This document shows positions 1 through 43,717 of a DNA stretch of 43,717 nt, piece by piece. Every line of letters starts with the position of its first letter. Within the stretch, counting starts at the first letter, position 1. Origin of the DNA: Deltaproteobacteria bacterium RIFOXYD12_FULL_56_24 (GTDB taxonomy: Bacteria; Desulfobacterota; Desulfobulbia; Desulfobulbales; Desulfurivibrionaceae). The stretch lies in assembly GCA_001799285.1 (NCBI GenBank), contig MGTD01000051.1, positions 1-43,717 of the forward strand. Direction: 5' to 3'. Made by a program: the position numbers and the translations under genes. The notes beneath the pieces were generated by a model. That model saw only the letters and a program-made list of their open reading frames with translations, made no database searches and was not told the origin of the DNA.

Positions 1-92
1 GTTGAAGGTGATGCGGAGAAGTCGGCGTAGCCGACCCCGCCAGCTTTAGCTGTTATCCGAAGCCACCGGCTTTAGCCGGTGGAGTATTCACT
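1..92 (+). mobile_element. Right end of an IS200/IS605-type element (possible omega-RNA 3' part)
   Basis: Three perfect hairpins follow each other: GTCGGC/GCCGAC (21-35), CAGC-TTTA-GCTG (41-52) and CCACCGGC-TTTA-GCCGGTGG (63-82). The last is followed by GGAGTATTCAC. Back-to-back hairpins ending in a strong stem with a TTTA loop a few bases before the border are typical of IS200/IS605 right ends. In tnpB-bearing elements the same DNA encodes the 3' part of the guide (omega) RNA. Frame 1 reads VEGDAEKSA and stops at 28-30, which could be the last codons of tnpB. The element border probably lies between 85 and 92. The transposase and tnpB would lie upstream of the window and cannot be seen, so this could equally be a non-autonomous or dead end. 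Confidence 0.55.
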
Positions 93-165
93 GTGTTAAC
101 TCTTTGCCCGGATGTCAAGCCTGGTCTGCGCTGGCTTTGTTCATCAAAAAAGCGGGGACATTTTT

Positions 166-978
166 TTATTGAAAGCGGATAGCCGCGGTCAGCACCTTCT
201 TGTCGCCGCCGAATCGTGCCTCGGCAGCCGCGGCAGGCATCAAGGCGAAACGGTGACGTCCAATGATTTCATGGAAAACCTCGAGGTCAGCCTGGGGAAA
301 ATGGACAAGAAACAGGCTGGTGGTTATCCGGTGAAGCCGCCAGTCCCGCCGCGACATTTCCCGGCAGAGCGCGACCAGGCTTTCGTGGTCGATATTTTCG
401 ATGAGCACATGAATATCCGGGGACAACAGGCGGCGGGCATTATTATCCTGGGCCGGATTGGTAGCCAGGGCTGTCCGGGTAAGCGGCTCCAGGTTCTCGT
501 CCCAACGCCCTTCATTATGGGATACGGCAAACATGGCGTTGAGGGCAATGGCTGGGCGCTTGGTCGGGAGAATCTCCCCTTGCCGCAAGGCGGTGTCGAT
601 CCGGGGAGAGTGCGTCTGGAAGATGGAGGGCTGTTCCATGGGAGAGATTTTCAGCAGAAAACCTCCCAGCATGGCGATGGCGAAGATGGCAGAAGCGGCG
701 GGGATTGACAGGGAAAAATTCAGGGCTTCGACAAGATCCCAGGCCCGGGCAAGAACTCCCTTTTTTCCCAGTTTGGCCAGGATGCCCGGCAGCAGATCGA
801 CCGGAGGTGCTTGTGTATCGAGATTGTGCACCAGACCGATGGTCTGCTTGAATTCCCGCCATTCCAGAGCGCAGGTCGGGCAGCCGAAAAGATGGTCGGT
901 CAAGGCGTGCATTTCTTCGCGGCTAAGGGTGTTATCCGCGAAATCGGTGAACAGCGGCAGAACTTCAGTGCATTGCAT
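166..978 (-). CDS. Membrane anti-sigma factor with N-terminal zinc finger
   Basis: This 270-aa protein has the zinc anti-sigma (ZAS) signature at its N terminus: Cys3, then H29-X3-C33-X2-C36 in a helix-rich segment. One hydrophobic segment at about 85-110 would cross the inner membrane. The C-terminal part (about 195-255) contains alternating hydrophobic stretches and would face the periplasm, where it could sense envelope stress. ZAS proteins bind and hold their ECF sigma factor in the cytoplasm. The gene starts 11 bp downstream of the sigma factor stop and in the same direction, so the two are almost certainly co-transcribed. The periplasmic domain is not one I can name with confidence; it may be DUF2275-like. 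Confidence 0.85.
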   Translation of the reverse strand: MQCTEVLPLFTDFADNTLSREEMHALTDHLFGCPTCALEWREFKQTIGLVHNLDTQAPPVDLLPGILAKLGKKGVLARAWDLVEALNFSLSIPAASAIFAIAMLGGFLLKISPMEQPSIFQTHSPRIDTALRQGEILPTKRPAIALNAMFAVSHNEGRWDENLEPLTRTALATNPAQDNNARRLLSPDIHVLIENIDHESLVALCREMSRRDWRLHRITTSLFLVHFPQADLEVFHEIIGRHRFALMPAAAAEARFGGDKKVLTAAIRFQ

Positions 979-989
979 GGACGGACCGT

Positions 990-1550
990 TTACAGGTAAT
1001 GTTTCAGGCGGTTTTTCAAGGCCAGGCGGGCCCGGTTTAACTTGGACTTGACCGTGCCCATGGGCAGCTCAAGGATTTCACTGATTTCTTCGTAGGACAG
1101 TTCCTGCAGGTCGCGGAGAAGAATGACCTCTTTTTCCGCCGGCGCCAAAGAGGCAATGGCCTCCCGGACCAACCGCGAGGTGTTTTGCCGCTCATAATCC
1201 TTTTCCGGGGTGGCCCCAGAGCTTAAATGCAGGCCGGTTTCCGGGTCATCAAGGGGCAGGTTGCTGAAAAATCCCCTTCGGCGCAGTTTCTGATAGCGGT
1301 TCCGGCAATGGTTCAAGGCCAGCTGGTAGAGCCAGGCCCCGAATTTGTCTTCGTCTTTCAGCTTGTCTATCTGCTGGAATACGGTGACGAAGATGTCCTG
1401 GCTGAGATCCTTGGCTTCATCTTCCTGCTTTACGTAGCCGAGAGCCAGATTATATATCTTTCTCTGGTAGAGCATCACCAGTCGATTAAAGGCTTGCTGG
1501 CTCCCCTGGCGGAAGGCGCGGACAAGTTCGGGTGCTTCTTGGTATGGCAT
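990..1550 (-). CDS. rpoE: ECF (RpoE-type) RNA polymerase sigma factor
   Basis: The 186-aa protein has only sigma regions 2 and 4, as ECF sigma factors do. Region 2 spans about 15-85, with the DLSQDIFVTVFQ core-binding stretch and a FGAWLYQLALNHCRN segment that would recognise and melt the -10. Region 4 spans about 130-183, with the helix-turn-helix LSYEEISEILELPMGTVKSKLNRA for the -35. The linker is short. It lies first in a two-gene unit with its anti-sigma factor. The sequence just upstream contains a sigma-E-like promoter, so positive autoregulation is likely. The symbol is a family name; which stress it answers to cannot be read from the sequence. Confidence 0.93.
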   Translation of the reverse strand: MPYQEAPELVRAFRQGSQQAFNRLVMLYQRKIYNLALGYVKQEDEAKDLSQDIFVTVFQQIDKLKDEDKFGAWLYQLALNHCRNRYQKLRRRGFFSNLPLDDPETGLHLSSGATPEKDYERQNTSRLVREAIASLAPAEKEVILLRDLQELSYEEISEILELPMGTVKSKLNRARLALKNRLKHYL

Positions 1551-1598
1551 CGTGATCCGCTTGCCCCAAAGGCCAGGGCCAATTTTTCTGTATGAGAT

Positions 1599-1626
1599 AA
1601 AGACAAGTCCCCGGATAAAAAGTTCC
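1599..1626 (-). promoter_or_regulatory. Putative autoregulated ECF promoter of the sigma/anti-sigma operon
   Basis: Read on the minus strand, GGAACTT (1626-1620) is followed after exactly 15 bp by GTCTTT (1604-1599). This closely matches the GGAACTT / GTC pattern of RpoE-type ECF promoters. It lies about 50 nt upstream of the sigma factor start codon, which suits an autoregulated ECF operon. No transcription start was mapped; the call rests on motif and position only. Confidence 0.65.
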
Positions 1627-1749
1627 GGGCAAAGTGGAAATGCGTTTTAATGCTTTTTCGGCAGAAAGCATCTTGCTCGATTAAGTCATTATAACAAAAA
1701 AAACATCCCATTTAAATGGCAAGATAGGCATAAGACGATAACTGAACGG

Positions 1750-1841
1750 AGATGCGTACTTTTTCCGTGAGCCGGACCGAGCACCGCTGTCAATCGTCGG
1801 CAGAAGTGCCGACAACATGTGGTGCCATGTGACCGCTTGCG
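1750..1841 (-). repeat. Palindromic repeat A, copy 1 (truncated, with 29-bp insert)
   Basis: Read on the minus strand it starts with the class II left arm (AAGCGGTCACATGGCACC). It continues into the family centre, with the apical element CACGGAAAAAGTACGCAT, then stops; the right arm and tail are missing. Its left inner arm carries a 29-bp insert, including the perfect hairpin GTCGGCA-CTTC-TGCCGAC. The same insert is present at the same place in copy 8 (26077-26195) and in no other copy. Confidence 0.75.
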
Positions 1842-1922
1842 TTGAAAGAATCTCCGCGATTGAGTATCCTGCGTCCCTGTGGTTGGTCCGTGCCGCTGTT
1901 TCCTTTTGTTGAGATTAATACC

Positions 1923-2294
1923 ATGATAGAAAAAATTGTAACTGACTTGAAAACGATGGTTAACTTCAAGGAGACTACCCAGGTCGGGGATATCGTCCTG
2001 ATCGTGGCCGAACAGATCGTCTATGCCCTGGTTGCCGGGATCGAGAAGGATTATACTAGAAAAGATGAGTGGTGGCAGGTGAGCATGCAGTTGTTGACCA
2101 TCCCCCCGCAACAGATCGTCTGGACACTGCGGACGCCGCAGTTCACCGGCCAGGAGATATTCACCATGGGCGGCGAGCCGCGGTTTGTCAAGGCCATTGA
2201 TTTTGGCGGGGGCGGGACGGCAAGGCCTAAGAAAGAGGCCGACCGGATCACCTTAGAGCAAAAGAAGAAGTCTTTTCTCAAGGTAATCAAATAG
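1923..2294 (+). CDS. Hypothetical protein, 123 aa
   Basis: I do not recognise the family. The start was set at 1923 (MIEKIVTDLKTMVNF...) because the open frame upstream of it, back to 1842, runs through the edge of repeat copy 1 and is poor protein-like sequence. The N-terminal half has an amphipathic, beta-rich pattern (QVGDIVLIVAEQIVYALVAG) followed by aromatic strands (DEWWQVSMQLLTIPPQQIVWTLR). It contains a GG-rich loop (FGGGG) near residue 97 and ends in a Lys-rich tail. There is no signal peptide, membrane segment or cysteine. It converges on the next gene with a 10-bp gap. The shape suggests a small soluble domain; no function is proposed. Confidence 0.7.
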   Translation: MIEKIVTDLKTMVNFKETTQVGDIVLIVAEQIVYALVAGIEKDYTRKDEWWQVSMQLLTIPPQQIVWTLRTPQFTGQEIFTMGGEPRFVKAIDFGGGGTARPKKEADRITLEQKKKSFLKVIK

Positions 2295-2304
2295 GCTGGG
2301 CGGT

Positions 2305-2478
2305 TCAGGCGCTTTTGCGGTAGCCGTTCAGGATAGAGAAGTTGTCAATTCTCTTCAGCATCTGCTTGTAGCACTGAGGGCAATAGCCATGTGAAATCTG
2401 CCCTCCGGATCCGGCGGTCTGTTTTGTCCAACCATTGGGGCTTTTTGTTTTTTGACAGGCGCAGCAGATTATTTGCAT
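2305..2478 (-). CDS. Free-standing zinc-ribbon peptide, 57 aa
   Basis: The start was set at 2478, because AAGGAGG (2493-2487) sits 8 nt before this ATG. Upstream in-frame ATGs lack a site. The peptide has two cysteine pairs, CCAC near the N terminus and ISHGYCPQCYKQML in the middle, so a four-cysteine zinc ribbon is likely. The second half resembles the FSHGICPECxxKLY extension often found at the C terminus of deltaproteobacterial sensor kinases and response regulators, here as an independent gene. There is no kinase next to it. Function is unknown; metal binding is inferred from the cysteine spacing. Confidence 0.72.
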   Translation of the reverse strand: MQIICCACQKTKSPNGWTKQTAGSGGQISHGYCPQCYKQMLKRIDNFSILNGYRKSA

Positions 2479-2543
2479 GATCGGTTCCTCCTTGCTCTTT
2501 GCTTTACCTATCGGGATATTTTCAGGCAAACTTGACTGAAAAT

Positions 2544-2696
2544 GTAACTATCCAGCAGCACCCCATCTTGCGGCGATCGGGCCGGCTCACGTACTCGGTG
2601 TACGCTTCGCCGTCCCGCTTACCGCAACCTGGGGCACTGCTGAATAGTTACGGTTTGGTGGTTAGAGTCATTTCCGGCTTTGCGCTGGATAGTTTT
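2544..2696 (+). repeat. Palindromic repeat A, copy 2 (class I arms)
   Basis: The outer arms GTAACTATCCAGCAG (2544-2558) and CTGCTGAATAGTTAC (2637-2651) are complementary at 14 of 15 positions. Inside lie TTGCGGC and an apical CACGTAC/GTACG element. A second right-arm-like sequence, GCGCTGGATAGTTTT (2682-2696), follows 30 bp further on. The copy lies between the zinc-ribbon gene start and thiL, so it may affect the leader of either gene. Confidence 0.88.
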
Positions 2697-2746
2697 TGAG
2701 AATGCACCCCGGCAGGTTACGGATTTTAGATCATTAAAGGACAGGC

Positions 2747-3739
2747 ATGACAAGGCCAGAAGGGGAAAGAGAGATTATCGCCCGCATCCGCAGGACGGCG
2801 GGGAATTGCCGTGATCTTGTGGTCGGGATCGGTGATGACTGCGCGGTATACAAAACGGCCCTTAACCTGGTCAGTCTGGTCACTACCGATACTATGGTGG
2901 AAGGGGTTCATTTTGATTTGGCCTGGCATCCTCCCGTTGCGTTGGGTCGGAAGGCGGCTTCGGTCAATATCAGCGATATCGCGGCTATGGGCGGTCTGCC
3001 CCGTTTCGCCCTGCTTTCTCTGGCCCTTACTCCGGCCTGCGAGAGTCGGTGGCGGGAGGCGTTCCTGGCCGGTTTTCTGGCGGTGCTTTCCGAGCATGGC
3101 GTTGTCCTGATCGGTGGCGATACGGTGCAGAGCGGGCATGAGATTGTACTCTCCGTCACGGTGTTGGGGGAGATGGCCGAGGCGGAACTGCTTACCCGAA
3201 AGACTGCGCGGCCGGGCGATGTGGTTCTGGTCAGCGGTTTCCTGGGCGAGGCCGCGGCTGGTCTGGCCCTGTGCCGGATGGGGCTGGCTCAAGAGGCCGT
3301 TTGGCACCCCTTGGTCTCTGCGCATCTGGATCCGGTTCCCCAGGTGGCTTTAGGTCGAGTACTGGCCACCAGCGGGCTGGTCCATGCGATGCAGGACCTT
3401 TCCGACGGCCTGGCCACCGATCTCGCCCATATCTGTGCGGAGAGCGGGGTAGGGGCGGTGGTGACGGCGGAAAAGATTCCCCTTTCCCCTTTGCTGTGCC
3501 GGGCGGCGGAAACCTGCGGGCAGTCGCCCCTTGACTGGGCGCTGGCCGGGGGGGAGGATTACCAGTTGCTGTTCACCGCCGGCGAGCAGCAACTGGCGGG
3601 GTTGGTCGCCATGGTCAGCAAAGAACTCGGCTGCGAACTTTATCCGGTTGGGCGTTTAGTCGAGGGCAGAGGCGTTTTTCTTGAAGAGGCGGGCCAAGGC
3701 CGGGAGATCAGCTATCAAGGCTATGAACATTTCCGATAA
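2747..3739 (+). CDS. thiL: Thiamine-monophosphate kinase
   Basis: ThiL phosphorylates thiamine monophosphate with ATP to give thiamine diphosphate, the active cofactor, in the cytoplasm. The 330-aa protein has the family landmarks in order: the Mg/ATP-binding GIGDDCA near residue 28, a TTDTMVEGVHF stretch near 46, the SVNISDIAAMGG loop near 73, GGDT near 124, LSDGLATDL near 219 and GGEDYQLLF near 266. Length and motif order are normal for the family. The next gene starts inside its last codons. No TPP riboswitch was seen upstream; the upstream space is mostly repeat copy 2. Confidence 0.95.
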   Translation: MTRPEGEREIIARIRRTAGNCRDLVVGIGDDCAVYKTALNLVSLVTTDTMVEGVHFDLAWHPPVALGRKAASVNISDIAAMGGLPRFALLSLALTPACESRWREAFLAGFLAVLSEHGVVLIGGDTVQSGHEIVLSVTVLGEMAEAELLTRKTARPGDVVLVSGFLGEAAAGLALCRMGLAQEAVWHPLVSAHLDPVPQVALGRVLATSGLVHAMQDLSDGLATDLAHICAESGVGAVVTAEKIPLSPLLCRAAETCGQSPLDWALAGGEDYQLLFTAGEQQLAGLVAMVSKELGCELYPVGRLVEGRGVFLEEAGQGREISYQGYEHFR

Positions 3740-4613
3740 CAGGTTGGCGGCCCCGGATCTTCAGGAGGCTTTTACCTTGCGGCTCACCGTTGGCCCCGAA
3801 GATGCGGGCACGGTCTGCGACTTGATCGCGGTCCGGGCCGGGCTCGCCAAGAGTCGGGTGAAAGACGCCATGTGCAAGGGGGCGGTCTGGCTGACGGGCA
3901 AAAGGGGCGGGCGGAAACGGCTGCGGAAGGCAACCGCGCAGCCGGGACCAGGCGATGTTCTGGATCTGTTTTACGCCCCGCGGCTTCTCGCGGTGAAACC
4001 GCCCACGGCTCAATGTCTGCACGATGCCAGCCATTACAGCATCTGGCTGAAACCCGCCGGTCTGCTGGCCCAGGGAACTGATTACGGCGACCACTGTTCG
4101 CTGGTCCGTCAGGTCGAGGTCAATTTCCGGCTGAAGCGGCCGGTTCTGCCCGTGCACCGGCTCGACCGGGAGGCGGCCGGCCTGATGATCCTGGCCCACA
4201 CCAAGGCGGCAGCAGCCAGGCTTTCCCAATTGTTGCAGGAAAACGGTATCGACAAGCAGTACCGGATAACCGTGCTCGGTCGTCCCAGCCCGGAACAGGG
4301 GGTGATCGAGCTGCCTCTGGACGGCAAACCCGCCAGCACCAGCTATCTCCTCACCGGTTATGATCCGGCCACGGATACCTCGGTGGTCGAAGTAACCCTC
4401 AAAACCGGGCGTCTGCATCAGATCCGCCGCCATTTTTCCCTGCTCGGTCATCCCGTTCTCGGCGATCCGAGGTACGGGGTCGGGAACAAGAACCTTACCG
4501 GCATGGAGCTTTTCGCCTACCGGCTCGCCTTCCGTTGCCCCTTTAGCAGGAAAGAGGTGGTGCTGAGTCTGGATCAGCTTAGCGCCATCCCATTGCCGCC
4601 GGTGCAGGGATGA
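3723..4613 (+). CDS. RluA-family 23S rRNA/tRNA pseudouridine synthase
   Basis: The enzyme isomerises specific uridines in RNA to pseudouridine. The catalytic HRLDREAAGL motif is present (Asp148), followed by the GRLHQIRRHFSLLGHPVLGD motif shared by RluA, RluC and RluD. The first ~80 residues look like an S4-type RNA-binding region (AGLAKSRVKDAMCKGAVWL). The start at 3723 (MNISDN) was preferred to an upstream in-frame ATG at 3681, because it leaves only a 17-bp overlap with thiL. Which RNA position is modified cannot be told. The C-terminal sequence is complete. Confidence 0.88.
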   Translation: MNISDNRLAAPDLQEAFTLRLTVGPEDAGTVCDLIAVRAGLAKSRVKDAMCKGAVWLTGKRGGRKRLRKATAQPGPGDVLDLFYAPRLLAVKPPTAQCLHDASHYSIWLKPAGLLAQGTDYGDHCSLVRQVEVNFRLKRPVLPVHRLDREAAGLMILAHTKAAAARLSQLLQENGIDKQYRITVLGRPSPEQGVIELPLDGKPASTSYLLTGYDPATDTSVVEVTLKTGRLHQIRRHFSLLGHPVLGDPRYGVGNKNLTGMELFAYRLAFRCPFSRKEVVLSLDQLSAIPLPPVQG

Positions 4614-4699
4614 AAAAGCTTTTGTTCGCCTCAGTAAAGGCCTGAGTTGATCACTGCGGGGCCAGTAAGGGCGCGGCTTCGACTTTTTATGCCCTCTTT

Positions 4700-4858
4700 T
4701 CCCTGACCCCAACCATCCCGTGTGCGGGAAAACCGCCCGCACGGTTTGATGAGGGGAGGCTGATGAACGACAATGGCTGGCTGACACGCAGTAGCCGCGA
4801 GCGGCGAGGCATCACCGAAAGTCCTGGCCGGGATCGGCAAGTCAGCTTCCTACTCCAC
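4700..4858 (+). mobile_element. Decayed 3' end of a group II intron (domain V/VI remnant)
   Basis: The hairpin at 4718-4744 has a 6-7 bp lower stem (CCGTGT/GCACGG with one G-T pair), a two-base bulge on the 3' strand, a short upper stem (CGG/CCG) and a GAAAA loop. That is the layout of group II intron domain V. It is followed by TTGATGAGGGGAGGCTG and, at 4849-4858, CCTACTCCAC, resembling the usual intron 3' terminus. The base of domain V, where the AGC catalytic triad should lie, is altered (ATCCCG), so the ribozyme is probably dead. No reverse transcriptase or 5' half was seen. It fills most of the space between the pseudouridine synthase and the hybrid kinase. Confidence 0.5.
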
Positions 4859-4887
4859 CAATCTTATGTTAGCGAGAGGTCCATCGG

Positions 4888-7479
4888 TTAAGGGGCAGCG
4901 CTCAGCTTTGGGATGCGCCGGGCATCCAGAGCCTTTCTTGTCGCCCCGAGCAGGGTGTCAATGGGAATCGGCTTGTTGAGATAATCACAAATCCCCATGG
5001 CCATGGCCTTTTCTCCGTTTATGAGATCACTTTGTCCGGTGCAGAGAATGACCGGGGTCCGCGGGCGAAGGGCCATGATTTTTTGTGCCAGATCGGCTCC
5101 GTTCATGGCCGGCATGGTCATATCGGTAATCACCAAAGCAAACTTGTCCGGGTATTTCTGGAAGACCTCCCATGCCTGCATGCCGTCAGCAGAGGTTGTC
5201 ACCTGATAACCGTTATTCGACAAAATGTCCTGGATGAAGGCACGGAGTTGTTTTTCATCGTCAACAAAGAGAATCTGCTCTCCTTGCCCCTTTAGCTCCG
5301 CCGGTGGTTTTTTGTCCGGCAAGGGAATGGCTGGTTGTTCGGTAAGCGGAAGATAGACATGAAAGCTCGTGCCCTTACCCGGCTCGCTGTACACCGAGAC
5401 ATGACCATGGTGATTTTTCACGATGCCATGCACTACGGCAAGCCCCAGGCCGGTGCCTTCTCCGGTTTCCTTGGTCGTGAAGTAAGGCTCGAATATCTTT
5501 TCTTTTATCTTCGGATCAATACCGCTACCGGTATCGCTTACCTCGAGTTTCAGGTATTTACCGGGGGCTAAATCCGCATAGCCGTAATCTTCAGGACCAA
5601 TTGTCACTTCGTTGAGGGCCACGGCAAGGATACCGCCGGTATCGCGCATGGCGTAATAGGCGTTGGTGCAAAGATTCATGATGATCTGGTGGATCTGGGT
5701 GGGATCGGCCAGAACCAGGCCGGGGGCAGCGATGCTCTGTCTTATTTCGATCGTAGCAGGGATGGAGGCTCGCAGCATCTTGATGGCTTCCTTAATGATC
5801 AGAGAGGCCTGCAAGGGCCGTTTCTGCTCTTCCGCCTTGCGGCTGAAGGCCAGGATCTGTTGCACCAGTTCCTTGGCTCTTTCCGCGCCTTTTTGCAGCT
5901 CTTCAAGATGGCGCAAGCGTTTTTCCGGGTTGTTTTCCTGCATGGCTAAGTCGTTATAGCCAAAGATGATGGAGAGGATGTTGTTAAAATCATGGGCAAT
6001 GCCGCCGGCCAAAGTGCCTATGGCCTCCATTTTCTGGGCTTGCCGTAATTGTGCTTCGAGTTTTTGCTTTTCTTCTTCGGCCAGGTATTTTTCGGTGATA
6101 TCGCTGAACACCAGAACCACCCCCAGGATTTCTCCGGCGGCATTGCGGAGAGGGGCTGCACTGTCGGTAATCTGGTATTCCTGTCCGTTTCTGGCCTGCA
6201 GGACGGTGTGGTTGGCAAGCCCTACCACCTCGCCATTCGCCAGCACCAAGGCCACCGGATCCGGGATCGTTTTGCGAGTAACGGCGTTAAAGATGCGAAA
6301 CACCTCGGCAAGGTGGCGATCGCGGGCTTCGCTCAGAGACCAACCGGTAAGGCGTTCAGCTGTGGGATTCATGCGGGTTACCCGTCCGTCCTGGCCGGTG
6401 GCGATGACCGCGTCGCCGATGGAGTCCAGGGTTATCGCCAGGTTTTCTTCGCTCTCCCGCAAGGCTTCCTCCGCATGACGGCGCTTGCCTTCCTGAACAA
6501 CCAGCAGGAGAGCATCCTCCTTTTGCTTTTTCTGATAGAAGGACAGCCCCAGGGTGGTCGCCAGGGCAAGAATTAAAAACAAGCCGCCGTGGACGAAAAA
6601 CGTCTCTCGCCAGGGTGAGAAAAGGGCCGGAATTTCCCGGCTGATGCCGATCACCAGAGGCTTGTCCATGGGCACTGCTGCCGGCCTGATCGTATGCAGG
6701 ACCGTGAGGCGCCCCTTGCCGGAAAATGGGCCGAGGCTATCGTTAGACACACTGGTCGCTTGTCCGCTCTTCGTGTGCTTGGAGAAAAAGGCGCCAAGCT
6801 CAAGCGCCAAAGCCGGTCCATTGCCGGCAACTGTTTCCTGGCCGGGAACGGTGGAGATGATTTTGCCGCCGCCATGAATCAGGGTTGCCTGCATGTCCTG
6901 ATCGTAAAGCACCGATCTCAGCAGGGTATCGAAATACTCCGGGCCAAGGCTGGCCAGGATGACTCCGGCGAAGGCGCCGTTGTCATCGAGTAAGATTTTT
7001 GAGACATTTAATACATACTCTCCGGTTTTGGCCAGAAATGGCTGGGCGATGTAAAGTCTTTGCGGATTGCCTCCTTGACGAGCCAGCTTAAAATACTCCC
7101 GGTCGCCGAAGTTCTGGCCGACGAATTGGTCCGGGCTTCTGGCGAGCAGGGTGCCATCTGCGGCGAAGATGGTTATCGCTCTGGTGGTGGGCATGGCGCC
7201 TCGCATGACTTCAAGGCGGTGCTTACTGCTTGTCATCTCACCTTTTTCCGCTTTCATGGCTGGCAGGTCGCGGCGAATCGAATCAAGGGCATGATTGGTC
7301 GCGGTTAGCTGATGTTCAAGGTTTTTATCGATGACTTTGCTTTGGGTGACAAGCTGTGCCCGTTCCTGGATTTCGGTGAGGCGGTATTCGGCATAAAGAT
7401 TCCAGCCGATGGTGAAGCTCAAAATCAGCAAGGCCGCAGTCAGAAACAGCCATTGACGTCTGAAGATAGCTGAAGGCAT
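4888..7479 (-). CDS. Membrane hybrid sensor histidine kinase (PDC sensor, PAS, kinase, receiver)
   Basis: The 863-aa protein starts with a membrane segment (about 9-28). A periplasmic region of about 250 residues of the Cache/PDC kind follows, then a second membrane segment (about 297-317). A PAS domain lies near 345-465. The dimerisation helix has the phosphorylated His at about 496 (GIAHDFNNILS), and the ATPase domain has DTGSGI and GTGLGLAVVHG. A C-terminal receiver has its phospho-accepting Asp near 786 (VITDMTMPAMNG). The start codon has AGGAGAGG 5 nt upstream. It lies 29 bp behind the porin gene, so the pair is probably one operon. The ligand is unknown; the porin partner suggests an extracellular small molecule. 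Confidence 0.92.
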   Translation of the reverse strand: MPSAIFRRQWLFLTAALLILSFTIGWNLYAEYRLTEIQERAQLVTQSKVIDKNLEHQLTATNHALDSIRRDLPAMKAEKGEMTSSKHRLEVMRGAMPTTRAITIFAADGTLLARSPDQFVGQNFGDREYFKLARQGGNPQRLYIAQPFLAKTGEYVLNVSKILLDDNGAFAGVILASLGPEYFDTLLRSVLYDQDMQATLIHGGGKIISTVPGQETVAGNGPALALELGAFFSKHTKSGQATSVSNDSLGPFSGKGRLTVLHTIRPAAVPMDKPLVIGISREIPALFSPWRETFFVHGGLFLILALATTLGLSFYQKKQKEDALLLVVQEGKRRHAEEALRESEENLAITLDSIGDAVIATGQDGRVTRMNPTAERLTGWSLSEARDRHLAEVFRIFNAVTRKTIPDPVALVLANGEVVGLANHTVLQARNGQEYQITDSAAPLRNAAGEILGVVLVFSDITEKYLAEEEKQKLEAQLRQAQKMEAIGTLAGGIAHDFNNILSIIFGYNDLAMQENNPEKRLRHLEELQKGAERAKELVQQILAFSRKAEEQKRPLQASLIIKEAIKMLRASIPATIEIRQSIAAPGLVLADPTQIHQIIMNLCTNAYYAMRDTGGILAVALNEVTIGPEDYGYADLAPGKYLKLEVSDTGSGIDPKIKEKIFEPYFTTKETGEGTGLGLAVVHGIVKNHHGHVSVYSEPGKGTSFHVYLPLTEQPAIPLPDKKPPAELKGQGEQILFVDDEKQLRAFIQDILSNNGYQVTTSADGMQAWEVFQKYPDKFALVITDMTMPAMNGADLAQKIMALRPRTPVILCTGQSDLINGEKAMAMGICDYLNKPIPIDTLLGATRKALDARRIPKLSAAP

Positions 7480-7508
7480 GCAAACCTCTCCTGGAAGATT
7501 GCTGAAAA

Positions 7509-8843
7509 TCAGAATCTGACCCTGGCGCCGAAGGTGCCAACTTTCAGGTCTTCAACCTCCGGGCCGGAATTTCTCTCCAGCGAGAAAAGCCGGTACTGTA
7601 AATAAAGCTCGGTATCGTATTTGTCGAAAAACTGGTTTACCCCCACTCCGGTCGCATATCCGGTATCATGGGCGGCAGGAGTGTTCCTGGCCCGGGTGTA
7701 ATCCACGATGAAAGCCGTGCTCCCGAAACGGTTGAGTTTGCTGAGCCAGCCGAGCTTGCCGTAGAGGTTGGTGTCATTGTTCTGGTGATCGCGCTCCTGT
7801 AAGCCGGCGGCCATGGTGAAGTTAAGGCCGGTGTTTTCGTGCAGGATCGAAAAAGAGCCGCCATAACGGTTGCCGGCTTGGGCGATATTGGGATTGGCAA
7901 CCGCCGCTCTTGCTGCGGCGTTGAAACCGTATCCTTTCCCGTCCCAGAAGATGGCGGTATCCGCACGTTGATTGCTGACCCCGGAGGCAGCCAGGCTGAA
8001 GCCATGGAACTGGGGGGTGTCATAGCGGATTCGCGACTCGCGGCTCAGGCCGTCGAGATTGGAAAACGCTGTGGAAACCTTGATGCCGGTCAGGGCATGG
8101 TCGCCGGCCCGTTCGCGGAACAGCATACCGTTGACGATATCAGCCACGCTGGAATTCTGCACGGCAAGGGTGCCGGAGAGATCGGCTTCCGCCGTGGTGT
8201 TGGAAGCCGTGTCTCCTTTGCCTATAGACAACTTACCGTAGTTCCTGCTGGTCAGCGACACCTCGGCCCAACGCTGATTGAAAAAATCTCCCGGCGTTTG
8301 ATTGCTCTGGGAAACCTGTGCTGAATTTTCAGGGGCGATGGCGACCTCAATGCGTGATCCCAGGGTTAAATCTTCATCCATCTTGGCCGCGGCCTCAAAG
8401 TTGAGCCGAGTGCCGCTGGTGGCATGATCTACAAAATATGCTTTGTTGACGGCGCCATCGTTTATCTGATTGACGGCGCGGTTGACCTGGCCGGAAAGGC
8501 TGATTTTCAGGGGCTTTCCGCTTGTCGTGATCATTGTCGTCAAACCGGCCTTTCCTCCGGCATCCATGGCCTGTCGTGCTGTGGACACGGCTTGGGCCGC
8601 CTGGGTTTGCATGTCGCCGGTGGCCTGCTTCAGATCGTTGATTTGTTTTTGCAGGGCGCTGAGTGTTAGCGCCTGATTTTTTAGTTGCTCCTGCTGCTGC
8701 CAGACGGTTTCTTGGAGTTGCTGGAGCAGCTTGGCATCGATTTGCACTGTTTGCGCGCAGGCCTGGCCGGGGTTCAGGAATGTCAGCGCCGTCAAGGCCG
8801 CGAAAAGCAGAAGAGTTTTTTCTCGGCCTGGCGAAGTTTTCAT
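7509..8843 (-). CDS. Outer-membrane porin with N-terminal coiled coil
   Basis: The start at 8843 gives a clean signal peptide (MKTSPGREKTLLLFAALTALTF..., cleaved after about residue 31, ACAQ). GAGAG lies just upstream. After cleavage there is a Gln-rich coiled coil (about 33-95, LLQQLQETVWQQQ...). Alternating beta strands follow up to a terminal phenylalanine (GTFGARVRF), as expected for an outer-membrane barrel. The barrel part resembles Gram-negative general porins of about 16 strands. The coiled coil may bind peptidoglycan or trimerise the pore. It is flanked by a broken GGDEF gene upstream (19 bp) and a sensor kinase downstream (29 bp). Substrate is unknown. Confidence 0.87.
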   Translation of the reverse strand: MKTSPGREKTLLLFAALTALTFLNPGQACAQTVQIDAKLLQQLQETVWQQQEQLKNQALTLSALQKQINDLKQATGDMQTQAAQAVSTARQAMDAGGKAGLTTMITTSGKPLKISLSGQVNRAVNQINDGAVNKAYFVDHATSGTRLNFEAAAKMDEDLTLGSRIEVAIAPENSAQVSQSNQTPGDFFNQRWAEVSLTSRNYGKLSIGKGDTASNTTAEADLSGTLAVQNSSVADIVNGMLFRERAGDHALTGIKVSTAFSNLDGLSRESRIRYDTPQFHGFSLAASGVSNQRADTAIFWDGKGYGFNAAARAAVANPNIAQAGNRYGGSFSILHENTGLNFTMAAGLQERDHQNNDTNLYGKLGWLSKLNRFGSTAFIVDYTRARNTPAAHDTGYATGVGVNQFFDKYDTELYLQYRLFSLERNSGPEVEDLKVGTFGARVRF

Positions 8844-8862
8844 GAGGTGCTCTCTCATGGTT

Positions 8863-9141
8863 TTAAAGATTTTCATGAAAGAGATACCGGCCACGCCCGG
8901 CCTGTTTGGCCTGGTACATGGCGCTGTCGGCCAGCTGCAACAGGGTTGCGGGGGTGTCGCCATCCTGGGGGGAGAGGCTTATCCCTGCACTGGGGCTGCT
9001 GTAGAGGGGACGTCCGTCTATCTGGTAAGGGGCGGTCTTGATCCGGTAATCTCCCTTGAGGGCTGTCGCCAGGACATGGAGGTTGGCCGGGATGTCGTCA
9101 ACCAGCAGGATCAGCGGTTTATCGACGGCAGGCACGGTCAT
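8863..9141 (-). pseudogene. Internally deleted response regulator-diguanylate cyclase
   Basis: The 92-aa frame begins as a receiver domain (PLILLVDDIPANLHVLATALKG..., residues 9-37) and then jumps directly to the last third of a GGDEF domain (SAGISLSPQDGDTPATLLQL and ADSAMYQAKQAGRGRY). The receiver phosphorylation Asp, the rest of the receiver and the GGDEF active-site loop are all missing. A normal REC-GGDEF protein is about 300 aa, so roughly 600 bp appear to have been lost in frame. It cannot be a cyclase. It lies 19 bp before the porin gene and may keep that gene's leader. Whether the short protein is made is unknown. Confidence 0.85.
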
Positions 9142-9279
9142 GGGTGTATCTCATAAAATGAACGCTGATTGGCAATCTGGCGCTGCATGTCTTGATGGCC
9201 TTTCCCTGCTGGAGTTTTACGCGGGTAGGGTCTAAGCATGCGCTTGGTTCTGCGCCACATGATAGCAGACGGTGATGAA

Positions 9280-9335
9280 GCTGAGTTGAGCACCTTGTCT
9301 GCTCATACGAAACTTATACCCGGCTGAGTGTAAAT
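9280..9335 (+). repeat. Dispersed repeat B, copy 1
   Basis: GCTGAGTTGAGCACCTTGTC followed by TGCTCATACGAAACTTATACCC matches three other places in the window (12943-13010, 34492-34545, 38564-38617). GAGCA/TGCTC can form a short hairpin. It is the only recognisable feature in the 276 bp between the GGDEF remnant and mtgA; the rest of 9142-9417 shows nothing. Confidence 0.75.
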
Positions 9336-9417
9336 ACCCAAATAGAAAAAGCTAATTGTTCTTTATCTGTGGCCTATTTTCAAGGTTTACCGGCGTGGCC
9401 GGCAGAGCGGTCAGAAG

Positions 9418-10188
9418 TCAGAGCGATCTGAGCAGGGCCGGGCCGCCGAGCTGGCGCATTTGTTGCTGGATTTGGCCGGCGCGTTGGCGGAGGTAGCCGG
9501 AGGGCTTGGCGGGATTGAAACGCAGGGGGCTGGGCAGAGTTGCCGCTAGCAGGGCGGCCTCGCCGCTGGTCAGTCTGGCGGCCGGTTTGTGGAAGTAGGC
9601 CCGGCTGGCGGCCTCGACCCCGAAGATGCCGGGGCCGAACTCCGCCACATTGAGATAAACCTCGAGGATGCGGTGTTTGGGCCAGAGACCCTCCAGCAGC
9701 ATGGTGAAATAAACCTCCAGACCTTTGCGAATAAAGCTCCTTTGCGGCCAGAGAAAGAGGTTTTTGGCAAGTTGCTGGGAGATGGTGCTGGCCCCGTGTA
9801 CCTTTTTTTTGCGCTGGTTGTGCTCCCAGGCCTTTTCGATTGCCTCAAAATCAAAGCCCAGGTGATCTGGAAATTTTTGATCTTCGGAGGCGATTATCGC
9901 CAACGACGCGTAAGGGGAGATTTTTTTCAGGACGACCCAGCGGTGACGGAAGCGAAAGTCCTTGTCTTGCTGCCAGAAAGCGGCAACCCGTTTCTGGATC
10001 ATCAGGGAACTGCAGGGCACCGGCACCCAGCGGAAGATAATAGTGATGGCCATGCTTCCCGCAATCAGCAAGAGACAAAGGTGGAAGAGGCGGCGCCGAA
10101 GGTTGCGAAACAGTCCTGGCGATCCAGCCTCTCGGCCTTGTTTTTTTGCGGCACCAGAACCGACTGCGGTTTTTTTGCGATTAACCAT
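9418..10188 (-). CDS. mtgA: Monofunctional peptidoglycan glycosyltransferase
   Basis: MtgA polymerises lipid II into glycan strands at the outer face of the inner membrane. The 256-aa protein has one N-terminal membrane anchor (about 33-52) and a single GT51 domain. The catalytic Glu102 lies in IIASEDQKFPDHLGFD, followed by GASTISQQLAKNLFLWPQRS and the ILEVYLNVAEFGPGIFGVEAA motif. There is no transpeptidase domain, and the length is usual for MtgA. It starts 24 bp after the glucan synthase gene ends, in the same direction, so both are probably transcribed together. Confidence 0.95.
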   Translation of the reverse strand: MVNRKKTAVGSGAAKKQGREAGSPGLFRNLRRRLFHLCLLLIAGSMAITIIFRWVPVPCSSLMIQKRVAAFWQQDKDFRFRHRWVVLKKISPYASLAIIASEDQKFPDHLGFDFEAIEKAWEHNQRKKKVHGASTISQQLAKNLFLWPQRSFIRKGLEVYFTMLLEGLWPKHRILEVYLNVAEFGPGIFGVEAASRAYFHKPAARLTSGEAALLAATLPSPLRFNPAKPSGYLRQRAGQIQQQMRQLGGPALLRSL

Positions 10189-10212
10189 GGTCAGAATCAG
10201 ATCCCGACTGCC

Positions 10213-12834
10213 TCAGGCATGGTTCCCTGGTTCAGGCAAGGAAGTAAGGGGCGCGGTGATACTGCTGATGAGCTTTTCCTCGGTCTTTGCAAAGCCGCTC
10301 ACCATGGCCATGATCACCGTGGCCAGATAGGGGATTGACTGAACCAGCAGGACCATGATCCAGACCATCAGGTCCGCCGTCTCCGAGCCTTGCACCACCA
10401 CGACGCAGATGGCCGCGAGCCAGAGGGAAAGCATGATTAACCCTTCTTCCCGGGCTGATTGCAGGGCCTGCAGCAGGGCATGGCGTTTGGTCCGTTTCGG
10501 AGTTCGGAAAAATGGTTTGTCATTGGTGAAAAAACCAAGAATGATCGCCTGGGAAATGGTGTGGGACAAGGAAAGGCCCGCCAGCGCCGAGGCCAGGGTT
10601 TGCCCGGCCGTAGCCCCGACCCTGGTCCGGTAAAGGTAGATCATTTTGCCCATTTTGAAAACAAAGAGGGCGAGCGGCATGATCGACAAAATCACCAGGG
10701 GCGGATCAATCTTGAGCGGAAAATATACCATGCCGGTGGTCCAGCCCAGGGCGGCCAGGGTGAAGAACATGTTCAGGCTGTCCGCCAGCCAGGGGATCCA
10801 GCCGGCGACGAAATGATAGCGCTGTCCCCTGGTGAGGGCGGTATCATTGCCGAAAAGCAGGGAGCCGGCATGTCGGCGCAGGATCTGCACCGCCCCGTAG
10901 GCCCAGCGGAAGCGCTGTTTCTTGAAATCGAGAAAGGTATCCGGCATCAACCCGCGGCCATAGGTCTTGGGAACATAAGTAGCTTCATAGCCGCGATCAA
11001 AGATTTTCAACCCCAGTTCAGCATCCTCGGTGATGCACCATTCCGCCCAGCCCCCAACCTCTTGCAGTACGGATTTGCGGACCATGGTCATGGTGCCGTG
11101 CTGGATGATGGCGTTGCGTTCATTGCGGGTCAACATGCCGATATAGAAAAAGCCCTTGTATTCCGCGTAGCACATGGCCTTGAACAGGCTCTCCCCGTCG
11201 TCCCGGTAATCCTGGGGCGCCTGGGCGATGGCCAGGGAGGGCTTGGCAAACTGGGGGGCCATGTCCTTGAGCCAGTCCGGAGTTACCACATAATCGCTGT
11301 CGATGACCGCGATAATCTCGGCCTCCGGCGCGGTTTTCCCCATGGCGAAGTTCAACGCCCCGGCCTTGAACCCTGACAGCGGCTCCACATGAAAGAAGCG
11401 GAACTTAGGCCCGAGTTTCCGGCAGTGTGCTTCCACCGGTTGCCAGACCGCGGGATCCTTGGTGTTGTTGTCGATGATCAGGACCTCGTAGCGGGGGTAA
11501 TCCAGCTTGGCCAGGGCATTGAGGGTCTCGATCAGCATCTCGGGCGGCTCGTTGTAGGCCGGCACCTGAACAGAAACCATGGGCAGTTGGTCATCCTCCA
11601 GGTGCTGCGGGGTAAAGGGGCGGCGCCATTGGGAGAGCCAGGTTGCCTCCGCCCATTCATGGGCCTCGGCCAGGAGAACCACCACCACACCGATCATGCC
11701 GATGATCATGAGAATGCCGATGAAGATGGTGGTCGGGTTGAGATACTGTCTGGTGTAGGTGTAAACGATCCACACCGCACCGGTGGCAGCACCGAAGGCA
11801 ATGGTGGCAAGAAAGCTGCGGCCCCGGGTACGCAGGGTTTTGCTGTCGGTCAGGAGAAAGGCGAAGGTTATGATGGCGATTATTGCCGAGATTCCGGCCA
11901 GCATCCGCCATTCCGGAATCCGGACAATGGGCGCGGTAAAAGGGAATTTGGCCTGGCGGTTGACATCGTATACGCCCCAGTATGCGCCCACCGAGCCCTC
12001 ACTTCCTTGTTTCCAGGGCTGGTCAAAGGCCTCCATGACATAATAGGTGTATTTTTCCTGTTCGGCCTTGGCCAGAAAACGGCGGAGAAAGATGGCTTCG
12101 TTGGCTGGGGAGGCCACCGCCAATTGGCGGGTTCTGCCGTTGCTGGGCCAGCCTACCTCGCCGATGATCACCTGTTTGTCCGGGAATTTCTGTTTCAGCA
12201 TGTTCATGTGCTGGACAATGTAATCAATGGCGCTGGCCATCTCCACGCCTTCCCAGTACGGCAGCATGTGGGTGGCGACGAAGTCCACATGTTCGCCGAG
12301 TTTCGGATATTTAATCCAGATATGCCACGGCTCGGCCGTACTTACCGGAACTCCGACAACCGCTCGTACCCGGTCAATATAGGCTATGAGTTCCTCAGGG
12401 GTCAGGTCGCCCCGGAGAAGCGCTTCGTTGCCGACGATAATCCGAATCACATTTTTGCGGTTTTCCTGGGCAACCCGGATGGCGGTTTCGATCTCCACCT
12501 CGTTTCTTTCCAGATCGCTGTTCAGCCAGGCGCCCAAGGTCACGTTGAGGCCATGCTTGCGGGCCAGGCGGGGTATCTCCGCCAAGGAGCCTTCCATGGT
12601 ATAAGTTCTAACCGCATGGGTTTTTTGGGCCAGCAAGGCCAGATCCGTGTCGATCTCTTCCTCGCTGGGCAGGACGTGGTCAATGGCGCTCTGCCAGGCA
12701 CGGAACGGCGAAAAGGAAAAGCCCTGAATCCGGTTGGGCCAGCGGGGTTCCTGCCCCGGCTGGTTGACAAAGGCCCAGATGGAGCTGGAAATAACCGCGA
12801 TCGCTATGGCAATGAGGATATTAGCCCTGGTCAT
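10213..12834 (-). CDS. Bifunctional GH17-GT2 membrane beta-glucan synthase/transferase (NdvB-like)
   Basis: The 873-aa protein joins two enzymes. After an N-terminal anchor (about 4-22), residues 35-310 form a GH17-type (beta-1,3-glucanase/glucosyltransferase) domain with Glu137 (IVGNEALLRG) and Glu226 (IIGEVGWPSNG) as likely acid/base and nucleophile; it would sit outside the membrane. Two or three membrane helices (about 312-390) lead to a cytoplasmic processive GT2 domain (SVQVPAYNEPPEML, VIDSDY at 510-515, ITEDAELG, and the QRFRWAYG form of QxxRW). A C-terminal membrane bundle follows. In proteobacteria this architecture is known for NdvB-like proteins that make and rearrange beta-1,3-glucans. 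The exact product here is inferred. GAGAG lies upstream of the ATG. Confidence 0.87.
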   Translation of the reverse strand: MTRANILIAIAIAVISSSIWAFVNQPGQEPRWPNRIQGFSFSPFRAWQSAIDHVLPSEEEIDTDLALLAQKTHAVRTYTMEGSLAEIPRLARKHGLNVTLGAWLNSDLERNEVEIETAIRVAQENRKNVIRIIVGNEALLRGDLTPEELIAYIDRVRAVVGVPVSTAEPWHIWIKYPKLGEHVDFVATHMLPYWEGVEMASAIDYIVQHMNMLKQKFPDKQVIIGEVGWPSNGRTRQLAVASPANEAIFLRRFLAKAEQEKYTYYVMEAFDQPWKQGSEGSVGAYWGVYDVNRQAKFPFTAPIVRIPEWRMLAGISAIIAIITFAFLLTDSKTLRTRGRSFLATIAFGAATGAVWIVYTYTRQYLNPTTIFIGILMIIGMIGVVVVLLAEAHEWAEATWLSQWRRPFTPQHLEDDQLPMVSVQVPAYNEPPEMLIETLNALAKLDYPRYEVLIIDNNTKDPAVWQPVEAHCRKLGPKFRFFHVEPLSGFKAGALNFAMGKTAPEAEIIAVIDSDYVVTPDWLKDMAPQFAKPSLAIAQAPQDYRDDGESLFKAMCYAEYKGFFYIGMLTRNERNAIIQHGTMTMVRKSVLQEVGGWAEWCITEDAELGLKIFDRGYEATYVPKTYGRGLMPDTFLDFKKQRFRWAYGAVQILRRHAGSLLFGNDTALTRGQRYHFVAGWIPWLADSLNMFFTLAALGWTTGMVYFPLKIDPPLVILSIMPLALFVFKMGKMIYLYRTRVGATAGQTLASALAGLSLSHTISQAIILGFFTNDKPFFRTPKRTKRHALLQALQSAREEGLIMLSLWLAAICVVVVQGSETADLMVWIMVLLVQSIPYLATVIMAMVSGFAKTEEKLISSITAPLTSLPEPGNHA

Positions 12835-12942
12835 ATGGCTCTCTCAGGCGTGGGACATTTCCGCGAACGCTCGGTTTTCGGGCTTGGGGAAAACGTAATC
12901 GATCACGGGGTGGGCCACAAAACAGGGAAAGCCACGGAATCA

Positions 12943-13010
12943 CCCTTCGGGTATAAGTTTCGTTTTGTACCCTAAAGGGCATAAAATCCGACAAGCTGCT
13001 CAACTCAGCT
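12943..13010 (-). repeat. Dispersed repeat B, copy 2 (with internal insertion)
   Basis: Read on the minus strand it begins AGCTGAGTTGAGCAGCTTGT and ends AAACGAAACTTATACCCG. About 20 extra bases (GTACCCTAAAGGGCATAAAA on the plus strand) interrupt the middle. It directly abuts palindromic repeat copy 3. Both lie upstream of the glucan synthase gene. Confidence 0.7.
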
Positions 13011-13013
13011 AAA

Positions 13014-13056
13014 AGCGACCACAGGGTGCCGCAGGTTACGGCAAGCGGGACGGCGT
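13014..13056 (-). repeat. Palindromic repeat A, copy 3 (half element)
   Basis: AGCGACCACAGGGTGCCGCA, then GGTTACGGCAAGCGGGACGG, matches the right half of the class II element in reverse orientation, as in copy 4. The apex and left arm are missing, and repeat B takes the place of the tail. This looks like a truncated copy. Confidence 0.7.
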
Positions 13057-13363
13057 CTTGTCTCGTCTGAGGCGGGATGTTTGGGGATGAGCCCATTTTT
13101 TTGAATACGCCTGTGGGGGGAAGTGCTGGAATTTATACCATGAATAGAAGCAGTATATACGACTGAAGAGGGTTGCTTGTCAATCCTGTTCGTGGGCGGT
13201 TTTGTTTTTTTGTTCCGTGCCAGACTTCTCGGCAGTATCCGTTCGTCCCAGTAAATGCGAAGGGACTAACCTGTTCCCCGCGCACAGCCTCTGTAGTTCT
13301 TCTTCGTTGTATATAAGTTACTTCCCTCCTTCCCTGGGTTGAGTCCTGCCCCGTGATTGCTTG
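13057..13363. other. Intergenic region without a recognisable gene
   Basis: About 300 bp lie between the repeats upstream of the glucan synthase and the end of the PAS kinase gene. No ORF with protein-like composition, RNA gene or clear terminator was seen. Short T-runs and a TTGTATATAAG stretch near 13307-13317 are not enough to call a promoter. Confidence 0.6.
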
Positions 13364-14473
13364 TTATTCCTGGAGTCTCTCTGTGCGCAGAGCCCTTCTT
13401 CTTTCTTTTCTCAGCAGAAAAGTCACCGTCGTCCCCTGCGTTTCTACGGAGGAAATCTCAAGTAACCCATCCTGCTCTTCCACGATACGCAGGGCAAAGG
13501 TTAGCCCCATGCCGATCCGCCCGGTCTTGTTGGTGAAGAAATGGGTGGTGACTTGTGGCAGGTTCTCCGCCTTGATCCCGCAGCCGTGGTCGTTTATCCG
13601 CACGGCGCACGGCCATTCGGCCCGCCCGGAATCGAAGGCCACAAACTCGACCTCGCGACAGTTGGTCTTTTTGTGCTCATACGATTCGCAGGCGTTGACC
13701 ACCACCGCCTCGATCGCCTCGGTAATGGCATACAGATCAGCCAGAATCACCTTGGAGAGGATCGACTCGTCATGCGCGAAGCGGATCTCCACTCCATACT
13801 GTTCGCCGATTCCGATAAGCCTCGGTCTGACGAACTGGACCAGATCGGAGACGGAAACCTTTCCGGTTTTCGGCCTCGGCATCCGGATGAAGGAGTTCAT
13901 GGTGTCCAGCAATTTTTCCAGGCGGCCGGACTCGTGGATGATGGTCTCCATGTACCGCTCGTTGATCCCGACCTTCCCCTTCATCCGTCTGGCCAGTCCA
14001 CCGATCACCTGAATTGGGTTGCGGATCTGATGGCTTATCTCGTCGAGCATATTGCCCAGAAACGCCACCCGCTCGGTGTGTTTGAGGGTTCGTTCAATGG
14101 CTTTCATTCTGGAACTGTCGTGGATGGTCACCGCGATGCATTCCTCGTTTTCCCATCGGAAAACCGAACAGTAGAGAATACCGAGGAAAGAGCCTCCGTC
14201 CAGGCAATGCAGCATGATCTCGGTCTCGAACTCCTGCCGGCGCCTGGTCAAAAGAAGAATGTTGGGCAGCATGATCTGCCGGTCTTCCGGCATGAACAGT
14301 TCGGAGAACTCGATATGGTTGAGTGCCTCCCGGTCGGTTCTGAACATCTCGGCCGTCCTGCTGTTGGCGAAAAATATCTGCCCGTCCGGGTCAACCAGGA
14401 TGACTGCGTTGTGGACAATGTCGAGGATTTCGCCAAACAGCTCCACCGGCTTTTCGTTGTCTGTCGGTTTCAT
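13364..14473 (-). CDS. Soluble PAS-domain sensor histidine kinase
   Basis: No membrane segment is present, so this is a cytoplasmic sensor. A PAS domain (about 15-130, HNAVILVDPDGQIFFANS) is followed by the dimerisation helix with the phosphorylated His near 148 (LDEISHQIRNPIQVIGG). The ATPase domain has VVVNACES, DHGCGI and GRIGMGLTFA. The frame extends to a GTG at 14479, but the ATG at 14473 has AGGGGG at a good distance and was chosen. Output would be phosphotransfer to a separate response regulator; none is adjacent, so it is an orphan. The signal is unknown. Confidence 0.9.
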   Translation of the reverse strand: MKPTDNEKPVELFGEILDIVHNAVILVDPDGQIFFANSRTAEMFRTDREALNHIEFSELFMPEDRQIMLPNILLLTRRRQEFETEIMLHCLDGGSFLGILYCSVFRWENEECIAVTIHDSSRMKAIERTLKHTERVAFLGNMLDEISHQIRNPIQVIGGLARRMKGKVGINERYMETIIHESGRLEKLLDTMNSFIRMPRPKTGKVSVSDLVQFVRPRLIGIGEQYGVEIRFAHDESILSKVILADLYAITEAIEAVVVNACESYEHKKTNCREVEFVAFDSGRAEWPCAVRINDHGCGIKAENLPQVTTHFFTNKTGRIGMGLTFALRIVEEQDGLLEISSVETQGTTVTFLLRKERRRALRTERLQE

Positions 14474-15023
14474 TCTCACCCCCTAAAGCCTGCCCGCAAG
14501 GCACCGTACCGTGGCCGGTCAACGCCCGCCGAGCTGCCGGAATCTGAAAGGCTGACTGCCCACGACCGCCCCTTCGGCGTCGGAGCGGATCTTGGCCCGG
14601 ATATAACCGCAATCGGCGGGAACGAGCGATCCCCCTGATTGTAAATTTCCTTGCCGATCAGATTGGGATGAGCCCGATATAGTTCAACATACCATGCCAC
14701 CGTTTTTTTGTATCTGCCCGGATGAAAAAAAGTTACCCCCGCGCCTTGCGGCCAGGCTGACTCCTGTCGGCCGTAGAGTTGGAGAAATTTACGGGTTTTA
14801 TGACCTCCCTGAACAGCTTCTCCCAAAAAGATCGGGATATTTCCCGTTTCCTCTGTGAGTTATATATCGAGGGGATTTTTGATGGCAAGCATAAAATTTG
14901 TTGGGCAGGTCTTGTTTGCAAGCGATGCATTGCCTGGTTCTGATTAGTCAGGATTGTATTTATGCCTCATCTTGAATATGATACCCATTGCCTGTCCATT
15001 GTTACTGACCCCGGAGATTTTTC
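14474..15023. other. Intergenic region between the divergent PAS kinase and uvrB
   Basis: About 550 bp separate two divergent genes, so promoters for both should lie here, but none stands out. A minus-strand frame (14826-14476) ends just before the PAS kinase ATG; its Arg/Ser-rich composition argues against a real gene. A possible 21-codon plus-strand frame starting near 14882 has GAGGGG before it. A canonical LexA box for uvrB was not seen. Confidence 0.5.
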
Positions 15024-17018
15024 ATGTCCTTTCAGCTTGAAACCACCTTTACCCCCGCCGGAGACCAGCCGGCCGCCATCGCGCTCCTGTGCCGCGGCCT
15101 GGCGGAAGGGCTGCCGCATCAGGTGCTGCTAGGGGTCACCGGCTCGGGCAAGACCTTCACCATGGCCCAGGTCATCGCCAAAACCGGCCGCCCGGCCTTG
15201 GTCATGGCTCCCAATAAGACCCTGGCCGCCCAGCTCTACTCGGAGTTCAAGGAGCTGTTTCCCTCAAATGCGGTGGAATATTTCGTCAGCTATTACGACT
15301 ATTACCAGCCCGAGGCGTATATCCCCTCGTCTGACACCTATATCGAAAAGGACTCCGCCATCAACGAGGCCATCGACAAGATGCGCCACTCCGCGACCCG
15401 AGCGCTCTTGACCCGGCGGGATGTAATTATCGTCGCCTCGGTTTCCTGCATCTACGGCCTGGGCTCGCCGGAGGAATACAAGAGCATGCATCTTTTCCTC
15501 AAGGAAGGGGAGGAGTATTCCCTGGAGGAGATGCGACGGCGGTTGGTGCACATGCTTTACGAGCGCAACGACCTCTCCTTCCATCGCGGCACCTTCCGGG
15601 TGCGGGGCGATGTGCTGGAGATCTTCCCGGCCTACGAGGAGGACCGCGCCGTTCGGGTGGAGTTTTTCGGCGATACCATCGAGGCGGTGAGCATCATCGA
15701 TCCTTTGCGCGGCAAGGTGCTGGAGCGTTTTGCCGAGTTGACTGTTTTCCCGGGCAGCCATTTTGTTACCTCCAGGGATCGGCTGCAGCGGGCCACGGCC
15801 ACCATCAAGGAGGAGTTGCGAGAGCGGCTCACCTTTTTTCAGGTCCATAACCGGCTTCTTGAGGCGCAGCGCCTGGAGCAGCGCACCATGTTTGACTTGG
15901 AGATGCTCCAGGAGCTGGGCTACTGCCACGGCATCGAGAATTACAGCCGCCATTTCACCGGCCTGGCGCCTGGGCAGCCGCCACCCACCCTGCTGGACTA
16001 TTTCCCCTCTGATTTTATCCTCTTTGCCGACGAATCTCATGTGACCATCCCCCAGGTGCGGGGCATGTACCGGGGGGATCGCTCCCGTAAGGAGACCCTG
16101 ACCGAGTTCGGCTTCCGCTTGCCATCCGCCCTTGATAACCGGCCTCTGATGTTTGATGAGTTCGCGGCCCGGATACCCCAGGCGGTCTATGTTTCCGCGA
16201 CCCCCGGCGATTTTGAGCTGGAGAAGGCCGAGGGCCGGGTGGTGGAGCAGGTGATCCGGCCAACCGGGCTGCTGGATCCGGAGATTCAAGTCCGGCCGGC
16301 CACCAATCAGGTGGATGATCTGCTGGAAGAGGTCCGGCTCCGGGAGGAGCGGGGAGAGCGGGTGCTGATCACCACCCTGACCAAGCGGATGGCCGAGGAT
16401 CTTACCGACTATTACGCCAAGCTCGGGGTGCGGGTGCGTTATCTCCATTCCGACATCAAAACCATGGAGCGCATGGAATTGATCCGCGATCTGCGCCTCG
16501 GGGAGTATCAGGTGCTGGTGGGGATCAATCTTCTCCGCGAAGGGCTGGATATCCCGGAGGTCTCGCTGGTGGCGGTGCTGGACGCCGACAAGGAGGGGTT
16601 TCTCCGCAGCGCTCGCTCGCTTATCCAGACTTGCGGCCGGGCGGCCCGCAATATCAAGGGGATGGTGATCCTCTACGGGGATCGGCTTACCGACTCCATG
16701 CGCCAGACCATTGAGGAAACCAAGCGGCGGCGGGCCATTCAGGCGGCTTACAACGAGGCTCATTCCATTACCCCGGAGAGTGTGCAGTCGCGGATCAAGG
16801 ATCTGATGGATACGGTGTATGAAAAGGATTATGTTACCGTAGGGGTGGAAACCGGCGAGCCCGGGCAGCAGTACGCAACCCTGGCGGAACTGCGCCGGGA
16901 GATGAAGGCGCTGGAAAAAGAGATGCTGGCCGCGGCCAGGGAACTCGCCTTTGAGGATGCGGCCGCCCTGCGCGATCAGCTCAAGAAATTGAAGGAAATG
17001 GAACTTGCATGGCTGTGA
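15024..17018 (+). CDS. uvrB: Excinuclease ABC subunit B
   Basis: UvrB is the damage-verifying helicase of nucleotide excision repair; it receives damaged DNA from UvrA and recruits UvrC. The 664-aa protein has Walker [13 protein letters not shown] near residue 37 and the beta-hairpin region [21 protein letters not shown] near 93. The DESH box ([12 protein letters not shown]) lies near 335, with helicase motifs V and VI ([22 protein letters not shown]) after it. A C-terminal UVR motif that contacts UvrC lies at about 620-655. GGAG precedes the ATG by 7 nt. The following acyltransferase gene overlaps its last 10 bp. Confidence 0.98.
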
Positions 17019-17701
17019 AAAACGGTTTTTTATATAAGATATTGCTGGCCGTTGCGCCTTGGCTCTATGCCGGGGTGAGCCGGGTGCTTTTCGCCACTTG
17101 CCGGGTTCGGGTGCATGGGGCTGAACATCTGGGGCAATGCGAGGCGCAGGCAAAACCCTTTGTCGCGGTGTTCTGGCATTACAGCGTGTTTACCGCCGTG
17201 GAATTGCTCCGCAGCCGGGGGGGGCTGGGCTGGACCGCCATGGTCAGCGCCAGCCAGGACGGTGAGTTCGTGGCCAGGATTCTTGCCCGGCAAGGGGTCG
17301 TTCCCCTGCGCGGTTCCCGTAACCGGGGCGGGCTTGCCGCGCTCAAGGGGTTGATCGGCCTGCTGCGCCAGGGCTATAATGCGGCCATCGTTGCCGACGG
17401 CTCCCAGGGACCGCCCCGGATCATGCAGGCCGGGGCCATCCTCCTTGCCGGGAAAAGCGGGGCGCCCATCCTGCCCATGGCGGTGGCGGCGGACCGCTAC
17501 TGGGCCTTTCGCAGCTGGGATCGCACCGTGTTGCCCAAGCCATTTGCTCAGCTTGATCTTTGGTACGGCGAACCCATGATCGTGCCGGAAAAAGCCGGGG
17601 CGGAAGAGATCGAACGATTCCGCCTGGAGATGGAATACCGGCTCAATGGTCTGTATGCCCAGGCTTGGAGCCGGCTTGGCAAGGGCAGCCATGACGCGTA
17701 G
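17009..17701 (+). CDS. Lysophospholipid acyltransferase family protein (DUF374)
   Basis: The 230-aa protein matches the DUF374 branch of the acyltransferase superfamily. An N-terminal hydrophobic segment (about 8-30) is followed by [54 protein letters not shown] and [13 protein letters not shown]. Members are thought to acylate lipids of the envelope, possibly lipid A precursors; the substrate is not established. The ATG overlaps the uvrB stop by 10 bp, so translation is probably coupled. The functional link to repair is not obvious. Confidence 0.85.
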
Positions 17702-17711
17702 CCACCGTCTG

Positions 17712-17863
17712 GTAACCGATAACGGGTCAAACCAATAAAGGTCAAATAACCACGGAACAAGCGGTCACAGGGGGCCGCAGATTGCGGCAAGCGGGACGGC
17801 GATGCGTACTTTTGTCCGTGAGCCGGACCGATCGCCGCAAGATGTGGTGCCCTGTGATCGCTT
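17712..17863 (-). repeat. Palindromic repeat A, copy 4 (class II arms, reverse orientation)
   Basis: The outer arms AAGCGGTCACAGGG (17759-17772) and CCCTGTGATCGCTT (17850-17863) pair at 13 of 14 positions. Inside are TTGCGGC/GCCGCAA and a GATGCGTAC element. In its own orientation the tail lies to the left and ends in GTAACCGATAACGGG (17712-17726), the reverse complement of a right-arm-like sequence. It begins 10 bp after the acyltransferase stop. Confidence 0.85.
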
Positions 17864-17887
17864 ACATCGTCTGGGCCGGGGAGGGTT

Positions 17888-18928
17888 ATGGCAATGCCGC
17901 ATACCTTGAAGAACAAAAGCGTCCTGGCCGGTTTTTTTCTCCTGGTGGTGACCGCCATCGGCACCTGGGGCTATTACCTGTTGGGATATCTGGAGCATGG
18001 AAGCCCGCTCTGGTCGTTGGGCGATTGTTTTTATATGACGGTCATCACCCTTACCACCGTGGGCTTCGGGGAAATCCTTGATCTGGCAAACGTGGCCGGG
18101 GCCAGGCTGTTTACGATCTTCATCCTCTTGAGCGGCCTGGGGCTTGCCGCCTATTTTGTTTCCACCCTTACCGCCTTCCTGGTCGAGGGCGAACTCACCA
18201 ATGTGTTCTGGAGAAAAAAGATGGCGCAGCAGATTCGTAAGCTTTCCGGCCATATCATTGTCTGCGGGGTGGGGCGCATCGGTTGTTCCATCATGGAGGA
18301 GCTGCAGCGGACCAATACTTCCTTCGTGGTCATCGATCCGGATGAGCAGCGGATTCGGAGGCTGCAGGTGCAATTGGGCGATTTCCCGGCGGTGCTGGGG
18401 GATGCGACCCATGCCGGGGATCTGGAGGAAGCGATGGTGGCCACGGCCATGGGCGTGATCTCCACCCTGGGCGATGACAAGGACAACCTCTGCGTGGTGG
18501 TGACCTGCCGCCAGCTCAATCCCACGCTGCGCATCATTTCGAGCTGCAAGGATGCCGAATTCGCCGGCAAGCTCGAGCTGATCGGGGCCGAGGTGGTGAT
18601 GCCAAACGCCATCGGCGGGCTGCGCATCGCTTCCCAGATGCTGCGGCCCCAGGTGGTCAGGTATCTTGATCTCATGCTGCGGGATAAAAAATGTCCGGTC
18701 CGCATCGCAGATGTTACCCTGAGCGAGGGCTCGAATCTGCTCGGTGAGCCGTTGAGCGCGATCAATTTTGACGATTTCGGGCCGTTGCTGGTCATGGCCA
18801 TCATCCGCAAGGACAATCCCTCTCCCCTTTATAACCCGCAGCGGTCGGTGGGGTTGCTGGAGGGCGACACCCTGGTAGTGCAGACGGATATCGATTCTCT
18901 GGAGCGGTTTCGACGGCTGCATGCTTGA
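17888..18928 (+). CDS. Potassium channel with RCK (TrkA-N/TrkA-C) domains, first copy
   Basis: The 346-aa protein has two membrane helices (about 11-33 and 73-97) around a pore loop with selectivity filter TVGFG (57-61). An RCK domain follows (HIIVCGVGRIGCSIMEEL, with the acidic VVIDPD at the end of strand 2) and a TrkA-C domain (about 270-345). Such channels assemble as tetramers in the inner membrane, with ligand-gated RCK rings in the cytoplasm. The GFG filter in place of GYG is seen in some K+ channels. Two ATGs (17888 and 17894) are possible starts. A homologous channel lies 1.7 kb downstream, beyond adk. Confidence 0.92.
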   Translation: MAMPHTLKNKSVLAGFFLLVVTAIGTWGYYLLGYLEHGSPLWSLGDCFYMTVITLTTVGFGEILDLANVAGARLFTIFILLSGLGLAAYFVSTLTAFLVEGELTNVFWRKKMAQQIRKLSGHIIVCGVGRIGCSIMEELQRTNTSFVVIDPDEQRIRRLQVQLGDFPAVLGDATHAGDLEEAMVATAMGVISTLGDDKDNLCVVVTCRQLNPTLRIISSCKDAEFAGKLELIGAEVVMPNAIGGLRIASQMLRPQVVRYLDLMLRDKKCPVRIADVTLSEGSNLLGEPLSAINFDDFGPLLVMAIIRKDNPSPLYNPQRSVGLLEGDTLVVQTDIDSLERFRRLHA

Positions 18929-18980
18929 GGGAAGGGGCTTGGGGCAGGGGGTGGTTGCGGCGTGAAGAGTGAAAAAAATG

Positions 18981-19133
18981 TAAGCGGACACAGGGCACCA
19001 CATCTTGCGGCGATCGGTCCGGCTTACGTACAAAAGTACGCATCGCCGTCCCGCTTGCCGCAACCTGCGGCACCCTGTGTCCGCTTATTCCGTGGTTATT
19101 TTACTTCCGGAGTACTCCCCCGTGAGTGGTTAC
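18981..19133 (+). repeat. Palindromic repeat A, copy 5 (class II arms, perfect)
   Basis: The outer arms TAAGCGGACACAGGG (18981-18995) and CCCTGTGTCCGCTTA (19073-19087) are perfectly complementary over 15 bp. Inside, TTGCGGC pairs with GCCGCAA, and ACGTAC-AAAA-GTACG forms the apex. A right-arm-like sequence, CCCGTGAGTGGTTAC, follows at 19119-19133. This is the clearest class II copy. It lies 52 bp after the first K+ channel gene. Confidence 0.9.
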
Positions 19134-19175
19134 AAAAAAATGAGGTGAGGGACATGCGTCCCCACCCCATTTTTT
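19134..19175. terminator. Bidirectional rho-independent terminator
   Basis: A GC-rich imperfect stem (ATGAGGTGAGGGAC with GTCCCCACCCCAT, one mismatch and one bulge, loop ATGC) is flanked by an A-run on the left and a T-run on the right. It can therefore end transcripts from both the plus strand (first K+ channel) and the minus strand (adk). A second small perfect hairpin, AGCCTG-GAA-CAGGCT, lies at 19184-19198. Confidence 0.8.
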
Positions 19176-19208
19176 GCAGATAAAGCCTGGAACAGGCTGG
19201 TCTGTTGT

Positions 19209-19889
19209 TTAAGCCAACTGGTTCAGGATCGACTCGGTAACCGCCTTGATGGAGATTGAACCGTCCACGGAGATCACCTTGGCGCCGCCTGCCTTCTTGA
19301 AATAGTTGACTGCGGCCATGGTGCCGGTTTTGTCATCGTAGTAAATGTCGTGCCGCTTGTTGATCGCCTCTTCGTCCTGGTCGTCGGCCCGGGCGCTCAA
19401 GTCGCCGCCGCACACCCGGCAGACCAGCTTGCCATCTTTTTCCACCGGTTTGATGGCTTCGAAGGCGATGTGGTTGGGGTGGTTGTTGTCGTTGGCGCAG
19501 AGGCGGCGGCCCATGATGCGCTCCTTGGCGATCTGGCGGTCGAGCAGGATCTCCACCACATAGCTCAGCGGCATGTCCGCCTCTTTCAGCGCCTTGTCCA
19601 GCGCCTCGGCCTGGGCCAGGGAACGGGGAAAGCCGTCCAGCAGCCAGCCCTTGGCCTTGGATTTCTTCAGGGTCTCGAGAACCATGGGAATGGTGATCTC
19701 GTCGGGAACCAGATCGCCGCGCTCGATAAAGGCCTTGGCCTTCATGCCCAGCTCGGTGCCGCCCTTGATGTGTTCGCGGAAGATGGCGCCTGATTCAATA
19801 TGGTCGATGTTGTACTTGTCCTTGACAATGGCGCCCTGGGTGCCCTTGCCGCTGCCATTTGGCCCGAAAGCCAGAATATTTACCGCCAT
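19209..19889 (-). CDS. adk: Adenylate kinase with metal-binding LID
   Basis: Adk interconverts ATP, AMP and ADP in the cytoplasm. The 226-aa protein has the P-loop GPNGSGKGTQ (9-18; most family members have GPPGAGKGTQ), the AMP-site SGAIFREH near 33, and LLDGFPRS near 83. The LID carries Cys131, His137, Cys157 and Cys160 (Cys-X5-His-X19-Cys-X2-Cys). This resembles the Cys/His/Cys/Cys site described for Desulfovibrio gigas Adk, which binds zinc, cobalt or iron, rather than a four-cysteine LID. AAAGGAG precedes the ATG. The gene stands alone, between two K+ channel genes transcribed the other way, with its own terminator. Confidence 0.95.
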   Translation of the reverse strand: MAVNILAFGPNGSGKGTQGAIVKDKYNIDHIESGAIFREHIKGGTELGMKAKAFIERGDLVPDEITIPMVLETLKKSKAKGWLLDGFPRSLAQAEALDKALKEADMPLSYVVEILLDRQIAKERIMGRRLCANDNNHPNHIAFEAIKPVEKDGKLVCRVCGGDLSARADDQDEEAINKRHDIYYDDKTGTMAAVNYFKKAGGAKVISVDGSISIKAVTESILNQLA

Positions 19890-20300
19890 GATTATTCTCC
19901 TTTATCAATACAGGGTATGTTGGCGGGAACGCCGGATGCGCCCCGCTCCACGGACATGAATGAGTCTTGTTGCGGAACTGTGTGCTTTTGGGATTGTTGC
20001 GAGTCCGTCTAAGCCATTGTCAAAAAATAACATGGCCGTTTTAGGCAGCCAGATCGCATAAGGAGCCGTAAAGTAAAGCAACATAAAAGGCCATATTATT
20101 TCTGAACGGCTCATAAATGCACGCAAGGAAGAAACAACTAAGGATTATATACCGAAATATTGCTTGAGGCCAGAAAAAATATTTTCCCGAGGCGGACGAT
20201 GGGCGTGGCGGAGCGCGGTTCTCACGCTGGCGGAGGGTGAAGGCGGGCAAGGGATGGCAAGAAGCCTTGCCGAGCAAAAAAAACCTGGGCTTGGCTCGGT
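19890..20300. other. Intergenic region upstream of adk, no gene recognised
   Basis: About 410 bp lie between the adk start and a small minus-strand gene. Composition shifts from AT-rich (20025-20180) to GC-rich (20185-20260). Frames present on both strands are short and have unlikely protein composition. The adk promoter must lie here on the minus strand, but no convincing -35/-10 pair was found. Confidence 0.55.
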
Positions 20301-20417
20301 TCAGCTTGCGTTATGCAATGCACAGAATTCCTTGATCAGCAGTTTGCGGGCGACCAGTTCCAGCTTGAAATAAAAAGGGCTTTGCATCAGAATCCGTATG
20401 GCTTTTTGCTGGGTCAT
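20301..20417 (-). CDS. Small protein, 38 aa
   Basis: The frame MTQQKAIRILMQSPFYFKLE continues through LVARKLLIKEFC to ALHNAS and a stop. It has AAGGGGGG 8 nt upstream of the ATG and an amphipathic, helix-like composition with a single Cys. Its look (SPFY...L...R..LIKEFC) is that of a conserved small soluble protein rather than a chance frame, but I cannot assign a function. It points away from the second K+ channel gene. Confidence 0.5.
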   Translation of the reverse strand: MTQQKAIRILMQSPFYFKLELVARKLLIKEFCALHNAS

Positions 20418-20572
20418 GGCTTTATCCCCCCTTGGGAATGGTTGGTCGCGGCATCCTTTGTCATTTACTTATCTTATCGGAGGTTGGGCGGATAAACTTG
20501 ATTGTGGAAACGAAAGGGCTGCAGGTCAGGGGAGGAAAAAGATGGCCCCTGCATGATGGCTTTTCTTACTCG

Positions 20573-20601
20573 TTGATACCATTAAAAAAATACAGCATAA
20601 T
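20573..20601 (+). promoter_or_regulatory. Putative sigma-70 promoter of the second K+ channel gene
   Basis: TTGATA (20573-20578) and CATAAT (20596-20601) are separated by 17 bp in an A-rich stretch, about 75 bp upstream of the start codon. Each box matches five of six consensus positions. Confidence 0.55.
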
Positions 20602-20675
20602 AGCCGGGATAATAATATTGTTGCAGATGGTGGAGCTTTCAGGTCTGCCGGGGCGGGATAATCTTCGAGGGATGC

Positions 20676-21662
20676 ATGCAAAAAATCTTTTTCGCCGTTT
20701 TCATGCTGGTCGTGATTCTCTGCATCGGCACGGGCGGCTACATGCTGATCGAACACGGCTCTTTTATCGACAGCCTGTACATGTCGGTGATCACCATCAC
20801 CACGGTGGGCTATGGGGAGATCATCCCCCTGAGCTCGGCGGGCAGGGGGTTTACCATCTGTCTTATCCTGGTCGGGGTCGGCTTTGTCCTCTATCTGGTG
20901 GGCGAGGTTACGGAGTCCATGGTGGAAGTGGGCTTGCGGAAAATCAGGGGGAGGAACAACATGGAAAAGCGGGTGGCGGCCTTGAAAGGCCATTATATTG
21001 TCTGCGGCTTTGGTCGGATCGGCAAGGTGATCTGCAAGAATTTCGAAGAAAACAAACTCCCTTTTGTCATCGTGGAAAGTGATCCCCAGGAGGTGCAGAA
21101 GATCGATGACCTCGGTTATCTGGCCCTGGCCGGCGACGCTTCCAGTGACGAGATGCTGCTTAAAGCCGGGATCAAGGAGGCCAAGGGGCTGATCGCCGTG
21201 GTTTCCTCCGATGCGGAAAACGTCTACATCATTCTTTCGGCCAGGGGGCTTAAGGCTGATCTTTTCATCATGGCCCGTTCCAGCGGGGCGGATGGCTCGG
21301 AGATCAAGTTGCTGCGGGCCGGTGCCGACAAGGTGATTTCTCCATATTTCATCGGAGCCTGCCGCATGGCCCAGCTCGTCGTGCGGCCTACGGTGGTAGA
21401 TTTCCTCGATCTCACCGTGCCCAGCGGGAATCTGGGTTTGCGCCTTGAGGAGATGCGAGTTTCCGCGCATTCATCTTTTGTCGGCAACAGGCTGATGGAT
21501 TCCGGACTTCGCAAGAAATACGACCTTATCGTCGTCGCCATCAAGAGGGAACAGGGGGAGATGCAGTTCAACCCCAAGCCGGAAACCCTTATTCTCCAAG
21601 GAGACATCCTGGTCGTGCTTGGTGAGCATGAGCATATTACGGCACTTGAAAAGGAGCTGTGA
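20676..21662 (+). CDS. Potassium channel with RCK (TrkA-N/TrkA-C) domains, second copy
   Basis: The 328-aa protein has helix 1 (about 4-24), pore loop with TVGYG (43-47) and helix 2 (about 57-77). The RCK domain starts HYIVCGFGRIGKVICKNFEE and has FVIVESD at the acidic nucleotide-binding position. A TrkA-C domain covers about 245-325. It has the same architecture as the channel at 17888 but differs in the filter (GYG instead of GFG) and much of the cytoplasmic part, so it is a diverged paralogue rather than a recent copy. GAGGG lies just before the ATG. Repeat copy 6 begins 2 bp after its stop codon. Confidence 0.92.
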   Translation: MQKIFFAVFMLVVILCIGTGGYMLIEHGSFIDSLYMSVITITTVGYGEIIPLSSAGRGFTICLILVGVGFVLYLVGEVTESMVEVGLRKIRGRNNMEKRVAALKGHYIVCGFGRIGKVICKNFEENKLPFVIVESDPQEVQKIDDLGYLALAGDASSDEMLLKAGIKEAKGLIAVVSSDAENVYIILSARGLKADLFIMARSSGADGSEIKLLRAGADKVISPYFIGACRMAQLVVRPTVVDFLDLTVPSGNLGLRLEEMRVSAHSSFVGNRLMDSGLRKKYDLIVVAIKREQGEMQFNPKPETLILQGDILVVLGEHEHITALEKEL

Positions 21663-21664
21663 TC

Positions 21665-21820
21665 GTAACCGTTCAGCAGCACCACATCTTCGGACGATCG
21701 GCCCGGCTTACGTACACGAGGTACGCAGCGCCGATCCGCTTGTCCAAATCTGCGGCACTGCTGAACAGTTACATTCCGGCTGTTATTGGTGCTTTGGTGA
21801 CCGCCCCGGTGAACGGTTAC
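21665..21820 (+). repeat. Palindromic repeat A, copy 6 (class I arms)
   Basis: The outer arms GTAACCGTTCAGCAG (21665-21679) and CTGCTGAACAGTTAC (21758-21772) pair at 14 of 15 positions. The apex is ACGTAC-ACGAG-GTACGC. A further right-arm-like sequence, CCGGTGAACGGTTAC, lies at 21806-21820. It begins 2 bp after the stop codon of the second K+ channel gene. Confidence 0.88.
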
Positions 21821-21945
21821 GCTGTGATTATTTGGTACCGTTGGCAACCTGGCCGCGCAGTTGAAGATTTTTTCCCTGCTGGCCGATAGGATAAGGGACA
21901 GGAGCTTTAAGTTCGGTTTTTTTTCTTTCGTGGGTGGTGCGCGCA

Positions 21946-23385
21946 ATGGCAAGTGAAAAACTTTTTAAGGGCGGGCTTGAGATCCAGAACGGCACTTTTG
22001 TCATGACGGTTGCCAAGGACCGCCTCCAGGCCGTGGTCACCCCCAAAAGCGCCATGGCGGGAGTGGGGCTGGACCAAGGGATGCTCCAGAAGGAACTTGC
22101 CGAGAACGGGATTGTCTCCGGGGTGTTGCCTTCCCCCCAACCGAGGGCAGACGGCTCATTTATTGTGGCCAAGGGAGAGCCTCCGGTGCCTGGGGAGAAC
22201 GCCAGGGTGAAGATGCATGTTAAAGTAGCCATCCCCGGCCATCAGCGAAGCAATCCGGATAATGATCGGGTCGATTATCGAGAGCTCGGCAGTATCGTCA
22301 ATGTCGCCAAGGACCAGCTGTTGCTGGAAAAAATCGCGCCGACTCTGGGCAAGGCCGGCCAGGATGTCTTCGGGATAGGCATCCCTGCTAAACCGGGAAA
22401 AGACAGCAAGCTTAAGTATGGCAAAGGGGTCACTCCTTCGCCTGACGAGACGAAGATTTTTGCCGCGCTTGACGGCAAATTTGTCATGGCAGAAGGCAAG
22501 CCCACGGTTTTAGACGAACATTCTATTAACGGCGATGTGGATATGAAGGTGGGAAACATCGTCTTCGGTGGCGCCAAACTGGTGATCAGCGGCGAGGTTC
22601 TTCCCGGATTCAGCGTTAAATGCCGGGGTGATATCAAGATCGGACAGGGGGTCAGCAATTCTTCCGTCATGGCCGGAGGCACCATTACTGTGATGGGCGG
22701 AGTGGTCGGTGAGGATTCGCGTCTGCGGGCTAAAGGCGACATCATTGTTGAATTCGTGGAGAGTGGTCCCAAAGTGGAAACGGCAAACTGTCTCCGGGTC
22801 ACGGACGTACTCTTGCAGGCGAACGCCAGTGTAGGCAAGGATCTGATCGCCACCCAGGGAAAAGGAACGATCATCGGCGGTAAGATTATCGCCGCGGGCT
22901 CCGTGCATGTCAAGGAGCTGGGGTGTGACGCCGAGGTGATCACCGAGGTTTGTGTCGGGTTGGTTCCTTCCCTTCAGATCAAGAAAAAGGAAGTTGACGA
23001 GAATCTCAACCTCTGGTCAGACCGGCTGAACGAGGTGATCAAGAATATCAGCGCCCTTGAGAAGATCAAGAAGGAGCTGGCGGGGAAATTGCCCGAGGAC
23101 AAAAGCACTCTGCTGGCCAAGTGCAAGATCTTCATGCCCAAGGCCATGGAAAAGGTTGACGCCCTGATCGAAGAAGACAAGGCGCTGGATCTGGAATTTG
23201 AGCAGATGGTAAACGAGCAGGTGTATGTCTATGGCAACCTCTTCCCTGGGGTGGTGGTTAAGATAGGCAATCTGGTTCGGTCTATAACCATTGAGGAAGA
23301 GCGATCGGTTATTTATTTCGACAAGGCAAGCCACCAGATTTTGGTACGGAAAATGACTGCTGACGAGCTGGCGGCCATGCCGTAA
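21946..23385 (+). CDS. FapA-type DUF342 protein
   Basis: The frame opens at a GTG (21934); the ATG at 21946 (MASEKLFKGG) was preferred, giving 479 aa. The N-terminal ~190 residues and the Gly-rich central repeats (VFGGAKLVISGEVLPG, SSVMAGGTITVMGGVV) fit the DUF342/FapA family, whose centre folds as a right-handed beta-helix. A coiled-coil segment (about 350-420, KKKEVDENLNLWSDRLNEV) follows. FapA proteins are often called flagellar assembly protein A, but no flagellar gene is nearby, and the role here is open. The TAA stop is contributed by the first bases of repeat copy 7. Confidence 0.85.
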   Translation: MASEKLFKGGLEIQNGTFVMTVAKDRLQAVVTPKSAMAGVGLDQGMLQKELAENGIVSGVLPSPQPRADGSFIVAKGEPPVPGENARVKMHVKVAIPGHQRSNPDNDRVDYRELGSIVNVAKDQLLLEKIAPTLGKAGQDVFGIGIPAKPGKDSKLKYGKGVTPSPDETKIFAALDGKFVMAEGKPTVLDEHSINGDVDMKVGNIVFGGAKLVISGEVLPGFSVKCRGDIKIGQGVSNSSVMAGGTITVMGGVVGEDSRLRAKGDIIVEFVESGPKVETANCLRVTDVLLQANASVGKDLIATQGKGTIIGGKIIAAGSVHVKELGCDAEVITEVCVGLVPSLQIKKKEVDENLNLWSDRLNEVIKNISALEKIKKELAGKLPEDKSTLLAKCKIFMPKAMEKVDALIEEDKALDLEFEQMVNEQVYVYGNLFPGVVVKIGNLVRSITIEEERSVIYFDKASHQILVRKMTADELAAMP

Positions 23386-23536
23386 GCGCTCACAGGGCAC
23401 CGCATCTTGCGGCGATCGGGCCGTCTCGCGTACGTAAAGTACGCGTCGCCGTCCCGCTTGCCGCAATCTGCAGCACCCTGAGACCGCTTGTTTCGGGGTT
23501 GTATTTCCTTTTGGGGCTTACCCTGTGCGAGCTTAC
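23384..23536 (+). repeat. Palindromic repeat A, copy 7 (class II arms)
   Basis: The outer arms AAGCGCTCACAGGG (23384-23397) and CCCTGAGACCGCTT (23476-23489) are mostly complementary. TTGCGGC pairs with GCCGCAA, and CGCGTAC-GTAAA-GTACGCG forms a longer apex than in other copies. The tail ends in CCCTGTGCGAGCTTAC (23521-23536). Its left end overlaps the stop codon of the DUF342 gene. Confidence 0.9.
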
Positions 23537-23575
23537 GCCATGCCTGCCTGAACTTGCTTTCTCCGGCGGATGGGG

Positions 23576-24061
23576 CTAATTGGTGGTACTGATCGCCTGG
23601 CCGCGGGAGGTAAAGGAGATTCCTTGCTGCGATTCCGCGCCGATCATGATGGTCTCGACCAGCACCGGGTTGACCGCCTTGTCTGATTTCCATTCAACCA
23701 CGAAGTTGGCGCCGGAGCCGCCACTCTTGTCTTTCTGCGGCACCACAAAGCGGATCGATTCCCAAGGGGTGAGGAGGACCTGACGCTCCAGATATTTTCT
23801 GATTCGCTTCCCCTTGGTGTCGTAATAGTCCGCAGCGGTTATGGTGATGGGGTGTTTGGCATCGATGTTCCTGATGCTCAGGGTAACGGTCAGCAGGAAG
23901 GGCCGCTCGCGGTTGCCCACGTAGATATGGGAATAGGCGGGCACATACACGGTTTGCCCCCGGGAAAGATTAATGGTTTCTTCGGCATGGGCGCCGCTAA
24001 GGGGGAGAAGAAGCAAAAGCGCCAACAGAATTAAGACAAACAGACCGCGGTTTCTCTTCAT
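23576..24061 (-). CDS. Secreted DUF3124 protein
   Basis: The 161-aa protein has a signal peptide (about 1-26, [20 protein letters not shown], cleaved after GAHA). A beta-rich domain follows with conserved-looking stretches [38 protein letters not shown] and [12 protein letters not shown]. These match the DUF3124 family of exported proteins of unknown function. The start codon overlaps the stop of the KefB-like antiporter gene by 4 bp, so translation is probably coupled, which hints at an envelope role connected to ion transport. No active site is apparent. Confidence 0.85.
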
Positions 24062-26058
24062 ATTTTTTCCTCCATGCTGCTATTTGACGGCAACTTTTTT
24101 GCCAGGCTATCCGCCATCTTTTTGAAGGCGAGCCGCTCCTGCTTGTTCCCAACCACCGCGATTAGATCCCCCTCTGTAAAACAGTACTCCGCTTTTGGGT
24201 TGGAGTGAAATTCTTTTTTGTGCATCACTCCCACCAGCGAAGCGCCTGTTTTGGTGCGGACCGCTGCCTCCTTGATACTTACGCCGATCAGGGGGCTTGT
24301 GGGGGTGATCTCCACCCAGGAAATTTCCAGCAGGTTTTTGATGGTGTTCAGTCTGGTAAGAAGCTGGTAGTTCTGCTGAGAATACATTGGCGTGTACATC
24401 TTCTGCCGGATCTCATCGGTGTATTGCTGGATGACCGGTACGGGAATATCCAGATGCAGCAAGGCCTGTCTCGCGATCTCAAGCCCGGCTTCCATCTCCG
24501 GCAGCACCACCATATAGACCCCGTTTTCATACAATTGCCTGGTCTGCGCCACCCCCTCGGCCCTGGCCACGATATGCAGGTCCGGGTTCAAGCGGTGGGC
24601 CAGCCGGACGATGGCCTGGCTGACCACCACTGAGGGAGTGGTAATCAGGAGAAGCCTGGCCGTGGCCACATGCGCGGCATCGATTGTCGTGGGCTGGCTC
24701 ATGTCGCCGAAGATTACCGGGAAATTGGCAGCTTTGCATTCCAGCATCCGTTGATGGTTCAATTCGACAAGGACACAGGGCACGGATAGTTCGTTGAGGA
24801 TCCGGGCAATATGTTGCCCGACCCTGCCGCCGCCGGCGATGACCACGTGGTCCGTGAGGTCGTGACTGGGGAGGTTTTCGGTCTGCAATGGCTCGGGGCG
24901 GGAGAACCGCCTTTTCAAGGCATACAGGGGAGTTGTCAGGGCCGAGGCCAGGGGGGTGGCCACCATGCTGAGCACCGAAACGGCCAGAATCAGGGAATAG
25001 AGGTTCTGGTCAATGGCTTGCGCCTCAAGGCCGACCCTGGCCAGGACAAAGGAGAACTCGCCCACCTGGAAAAGGCCGAATCCCACCGCCAGGGGGATGA
25101 CGTTGCCGTAGCCGAAGAGGTGGGCCAGAAAAAAGAAGATTAAACCCTTGGCCAGACCGATGGCCAGGAGCAGGAAAAGAATCTGGTCCCAGTGGGCAAA
25201 GAGGAAGGCCGGATCGAGGAGCATGCCCACCGAGGTAAAAAACAGCAGCCCGAAGATGTCCCGCAGGGGAATGATATCGCTCAACGCCTGGTGGCCGTAA
25301 TCGGACTCGCTGAGCACCATGCCGGCGACAAAGGCGCCGAAGGCGAAGGAGAGGCCGAAGAGATGGGTGGCGTAGCCGATGCCTAAGCCGATGGCCGTGG
25401 TGGAGAGGATGAAGAGTTCTCTGGAGTTCCACTGGGCCACCGTGGCCAGCAGCCAGGGGAGGATTCTGGTGCCCAGATAGAGCATCACCGCGAGGAAGAT
25501 AATGGACTTGCCCACCGCTATGGCCAGCAGGGGCAACCCCGCCTCGGGATTGCCCAGCTGCGGCAGGATGATCATCATCGGGATCACCGCCAGATCCTGG
25601 ACGATGAGGATGCCGATCATCACCCGGCTGGAGAGGGTTCCCATCAGCCCTCTGCCGGTCAGGGTTTTGAGGGTCACCATGGTGCTGGACAGGGAAATCA
25701 GGGCGCCGAACCAGAGGGCCTGGGCCGGGGGGTAACCGAAATATCTGCCCAGGCCGAAACCAAAGGAGATGCTGAGCACGATCTGAACCGGGGTGCCGAA
25801 CAGGGCGATGTTGCGGACCGGTTTGAGTTCGCTTAAGGAAAATTCCAGGCCGAGGGCAAAGAGCAGCAGGGCCACGCCGATTTCGGCCAGCAACTCGATT
25901 TGATGGATGTCGCCGACGGTGATCCCCCCGGTGTACGGCCCCACCACGACCCCGGCGAGGATGTAGCCCAGGATCAGCGGCTGCTTGAGCCGTTGGGCGA
26001 TAAGCGCCCCTATCAGGGCGGCCACCACGATGATGACGATGTCGGCGACTATTCCCAT
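24058..26058 (-). CDS. KefB-like monovalent cation:proton antiporter (CPA2) with RCK domain
   Basis: The start at 26058 ([20 protein letters not shown]) has AGGAA upstream; the longer open frame to 26172 runs into repeat copy 8 and is not protein-like. The 666-aa protein has about 12 membrane helices (residues 3-385, with [15 protein letters not shown] and [11 protein letters not shown]). A TrkA-N domain follows ([17 protein letters not shown] near 425), then a TrkA-C domain near the C terminus. It would exchange K+ or Na+ for H+ under cytoplasmic ligand control; ion and ligand cannot be told. It overlaps the DUF3124 gene by 4 bp. Confidence 0.92.
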
Positions 26059-26076
26059 GCAGGTTCCTGTGATTGT

Positions 26077-26242
26077 AAGCGATCGCAGGGCACCGCATTT
26101 TGTCGGCACTTCTGCCGACGATTGACAGCGACGATCGGACCGGCTCGCGTACTGGAAGTACGCATGCCGCAACCTGCAGCACCCTGTGACCGTTTGTTTC
26201 GGGGCTGTATTCCCTTTTGGGGCTTCCCCGGTGATCAGTTAC
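26077..26242 (+). repeat. Palindromic repeat A, copy 8 (class II arms, 29-bp insert)
   Basis: The outer arms AAGCGATCGCAGGG (26077-26090) and CCCTGTGACCGTTT (26182-26195) pair imperfectly. The left inner arm carries the same 29-bp insert as copy 1, including the hairpin GTCGGCA-CTTC-TGCCGAC. Apex GCGTAC-TGGAA-GTACGC. The tail ends CCGGTGATCAGTTAC (26228-26242). It lies between the ybeY-pdxJ gene and the antiporter, antisense to their transcription. Confidence 0.85.
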
Positions 26243-26255
26243 CTGTGATTTCCCG

Positions 26256-27431
26256 TTATCCGGCAGGCAGCAGGGCCAGCATCTCCCGCACCGCCTGGGC
26301 GAGGCCGACATAGATGGCCCTGGCCATCACCGCGTGGCCGATACTCAGCTCCTCGATGGTGCCAAGGGCTGCCACCCGTCGGGTGTTCAGGTAGTTGAGG
26401 CCGTGCCCGGCATTGACCCGCAGCCCCAGTTCATAGGCCTCTTCCGCCGCCGTGGCGATGAGGGTGAATTCCTGGTCCCGCGCCTGCTCCGTAATGGCAT
26501 CGCAGTAGCGGCCGGTGTGGATCTCGACAAAGGTCGCCCCCACCTCGCGGGCCGCCTTGATCTGCCGGGAGTCCGGGTCGATGAACAGGCTCACCGGAAT
26601 CCCTGCTTTGCTCATCCGGGCGATGACCTCCTGCAATTTTTTCTTCTGTCCCGCCACGTTGAGCCCGCCTTCGGTGGTCAGCTCCTTGCGTTTTTCCGGA
26701 ACCAGGGTGATCATGTCCGGCTTGATTTCGAGGGCTATGCAGATGATCTCCTCGGCGGCCCCCATCTCCAGGTTGAGTTTGCTTTTCACCGTCTGCCTGA
26801 GGAGGCGCACGTCCCGGTCCTGGATATGCCGCCGGTCTTCCCGGAGATGAACCACGATTCCTTGGGCGCCGGCCAGTTCGCAGATGGACGCGGCGAGAAC
26901 CGGGTCCGGCTCGGTAATGCCCCTGGCCTGACGCAGGGTGGCTACATGATCGACATTGATGGCGAGACTGACCATTTTCCCTCTCCTTTCTTCGGTTAAC
27001 AATTGGCTTAAAAGTTGTTTTTCCCGCGCTGCCATGGCTTGCGCCTCCTGGCGGGAGCGCTCGTGGTCAAAGCCCAGCAGGTGCAGGAGGCCGTGGATCA
27101 GGAGGATGGTCAGCCGCTGGTGCAGGGTCACCCCGTCGGCCGCCGCTTCCCGGGCCGCGGTGTCGAGCGAGATGATCACATCGCCGAGCAGCCCCTCTGG
27201 CAGATGTTCCCCTCCTCCCTCTTGCATGGCAAAGGCCAGGACGTTGGTCGGCCCCTTTTTATGGCGGTACTGTTCGTTGAGCTGTGCCATGCCGGGATCG
27301 TCAAGCAACAGGATGCTAAGTTCGCTTCGCGCGAAGCCACAGAGGGAGAGCAGCTGTTCGGCCCGTTGCCGGAGCTGGGTCAGGCTGATAGCCGGGGGCG
27401 TGGGTGTCTGGCTGGTAAGGAGTACGGGCAT
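26256..27431 (-). CDS. ybeY-pdxJ: YbeY-PdxJ fusion: rRNA maturation endoribonuclease + pyridoxine 5'-phosphate synthase
   Basis: One 391-aa frame covers two proteins. Residues 1-152 are YbeY, with the zinc-binding H113-X3-H117-X5-H123 motif ([15 protein letters not shown]); YbeY acts in 16S rRNA 3' maturation and ribosome quality control. Residues 153-391 are PdxJ, which starts exactly as free PdxJ proteins do ([19 protein letters not shown]). PdxJ forms pyridoxine 5'-phosphate from 1-deoxyxylulose 5-phosphate and aminoacetone phosphate; [15 protein letters not shown] and the C-terminal [13 protein letters not shown] are family motifs. No stop separates the parts ([13 protein letters not shown]). 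A strong ribosome-binding site precedes Met153, so free PdxJ may also be made. YbeY starts 9 bp after phoH. Confidence 0.9.
26975..26989 (-). promoter_or_regulatory. Internal ribosome-binding site for separate PdxJ translation
   Basis: AAAGGAG (26989-26983) lies 7 nt before the ATG at 26975 that begins the PdxJ part. It is embedded in the codons of the junction (EERRGK). It permits an independent 239-aa PdxJ in addition to the fusion. Confidence 0.65.
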
Positions 27432-27440
27432 GGGATTGTC

Positions 27441-28427
27441 TCAGTGTTTTCCGGCGGTTGTCCGGCGGGGCGGCGGCAGGGTTTCCTTGTCGGCGTAGGC
27501 TCGGATGATTTTTTGCACCAAGTGGTGGCGGACCACATCCACTTCGGAGAACTGGTTGAAGGCGATTCCCTTGATATCCTGTAAGATTCTGGCGGCTTCA
27601 ATAAGGCCGGAGTGCCTGCGGTCCGGCAGGTCGATCTGGGTGATGTCTCCGGTAATCACCGCCTGGGAGTTGAACCCCAGCCGGGTCAGGAACATCTTCA
27701 TCTGTTCGTGCGTGGTGTTCTGGGCCTCGTCGAGAATGACAAAGGCGTTGCTCAGGGTGCGGCCGCGCATGAAGGCCAGGGGGGCGATCTCGATCGACCC
27801 TTCCTCGATCAGATCCGCAACCTTGCCCCGGCCAAGCATATCGTTTAAGGCATCGTGCAGGGGGCGCAGATAGGGGTTGACCTTCTGGGCCATGTCGCCG
27901 GGAAGAAAGCCCAGCCGCTCTCCGGCCTCCACCGCGGGCCGGGCCAGGATGATGGAGCTGACCTGCTTGCTGACAAAGGCGGAAACCGCCATGGCCACGG
28001 CCAGATAGGTTTTGCCGGTGCCAGCCGGGCCGATGCCGAAGACGATGTCGTGGGTCCGGATGCTGTCGATATATAGCTTCTGATTAAGGCTCTTGGGGGA
28101 GACCACCTTCTGCTCGGCGGTGATGTAAACCTTGTCGAGAAAGATTTCCTTGAGGTTCGCCTTGGGCGAGGCTTGGAGAATCCGCAGGGCATAGGCGACA
28201 TCCGAAGGGTATACCGGGTAGCCCGCGCGGATCAGCTCCTCAAGTTTATTGATGGCCGAGACCGCCAGCTCCACCCCGTGTTTCGGCCCGTTGACGGTGA
28301 GCTGGCTGCCCCGCACCTGGATAGTGACCCCGGCGCCCTCCTCGATGACGGCAAGGTTCTTGTTCAGGTCGCCGTAGACCAACAGGGCGGTGAGGTTGTC
28401 GGCCAGGGCGAGGTCGCGTTTGCTCAA
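27441..28427 (-). CDS. ybeZ: PhoH-like ATPase (YbeZ)
   Basis: The 328-aa protein has an N-terminal KH-like nucleic-acid-binding part (about 20-75) and a PhoH P-loop NTPase domain. Walker A is GPAGTGKTYLAVAMAV (133-148) and Walker B is VILDEAQNTTHEQMKMFLTR. YbeZ proteins interact with YbeY and are thought to act as RNA helicase or ATPase in RNA maturation. It lies directly upstream of the ybeY part and overlaps the DsbA-like gene by 4 bp, matching the ybeZ-ybeY order in E. coli. The name PhoH is historical; a phosphate link is not implied. Confidence 0.93.
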   Translation of the reverse strand: MSKRDLALADNLTALLVYGDLNKNLAVIEEGAGVTIQVRGSQLTVNGPKHGVELAVSAINKLEELIRAGYPVYPSDVAYALRILQASPKANLKEIFLDKVYITAEQKVVSPKSLNQKLYIDSIRTHDIVFGIGPAGTGKTYLAVAMAVSAFVSKQVSSIILARPAVEAGERLGFLPGDMAQKVNPYLRPLHDALNDMLGRGKVADLIEEGSIEIAPLAFMRGRTLSNAFVILDEAQNTTHEQMKMFLTRLGFNSQAVITGDITQIDLPDRRHSGLIEAARILQDIKGIAFNQFSEVDVVRHHLVQKIIRAYADKETLPPPRRTTAGKH

Positions 28428-29311
28428 CGGTGGACTCCGCCCTTGCCGCGTTTGCCCAGTTCCTGATTGATCAACTGCTGAAGGTCCTTGCTGTTTCGTT
28501 CCTTCAGGCGGCGGCCGTTGACGAAAATGGCCGGGGTACCCCGAACCCCGGCCATCTGTCCGTCCACCATGTCGCGCTGCAGGGTCTGCTGGTTGAGTTG
28601 GGTCTTGTAATCCTTGCTGAATTTGTCCAGATCAAGACCAAGCTTTTTGGCCAGTTCCGTATATTTTGCTTCGGAAAGAGACTTCTGGTTTTCAAACAGC
28701 AGATCATGGTATGCCCAGAACTTGCCCTGCCGGTGGGCTGCCAGAGAGGCAAGGGCGGCGGGCTGGGCCTGTTTGTGCATGGTCAGGGGGAAATGTTTGA
28801 AAACGACCTTGACTTCCTTGGGATGCTTGGCCAATGCCTCTTCAAACAGGGCGCCAACCGTGCCGCAATAGGGGCATTCAAAATCGCTGAACACGACCAC
28901 GACTACAGGAGCGTTGTCCGGTCCGAGGAAGGGGGCGCCCTGAATGTTAATCGGCACGGAAAAATCCAGGGTGACGGTCTGGACACTCTTGTTTTTACCG
29001 CTGCTCAGATAAACCCGGTCGGGGAGGTTGGCCGCCTGCAGGCCGGAGGAGGCGATGCTGTCCATGGCCGGATCAACTGCAATGGTCTCCTCCAGCACGC
29101 CCTTTTCGGAATAGACCAGAAGCTTGCCGCCTTCGGCCAGAACAAAGGTCCATTTGCCGTCCAGCGAGGCGGCAATGTCCAGGGGGGCGGCAGGGGTTTT
29201 CAAGGTGTTGCTGATCTCCCAGTCAACTCCGGCCTGGCAGGGTGCAGCCACAATCATGGCCGCAAAAAGCAGGGAAAATAAGGCAAAAAGGCGTAGTGTT
29301 GTCACAGTCAT
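28424..29311 (-). CDS. Exported DsbA/DsbG-like thiol-disulfide oxidoreductase
   Basis: The start at 29311 has GGAG 9 nt upstream and opens a signal peptide (about 1-27, cleaved after CQA). Residues ~30-120 form an unusual N-terminal domain that looks like two or three beta-propeller-like strands (LDIAASLDGKWTFVLAEGGK, LLVYSEKG). Residues ~122-295 are a thioredoxin fold of the DsbA/DsbG type, with active site FECPYC (Cys146, Cys149) and the cis-Pro loop GTPAIFVNG. It would oxidise or isomerise disulfides in the periplasm. It overlaps phoH by 4 bp. Alternative upstream ATGs (29326, 29356) lack a ribosome-binding site. Confidence 0.87.
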   Translation of the reverse strand: MTVTTLRLFALFSLLFAAMIVAAPCQAGVDWEISNTLKTPAAPLDIAASLDGKWTFVLAEGGKLLVYSEKGVLEETIAVDPAMDSIASSGLQAANLPDRVYLSSGKNKSVQTVTLDFSVPINIQGAPFLGPDNAPVVVVVFSDFECPYCGTVGALFEEALAKHPKEVKVVFKHFPLTMHKQAQPAALASLAAHRQGKFWAYHDLLFENQKSLSEAKYTELAKKLGLDLDKFSKDYKTQLNQQTLQRDMVDGQMAGVRGTPAIFVNGRRLKERNSKDLQQLINQELGKRGKGGVHR

Positions 29312-29471
29312 TGTTTGTTTCTCCATGTTCGCTAGGGAAAGTAAAGCTGCCGGCATATTTCCGGTAATCTCTCGGGAATTGGAAGCTGTCCGGGGAATAC
29401 ATTATAATGCCCAGGAAAATTACGCAAGGATCAGCAGGAGACAGGCAAAAAAAATCAGTCTGGAAATTTTC

Positions 29472-30692
29472 TTACAGAAATCCGGCGAGGAGAAGGGCCA
29501 GATGCTGAACCTCGGGGTGCCCCGGATTATGGCCCAATCCTTGCTGGATATGGATGAGGCAGCCGGAGCAGGTGGTGGTCACCAGATCCGGCTCCGCCTG
29601 TGCCAGCTGGTCCAGCAGGCGACTTCTGATTTTTTCCGCCAGCTCCGGCTGGGCCAGATGAAACAGGCCACCCTGGCCGCAGCATTGCGAACCGTTGGCA
29701 AGTTCGGTCAGGTGCAGGCCGGGGATGGAGCGGAGAATCTCTCTGGGGGCGGCGGTGATGGGGTTTGCCGCAAAGCGCAGATGGCAGGGGTCGTGATAGA
29801 CCACGGTGCGGGGGGTGGGCAAAGGGGGCATGGAGAATGCCGGCTCAGCCGCCATGGCCTGCGCCACAAAGTTAGAAAATTCAATGAGCCGATCGGCAAA
29901 GGCCTTGGCTTTTGCTTGCCATTCCGGATTGTCCGCCAGCAGCTCCGGATAGCGGCGCAACTGGCTGTAGCAGGAGGCGCAGGAGGTCAGGATGGGCAGG
30001 GAGTTTCCGGCAAAGGCACTGATATTCCGCCGGGCCAGGCGCTTGGCGGTGGCGGAGTCACCCGCGTTTTCCGCGGCAAGGCCGCAACAGCCTTGCTCTT
30101 CTGGCTTGAGTGGGCGAGTGCCGGTGAACCTGGCGGCTATTTTTTTTGTCGCGTCGCTGATTTCCCGGTGTAGATGGGTAGCGTAACAACCGGGGAAAAA
30201 GGCCAGCGCCGGAGCGCTGGGCGGCTGGGCGGCGTTCTCCTCCGGGGTTTCAGGGAGGGCAGGGGAGAGATGCCACCCCTCCGCCGGCAAGCCAAGGCGC
30301 AGCCGCAGGCCGCTGTCGGCCGGCAGCCGGTCCAGCAGGGGCCGACCGAGGCTGGCGATTGTCGCCAGCAGCGCCGGATTGCCCAAAGCCTTTCTGGTGA
30401 TGGCCCGGAGCAAGGCTTGGCGCCCCGTTCTTCTAACCAGCCGTTTTCGGCCGGCAAGAAAGAGGTCGGGCGGGTCGAGCCCCCGAGAGCACACGGAGCG
30501 GCAGGCCCCGCAGAGCAGGCATTGGGAAAGAATCTCCGCATAGGCGGCCGAGGCTAAGGCCGGATCAAGTCGTTCCAGCAGATGCAGTCTGCCGCGGGCT
30601 GAAAGCGATTCCCGGCCCGTAACCTGAAAGACCGGACAGACCACGGTGCAGGCTCCGCATTTTGCGCACTGGCCCGCCTCTATCTTTGCCAC
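29472..30692 (-). CDS. GlcF-like iron-sulfur oxidoreductase subunit (CCG domains)
   Basis: The 406-aa protein begins with two 4Fe-4S motifs, C9-X2-C12-X2-C15-X3-C19-P and CLLCGACRSVCSRG near 53. Two CCG domains follow: GCYATH ... EEQGCCGLAAENAGD ... TSCASCY and DPCHLRF ... GSQCCGQGG ... TTCSGCL. This is the layout of GlcF, the Fe-S subunit of glycolate oxidase, and of LutA/HdrD-like proteins. No FAD subunit is adjacent, so the redox partner and substrate are unknown. It overlaps the end of prfB by 13 bp, so it belongs to the same transcription unit. Confidence 0.87.
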   Translation of the reverse strand: MAKIEAGQCAKCGACTVVCPVFQVTGRESLSARGRLHLLERLDPALASAAYAEILSQCLLCGACRSVCSRGLDPPDLFLAGRKRLVRRTGRQALLRAITRKALGNPALLATIASLGRPLLDRLPADSGLRLRLGLPAEGWHLSPALPETPEENAAQPPSAPALAFFPGCYATHLHREISDATKKIAARFTGTRPLKPEEQGCCGLAAENAGDSATAKRLARRNISAFAGNSLPILTSCASCYSQLRRYPELLADNPEWQAKAKAFADRLIEFSNFVAQAMAAEPAFSMPPLPTPRTVVYHDPCHLRFAANPITAAPREILRSIPGLHLTELANGSQCCGQGGLFHLAQPELAEKIRSRLLDQLAQAEPDLVTTTCSGCLIHIQQGLGHNPGHPEVQHLALLLAGFL

Positions 30693-31775
30693 AATAGATA
30701 AGCCTTGATGAACGGATCAAGGTTGCCGTCCATGGTGCTGTCCACATTGCCCACCTCAAAATTGGTGCGGTGATCCTTGATCATCCGATACGGCTGCATC
30801 ACATAGGAGCGGATCTGGCTGCCCCAGGCGATCTCCTTTTTCTCGCCGGCGATATCCTGGTGCTGTTCTTTTTGTTCAGCACGCTCCTTGTCGTACAACC
30901 GGGACTTGAGCATCTTCATGGCCGTGTCCTTGTTGCGGTGCTGGCTCCGTTCGTTCTGGCACTGGACCACGATGCCGGTGGGCAGATGGGTGATGCGGAT
31001 GGCCGAGCTGGTCTTGTTGACGTGCTGGCCGCCCGCGCCGCTGGCCCGGTAGGTGTCGATGCGCAGATCCTTGTCGTTGATGTCCACCTGGATGTCGTCG
31101 TCCAGCTCAGGGAAGATGAAGACCGAGGCAAAGGAGGTGTGCCGCCGGCCGCTGGCGTCAAAGGGGGAGATGCGCACCAGCCGGTGGATGCCCATCTCCG
31201 AACGAAGCAAGCCATAGGCGTTATGGCCGGTAACCATGATGGTCACCCCCTTGACCCCGGCCTCGTCGCCCGGTTGCAGGTCTAGGATCTCGGTGGGAAA
31301 TTTCTTGGCCTCGGCCCAGCGCAGATACATGCGCAGGAGGATGCTCACCCAGTCCTGGGCCTCGGTGCCGCCCGCGCCGGCATGGATGGTGATCATGGCG
31401 TTGCTGGCGTCGTGTTCGCCGGTGAACATGCACTCAAGCTCCACGGTCTCGATCCGCTCAAGCAGCAAGTCCAGGGCCTGATCAACCTCCTTGAGGGTCT
31501 CCTCGTCGCCTTCGCTCATGCCCAGTTCGAGCAGGAGTTCCACCTCGTCCAGCTCCGCCTGGGAGGTGTTCCAACTTTCCACAATATTCTGGATGGCCCC
31601 CTGCTCCCGCTGCACCTTCTGGGCGGTTTCCTGGTTATCCCAGAAAGCCGGGGCCAGAGTGAGCTGCTCCAGCTCCTGCAATCGCTCTTTTTTGTGATCT
31701 ACCTCAAAGATGCTCCTTCAGGGAGATGAGGCGCCCCTTGAGATCCTGAATCTTCTGTTTGAGTTCCGCAGACAT
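30680..31775 (-). CDS. prfB: Peptide chain release factor 2 (programmed +1 frameshift)
   Basis: RF2 ends translation at UAA and UGA. The gene is in two frames. Codons 1-23 (31775-31707, starting MSAELKQKIQDL) run into an in-frame TGA (31706-31704). Skipping one base continues as EVDHKKERLQELEQ and the rest, giving 364 aa, the usual RF2 length. SPF (stop recognition, in VRISPFDASG) and GGQ (SGAGGQHVNKTSSA, peptidyl hydrolysis) are present. AGGAG lies upstream of the ATG. It sits between lnt and the GlcF-like gene. Confidence 0.96.
31702..31718 (-). promoter_or_regulatory. prfB +1 frameshift signal
   Basis: On the minus strand AAGGAG-CAT-CTT-TGA-G contains the three usual parts: a Shine-Dalgarno-like AAGGAG 3 nt upstream of the slippery CTT, then the in-frame TGA. 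Low RF2 slows termination at TGA and lets the ribosome shift, so RF2 controls its own level. E. coli has AGGGGG-TAT-CTT-TGA. Confidence 0.93.
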
Positions 31776-31813
31776 GGTTGTTCTCCTGATGATGAAGGTT
31801 GTGGTTTCGTGAA

Positions 31814-33409
31814 TTAGCTATTAGTTAATTTATGTTTATACGTTGTTTTTTTCTTTGCGTAACTCAGCCCTATCCCCGCCAGGGTCAGGATGAGGCAACC
31901 CCATGGAAAAAGATACCCCCAACGGACATAACAGGTCAAGCCGTCCAGCAGGGCGACCGGCTGACTGCGGGCATACTCGGCAAAAAGAGGGGACGCTCCC
32001 TGGATGCACCCCATGGGGTCGATGAAGGCGCTGATGCCGGTGTTGGCCGCCCGCACCAGGGTTTTTCTGGTCTCCACCGCCCGGAACACCCCCATGGCCA
32101 GATGCTGCCAAGGAGCGCTCGATCTGCCGAACCAGGCATCGTTGGTGATGGTGACCAGCAGATTTGCCCCATCCTCCGCTTGCCGGCGGGAGATCTCCGG
32201 AAAGATGCTTTCAAAGCAGATCAATACCCCGACCCGGCTGTTTTCGCAAGACAAGGGGGGGGTGATCTGGCCGGGGGTGAATTCTCCCAGGGTTTCCACC
32301 AGCGGCGAGGCAAAACCCAGGATGTGGCGGAAGGGGATATATTCGCCAAAGGGGACAAGGTGCTGCTTGTCGTAGCGGCCGGTGACCTGTCCGTTGGGGG
32401 AGAGCAGGAAGGCACTGTTGGTATAAGTTAGGGGCTCTGCTCCCGAGGCCTTTTCCCGGTGGGGTACTCCGGTAAGCAGATATGTCTGGCGTGGCAGGAT
32501 AAGTTCGCTGTGTAGCCGGAGGAAAAGAGGGTGCTCGTAGGGGTAAAATGGCAGGGCTGTTTCCGGCCAGATAATCAGCTGCGGTTTTTTGTTCAGGTAA
32601 AGCTCATTGCTCAGGCGGAGATAGGTGTCAATAGTCCCACGCTGAAAGGCAGGTTGCCATTTCTGATCCTGGGGGATGTTGCCCTGGACCGCAGCCACCT
32701 CCATCTTTTCCGCCTGGTCAAGGGTTGTCGGCAGGGTCTGCATCCGCCGGATGCTGTAGCCCGAGGCTGCCAGCAGCAGGAGCGTTGCCGCGATGATGAT
32801 GACAGGGGAACTTGCCGGCTTGCGGTGGACAAGAGAAGTGCTAAGAATAAAGATCAGTCCATTGGCTAGAACCATGAGGAAGGTGAGGCCATGGTGGCCG
32901 GTCAGGTCGGCAATCTGGATGAGCTGGGGCAGATTATATTGGGTGTAGGCCAGGTCAAGCCAGGGAAAGCCGGTGAACAGCAAGCCACGAAGCAAATCTA
33001 GCGCCACCCAGCAGGCCGGGGCGAAAACGAGCAGAGAGAGGTGGCGGCTTGTTTTGGCGCAGAGAAAGGCGAATCCCGCCAGATAGCAGCTCATGTACAG
33101 GGCCAGAAAAAACAGGGCCAGCACCGCGATGGGCAAAGGCACCTGGCCATAGGTGGCCAGGACAATGACGATCCAGTACAAAAGAGGCAGATAATAGGCC
33201 AGGCCGCAGATGAGGCCGAGCAGGGCGGCTCTGCGCGGCGGCTGGTTGCTGAGGCTCCAGAAAAGGGGCACCATGGCCAGCCAGGCAAGCTGGGGCAGGG
33301 CAAATAACCCGGGAGAGGCCAGAAACAGCAGGGCACTGGCCAGCAACGCCAGCAGGCAGGCTCTGCCGAAATGGCATCTGCGTTCGGAGCGTGGGCACAA
33401 GTGCGGCAT
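31814..33409 (-). CDS. lnt: Apolipoprotein N-acyltransferase
   Basis: Lnt adds the third acyl chain to lipoproteins at the inner membrane. The 531-aa protein has seven or eight N-terminal membrane helices (about 15-215), then a nitrilase-fold domain with the catalytic triad Glu283 (IIWPETALPFYP), Lys348 (YDKQHLVPFGEY) and Cys398 (VLICFESIFPEISR). A last membrane helix lies near the C terminus. The ATG overlaps the corC stop by one base (TGATG), so translation is coupled. The corC-lnt order is the same as ybeX-lnt in E. coli. Confidence 0.96.
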   Translation of the reverse strand: MPHLCPRSERRCHFGRACLLALLASALLFLASPGLFALPQLAWLAMVPLFWSLSNQPPRRAALLGLICGLAYYLPLLYWIVIVLATYGQVPLPIAVLALFFLALYMSCYLAGFAFLCAKTSRHLSLLVFAPACWVALDLLRGLLFTGFPWLDLAYTQYNLPQLIQIADLTGHHGLTFLMVLANGLIFILSTSLVHRKPASSPVIIIAATLLLLAASGYSIRRMQTLPTTLDQAEKMEVAAVQGNIPQDQKWQPAFQRGTIDTYLRLSNELYLNKKPQLIIWPETALPFYPYEHPLFLRLHSELILPRQTYLLTGVPHREKASGAEPLTYTNSAFLLSPNGQVTGRYDKQHLVPFGEYIPFRHILGFASPLVETLGEFTPGQITPPLSCENSRVGVLICFESIFPEISRRQAEDGANLLVTITNDAWFGRSSAPWQHLAMGVFRAVETRKTLVRAANTGISAFIDPMGCIQGASPLFAEYARSQPVALLDGLTCYVRWGYLFPWGCLILTLAGIGLSYAKKKTTYKHKLTNS

Positions 33410-34257
33410 CAGTCGGGTTTGTTCTGGATTTTTACGGTGTGGATGCGCCGCCGGTCAGCGGAAATCACCTCAAAGACCAGGGAGTTGATGAGCATGGTGG
33501 CGCCCACCGGCGGCACCCGGTCCATCTGGTGGATGAGCAGACCGCCCACCGATTCATAGGGGCCTTCCGGCAGGGTAATGCCGAAAAATTCCTCCACCTC
33601 CTCGAGGTTGACCTTGGCATCGGTGAGAAGGAGGTGCTTATTCACCACCTTCCAGCGTTTTTCCGCCTTGTCGTATTCATCGTGGATCTCGCCGACGATT
33701 TCCTCCAGCACGTCTTCCAGGGTCACCAGGCCGCGGACGCTGCCGAACTCATCGGTGACCACGGCCAGATGGCCTTTATGGCTCTGGAAATCCTTGAGCA
33801 GATTGACGATCTTGCGGGTGTCGAGTACGAAAAAAGCCGGCTTGACCAGCTCCGAGGCGGCGGGCATGGTGGAGGCGCTGAGGCAGAAGGGCAGCAGGTC
33901 CTTGGCATGGAGGATGCCGATGATATTGTCCGGGGAATCCCGGTAGATGGGAATACGGGTATACCCCTCGTCGGTGATCAGCTGGATAAGCTCGGCGGCC
34001 GACACCTTTGCCTCGGCGCTGACCATGTCGCTTCGGGGGGTCATGATCTCGCGGACCAGGGTATCCCTGAATTCCAGGATGCTGGTGATCATCTCCCCTT
34101 CTTCGCGGGTGATCAGCCCCTGTTCCTCACCGTCATCGAGAAGTTCCTGGATTTCTTGTTCAATGTCTTCGGTGGTGTCGGGGGAGCGGTTGATGCCGAA
34201 AAAATTGAGGATGCGCTTGAAGGGTGATTCGTCGGGGTCCGGGGCAGAGGTGTCCAT
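33409..34257 (-). CDS. corC: CorC/YbeX-type CBS-domain protein
   Basis: The 282-aa protein has no membrane segment. Residues ~70-190 form two CBS domains (VREIMTPRSDMVSA ... IIGILHAKDLL; FVLDTRKIVNLLKDFQ ... GLVTLEDVLEEIVGEI), which bind adenine nucleotides. The C-terminal ~85 residues are a transporter-associated CorC/HlyC domain (VGGLLIHQMDRVPPVGATM). YbeX/CorC proteins are linked to magnesium/cobalt efflux and ribosome maturation. It is the first gene of the minus-strand run corC-lnt-prfB-..., so its leader probably controls the whole set. Confidence 0.92.
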   Translation of the reverse strand: MDTSAPDPDESPFKRILNFFGINRSPDTTEDIEQEIQELLDDGEEQGLITREEGEMITSILEFRDTLVREIMTPRSDMVSAEAKVSAAELIQLITDEGYTRIPIYRDSPDNIIGILHAKDLLPFCLSASTMPAASELVKPAFFVLDTRKIVNLLKDFQSHKGHLAVVTDEFGSVRGLVTLEDVLEEIVGEIHDEYDKAEKRWKVVNKHLLLTDAKVNLEEVEEFFGITLPEGPYESVGGLLIHQMDRVPPVGATMLINSLVFEVISADRRRIHTVKIQNKPD

Positions 34258-34286
34258 GCGAGGGTAAGAGTCCTATTTGGGTATGA

Positions 34287-34312
34287 CAACGGTCATGTCC
34301 GGCATGCCGTTG
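34287..34312 (-). promoter_or_regulatory. Hairpin in the leader of the corC-lnt transcription unit
   Basis: CAACGG-T-CATG (34287-34297) and CATG-CCGTTG (34303-34312) form a 10-bp stem with one bulged base and a five-base loop, 30-55 nt upstream of the corC start. No U-run follows, so it is not a classical terminator. It could be an operator or an mRNA leader structure. Confidence 0.45.
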
Positions 34313-34412
34313 ATGGTGAGCCAAGGCTGTATCGCCTGGTTGGTAAAGAGTTAGAGAATCGATCGCAACATCTTTGGCTAAAGGAAATAGCCAAGGGTGT
34401 CAAGAAAAAAAA

Positions 34413-34441
34413 TTGACGTTTATCTTTAAAATCGGTATAAG
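34413..34441 (+). promoter_or_regulatory. Putative sigma-70 promoter of the acetyl-CoA carboxylase cluster
   Basis: TTGACG (34413-34418) and TATAAG (34436-34441) are exactly 17 bp apart, in an AT-rich stretch on the strand of the carboxylase genes. Transcription would begin near 34448. That leaves a leader of about 350 nt before the biotin carboxylase, which includes repeat B copy 3. Confidence 0.65.
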
Positions 34442-34491
34442 AGCCACACTTTACGTCAGGGAAGGCAGGCCTTTTTTGGCGGAGAATTTAA

Positions 34492-34545
34492 AGTTGAGTT
34501 GAGCAGCTTGTCTGCTTAAACGAAACTTATACCCTCTGGGTGCAA
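34492..34545 (+). repeat. Dispersed repeat B, copy 3
   Basis: AGTTGAGTTGAGCAGCTTGT, then CTGCTTAAACGAAACTTATA and CCCTCTGGGTGCAA, is close to copy 4 (38564-38617), read in the opposite direction. GAGCAG can pair loosely with CTGCTT. It lies in the presumed leader of the carboxylase cluster. The rest of 34546-34724 shows nothing clear. Confidence 0.8.
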
Positions 34546-34724
34546 AAACAGGCCCACTATACCATAGACACCATGCTGTTTCAACAGAATGCGCTTCACG
34601 AGATAGAGGGCTTTTTCTCCGGGGGGTATTGAGGCAGTCGCAACAAGGCCCAGCAGCCTTGCCGGTGCTTCCCCTCTCTTGTTAAGAAACCATCGGAATT
34701 CATCCTTTTCATTTGTCTTGAAAA

Positions 34725-34738
34725 TTAGTAAAAACTAA
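34725..34738. promoter_or_regulatory. Small palindrome upstream of the carboxylase genes
   Basis: TTAGT-AAAA-ACTAA is a perfect inverted repeat 62 bp upstream of the first carboxylase ATG, in an A-rich tract. It could be a regulator's operator, but such short AT-rich palindromes also arise by chance. Confidence 0.25.
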
Positions 34739-34800
34739 AAAAATGGAAACGATGGAAACGGCAGGGTGATCGTTCTCTTTTTCTTTTTGTTTTCCGGGAT

Positions 34801-36255
34801 ATGATGAACGGTGCAGCCTGTCCCCCGCAACCGATATCGAGGATTCGCTTGAAAGACAAGGTTTTGATTGCAAACCGGGGCGAGATCGCCCTGCGGATCA
34901 TGGAGGCCTGTAAAGATCTGGGCCTTGATTATACCGTGATCTATACCGCGGCGGATGAGGAATCCGAACACGTGCGTCGCAACCTGGACAGCCAGAGCAA
35001 TATCCGCCGGGCCTGGCGGGTATCGGCCTATACCGATCCCAACGACATTCTTTCCGTGGCCGATCATACCAATTGCACTGCTATCCATCCCGGCTATGGC
35101 TTTTTTTCCGAGGACTTCCGTTTTGCCAGGAGGGTCACGATCCGTAATCGGCCCCTGACCTTCATCGGCCCGAAATGGGAGGTGGTCAAGGATCTTGGCG
35201 ACAAGATCAACACCAAGCGGGTTGCCAACCGGCTGGGTATCCCCACTATTCCGGGCACCGACGGCCCCATCTATAATGAGATGGAGGCCGAGGACATCGC
35301 CCGCCATCTTCTGGAAACCCAGGACAGCCAAAAGGTCAAGAATCCCTCCATCCTGGTCAAGGCCGCTGCCGGCGGCGGCGGCATGGGGATCGAAGAGGTT
35401 TACCAGATCGAGCAGTTTCGCCGCGTCTACCGCCAGGTTCAGAGCTATGCCAAGCGGCAGTTCGGCGATGGCGGGGTGCTTATCGAACAGCGGATCCGCG
35501 ACTTCAACCATCTCGAGGTGCAGCTGGTCTGCAGCCGACATGGCGAGCGGGTCCATTTCGGAACCCGGAACTGCACTATCCAGAGTACCGGCCGCCAGAA
35601 GCGGCTGGAGGCCGCGCCCGGCTTTGACAACTCCTGTTTCACTTACGATTTTGACGGCCAGGAGGTACTGGACAAGGTGGTCGAGTACTCGCTCAGGCTT
35701 GCTGCCCACGTCCGCTACGATAACGTCGGCACCTGGGAGTGGATCGTCACCCGGGATGGCCAGCCCTATCTCCTTGAGGTCAACACCCGAATCCAGGTGG
35801 AAAACGATGTATCCGCCCGGGTCAGCTACATAAACAACAAACATCCCAACCTCATCCGCGAGCAGATCCGCCTGGCGTTAGGCGACAAGATGGGGTACAG
35901 CCAGAATGATATCGCCTCCAAGGGCGCGAGTATCGAGTTTCGCATCGTTGCCGAAGACACCGCCCGCGGTTTTGCTCCCTGGATCGGGACAATCTCCAAG
36001 TTCTCCTACCCTCGGTACGACTGGTCCGCGGTTTACAGCCATGTGCCCACCGACCGAACCTACGCGATCCCCAGCGAGTACGACCCCAACCTGGCCCTGG
36101 CCCTGGTCTGGGGCGACACCATGGCGGAAGCCAAGGAAAGGGGGCGGAAATTTCTGGCGGAGGTGGACATCGCAGGCAGCAATGCCGCAGGCGGCCAGAT
36201 CATGACCAATCTCCCCTATCTTCAGGAAAACATAGCCCGACTGCTCACCTTTTGA
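34801..36255 (+). CDS. Biotin carboxylase (AccC-like)
   Basis: This is the ATP-grasp subunit that carboxylates the biotin of the carrier protein. The fold begins DKVLIANRGEIALRIMEAC. AIHPGYGFFSED lies near 98, the Gly-rich ATP loop KAAAGGGGMGIEEV near 189, and EVNTRIQVEND near 325. The last keeps the catalytic Arg, but usual family members have His after VE. The segment between residues 55 and 85 is divergent (RNLDSQSNIRRAWRVSAYTD). 484 aa is longer than free AccC (about 450). The start is uncertain: a TTG at 34849 with GAGG upstream gives LKDKVLIANRGE and fits the family better than the ATG at 34801. It is followed 21 bp later by the carboxyltransferase. Confidence 0.88.
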   Translation: MMNGAACPPQPISRIRLKDKVLIANRGEIALRIMEACKDLGLDYTVIYTAADEESEHVRRNLDSQSNIRRAWRVSAYTDPNDILSVADHTNCTAIHPGYGFFSEDFRFARRVTIRNRPLTFIGPKWEVVKDLGDKINTKRVANRLGIPTIPGTDGPIYNEMEAEDIARHLLETQDSQKVKNPSILVKAAAGGGGMGIEEVYQIEQFRRVYRQVQSYAKRQFGDGGVLIEQRIRDFNHLEVQLVCSRHGERVHFGTRNCTIQSTGRQKRLEAAPGFDNSCFTYDFDGQEVLDKVVEYSLRLAAHVRYDNVGTWEWIVTRDGQPYLLEVNTRIQVENDVSARVSYINNKHPNLIREQIRLALGDKMGYSQNDIASKGASIEFRIVAEDTARGFAPWIGTISKFSYPRYDWSAVYSHVPTDRTYAIPSEYDPNLALALVWGDTMAEAKERGRKFLAEVDIAGSNAAGGQIMTNLPYLQENIARLLTF

Positions 36256-36276
36256 TGAGCCACAGGTAAACACTCT

Positions 36277-38532
36277 ATGGAAGATTTACGAAAACGGTTG
36301 CTAAAGGCAGAAGAACGCACCAGCTACCTGAGTCAAATCAAGGATGGCATTGAGTGGGGCAATCTCTCCAGCATGCGCGAAAAATTTGTCGTCCTGCGGG
36401 ACAGGTTCTATGAGTACACGGAAGAGCAGCTTTCCGGGGAGATCAGGGCGCTGGAGGATGCCCTCTCTTTTCTGGAGGCCCGCTGTGAAGAGACCCTGAC
36501 CTCCATGGACCGGGTGCGCATTGTCCGCAATCCCCACCGGTTTTCTCTCAAAGACATTCTGGAGAACGTCTACGAGGATTACACCGAACTCGGCGGAGCC
36601 GAGGAGGTCAGCATCGATCCCTCCATGGTCGCGGCCAGGGCGAGCATCATGCGGCGGGTGAAAAACAAGTCGGTGATGCAGCAGGTCATGGTCATCGGTC
36701 ACGAGAAGGGGCATGGTGAGGAGTACCGCAACGGCGGCTGCAGCAAGCCCTGGGGCAATGAAAAGGCCCTGCGCTACATGAAAGTGGCCGAAACCGAAGG
36801 CATTCCCATTCATTTCTATATCTTCACCCCCGGGTCCTTTCCGGTGGAGGATTATCCCGGCGCCGGTCAGCAGATCGCGCGGAATCTCTACGCCATGGCC
36901 AAGCTGCGGGTGCCGATGATTTCCGTCACCTCGGAAGGTGGCTCCGGCGGGGCCGAGGCCGTGGGCCTGGCCGATGCCCGGCTGATGTTTTCCCACGGCT
37001 ACTACTCGGTAATCTCCCCGGAAGGCGCGGCCGCCATCGAGGGCAAGATCCGTGAGGGCGAGAAGATGCCCAAGGAGCTGGTGGAGGCCTGCGCCGAGAA
37101 TCTGCACATCACGGCGGCGGAAAACCTCAAGCTTGAAACCATTGACCGGATCATCCAGGAGCCGCCCCTGGGCGCCAAGCGGGACGATTTTGGCTTTTTT
37201 CGGCAGCTCAAGAGCGAAATCATCCGGGCCACCGATGAGGTCGTGCTGAAAACCAAGAGCCTCAGGGCTTTTCGCGCCTATGAATTGACGATCAAGAACG
37301 CGGAGGGGTTGATCGTTGAAGAACCGCATATCGAGATTTCCTGGGATCTCAACGAGGATGAAGTCAAAAGACTGCTCAGTTACCGTTCGAAAAAATATCG
37401 GGCCATGTCCTGCAAAGCCTACAGCGAAGAGAGCTCGTCTTGTTCCGCCTTTTGCCGGAAAGCCGTAAAGAATATCGCCAAACTGTATTATACTTTCCGC
37501 TATGATCTGTTGAAGAGCCATCAGAAACAGGTGAAAAAGGTTTTTCAGGATGTGTCCGGCGAAGGCTCTGTGCTGCTCAAGCAGGTTTCCTCTCCGATCA
37601 GCGCAGCCTATGATTTTATTTCGAAAAAACAGGGGGTTCGCCTTGGCAAGCCCCCTGTCGTCGTCAGTGGCGGCGGGGAAGATCCCATCGAATTTGGTGA
37701 TGTTTATACCAGCCCCCTGGCCAACGAGGACCGGACGGTGACCTGCCCCAATGCCGAGAAACAGGGGTGCAAGGATCTCTGGGTTCCCGACCTCTATGGC
37801 GAATTCGGCGGGGTGTGCGAAAATTGCGGCCACCATTTTCCTCTGGAATACCAATGGTATCTCAAACACCTCTTTGATCCTGATTCCATCCGAGAATTTA
37901 ACCCCGGGGTCTGCGCGGGCAACCCCCTGGGCTATCCCGGCTTTGAAAAGCGGCTGCAGGCAGCCATCGCCAAAACCGGGCGCAAAAGCGGGATTATCAC
38001 CTTTGACGCCAGGGTAATGGGCGTTGATCTGGTGGTGGCCATGCTGTACAGCGATTTCAGAAATGGCACTGTCGGGGCGGCCGAGGGCGAAAAATTCGTT
38101 CGGGCCTGTGAAGCGGCCAAGCTGAAACGGCGGCCCCTGCTGGCCTATGTACATACTACCGGCGGCATCCGCATCCACGAGGGGACCCTGGGCGTGGTGC
38201 AGATGCCTAAGTGTACCATGGCGGTGCGGGAATATATCGACTCCGGCGGCTTGTACATCGTGGTCTACGACAACAATTCCTATGCCGGACCGGTGGCGAG
38301 TTTCTTGGGCTGTTCGCCGTATCAGTTCGCCATCCGCTCCAGCCGGGTCGGTTTTGCCGGGCCTCGGGTTATCCGCGATACCACCGGCGAGGATATCCCG
38401 CCCGATTACCATAACGCTCGCAACGCATTGCAGCGCGGCCATATCCAGGGCATCTGGGACCGCCGCGAGTTCAGGCGCAACCTGCACAAGTCTCTGCTGA
38501 CCATGGGCGGCGGCAATCTGTACTACAGGTGA
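36277..38532 (+). CDS. Single-chain acetyl-CoA carboxylase carboxyltransferase (AccA-AccD fusion)
   Basis: The 751-aa protein carries both carboxyltransferase halves. Residues ~90-330 are AccA-like (alpha), with the oxyanion-hole loop SEGGSGGAEAVGLADARLMF near 219 and YYSVISPEGAAAIEG. Residues ~485-750 are AccD-like (beta), with a cysteine cluster C490-X7-C498...C514-X2-C517, then HTTGGIRIHEGTL near 626 and VGFAGPRVIRDTTGE. An unassigned linker (about 340-480) joins them. Together they transfer the carboxyl group from biotin to acetyl-CoA. The alpha-beta order is the reverse of the beta-alpha order of eukaryotic-type chains. The first zinc-ribbon cysteine pair is spaced X7 instead of X2. Another acyl-CoA substrate is possible. 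Its stop abuts repeat copy 9. Confidence 0.88.
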   Translation: MEDLRKRLLKAEERTSYLSQIKDGIEWGNLSSMREKFVVLRDRFYEYTEEQLSGEIRALEDALSFLEARCEETLTSMDRVRIVRNPHRFSLKDILENVYEDYTELGGAEEVSIDPSMVAARASIMRRVKNKSVMQQVMVIGHEKGHGEEYRNGGCSKPWGNEKALRYMKVAETEGIPIHFYIFTPGSFPVEDYPGAGQQIARNLYAMAKLRVPMISVTSEGGSGGAEAVGLADARLMFSHGYYSVISPEGAAAIEGKIREGEKMPKELVEACAENLHITAAENLKLETIDRIIQEPPLGAKRDDFGFFRQLKSEIIRATDEVVLKTKSLRAFRAYELTIKNAEGLIVEEPHIEISWDLNEDEVKRLLSYRSKKYRAMSCKAYSEESSSCSAFCRKAVKNIAKLYYTFRYDLLKSHQKQVKKVFQDVSGEGSVLLKQVSSPISAAYDFISKKQGVRLGKPPVVVSGGGEDPIEFGDVYTSPLANEDRTVTCPNAEKQGCKDLWVPDLYGEFGGVCENCGHHFPLEYQWYLKHLFDPDSIREFNPGVCAGNPLGYPGFEKRLQAAIAKTGRKSGIITFDARVMGVDLVVAMLYSDFRNGTVGAAEGEKFVRACEAAKLKRRPLLAYVHTTGGIRIHEGTLGVVQMPKCTMAVREYIDSGGLYIVVYDNNSYAGPVASFLGCSPYQFAIRSSRVGFAGPRVIRDTTGEDIPPDYHNARNALQRGHIQGIWDRREFRRNLHKSLLTMGGGNLYYR

Positions 38533-38739
38533 GTAACTATCCAGCAGCACCGCATCTGCGTTGTTGCACCCAGAGGGCATAAGTTTCGTTTGAGCAGACA
38601 AGCTGCTCAACTCAGCTATATCAGCCTGCTCATGGGCGCCAGCACACTTCGCCGGCTTCTGCCTAGCAGCTACGGCACTGCTGGATAGTTACAGTTTGGG
38701 TTTTTTTTGTTTGTGTCCGGCCTTGAGCTGGATAGTTAC
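38533..38739 (+). repeat. Palindromic repeat A, copy 9 (class I arms, carries nested repeat B)
   Basis: The outer arms GTAACTATCCAGCAG (38533-38547) and CTGCTGGATAGTTAC (38678-38692) are perfectly complementary. The interior is enlarged by repeat B (38564-38617). The tail ends GAGCTGGATAGTTAC (38725-38739), so the left arm could pair over 13 bp with either site. It starts at the base after the carboxyltransferase stop and ends 15 bp before the biotin-carrier ATG, filling the space between two genes of one pathway. Confidence 0.9.
38564..38617 (-). repeat. Dispersed repeat B, copy 4 (nested in palindrome copy 9)
   Basis: Read on the minus strand it begins AGCTGAGTTGAGCAGCTTGT, continues CTGCTCAAACGAAACTTATG and ends CCCTCTGGGTGCAA. 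It matches copy 3 (34492-34545) almost base for base. GAGCAG-ACAAG-CTGCTC forms a perfect 6-bp hairpin. Confidence 0.85.
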
Positions 38740-38754
38740 ACAGGTGAAAGGCAA

Positions 38755-39405
38755 ATGGAACATCACGAAATAGATTTTGACGCAATAATCGGCAAGTATC
38801 GTTCCGATCCCTTTGATTATCTGGAGGTGCGAACCGCCCATACCGGCCAGGTTCGTTTCCGGGTGAAGAAAGATGCCGCCGTGGAAGGGCCGTCCGGCGA
38901 GTGGCATCATATTCGGGGCACCCTGCTCTATGAACTGCTGCGGGAGGGGAACCATAAGAAGATCTTCTCCTCGAGCAACGGGGTTGTTTCTTTTATCCGC
39001 AGCGATCTGGAAGGCCAGTTTGTCGAGGCGGGGGAGAAGATTCTCACCATCCGGCATCCCCTGAAAAAACGGGAGATTATCGAGAATATTCTCCGTCAGG
39101 TGCTGGAGCCTTTCAACGCGCCAGAGCGGGCCAAGTATTTTTTTTCCCTGGACCTGCAGGCCAAGATCGACAAGCACGGCCAGAGCGCGGTCGCCATCGA
39201 GCCCGGCGACGAGATCCTCACCATGTCTTTGATGAAACGCGACACTCCGGTCTACTATGCCGGGGAGCCGGGGATCATCCATTCCGTGTATTTCCAGCCT
39301 GGGGTCAGCGTCTCCCAAGGCGAGCCTTTGCTGGGCATCTGTTCCGAGGAGAAGCTGCCCATGATTCAGAAGATTATCACCCGCGTGAAAGCTGAATGGG
39401 AGTAA
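38755..39405 (+). CDS. Biotin carboxyl carrier-like protein with two biotinyl/lipoyl-type domains
   Basis: The start at 38755 (MEHHEIDFDA) follows AAGG at a short distance; the longer open frame runs back into repeat copy 9. The 216-aa protein has a C-terminal biotinyl-type domain (about 148-198). The candidate biotin attachment site is Lys161 in LTMSLMKRDT; the usual motif is AMKM, so the residues around the Lys differ. An earlier segment (about 68-103, IFSSSNGVVSFIRSDLEGQF followed by VEAGEKILTIRHPL) has the same half-barrel pattern without a Lys motif, so the protein may hold two such domains. Its position between carboxyltransferase and biotin ligase supports the role of carrier. Confidence 0.75.
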   Translation: MEHHEIDFDAIIGKYRSDPFDYLEVRTAHTGQVRFRVKKDAAVEGPSGEWHHIRGTLLYELLREGNHKKIFSSSNGVVSFIRSDLEGQFVEAGEKILTIRHPLKKREIIENILRQVLEPFNAPERAKYFFSLDLQAKIDKHGQSAVAIEPGDEILTMSLMKRDTPVYYAGEPGIIHSVYFQPGVSVSQGEPLLGICSEEKLPMIQKIITRVKAEWE

Positions 39406-39413
39406 CCGTCCTC

Positions 39414-39519
39414 GTAACCGTCCAGCAGCACCACATCTGCTTTGTCATCGACCGGCTCGTGTGCAACAGCACACTTCGCCGGCCTCTTTCGCGCATCTGC
39501 GGCACTGCTGAACGGTTAC
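39414..39519 (+). repeat. Palindromic repeat A, copy 10 (class I arms)
   Basis: The outer arms GTAACCGTCCAGCAG (39414-39428) and CTGCTGAACGGTTAC (39505-39519) pair at 14 of 15 positions. The apex is GTGTGC-AACA-GCACAC, a different sequence from the CGTAC/GTACG apex of other copies but again perfectly paired. It begins 8 bp after the biotin-carrier stop and ends 39 bp before the biotin ligase ATG. The tail arm is not clear here. Confidence 0.88.
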
Positions 39520-39558
39520 TGTTTCAGTCTGTATTTTGATGTTAGCTAAATAAAACCA

Positions 39559-40485
39559 ATGATTGAGCCTCTTTCCTTCCAAGCCGTCCAGCAACTCATC
39601 TCCGCCGAGGAGATTCCTGCCCGTCTGCGCCATTACCCGGTCGAGGTCGTCGAGGCCGTGTATCGTTATGGCGCGCCGGTGGGCAGCACCATCCAGCACC
39701 TGCCCCAGGCCGAACGGCTGATGCCCCTTGCCCGGCAGCGGATCAACGAGGCTGAGACCCGCGGCCACTCCTGTCCCAGCGGCATGGTTTTCCTCGCCGA
39801 AGAACTCACCGCTGGCCGCGGCCGATTTCAGCGCTCCTGGCATGCTCCGGTCGGCGGTCTCTGGCTGACCCTGGTCATGGCCAACACCCTGCTGCCCGAG
39901 AGCATGCGCCTCTATCCCCTCGCGGCCGGCATGGCCTGTTGCGAGGCGATCCGCAGTTACGGCCTCGAGGCTTGGATCAAATGGGTCAACGACGTGCAGG
40001 TGGCAGGGCGGAAAATCTGCGGGGTGCTTTGTGAATCATTCACCAGCTCCCTCTTTGCCGAGGAATATGTGCTGATCGGGGTGGGGCTCAACGTCAACAA
40101 TCTGGCCTTCCCTGCCGAACTGGGCGCAACGGCGGTGTCCATGAAGGAGATCCTTGGGCGCGATACCGAGCTTGCCGACTTTGCCGCCCGGCTGCTGGCC
40201 AAGTTTTCCTGGTCGTTCGGGTTGCTCTGCCATGACGAGGCCCAGCGGCTAGCCGCAGATGACGGTTCCGGCGCCAACCTGTCGGAGAGTCTGCTGCTTG
40301 GTGCCTGGCGGCAGTTGAGCGATTCCGTAGGCCGTAAGGTCTGGTTCGGCTTTGATGTTCAGCGAGAACCCCAGTATCGGGCGGAGGTGCTGGGGATTTC
40401 CCCGGACGGTGGCCTCATCCTCCGGCATCTTGAGAGCGGCGCCGAGGTGGTTGAATATTCCGGGGAAATTCTGTATCTTGATTAA
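39559..40485 (+). CDS. birA: Biotin--[acetyl-CoA-carboxylase] ligase
   Basis: The ligase activates biotin with ATP and attaches it to the carrier lysine. The 308-aa protein has the biotin-binding loop GRGRFQRSWHAPVGGLWLTL near 87, KWVNDVQVAGRKICGVLCE near 134 and VGLNVNNLAFP near 174. A C-terminal domain resembles the BirA cap (about 255-305). The N-terminal ~45 residues do not look like the DNA-binding winged helix of E. coli BirA, so it is probably a ligase without repressor function. Clustering with its substrate genes is consistent. Confidence 0.93.
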   Translation: MIEPLSFQAVQQLISAEEIPARLRHYPVEVVEAVYRYGAPVGSTIQHLPQAERLMPLARQRINEAETRGHSCPSGMVFLAEELTAGRGRFQRSWHAPVGGLWLTLVMANTLLPESMRLYPLAAGMACCEAIRSYGLEAWIKWVNDVQVAGRKICGVLCESFTSSLFAEEYVLIGVGLNVNNLAFPAELGATAVSMKEILGRDTELADFAARLLAKFSWSFGLLCHDEAQRLAADDGSGANLSESLLLGAWRQLSDSVGRKVWFGFDVQREPQYRAEVLGISPDGGLILRHLESGAEVVEYSGEILYLD

Positions 40486-40588
40486 CAGCTCCACTCGCTT
40501 TTTTTATCTGGCCGGAATGCGAAGCAAAAAAATGGAGACTGATCGAGATTCAATCAATTTTTTTCTGACCAATGCTAGGGAGATAGCC

Positions 40589-40900
40589 ATGGCAAAACAG
40601 AACTGTTGGGAAGTTATGCAATGCGGTCGGCAGCCTGGCGGTGATAACATCGCGGCGCTGGGTGAATGTCCCGTTGCCTATTCCTTTATCACCCATCGGC
40701 TGCATGACGGGATAAACGGAGGCAGATGCTGTTGGGCGGTTGCCGGAACATTTTGCGGAGGGCAGGTGCAGGGAACATTTGCCAATAAGGTCAAAGGCTG
40801 TGCCGGTTGCAAATTTTTTCATTTGGTGAATGAGGAAGAAGGGGAAAATTTTGTGACTGTTCAGCGGATCATTGCCAAAATCAGGGGCGTGGACAAGTAA
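40589..40900 (+). CDS. Two-CW domain small cysteine protein, 103 aa
   Basis: The start at 40589 was chosen because AGGGAG lies 6 nt upstream. The protein opens MAKQNCWEVMQCGRQPGGDN and continues with LGECPVAYSF, GINGGRCCWAVAGTFCGG, VQGTFANKVKGCAGCKFFHL and EEEGENF. The two CW motifs (NCWE, CCWA) and the NGG...CWAVAGT...C pattern match the two-CW domain proteins of deltaproteobacteria. It has eight cysteines, likely to bind metal or a cofactor. There is no signal peptide. Function is unknown. It follows birA by about 100 bp. Confidence 0.82.
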   Translation: MAKQNCWEVMQCGRQPGGDNIAALGECPVAYSFITHRLHDGINGGRCCWAVAGTFCGGQVQGTFANKVKGCAGCKFFHLVNEEEGENFVTVQRIIAKIRGVDK

Positions 40901-40993
40901 ACCGCTCGTCCGTCCTGACCAGGGAAATTCTCGCCATTGCTACTGCGGGCAAGGGAATCATCTCGTCTGCCCTGACGGTTACCCAGGTTTTTC

Positions 40994-41848
40994 ATGAGCA
41001 GGTCTCTTTCAGTCACTCCGGTTTCCGTCATCATCCCCACCTATAACCGGGCCGGTTTCCTTTCCCAGGCCATTGATTCGGTCATCTCGCAAACCTATCC
41101 CAATTTTGAACTCATCGTGGTGGATGACGGCTCCACCGACGAAACCCCGGCGCTGCTCGCCTCCTACGGCAAGTCGCTCATCGTCCTGCGCCAGGAAAAC
41201 CGGGGCCCGGCCGCGGCCCGGAATGCCGGGATCAGGGCGGCCCGTCATCCCCTGCTCGCTTTTCTCGATTCCGACGATCAGTTCACCCGGCAAAAGCTGG
41301 CTCTCCAGGTGGCCGCCATGGAGGCAGAGCCGGAGCTGCTCATCTCCCACACCCAGGAGACCTGGTTTCGCAACGGCCTCCATCTCAACCAGAAAAAACG
41401 GCACGCCAAGGAAGGCGGTGACATCTTTGCCCGCAGTCTTGCCCTGTGCGTGGTGGGTATGTCCACGGTCATGGCCCGGCGGGAGTTGTTCGACCGGATT
41501 GGCCTGTTCGACGAAAGCTTCCCCTGCTGCGAGGATTACGAACTCTGGCTTCGGGCCAGTGTTGACCATCCTTTTCTCCTGGTGGATTCGCCGCTGACCA
41601 TCAAGCACGGTGGCAGGCCCGATCAAGTCTCCGTCCATTTTCAAACCGGCATGGACCGTTTCCGCATCCGGGCACTGGAAAAGCTCCTTTCCTCCGTTCC
41701 TCTCACCCAGGAACAGTCTCGTCTCGCCCGCGAAGAACTGGTCCGCAAGGCCATTCTTTACGGGAACGGCTGTCTCAAGCATGGCAGGCGCGAAGAAGGC
41801 CAACGCTGTCTGGCCCTTTCCGTCAGCTATTCCTCACCGTCCGTGTAG
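40994..41848 (+). CDS. Glycosyltransferase family 2
   Basis: The 284-aa protein has a typical GT-A nucleotide-sugar domain. It starts VSVIIPTYNRAGFLSQAIDS, continues with IVVDDGSTDETP and AARNAGIRAA, and has the metal-binding DSDD (LAFLDSDDQFT) near 93. FDESFPCCEDYELWLRA near 172 is the usual acceptor-side acidic motif. There is no membrane segment, so it acts in the cytoplasm. Donor and acceptor cannot be told; no polysaccharide cluster surrounds it. The C-terminal ~60 residues look helical. Confidence 0.9.
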   Translation: MSRSLSVTPVSVIIPTYNRAGFLSQAIDSVISQTYPNFELIVVDDGSTDETPALLASYGKSLIVLRQENRGPAAARNAGIRAARHPLLAFLDSDDQFTRQKLALQVAAMEAEPELLISHTQETWFRNGLHLNQKKRHAKEGGDIFARSLALCVVGMSTVMARRELFDRIGLFDESFPCCEDYELWLRASVDHPFLLVDSPLTIKHGGRPDQVSVHFQTGMDRFRIRALEKLLSSVPLTQEQSRLAREELVRKAILYGNGCLKHGRREEGQRCLALSVSYSSPSV

Positions 41849-42171
41849 TCTGTTCAGTATTATGCCGCATTTTTTGTGTTTGACATTGTCTGCTGAATTT
41901 TTATAGCATGGTTCATAGGTGTTTTTCCCTATCGGCTGTTGAGTAAAGTCCTCCTTGGTTTTTTAGCTCCGTAGTCGTACAGATAAACTTCCTGATACAT
42001 TATAATTTCAGCAAGTTATCCATGTTTTGATTTGCTGCCCGGTGGTTTGAGTTGTGCCTGGATCGCTGTCTTTGTTTGATCCTCGTGTTTTCTTTTGGGT
42101 ATCGTCCGCTTTTGCAGTTGGGCTCCAGGAGTTTGTCGTAATTTGTCTAATCAAAACAAGGAGACGATAAA
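41849..42171 (+). promoter_or_regulatory. Leader of the chemoreceptor gene, with candidate promoters
   Basis: TTGACA (41880-41885) and TATAGC (41902-41907) are 16 bp apart and could form a sigma-70 promoter with a leader of about 250 nt. A perfect TATAAT at 42001-42006 with a weak -35 is an alternative. No cyclic-di-GMP riboswitch or sigma-28 box was recognised. AAGGAG lies at 42158-42163, 8 nt before the ATG. No gene is seen in the region. Confidence 0.4.
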
Positions 42172-43717
42172 ATGTTGCAGGACATGAAGATCGGGACGAA
42201 GCTGATCGGCAGTTTTCTGGTTGTGGCAGCAATCGCTGCGGTCATCGGTATATTCGGCGTTCTCAAGATACAGGCTGTCGATGATGCCTGCGATTTCCTG
42301 TATGCGAAACGTACGTTACCGCTTGCCAAGTTGATCGAGGTTGAAGGGGGGTTCGAGCGTTCCGCCGCTAATCTGGGGTACATGGTCTACCAAAAAGGTG
42401 TCGACTATATGAAGAGTGTGGATGAGGCTATGGCTGATGCAGATGCATCCCTCCCGGAACTCAAAGCAGCATCGATCGACGCAGAGGACGAAAAGCTGTA
42501 CAACCAGCTTGTGACCGATTGGAGTGCCTGGACAAAATTTATCGAGCAGGAAAAGGAGCTGTTGCGAGCCGGAAAATTTGACGAGGCAGCCTCGCTTCAA
42601 GCAGGGGAAGGCGCCAAGCTCCGCAAAGCGACCAGATTGGCAATCCATAATTTTGTTGAGATGAGCGTGACCGATTCCAAGAAAACCGCCGAGGATACCG
42701 AGGCCCTGGCCCATCGCGCCTTAACACTGATCTACATCATCATCGCCGTGGGCATTCTGACTGCCATCGGTCTCGGCCTGTTCATCTCCCGGCTGATCTC
42801 GAAGCCGGTTAATGAGATGATGGAGGTTGCCAGGAAGATGGCGCTTGGCGATATGAACGTGACAATCACCGCCTCAGGCAAGGACGAGGTAGGCCAGCTT
42901 GCCGTTTCCATGCAGGCTCTGCTCAAAGCTACCGGAGATATCACTCAGCTTGCAGGGGAACTTGCCAATGGCAATCTCAATGTAGAGGTGCGGGAGCGGT
43001 CTGATCAGGATGAACTCATGCGTTCCTTGAAGTCCATGGTCGTGAGGTTGCGTGAGGTCATCACCGATGTGCGGGGGGCTGCCGATCAGGTGGCCGCCGG
43101 TAGCCATGAGTTGAGCAGCAGCTCCCAGCAGGTTTCTCAGGGAGCCAGTGAGCAGGCCGCCTCGGTGGAGGAGATATCTTCCTCCATGGAAGAATTGGCC
43201 AGCACCGTGGCTCAGACCGCCGAGAATGCCCGGCAGACCTCGACCATTGCCAGCAAGACCGCCATTGATGCCGGGGCCGGTGGTAAGGCGGTGGCGGAAA
43301 CCGTTGCCGCCATGCAGCATATCGCCGAAAAGATCGAACTGATCGAAGAGATTGCCCGGCAGACCAACCTGCTGGCCTTGAACGCCGCCATCGAAGCGGC
43401 CCGGGCCGGCGAGCACGGCAAGGGCTTTGCCGTGGTGGCTTCTGAGGTGCGCAAGCTTGCCGAACGCAGCCAGGTTTCCGCCCAGGAGATAAAAGGGGTC
43501 GCTTCCTCAAGCGTCCAGACGGCAACCAATGCCGGCAGGTTGATCAACGAAATCCTGCCCCAGATCCAGAAAACCGCCGAACTGGTGCAGGAGATCGATG
43601 CGGCCAGCAACGAGCAGGCCAGAGGGATCGAGGAGAATTCCAAGGCTATTGAGCAGTTTGATTCGGTCATTCAGTCCAACAGCGCGGCGGCCGAGGAAAT
43701 GGCTTCCACCAGTGAGG
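42172..43717 (+). CDS. Methyl-accepting chemotaxis protein (partial, runs off the window)
   Basis: The frame is open from the ATG at 42172 to the window end (515 codons). Residues ~9-30 are a membrane helix, ~35-180 a four-helix-bundle periplasmic sensor (4HB_MCP type), and ~183-204 the second membrane helix. A HAMP domain (about 206-258) follows, with a second HAMP-like stretch ([20 protein letters not shown]). The signalling coiled coil has the conserved tip [20 protein letters not shown]. Arrays of such receptors control CheA and hence motility. The C terminus, with possible methylation sites or a CheR-binding tail, lies outside the window. Strong AAGGAG precedes the start. Ligand is unknown. 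Confidence 0.92.

Follow-up and report, generated by a model that had tools for sequence, protein, structure and literature searches.

The window analysed here is a stretch of 43,717 nucleotides (positions 1 to 43,717, forward strand, of contig MGTD01000051.1, assembly GCA_001799285.1) from Deltaproteobacteria bacterium RIFOXYD12_FULL_56_24, whose GTDB lineage is Bacteria; Desulfobacterota; Desulfobulbia; Desulfobulbales; Desulfurivibrionaceae. It holds a gene for a biotin carboxylase (BC), a gene in which the two carboxyltransferase (CT) subunits of acetyl-CoA carboxylase (ACC) are fused, and a gene for a divergent biotin carrier, followed by a gene for a biotin-protein ligase. The features are as follows.

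34,801–36,255, forward strand: accC, biotin carboxylase subunit (Pfam Biotin_carb_N, CPSase_L_D2 and Biotin_carb_C)
36,277–38,532, forward strand: accAD, fused carboxyltransferase alpha-beta, 751 aa, ATG start, one ORF
36,376–37,413, forward strand: AccA (alpha) part, residues ~34–379, with the EGGSGGA motif (PF03255)
37,414–37,704, forward strand: linker proper, residues ~380–476 (structure model, conservation)
37,729–38,496, forward strand: AccD (beta) part, residues ~485–740 (TIGR00515, 2f9i_B)
37,744–37,827, forward strand: putative zinc-ribbon cysteines C490, C498, C514 and C517, invariant in 69 of 69 aligned proteins
38,533–38,692, no strand assigned: inverted-repeat element between accAD and the accB-like gene, a dispersed repeat of the source genome
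38,755–39,405, forward strand: accB-like carrier, 216 aa from the ATG at 38,755 (the listed ORF opens at TTG 38,707)
38,812–39,060, forward strand: carrier barrel 1, residues 20–102, predicted biotinyl-type fold (model; structural alignment)
39,106–39,342, forward strand: carrier barrel 2, residues 118–196, with a hairpin carrying M160-K161-R162 (sequence matches; model secondary structure)
39,559–40,485, forward strand: birA-type biotin-protein ligase, the next gene downstream of the carrier (TIGR00121, 107.9 bits; cut-off 83.1)

The gap between accC, whose true start may be internal, near 34,849, and accAD is only 21 bases. The inverted-repeat element probably lies outside the function of the carboxylase, and the ATG that we take as the start of the carrier is 48 bases 3′ of the listed TTG.

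Domain searches place AccA ahead of AccD within a single reading frame. PF03255 (ACCA) covers residues 45–324 of AccAD with 192 bits (cut-off 23), TIGR00515 (AccD) covers residues 512–740 (E 6.7e-46), the best stretch for PF01039 is residues 557–708, and chain B of 2f9i matches residues 498–739 (E 8.8e-36). The predicted model of AccAD (mean pLDDT 81.1, pTM 0.82) matches the AccA and AccD folds of S. aureus, E. coli and C. aurantiacus, at 24–32% identity to the solved chains. The AccA part keeps its EGGSGGA motif. In TTGGIR, the oxyanion motif of the AccD part, Ala replaces the first Gly in 4 of 20 aligned relatives (L047, L048, L049 and L056), and the GG of a later motif, MGG in E. coli, is AG in the window protein.

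Between the two catalytic parts, the earlier note on this DNA had seen an unassigned linker of 140 residues. A linker is present, but it is shorter than that. Residues ~356–379 resemble, weakly (HMMER domain 2, 2.5 bits), the C-terminal element of Chloroflexus aurantiacus AccA, and a similar stretch closes the AccA of E. coli and the standard AccA sequences when the alignment is judged by eye. These residues are thus probably the C-terminal helix of the AccA part, and the linker without assignment shrinks to about 97 residues (380–476), modelled as one long helix (388–448) followed by a low-confidence tail. Conservation falls to 0.40 in residues 345–475, against 0.77 in the catalytic domains. 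The cysteines of the linker were considered as a second metal site, an idea that we rejected since, by eye, they are not conserved in the 20-row alignment.

The putative zinc ribbon of the AccD part has the spacing C-X7-C-X15-C-X2-C, and both the X7 and the X15 are found in all 69 aligned AccAD proteins, which come from 68 of 70 full-length loci (L115 and L128 were left out) and the window. The ribbon of E. coli AccD is C-X2-C-X15-C-X2-C; the two therefore differ in the first knuckle only, which is five residues longer in AccAD. The four cysteines C490, C498, C514 and C517 would be expected to bind zinc.

A similar mixture of conservation and change is seen in the BC. K116, K159, H209, Q233, K238, E276, E288, N290, R292, Q294, V295, E296 and R338 of E. 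coli AccC, which we take to be catalytic or ligand-binding positions, are kept in 21 of 21 aligned BC rows, and on these residues the enzyme should be active. Elsewhere, VEH has become VEN (E. coli H297 is Asn in 20 of 21 rows and Ser in one) and GGGGRG has become GGGGMG (R167 is Met in 20 of 21); K202 is replaced by Gln in 18 rows and H236 by Arg in 19. These comparisons draw on 20 further loci that supplied 20 accC, 19 accAD and 18 carrier genes, L055 being cut by the end of its contig and L048 being carrierless in the stretch. The alpha-first fusion, the enlarged first knuckle and the VEN of the BC had each been picked out in the earlier note, and each holds across the relatives.

In quick trees, for which branch support is SH-aLRT only, the family's CT-alpha, CT-beta and BC sequences each fall into a single clade (support of 100, 100 and 99, respectively), on long stems of about 2.5, 3.8 and 2.1 changes per column. 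The AccA tree, built with 15 of the 30 standard AccA sequences and that of E. coli, carries a long-branch warning because two long branches meet in it; the BC tree carries the same warning for BC_L249, and L248 was left out of it because the family member to which that BC belongs was already included. The phylogeny proposed earlier as a check gives distinct clades on long stems for all three subunits. The divergence looks old and common to the whole complex, rather than the recent decay of one gene.

What, then, does this divergent carboxylase do? In the source genome (3.04 Mb in 67 contigs, estimated to be 95.29% complete) one PF03255 gene was found, and searches with PF03255 and PF01039 found no other AccA/AccD or PCC-type carboxyltransferase in the draft. 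A second ACC was sought with PF03255, PF01039, PF02785 and PF00364 and rejected, as these returned, beyond the genes of the window, only a pyruvate-carboxylase-type pair; the extra standard accA/accB/accC/accD set that the earlier note had proposed looking for did not appear. The pair, on contig 11, consists of the only other BC found and a chain with a PYC_OADA domain and a standard EAMKM carrier domain. For both chains the best NCBIfam match is a pyruvate carboxylase model, at a score below its full-length cut-off, and the BC scores marginally above the cut-off (597.4 versus 597) of one model that bears the name of the BC subunit of acetyl-CoA carboxylase; no second CoA-type carboxyltransferase to pair with it was found in the genome. 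The search with PF00364 matched the carrier of this pair and missed the window's own carrier, so a further very divergent carrier could escape likewise, and in a draft of 67 contigs a gene may be missing.

The gene fabD is present, which implies that malonyl-CoA is used. The same picture is seen in related bacteria: in 50 of the 54 genomes with the fusion that we sampled, the fusion is the only PF03255 match (AccA or PCC-type), as judged by eye from the table, for a search in which PCC-type chains of other genomes give weak matches. The other four have three matches (G126), two matches (G267) or two fused copies each (G037 and G264). Since no other acyl-CoA carboxyltransferase was found, the remaining BC stands beside a pyruvate-carboxylase-type chain, fabD is present and the fusion is the sole match in 50 of 54 genomes, we propose that the clade's housekeeping acetyl-CoA carboxylase, rather than an extra carboxylase for another acyl-CoA, is the product of accC, accAD and the carrier gene, with a probability of roughly 0.9. 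The three genes very probably encode the only enzyme with which the source bacterium, which is of the sulfate-reducer type, starts fatty acid synthesis. Weighing against this reading are the altered BC positions 167, 202, 236 and 297, the changes in the glycine motifs of the AccD part, the NCBIfam scores below cut-off given further on, and the four genomes with more than one PF03255 match.

The main alternative is that the complex is a promiscuous carboxylase, or one for another acyl-CoA (e.g., propionyl- or butyryl-CoA), that replaces the malonyl-CoA maker or acts beside it. A residue that tunes the use of acetyl- and propionyl-CoA in PCC-type enzymes is D422 (S. coelicolor PccB numbering), according to the available part of PMC7835884. 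Alignment with PCC-type rows, for which seven of ten loci were usable, puts Ala228 of AccAD at this position, which holds Asp in four of the seven rows, Ile in two and Val in one. It is Ala in 20 of 20 rows of the family, in 30 of 30 standard AccA sequences and that of E. coli, and in 16 of 16 members of a second fusion family, F2, described below. PCC-type enzymes that use propionyl-CoA have Asp here, and the Ala of AccAD, as in ordinary AccA, would favour acetyl-CoA. On the other hand, AccAD has invariant glutamates at two positions where 30 of 30 standard AccA sequences have Leu, namely E227, beside the oxyanion loop, and E255, nearby, so the acyl pocket may differ. These glutamates, and the long stems on which all three subunits stand, speak for another substrate. 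Against it stand Ala228, the presence of fabD and the failure to find an alternative malonyl-CoA maker in the genome, and we judge it improbable. Gene content and Ala228 together favour acetyl-CoA as the substrate. The earlier note had thought of another acyl-CoA, while allowing that the absence of any other acetyl-CoA carboxylase, with a conserved acetyl-CoA pocket, would make this simply the housekeeping enzyme of the clade; the latter is largely what was found, with some doubt about the pocket left by E227.

The carrier is the most unusual part of the carboxylase. Its length is 210–220 aa in 53 of 54 relatives (240 aa in L104), with starts at about the same place, after each had been trimmed to the start that gives the length nearest to 216. 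An AlphaFold2 model built from 54 sequences (mean pLDDT 90.6) contains two biotinyl-type barrels, and PF00364 matches 52 of 54 members of the family. Barrel 2 aligns with the barrel of E. coli BCCP (hhalign E 1.5e-6) and to the PycB-type carrier domain of the source genome (E 5.7e-7), both in one-template comparisons. Barrel 1 superposes on the BCCP of P. horikoshi with Z 11.9 and an rmsd of 1.4 over 70 residues, and it matches the same PycB-type domain with an hhalign E of 2.2e-9, again in a one-template comparison. Since all the structural-aligner rows shown fall on barrel 1, the identity of barrel 2 comes from its sequence and from the secondary structure of the model.

The two barrels differ at the attachment site. 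M160-K161-R162 of barrel 2 is invariant in all 54 aligned carriers (53 of 54 carrier loci and the window; L104, whose start is unclear, was left out). The motif is [LRF]-M-K-R, with an S before it in 51 of 54, and not E-x-M-K-M; its divergence from AMKM had been noticed from the window sequence, as LMKR, and it is the MKR that proves constant. Barrel 1 has no conserved attachment lysine in the 54 carriers: the equivalent column, 65, holds Arg in 27, Lys in 15, Gly in 7, Asn in 2, His in 2 and Leu in 1, with Gly in the window, and the adjacent R63 and E64 are invariant. K161 is therefore the probable biotin site, as far as sequence can tell, and the protein is most simply read as two carrier barrels in tandem, the first of them dead and most likely serving as a docking or spacing module and not as a second carrier of biotin. 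Some lineages could instead have the biotin lysine in barrel 1, or biotin could be attached to both barrels, as the 15 lysines of column 65 and the fall of all 50 structural-aligner rows shown on barrel 1 might suggest; the variability of that column, its Gly in the window and the invariance of the barrel 2 motif make this more improbable still than another acyl-CoA substrate.

The architecture is not peculiar to the source gene but common to many related bacteria. Of 296 genomes sampled from the phylum, 54, belonging to 17 families, carry the fusion; 53 of these come from the rows listed, and one, G224, was added by its best E (2.9e-51), its carrier being found as well. The fused frames are 739–866 aa long except for two of 516 and 537 aa, from G178, where it lies near a contig end, and G217. 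Ordinary AccA is found in many of the remaining genomes, and in some the search returns nothing beyond weak matches of the PCC type. A profile of the carrier run over the 296 genomes gives 54 strong matches (E ≤ 1.3e-64) and 6 weak ones (E ≥ 2e-5), and comparison of the two lists shows that the 54 genomes with a strong carrier match are exactly the 54 with the fusion. This co-occurrence and the clades formed by the BC, CT-alpha and CT-beta sequences bear out the earlier suggestion of a distinct carboxylase, in the sense of a coherent and separate lineage. An artefact, such as a missed stop or an assembly error joining accA and accD, is hardly credible, given that 70 of 80 named loci are single ORFs of at least 735 aa and that the fused rows listed from further genomes are without internal stops.

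The named loci come from a scan of named genomes that kept 80 of 571 relatives. By name, the Desulfovibrionales account for 31 of the 80, the Desulfobulbales for 20 and the Thermodesulfobacteriales for 4, which makes 55 in all, and among the holders are Desulfovibrio piger, Thermodesulfatator autotrophicus, Desulfosediminicola flagellatus and Desulfoprunum benzoelyticum. A further 15 stand under Myxococcota by their NCBI name, which looks like the old “Deltaproteobacteria bacterium” label and not like a finding. Among the loci with enough upstream sequence, accC adjoins accAD in 67 of 68; in the lone exception, L109, the AccAD frame extends upstream over accC. The carrier adjoins accAD in 47 of 65 loci with enough downstream sequence, where L120 and L133 have it next door and were counted as lacking it solely because of how the ORFs were bounded. 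That a standard carrier had taken the place of the divergent one was considered and rejected: of the 18 loci with no carrier beside accAD, nine were followed up, together with L078, which ends too soon, and in 10 of the 10 genomes searched the divergent carrier is encoded elsewhere. In G303 it is split by an in-frame stop or shift. Of 42 named loci in which this could be tested, 14 have a detected birA-type ligase gene adjoining the carrier.

If the complex works as a housekeeping ACC, the BC would carboxylate biotin on Lys161 of barrel 2, and the carrier would present the carboxybiotin to an active site made by the AccA and AccD parts of AccAD, where acetyl-CoA would be converted to malonyl-CoA for fatty acid synthesis. 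The fusion would fix the alpha:beta ratio at 1:1. Barrel 1, without a conserved lysine, would most likely act in docking or spacing. It is tempting to join these elements in one proposal, to which we would give even odds: a distinct housekeeping ACC architecture in which a two-barrel carrier lost its first lysine, that barrel became a fixed docking module matched to the fused CT, and the three proteins have been passed on as a single unit through much of the Desulfobacterota. If so, barrel 1 fills the role that in other carboxylases falls to the N-terminal region of AccB or to the BT domain of PCC. An apparently inactive barrel beside a fused alpha-beta chain offers a natural test of carrier docking and of the control of alpha:beta assembly.

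The step that commits carbon to fatty acids is catalysed by ACC, an antibacterial target. In the source genome, to which our NCBIfam scoring is confined, the proteins of the locus score 157.4, 310.4 and 156.9 bits with the accA, accC and accD models, all below the respective cut-offs of 319.3, 626.5 and 317.45, and no model matches the carrier at E ≤ 0.001. Automatic annotation could therefore call the pathway incomplete. Among open-licence PMC papers we found no account of the present type of ACC. CT-alpha and CT-beta of ACC are recorded in Deltaproteobacteria (16 genomes) in the available part of PMC3199775, which does not mention the present fusion, and the available parts of PMC2649909 and PMC9803151 contain nothing on it.

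Compared with the heteromeric ACC of E. coli and S. aureus (AccABCD), the complex shares the AccA and AccD folds, a four-cysteine ribbon, oxyanion motifs that are largely kept, the BC residues listed above, and BC and carrier on separate chains; it differs in having AccA and AccD on one chain, a longer first zinc knuckle, a BC with GGGGMG and VEN, and a two-barrel MKR carrier. In PCC-type enzymes the CT chain is about 520 aa long with the AccD-like half first, whereas here AccA comes first in 751 aa, and in AccAD positions 27–182 of PF01039 map to the later AccD part and positions 295–419 to the earlier AccA part. They also have BC and carrier in one chain, which here are separate ORFs (34,801–36,255 and 38,755–39,405).

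Other fused bacterial ACCs are known. As described in the available part of PMC11077971 (mBio 2024), the ACC of Chloroflexus aurantiacus likewise shows lineage-specific fusion of subunits, but there BC and carrier are fused and the CT subunits are separate. The multidomain ACC of Saccharopolyspora erythraea (PMC6491548, in the part available) is also fused, and is essential, but is a single eukaryote-like chain that holds every domain and includes a central region. Shewanella oneidensis AccADCB (9kkm, 9w4a), judged by its name, also has an alpha-first AccA-AccD arrangement, in one chain of 1517 aa that includes BC and carrier, whereas here there are three genes; the sequence match is confined to residues 539–699, in AccD (E 1.6e-9). 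Since the structure of AccADCB (9kkm) exists, an alpha-first fusion is not new in principle.

A second alpha-first AccA-AccD fusion, F2, is in fact found within the phylum itself, at 16 loci in families f9, f14, f32, f48 and f76 (a 17th locus, L172, has the opposite order and was left out). Its ORFs are 602–660 aa long, with about 23–30% identity to the window protein over the AccD part, and the first zinc knuckle is enlarged in the three rows displayed. F2 forms a separate clade on its own long stem, and a common origin of both fusions gave an AU p of 0.124 for the AccD part.

Family f2 of the sampled genomes, which falls in the same order as the window's organism, is represented by six genomes (G011, G048, G078, G102, G147 and G248). 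A search with PF03255, the ACCA domain profile, gave no strong AccA-type match in any of them, each genome having just three matches, all weak, and a carrier profile search found the divergent carrier, the two-barrel accB-like protein that accompanies the accAD fusion, in none of the six. On these results, malonyl-CoA in this family may come from a different enzyme.

A second and very distant type of alpha-first AccA-AccD fusion occurs in the window's phylum (loci L171 and L173-L187). It was found in other genome families (f9, f14, f32, f48 and f76), with open reading frames of 602-660 aa. Three family f31 genomes (G029, G115 and G159; loci L216-L218) have unfused accA and accD genes, the latter divergent; these accD products score 192-253 bits with the AccD model, below the cut-off of 317. 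The phylum may thus contain a further ACC of atypical form.

Two family f39 genomes, G037 (locus L048, contig 8) and G264, possess a second fused accAD copy. The extra copy of G037 comes with its own accC, and no carrier for it was found within the stretch of L048 examined. In this assembly of Desulfofustis sp. PB-SRB1 (G303; L167/L168), the carrier gene is divided into two frames with an in-frame stop, which may reflect either a sequencing error or a pseudogene.

An inverted-repeat element, whose ends resemble GTAACTATCCAGCAG ... CTGCTGGATAGTTAC, is dispersed in the window's genome:

Window 38533-38692, copy in the accAD/accB interval
Window 2546-2649, further copy
Window 21755-21770, partial element
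Window 39416-39431, partial element
Locus L057, 7522-7626, element

Searching the window for the element's end gave 6 matches, against 0.21 expected.
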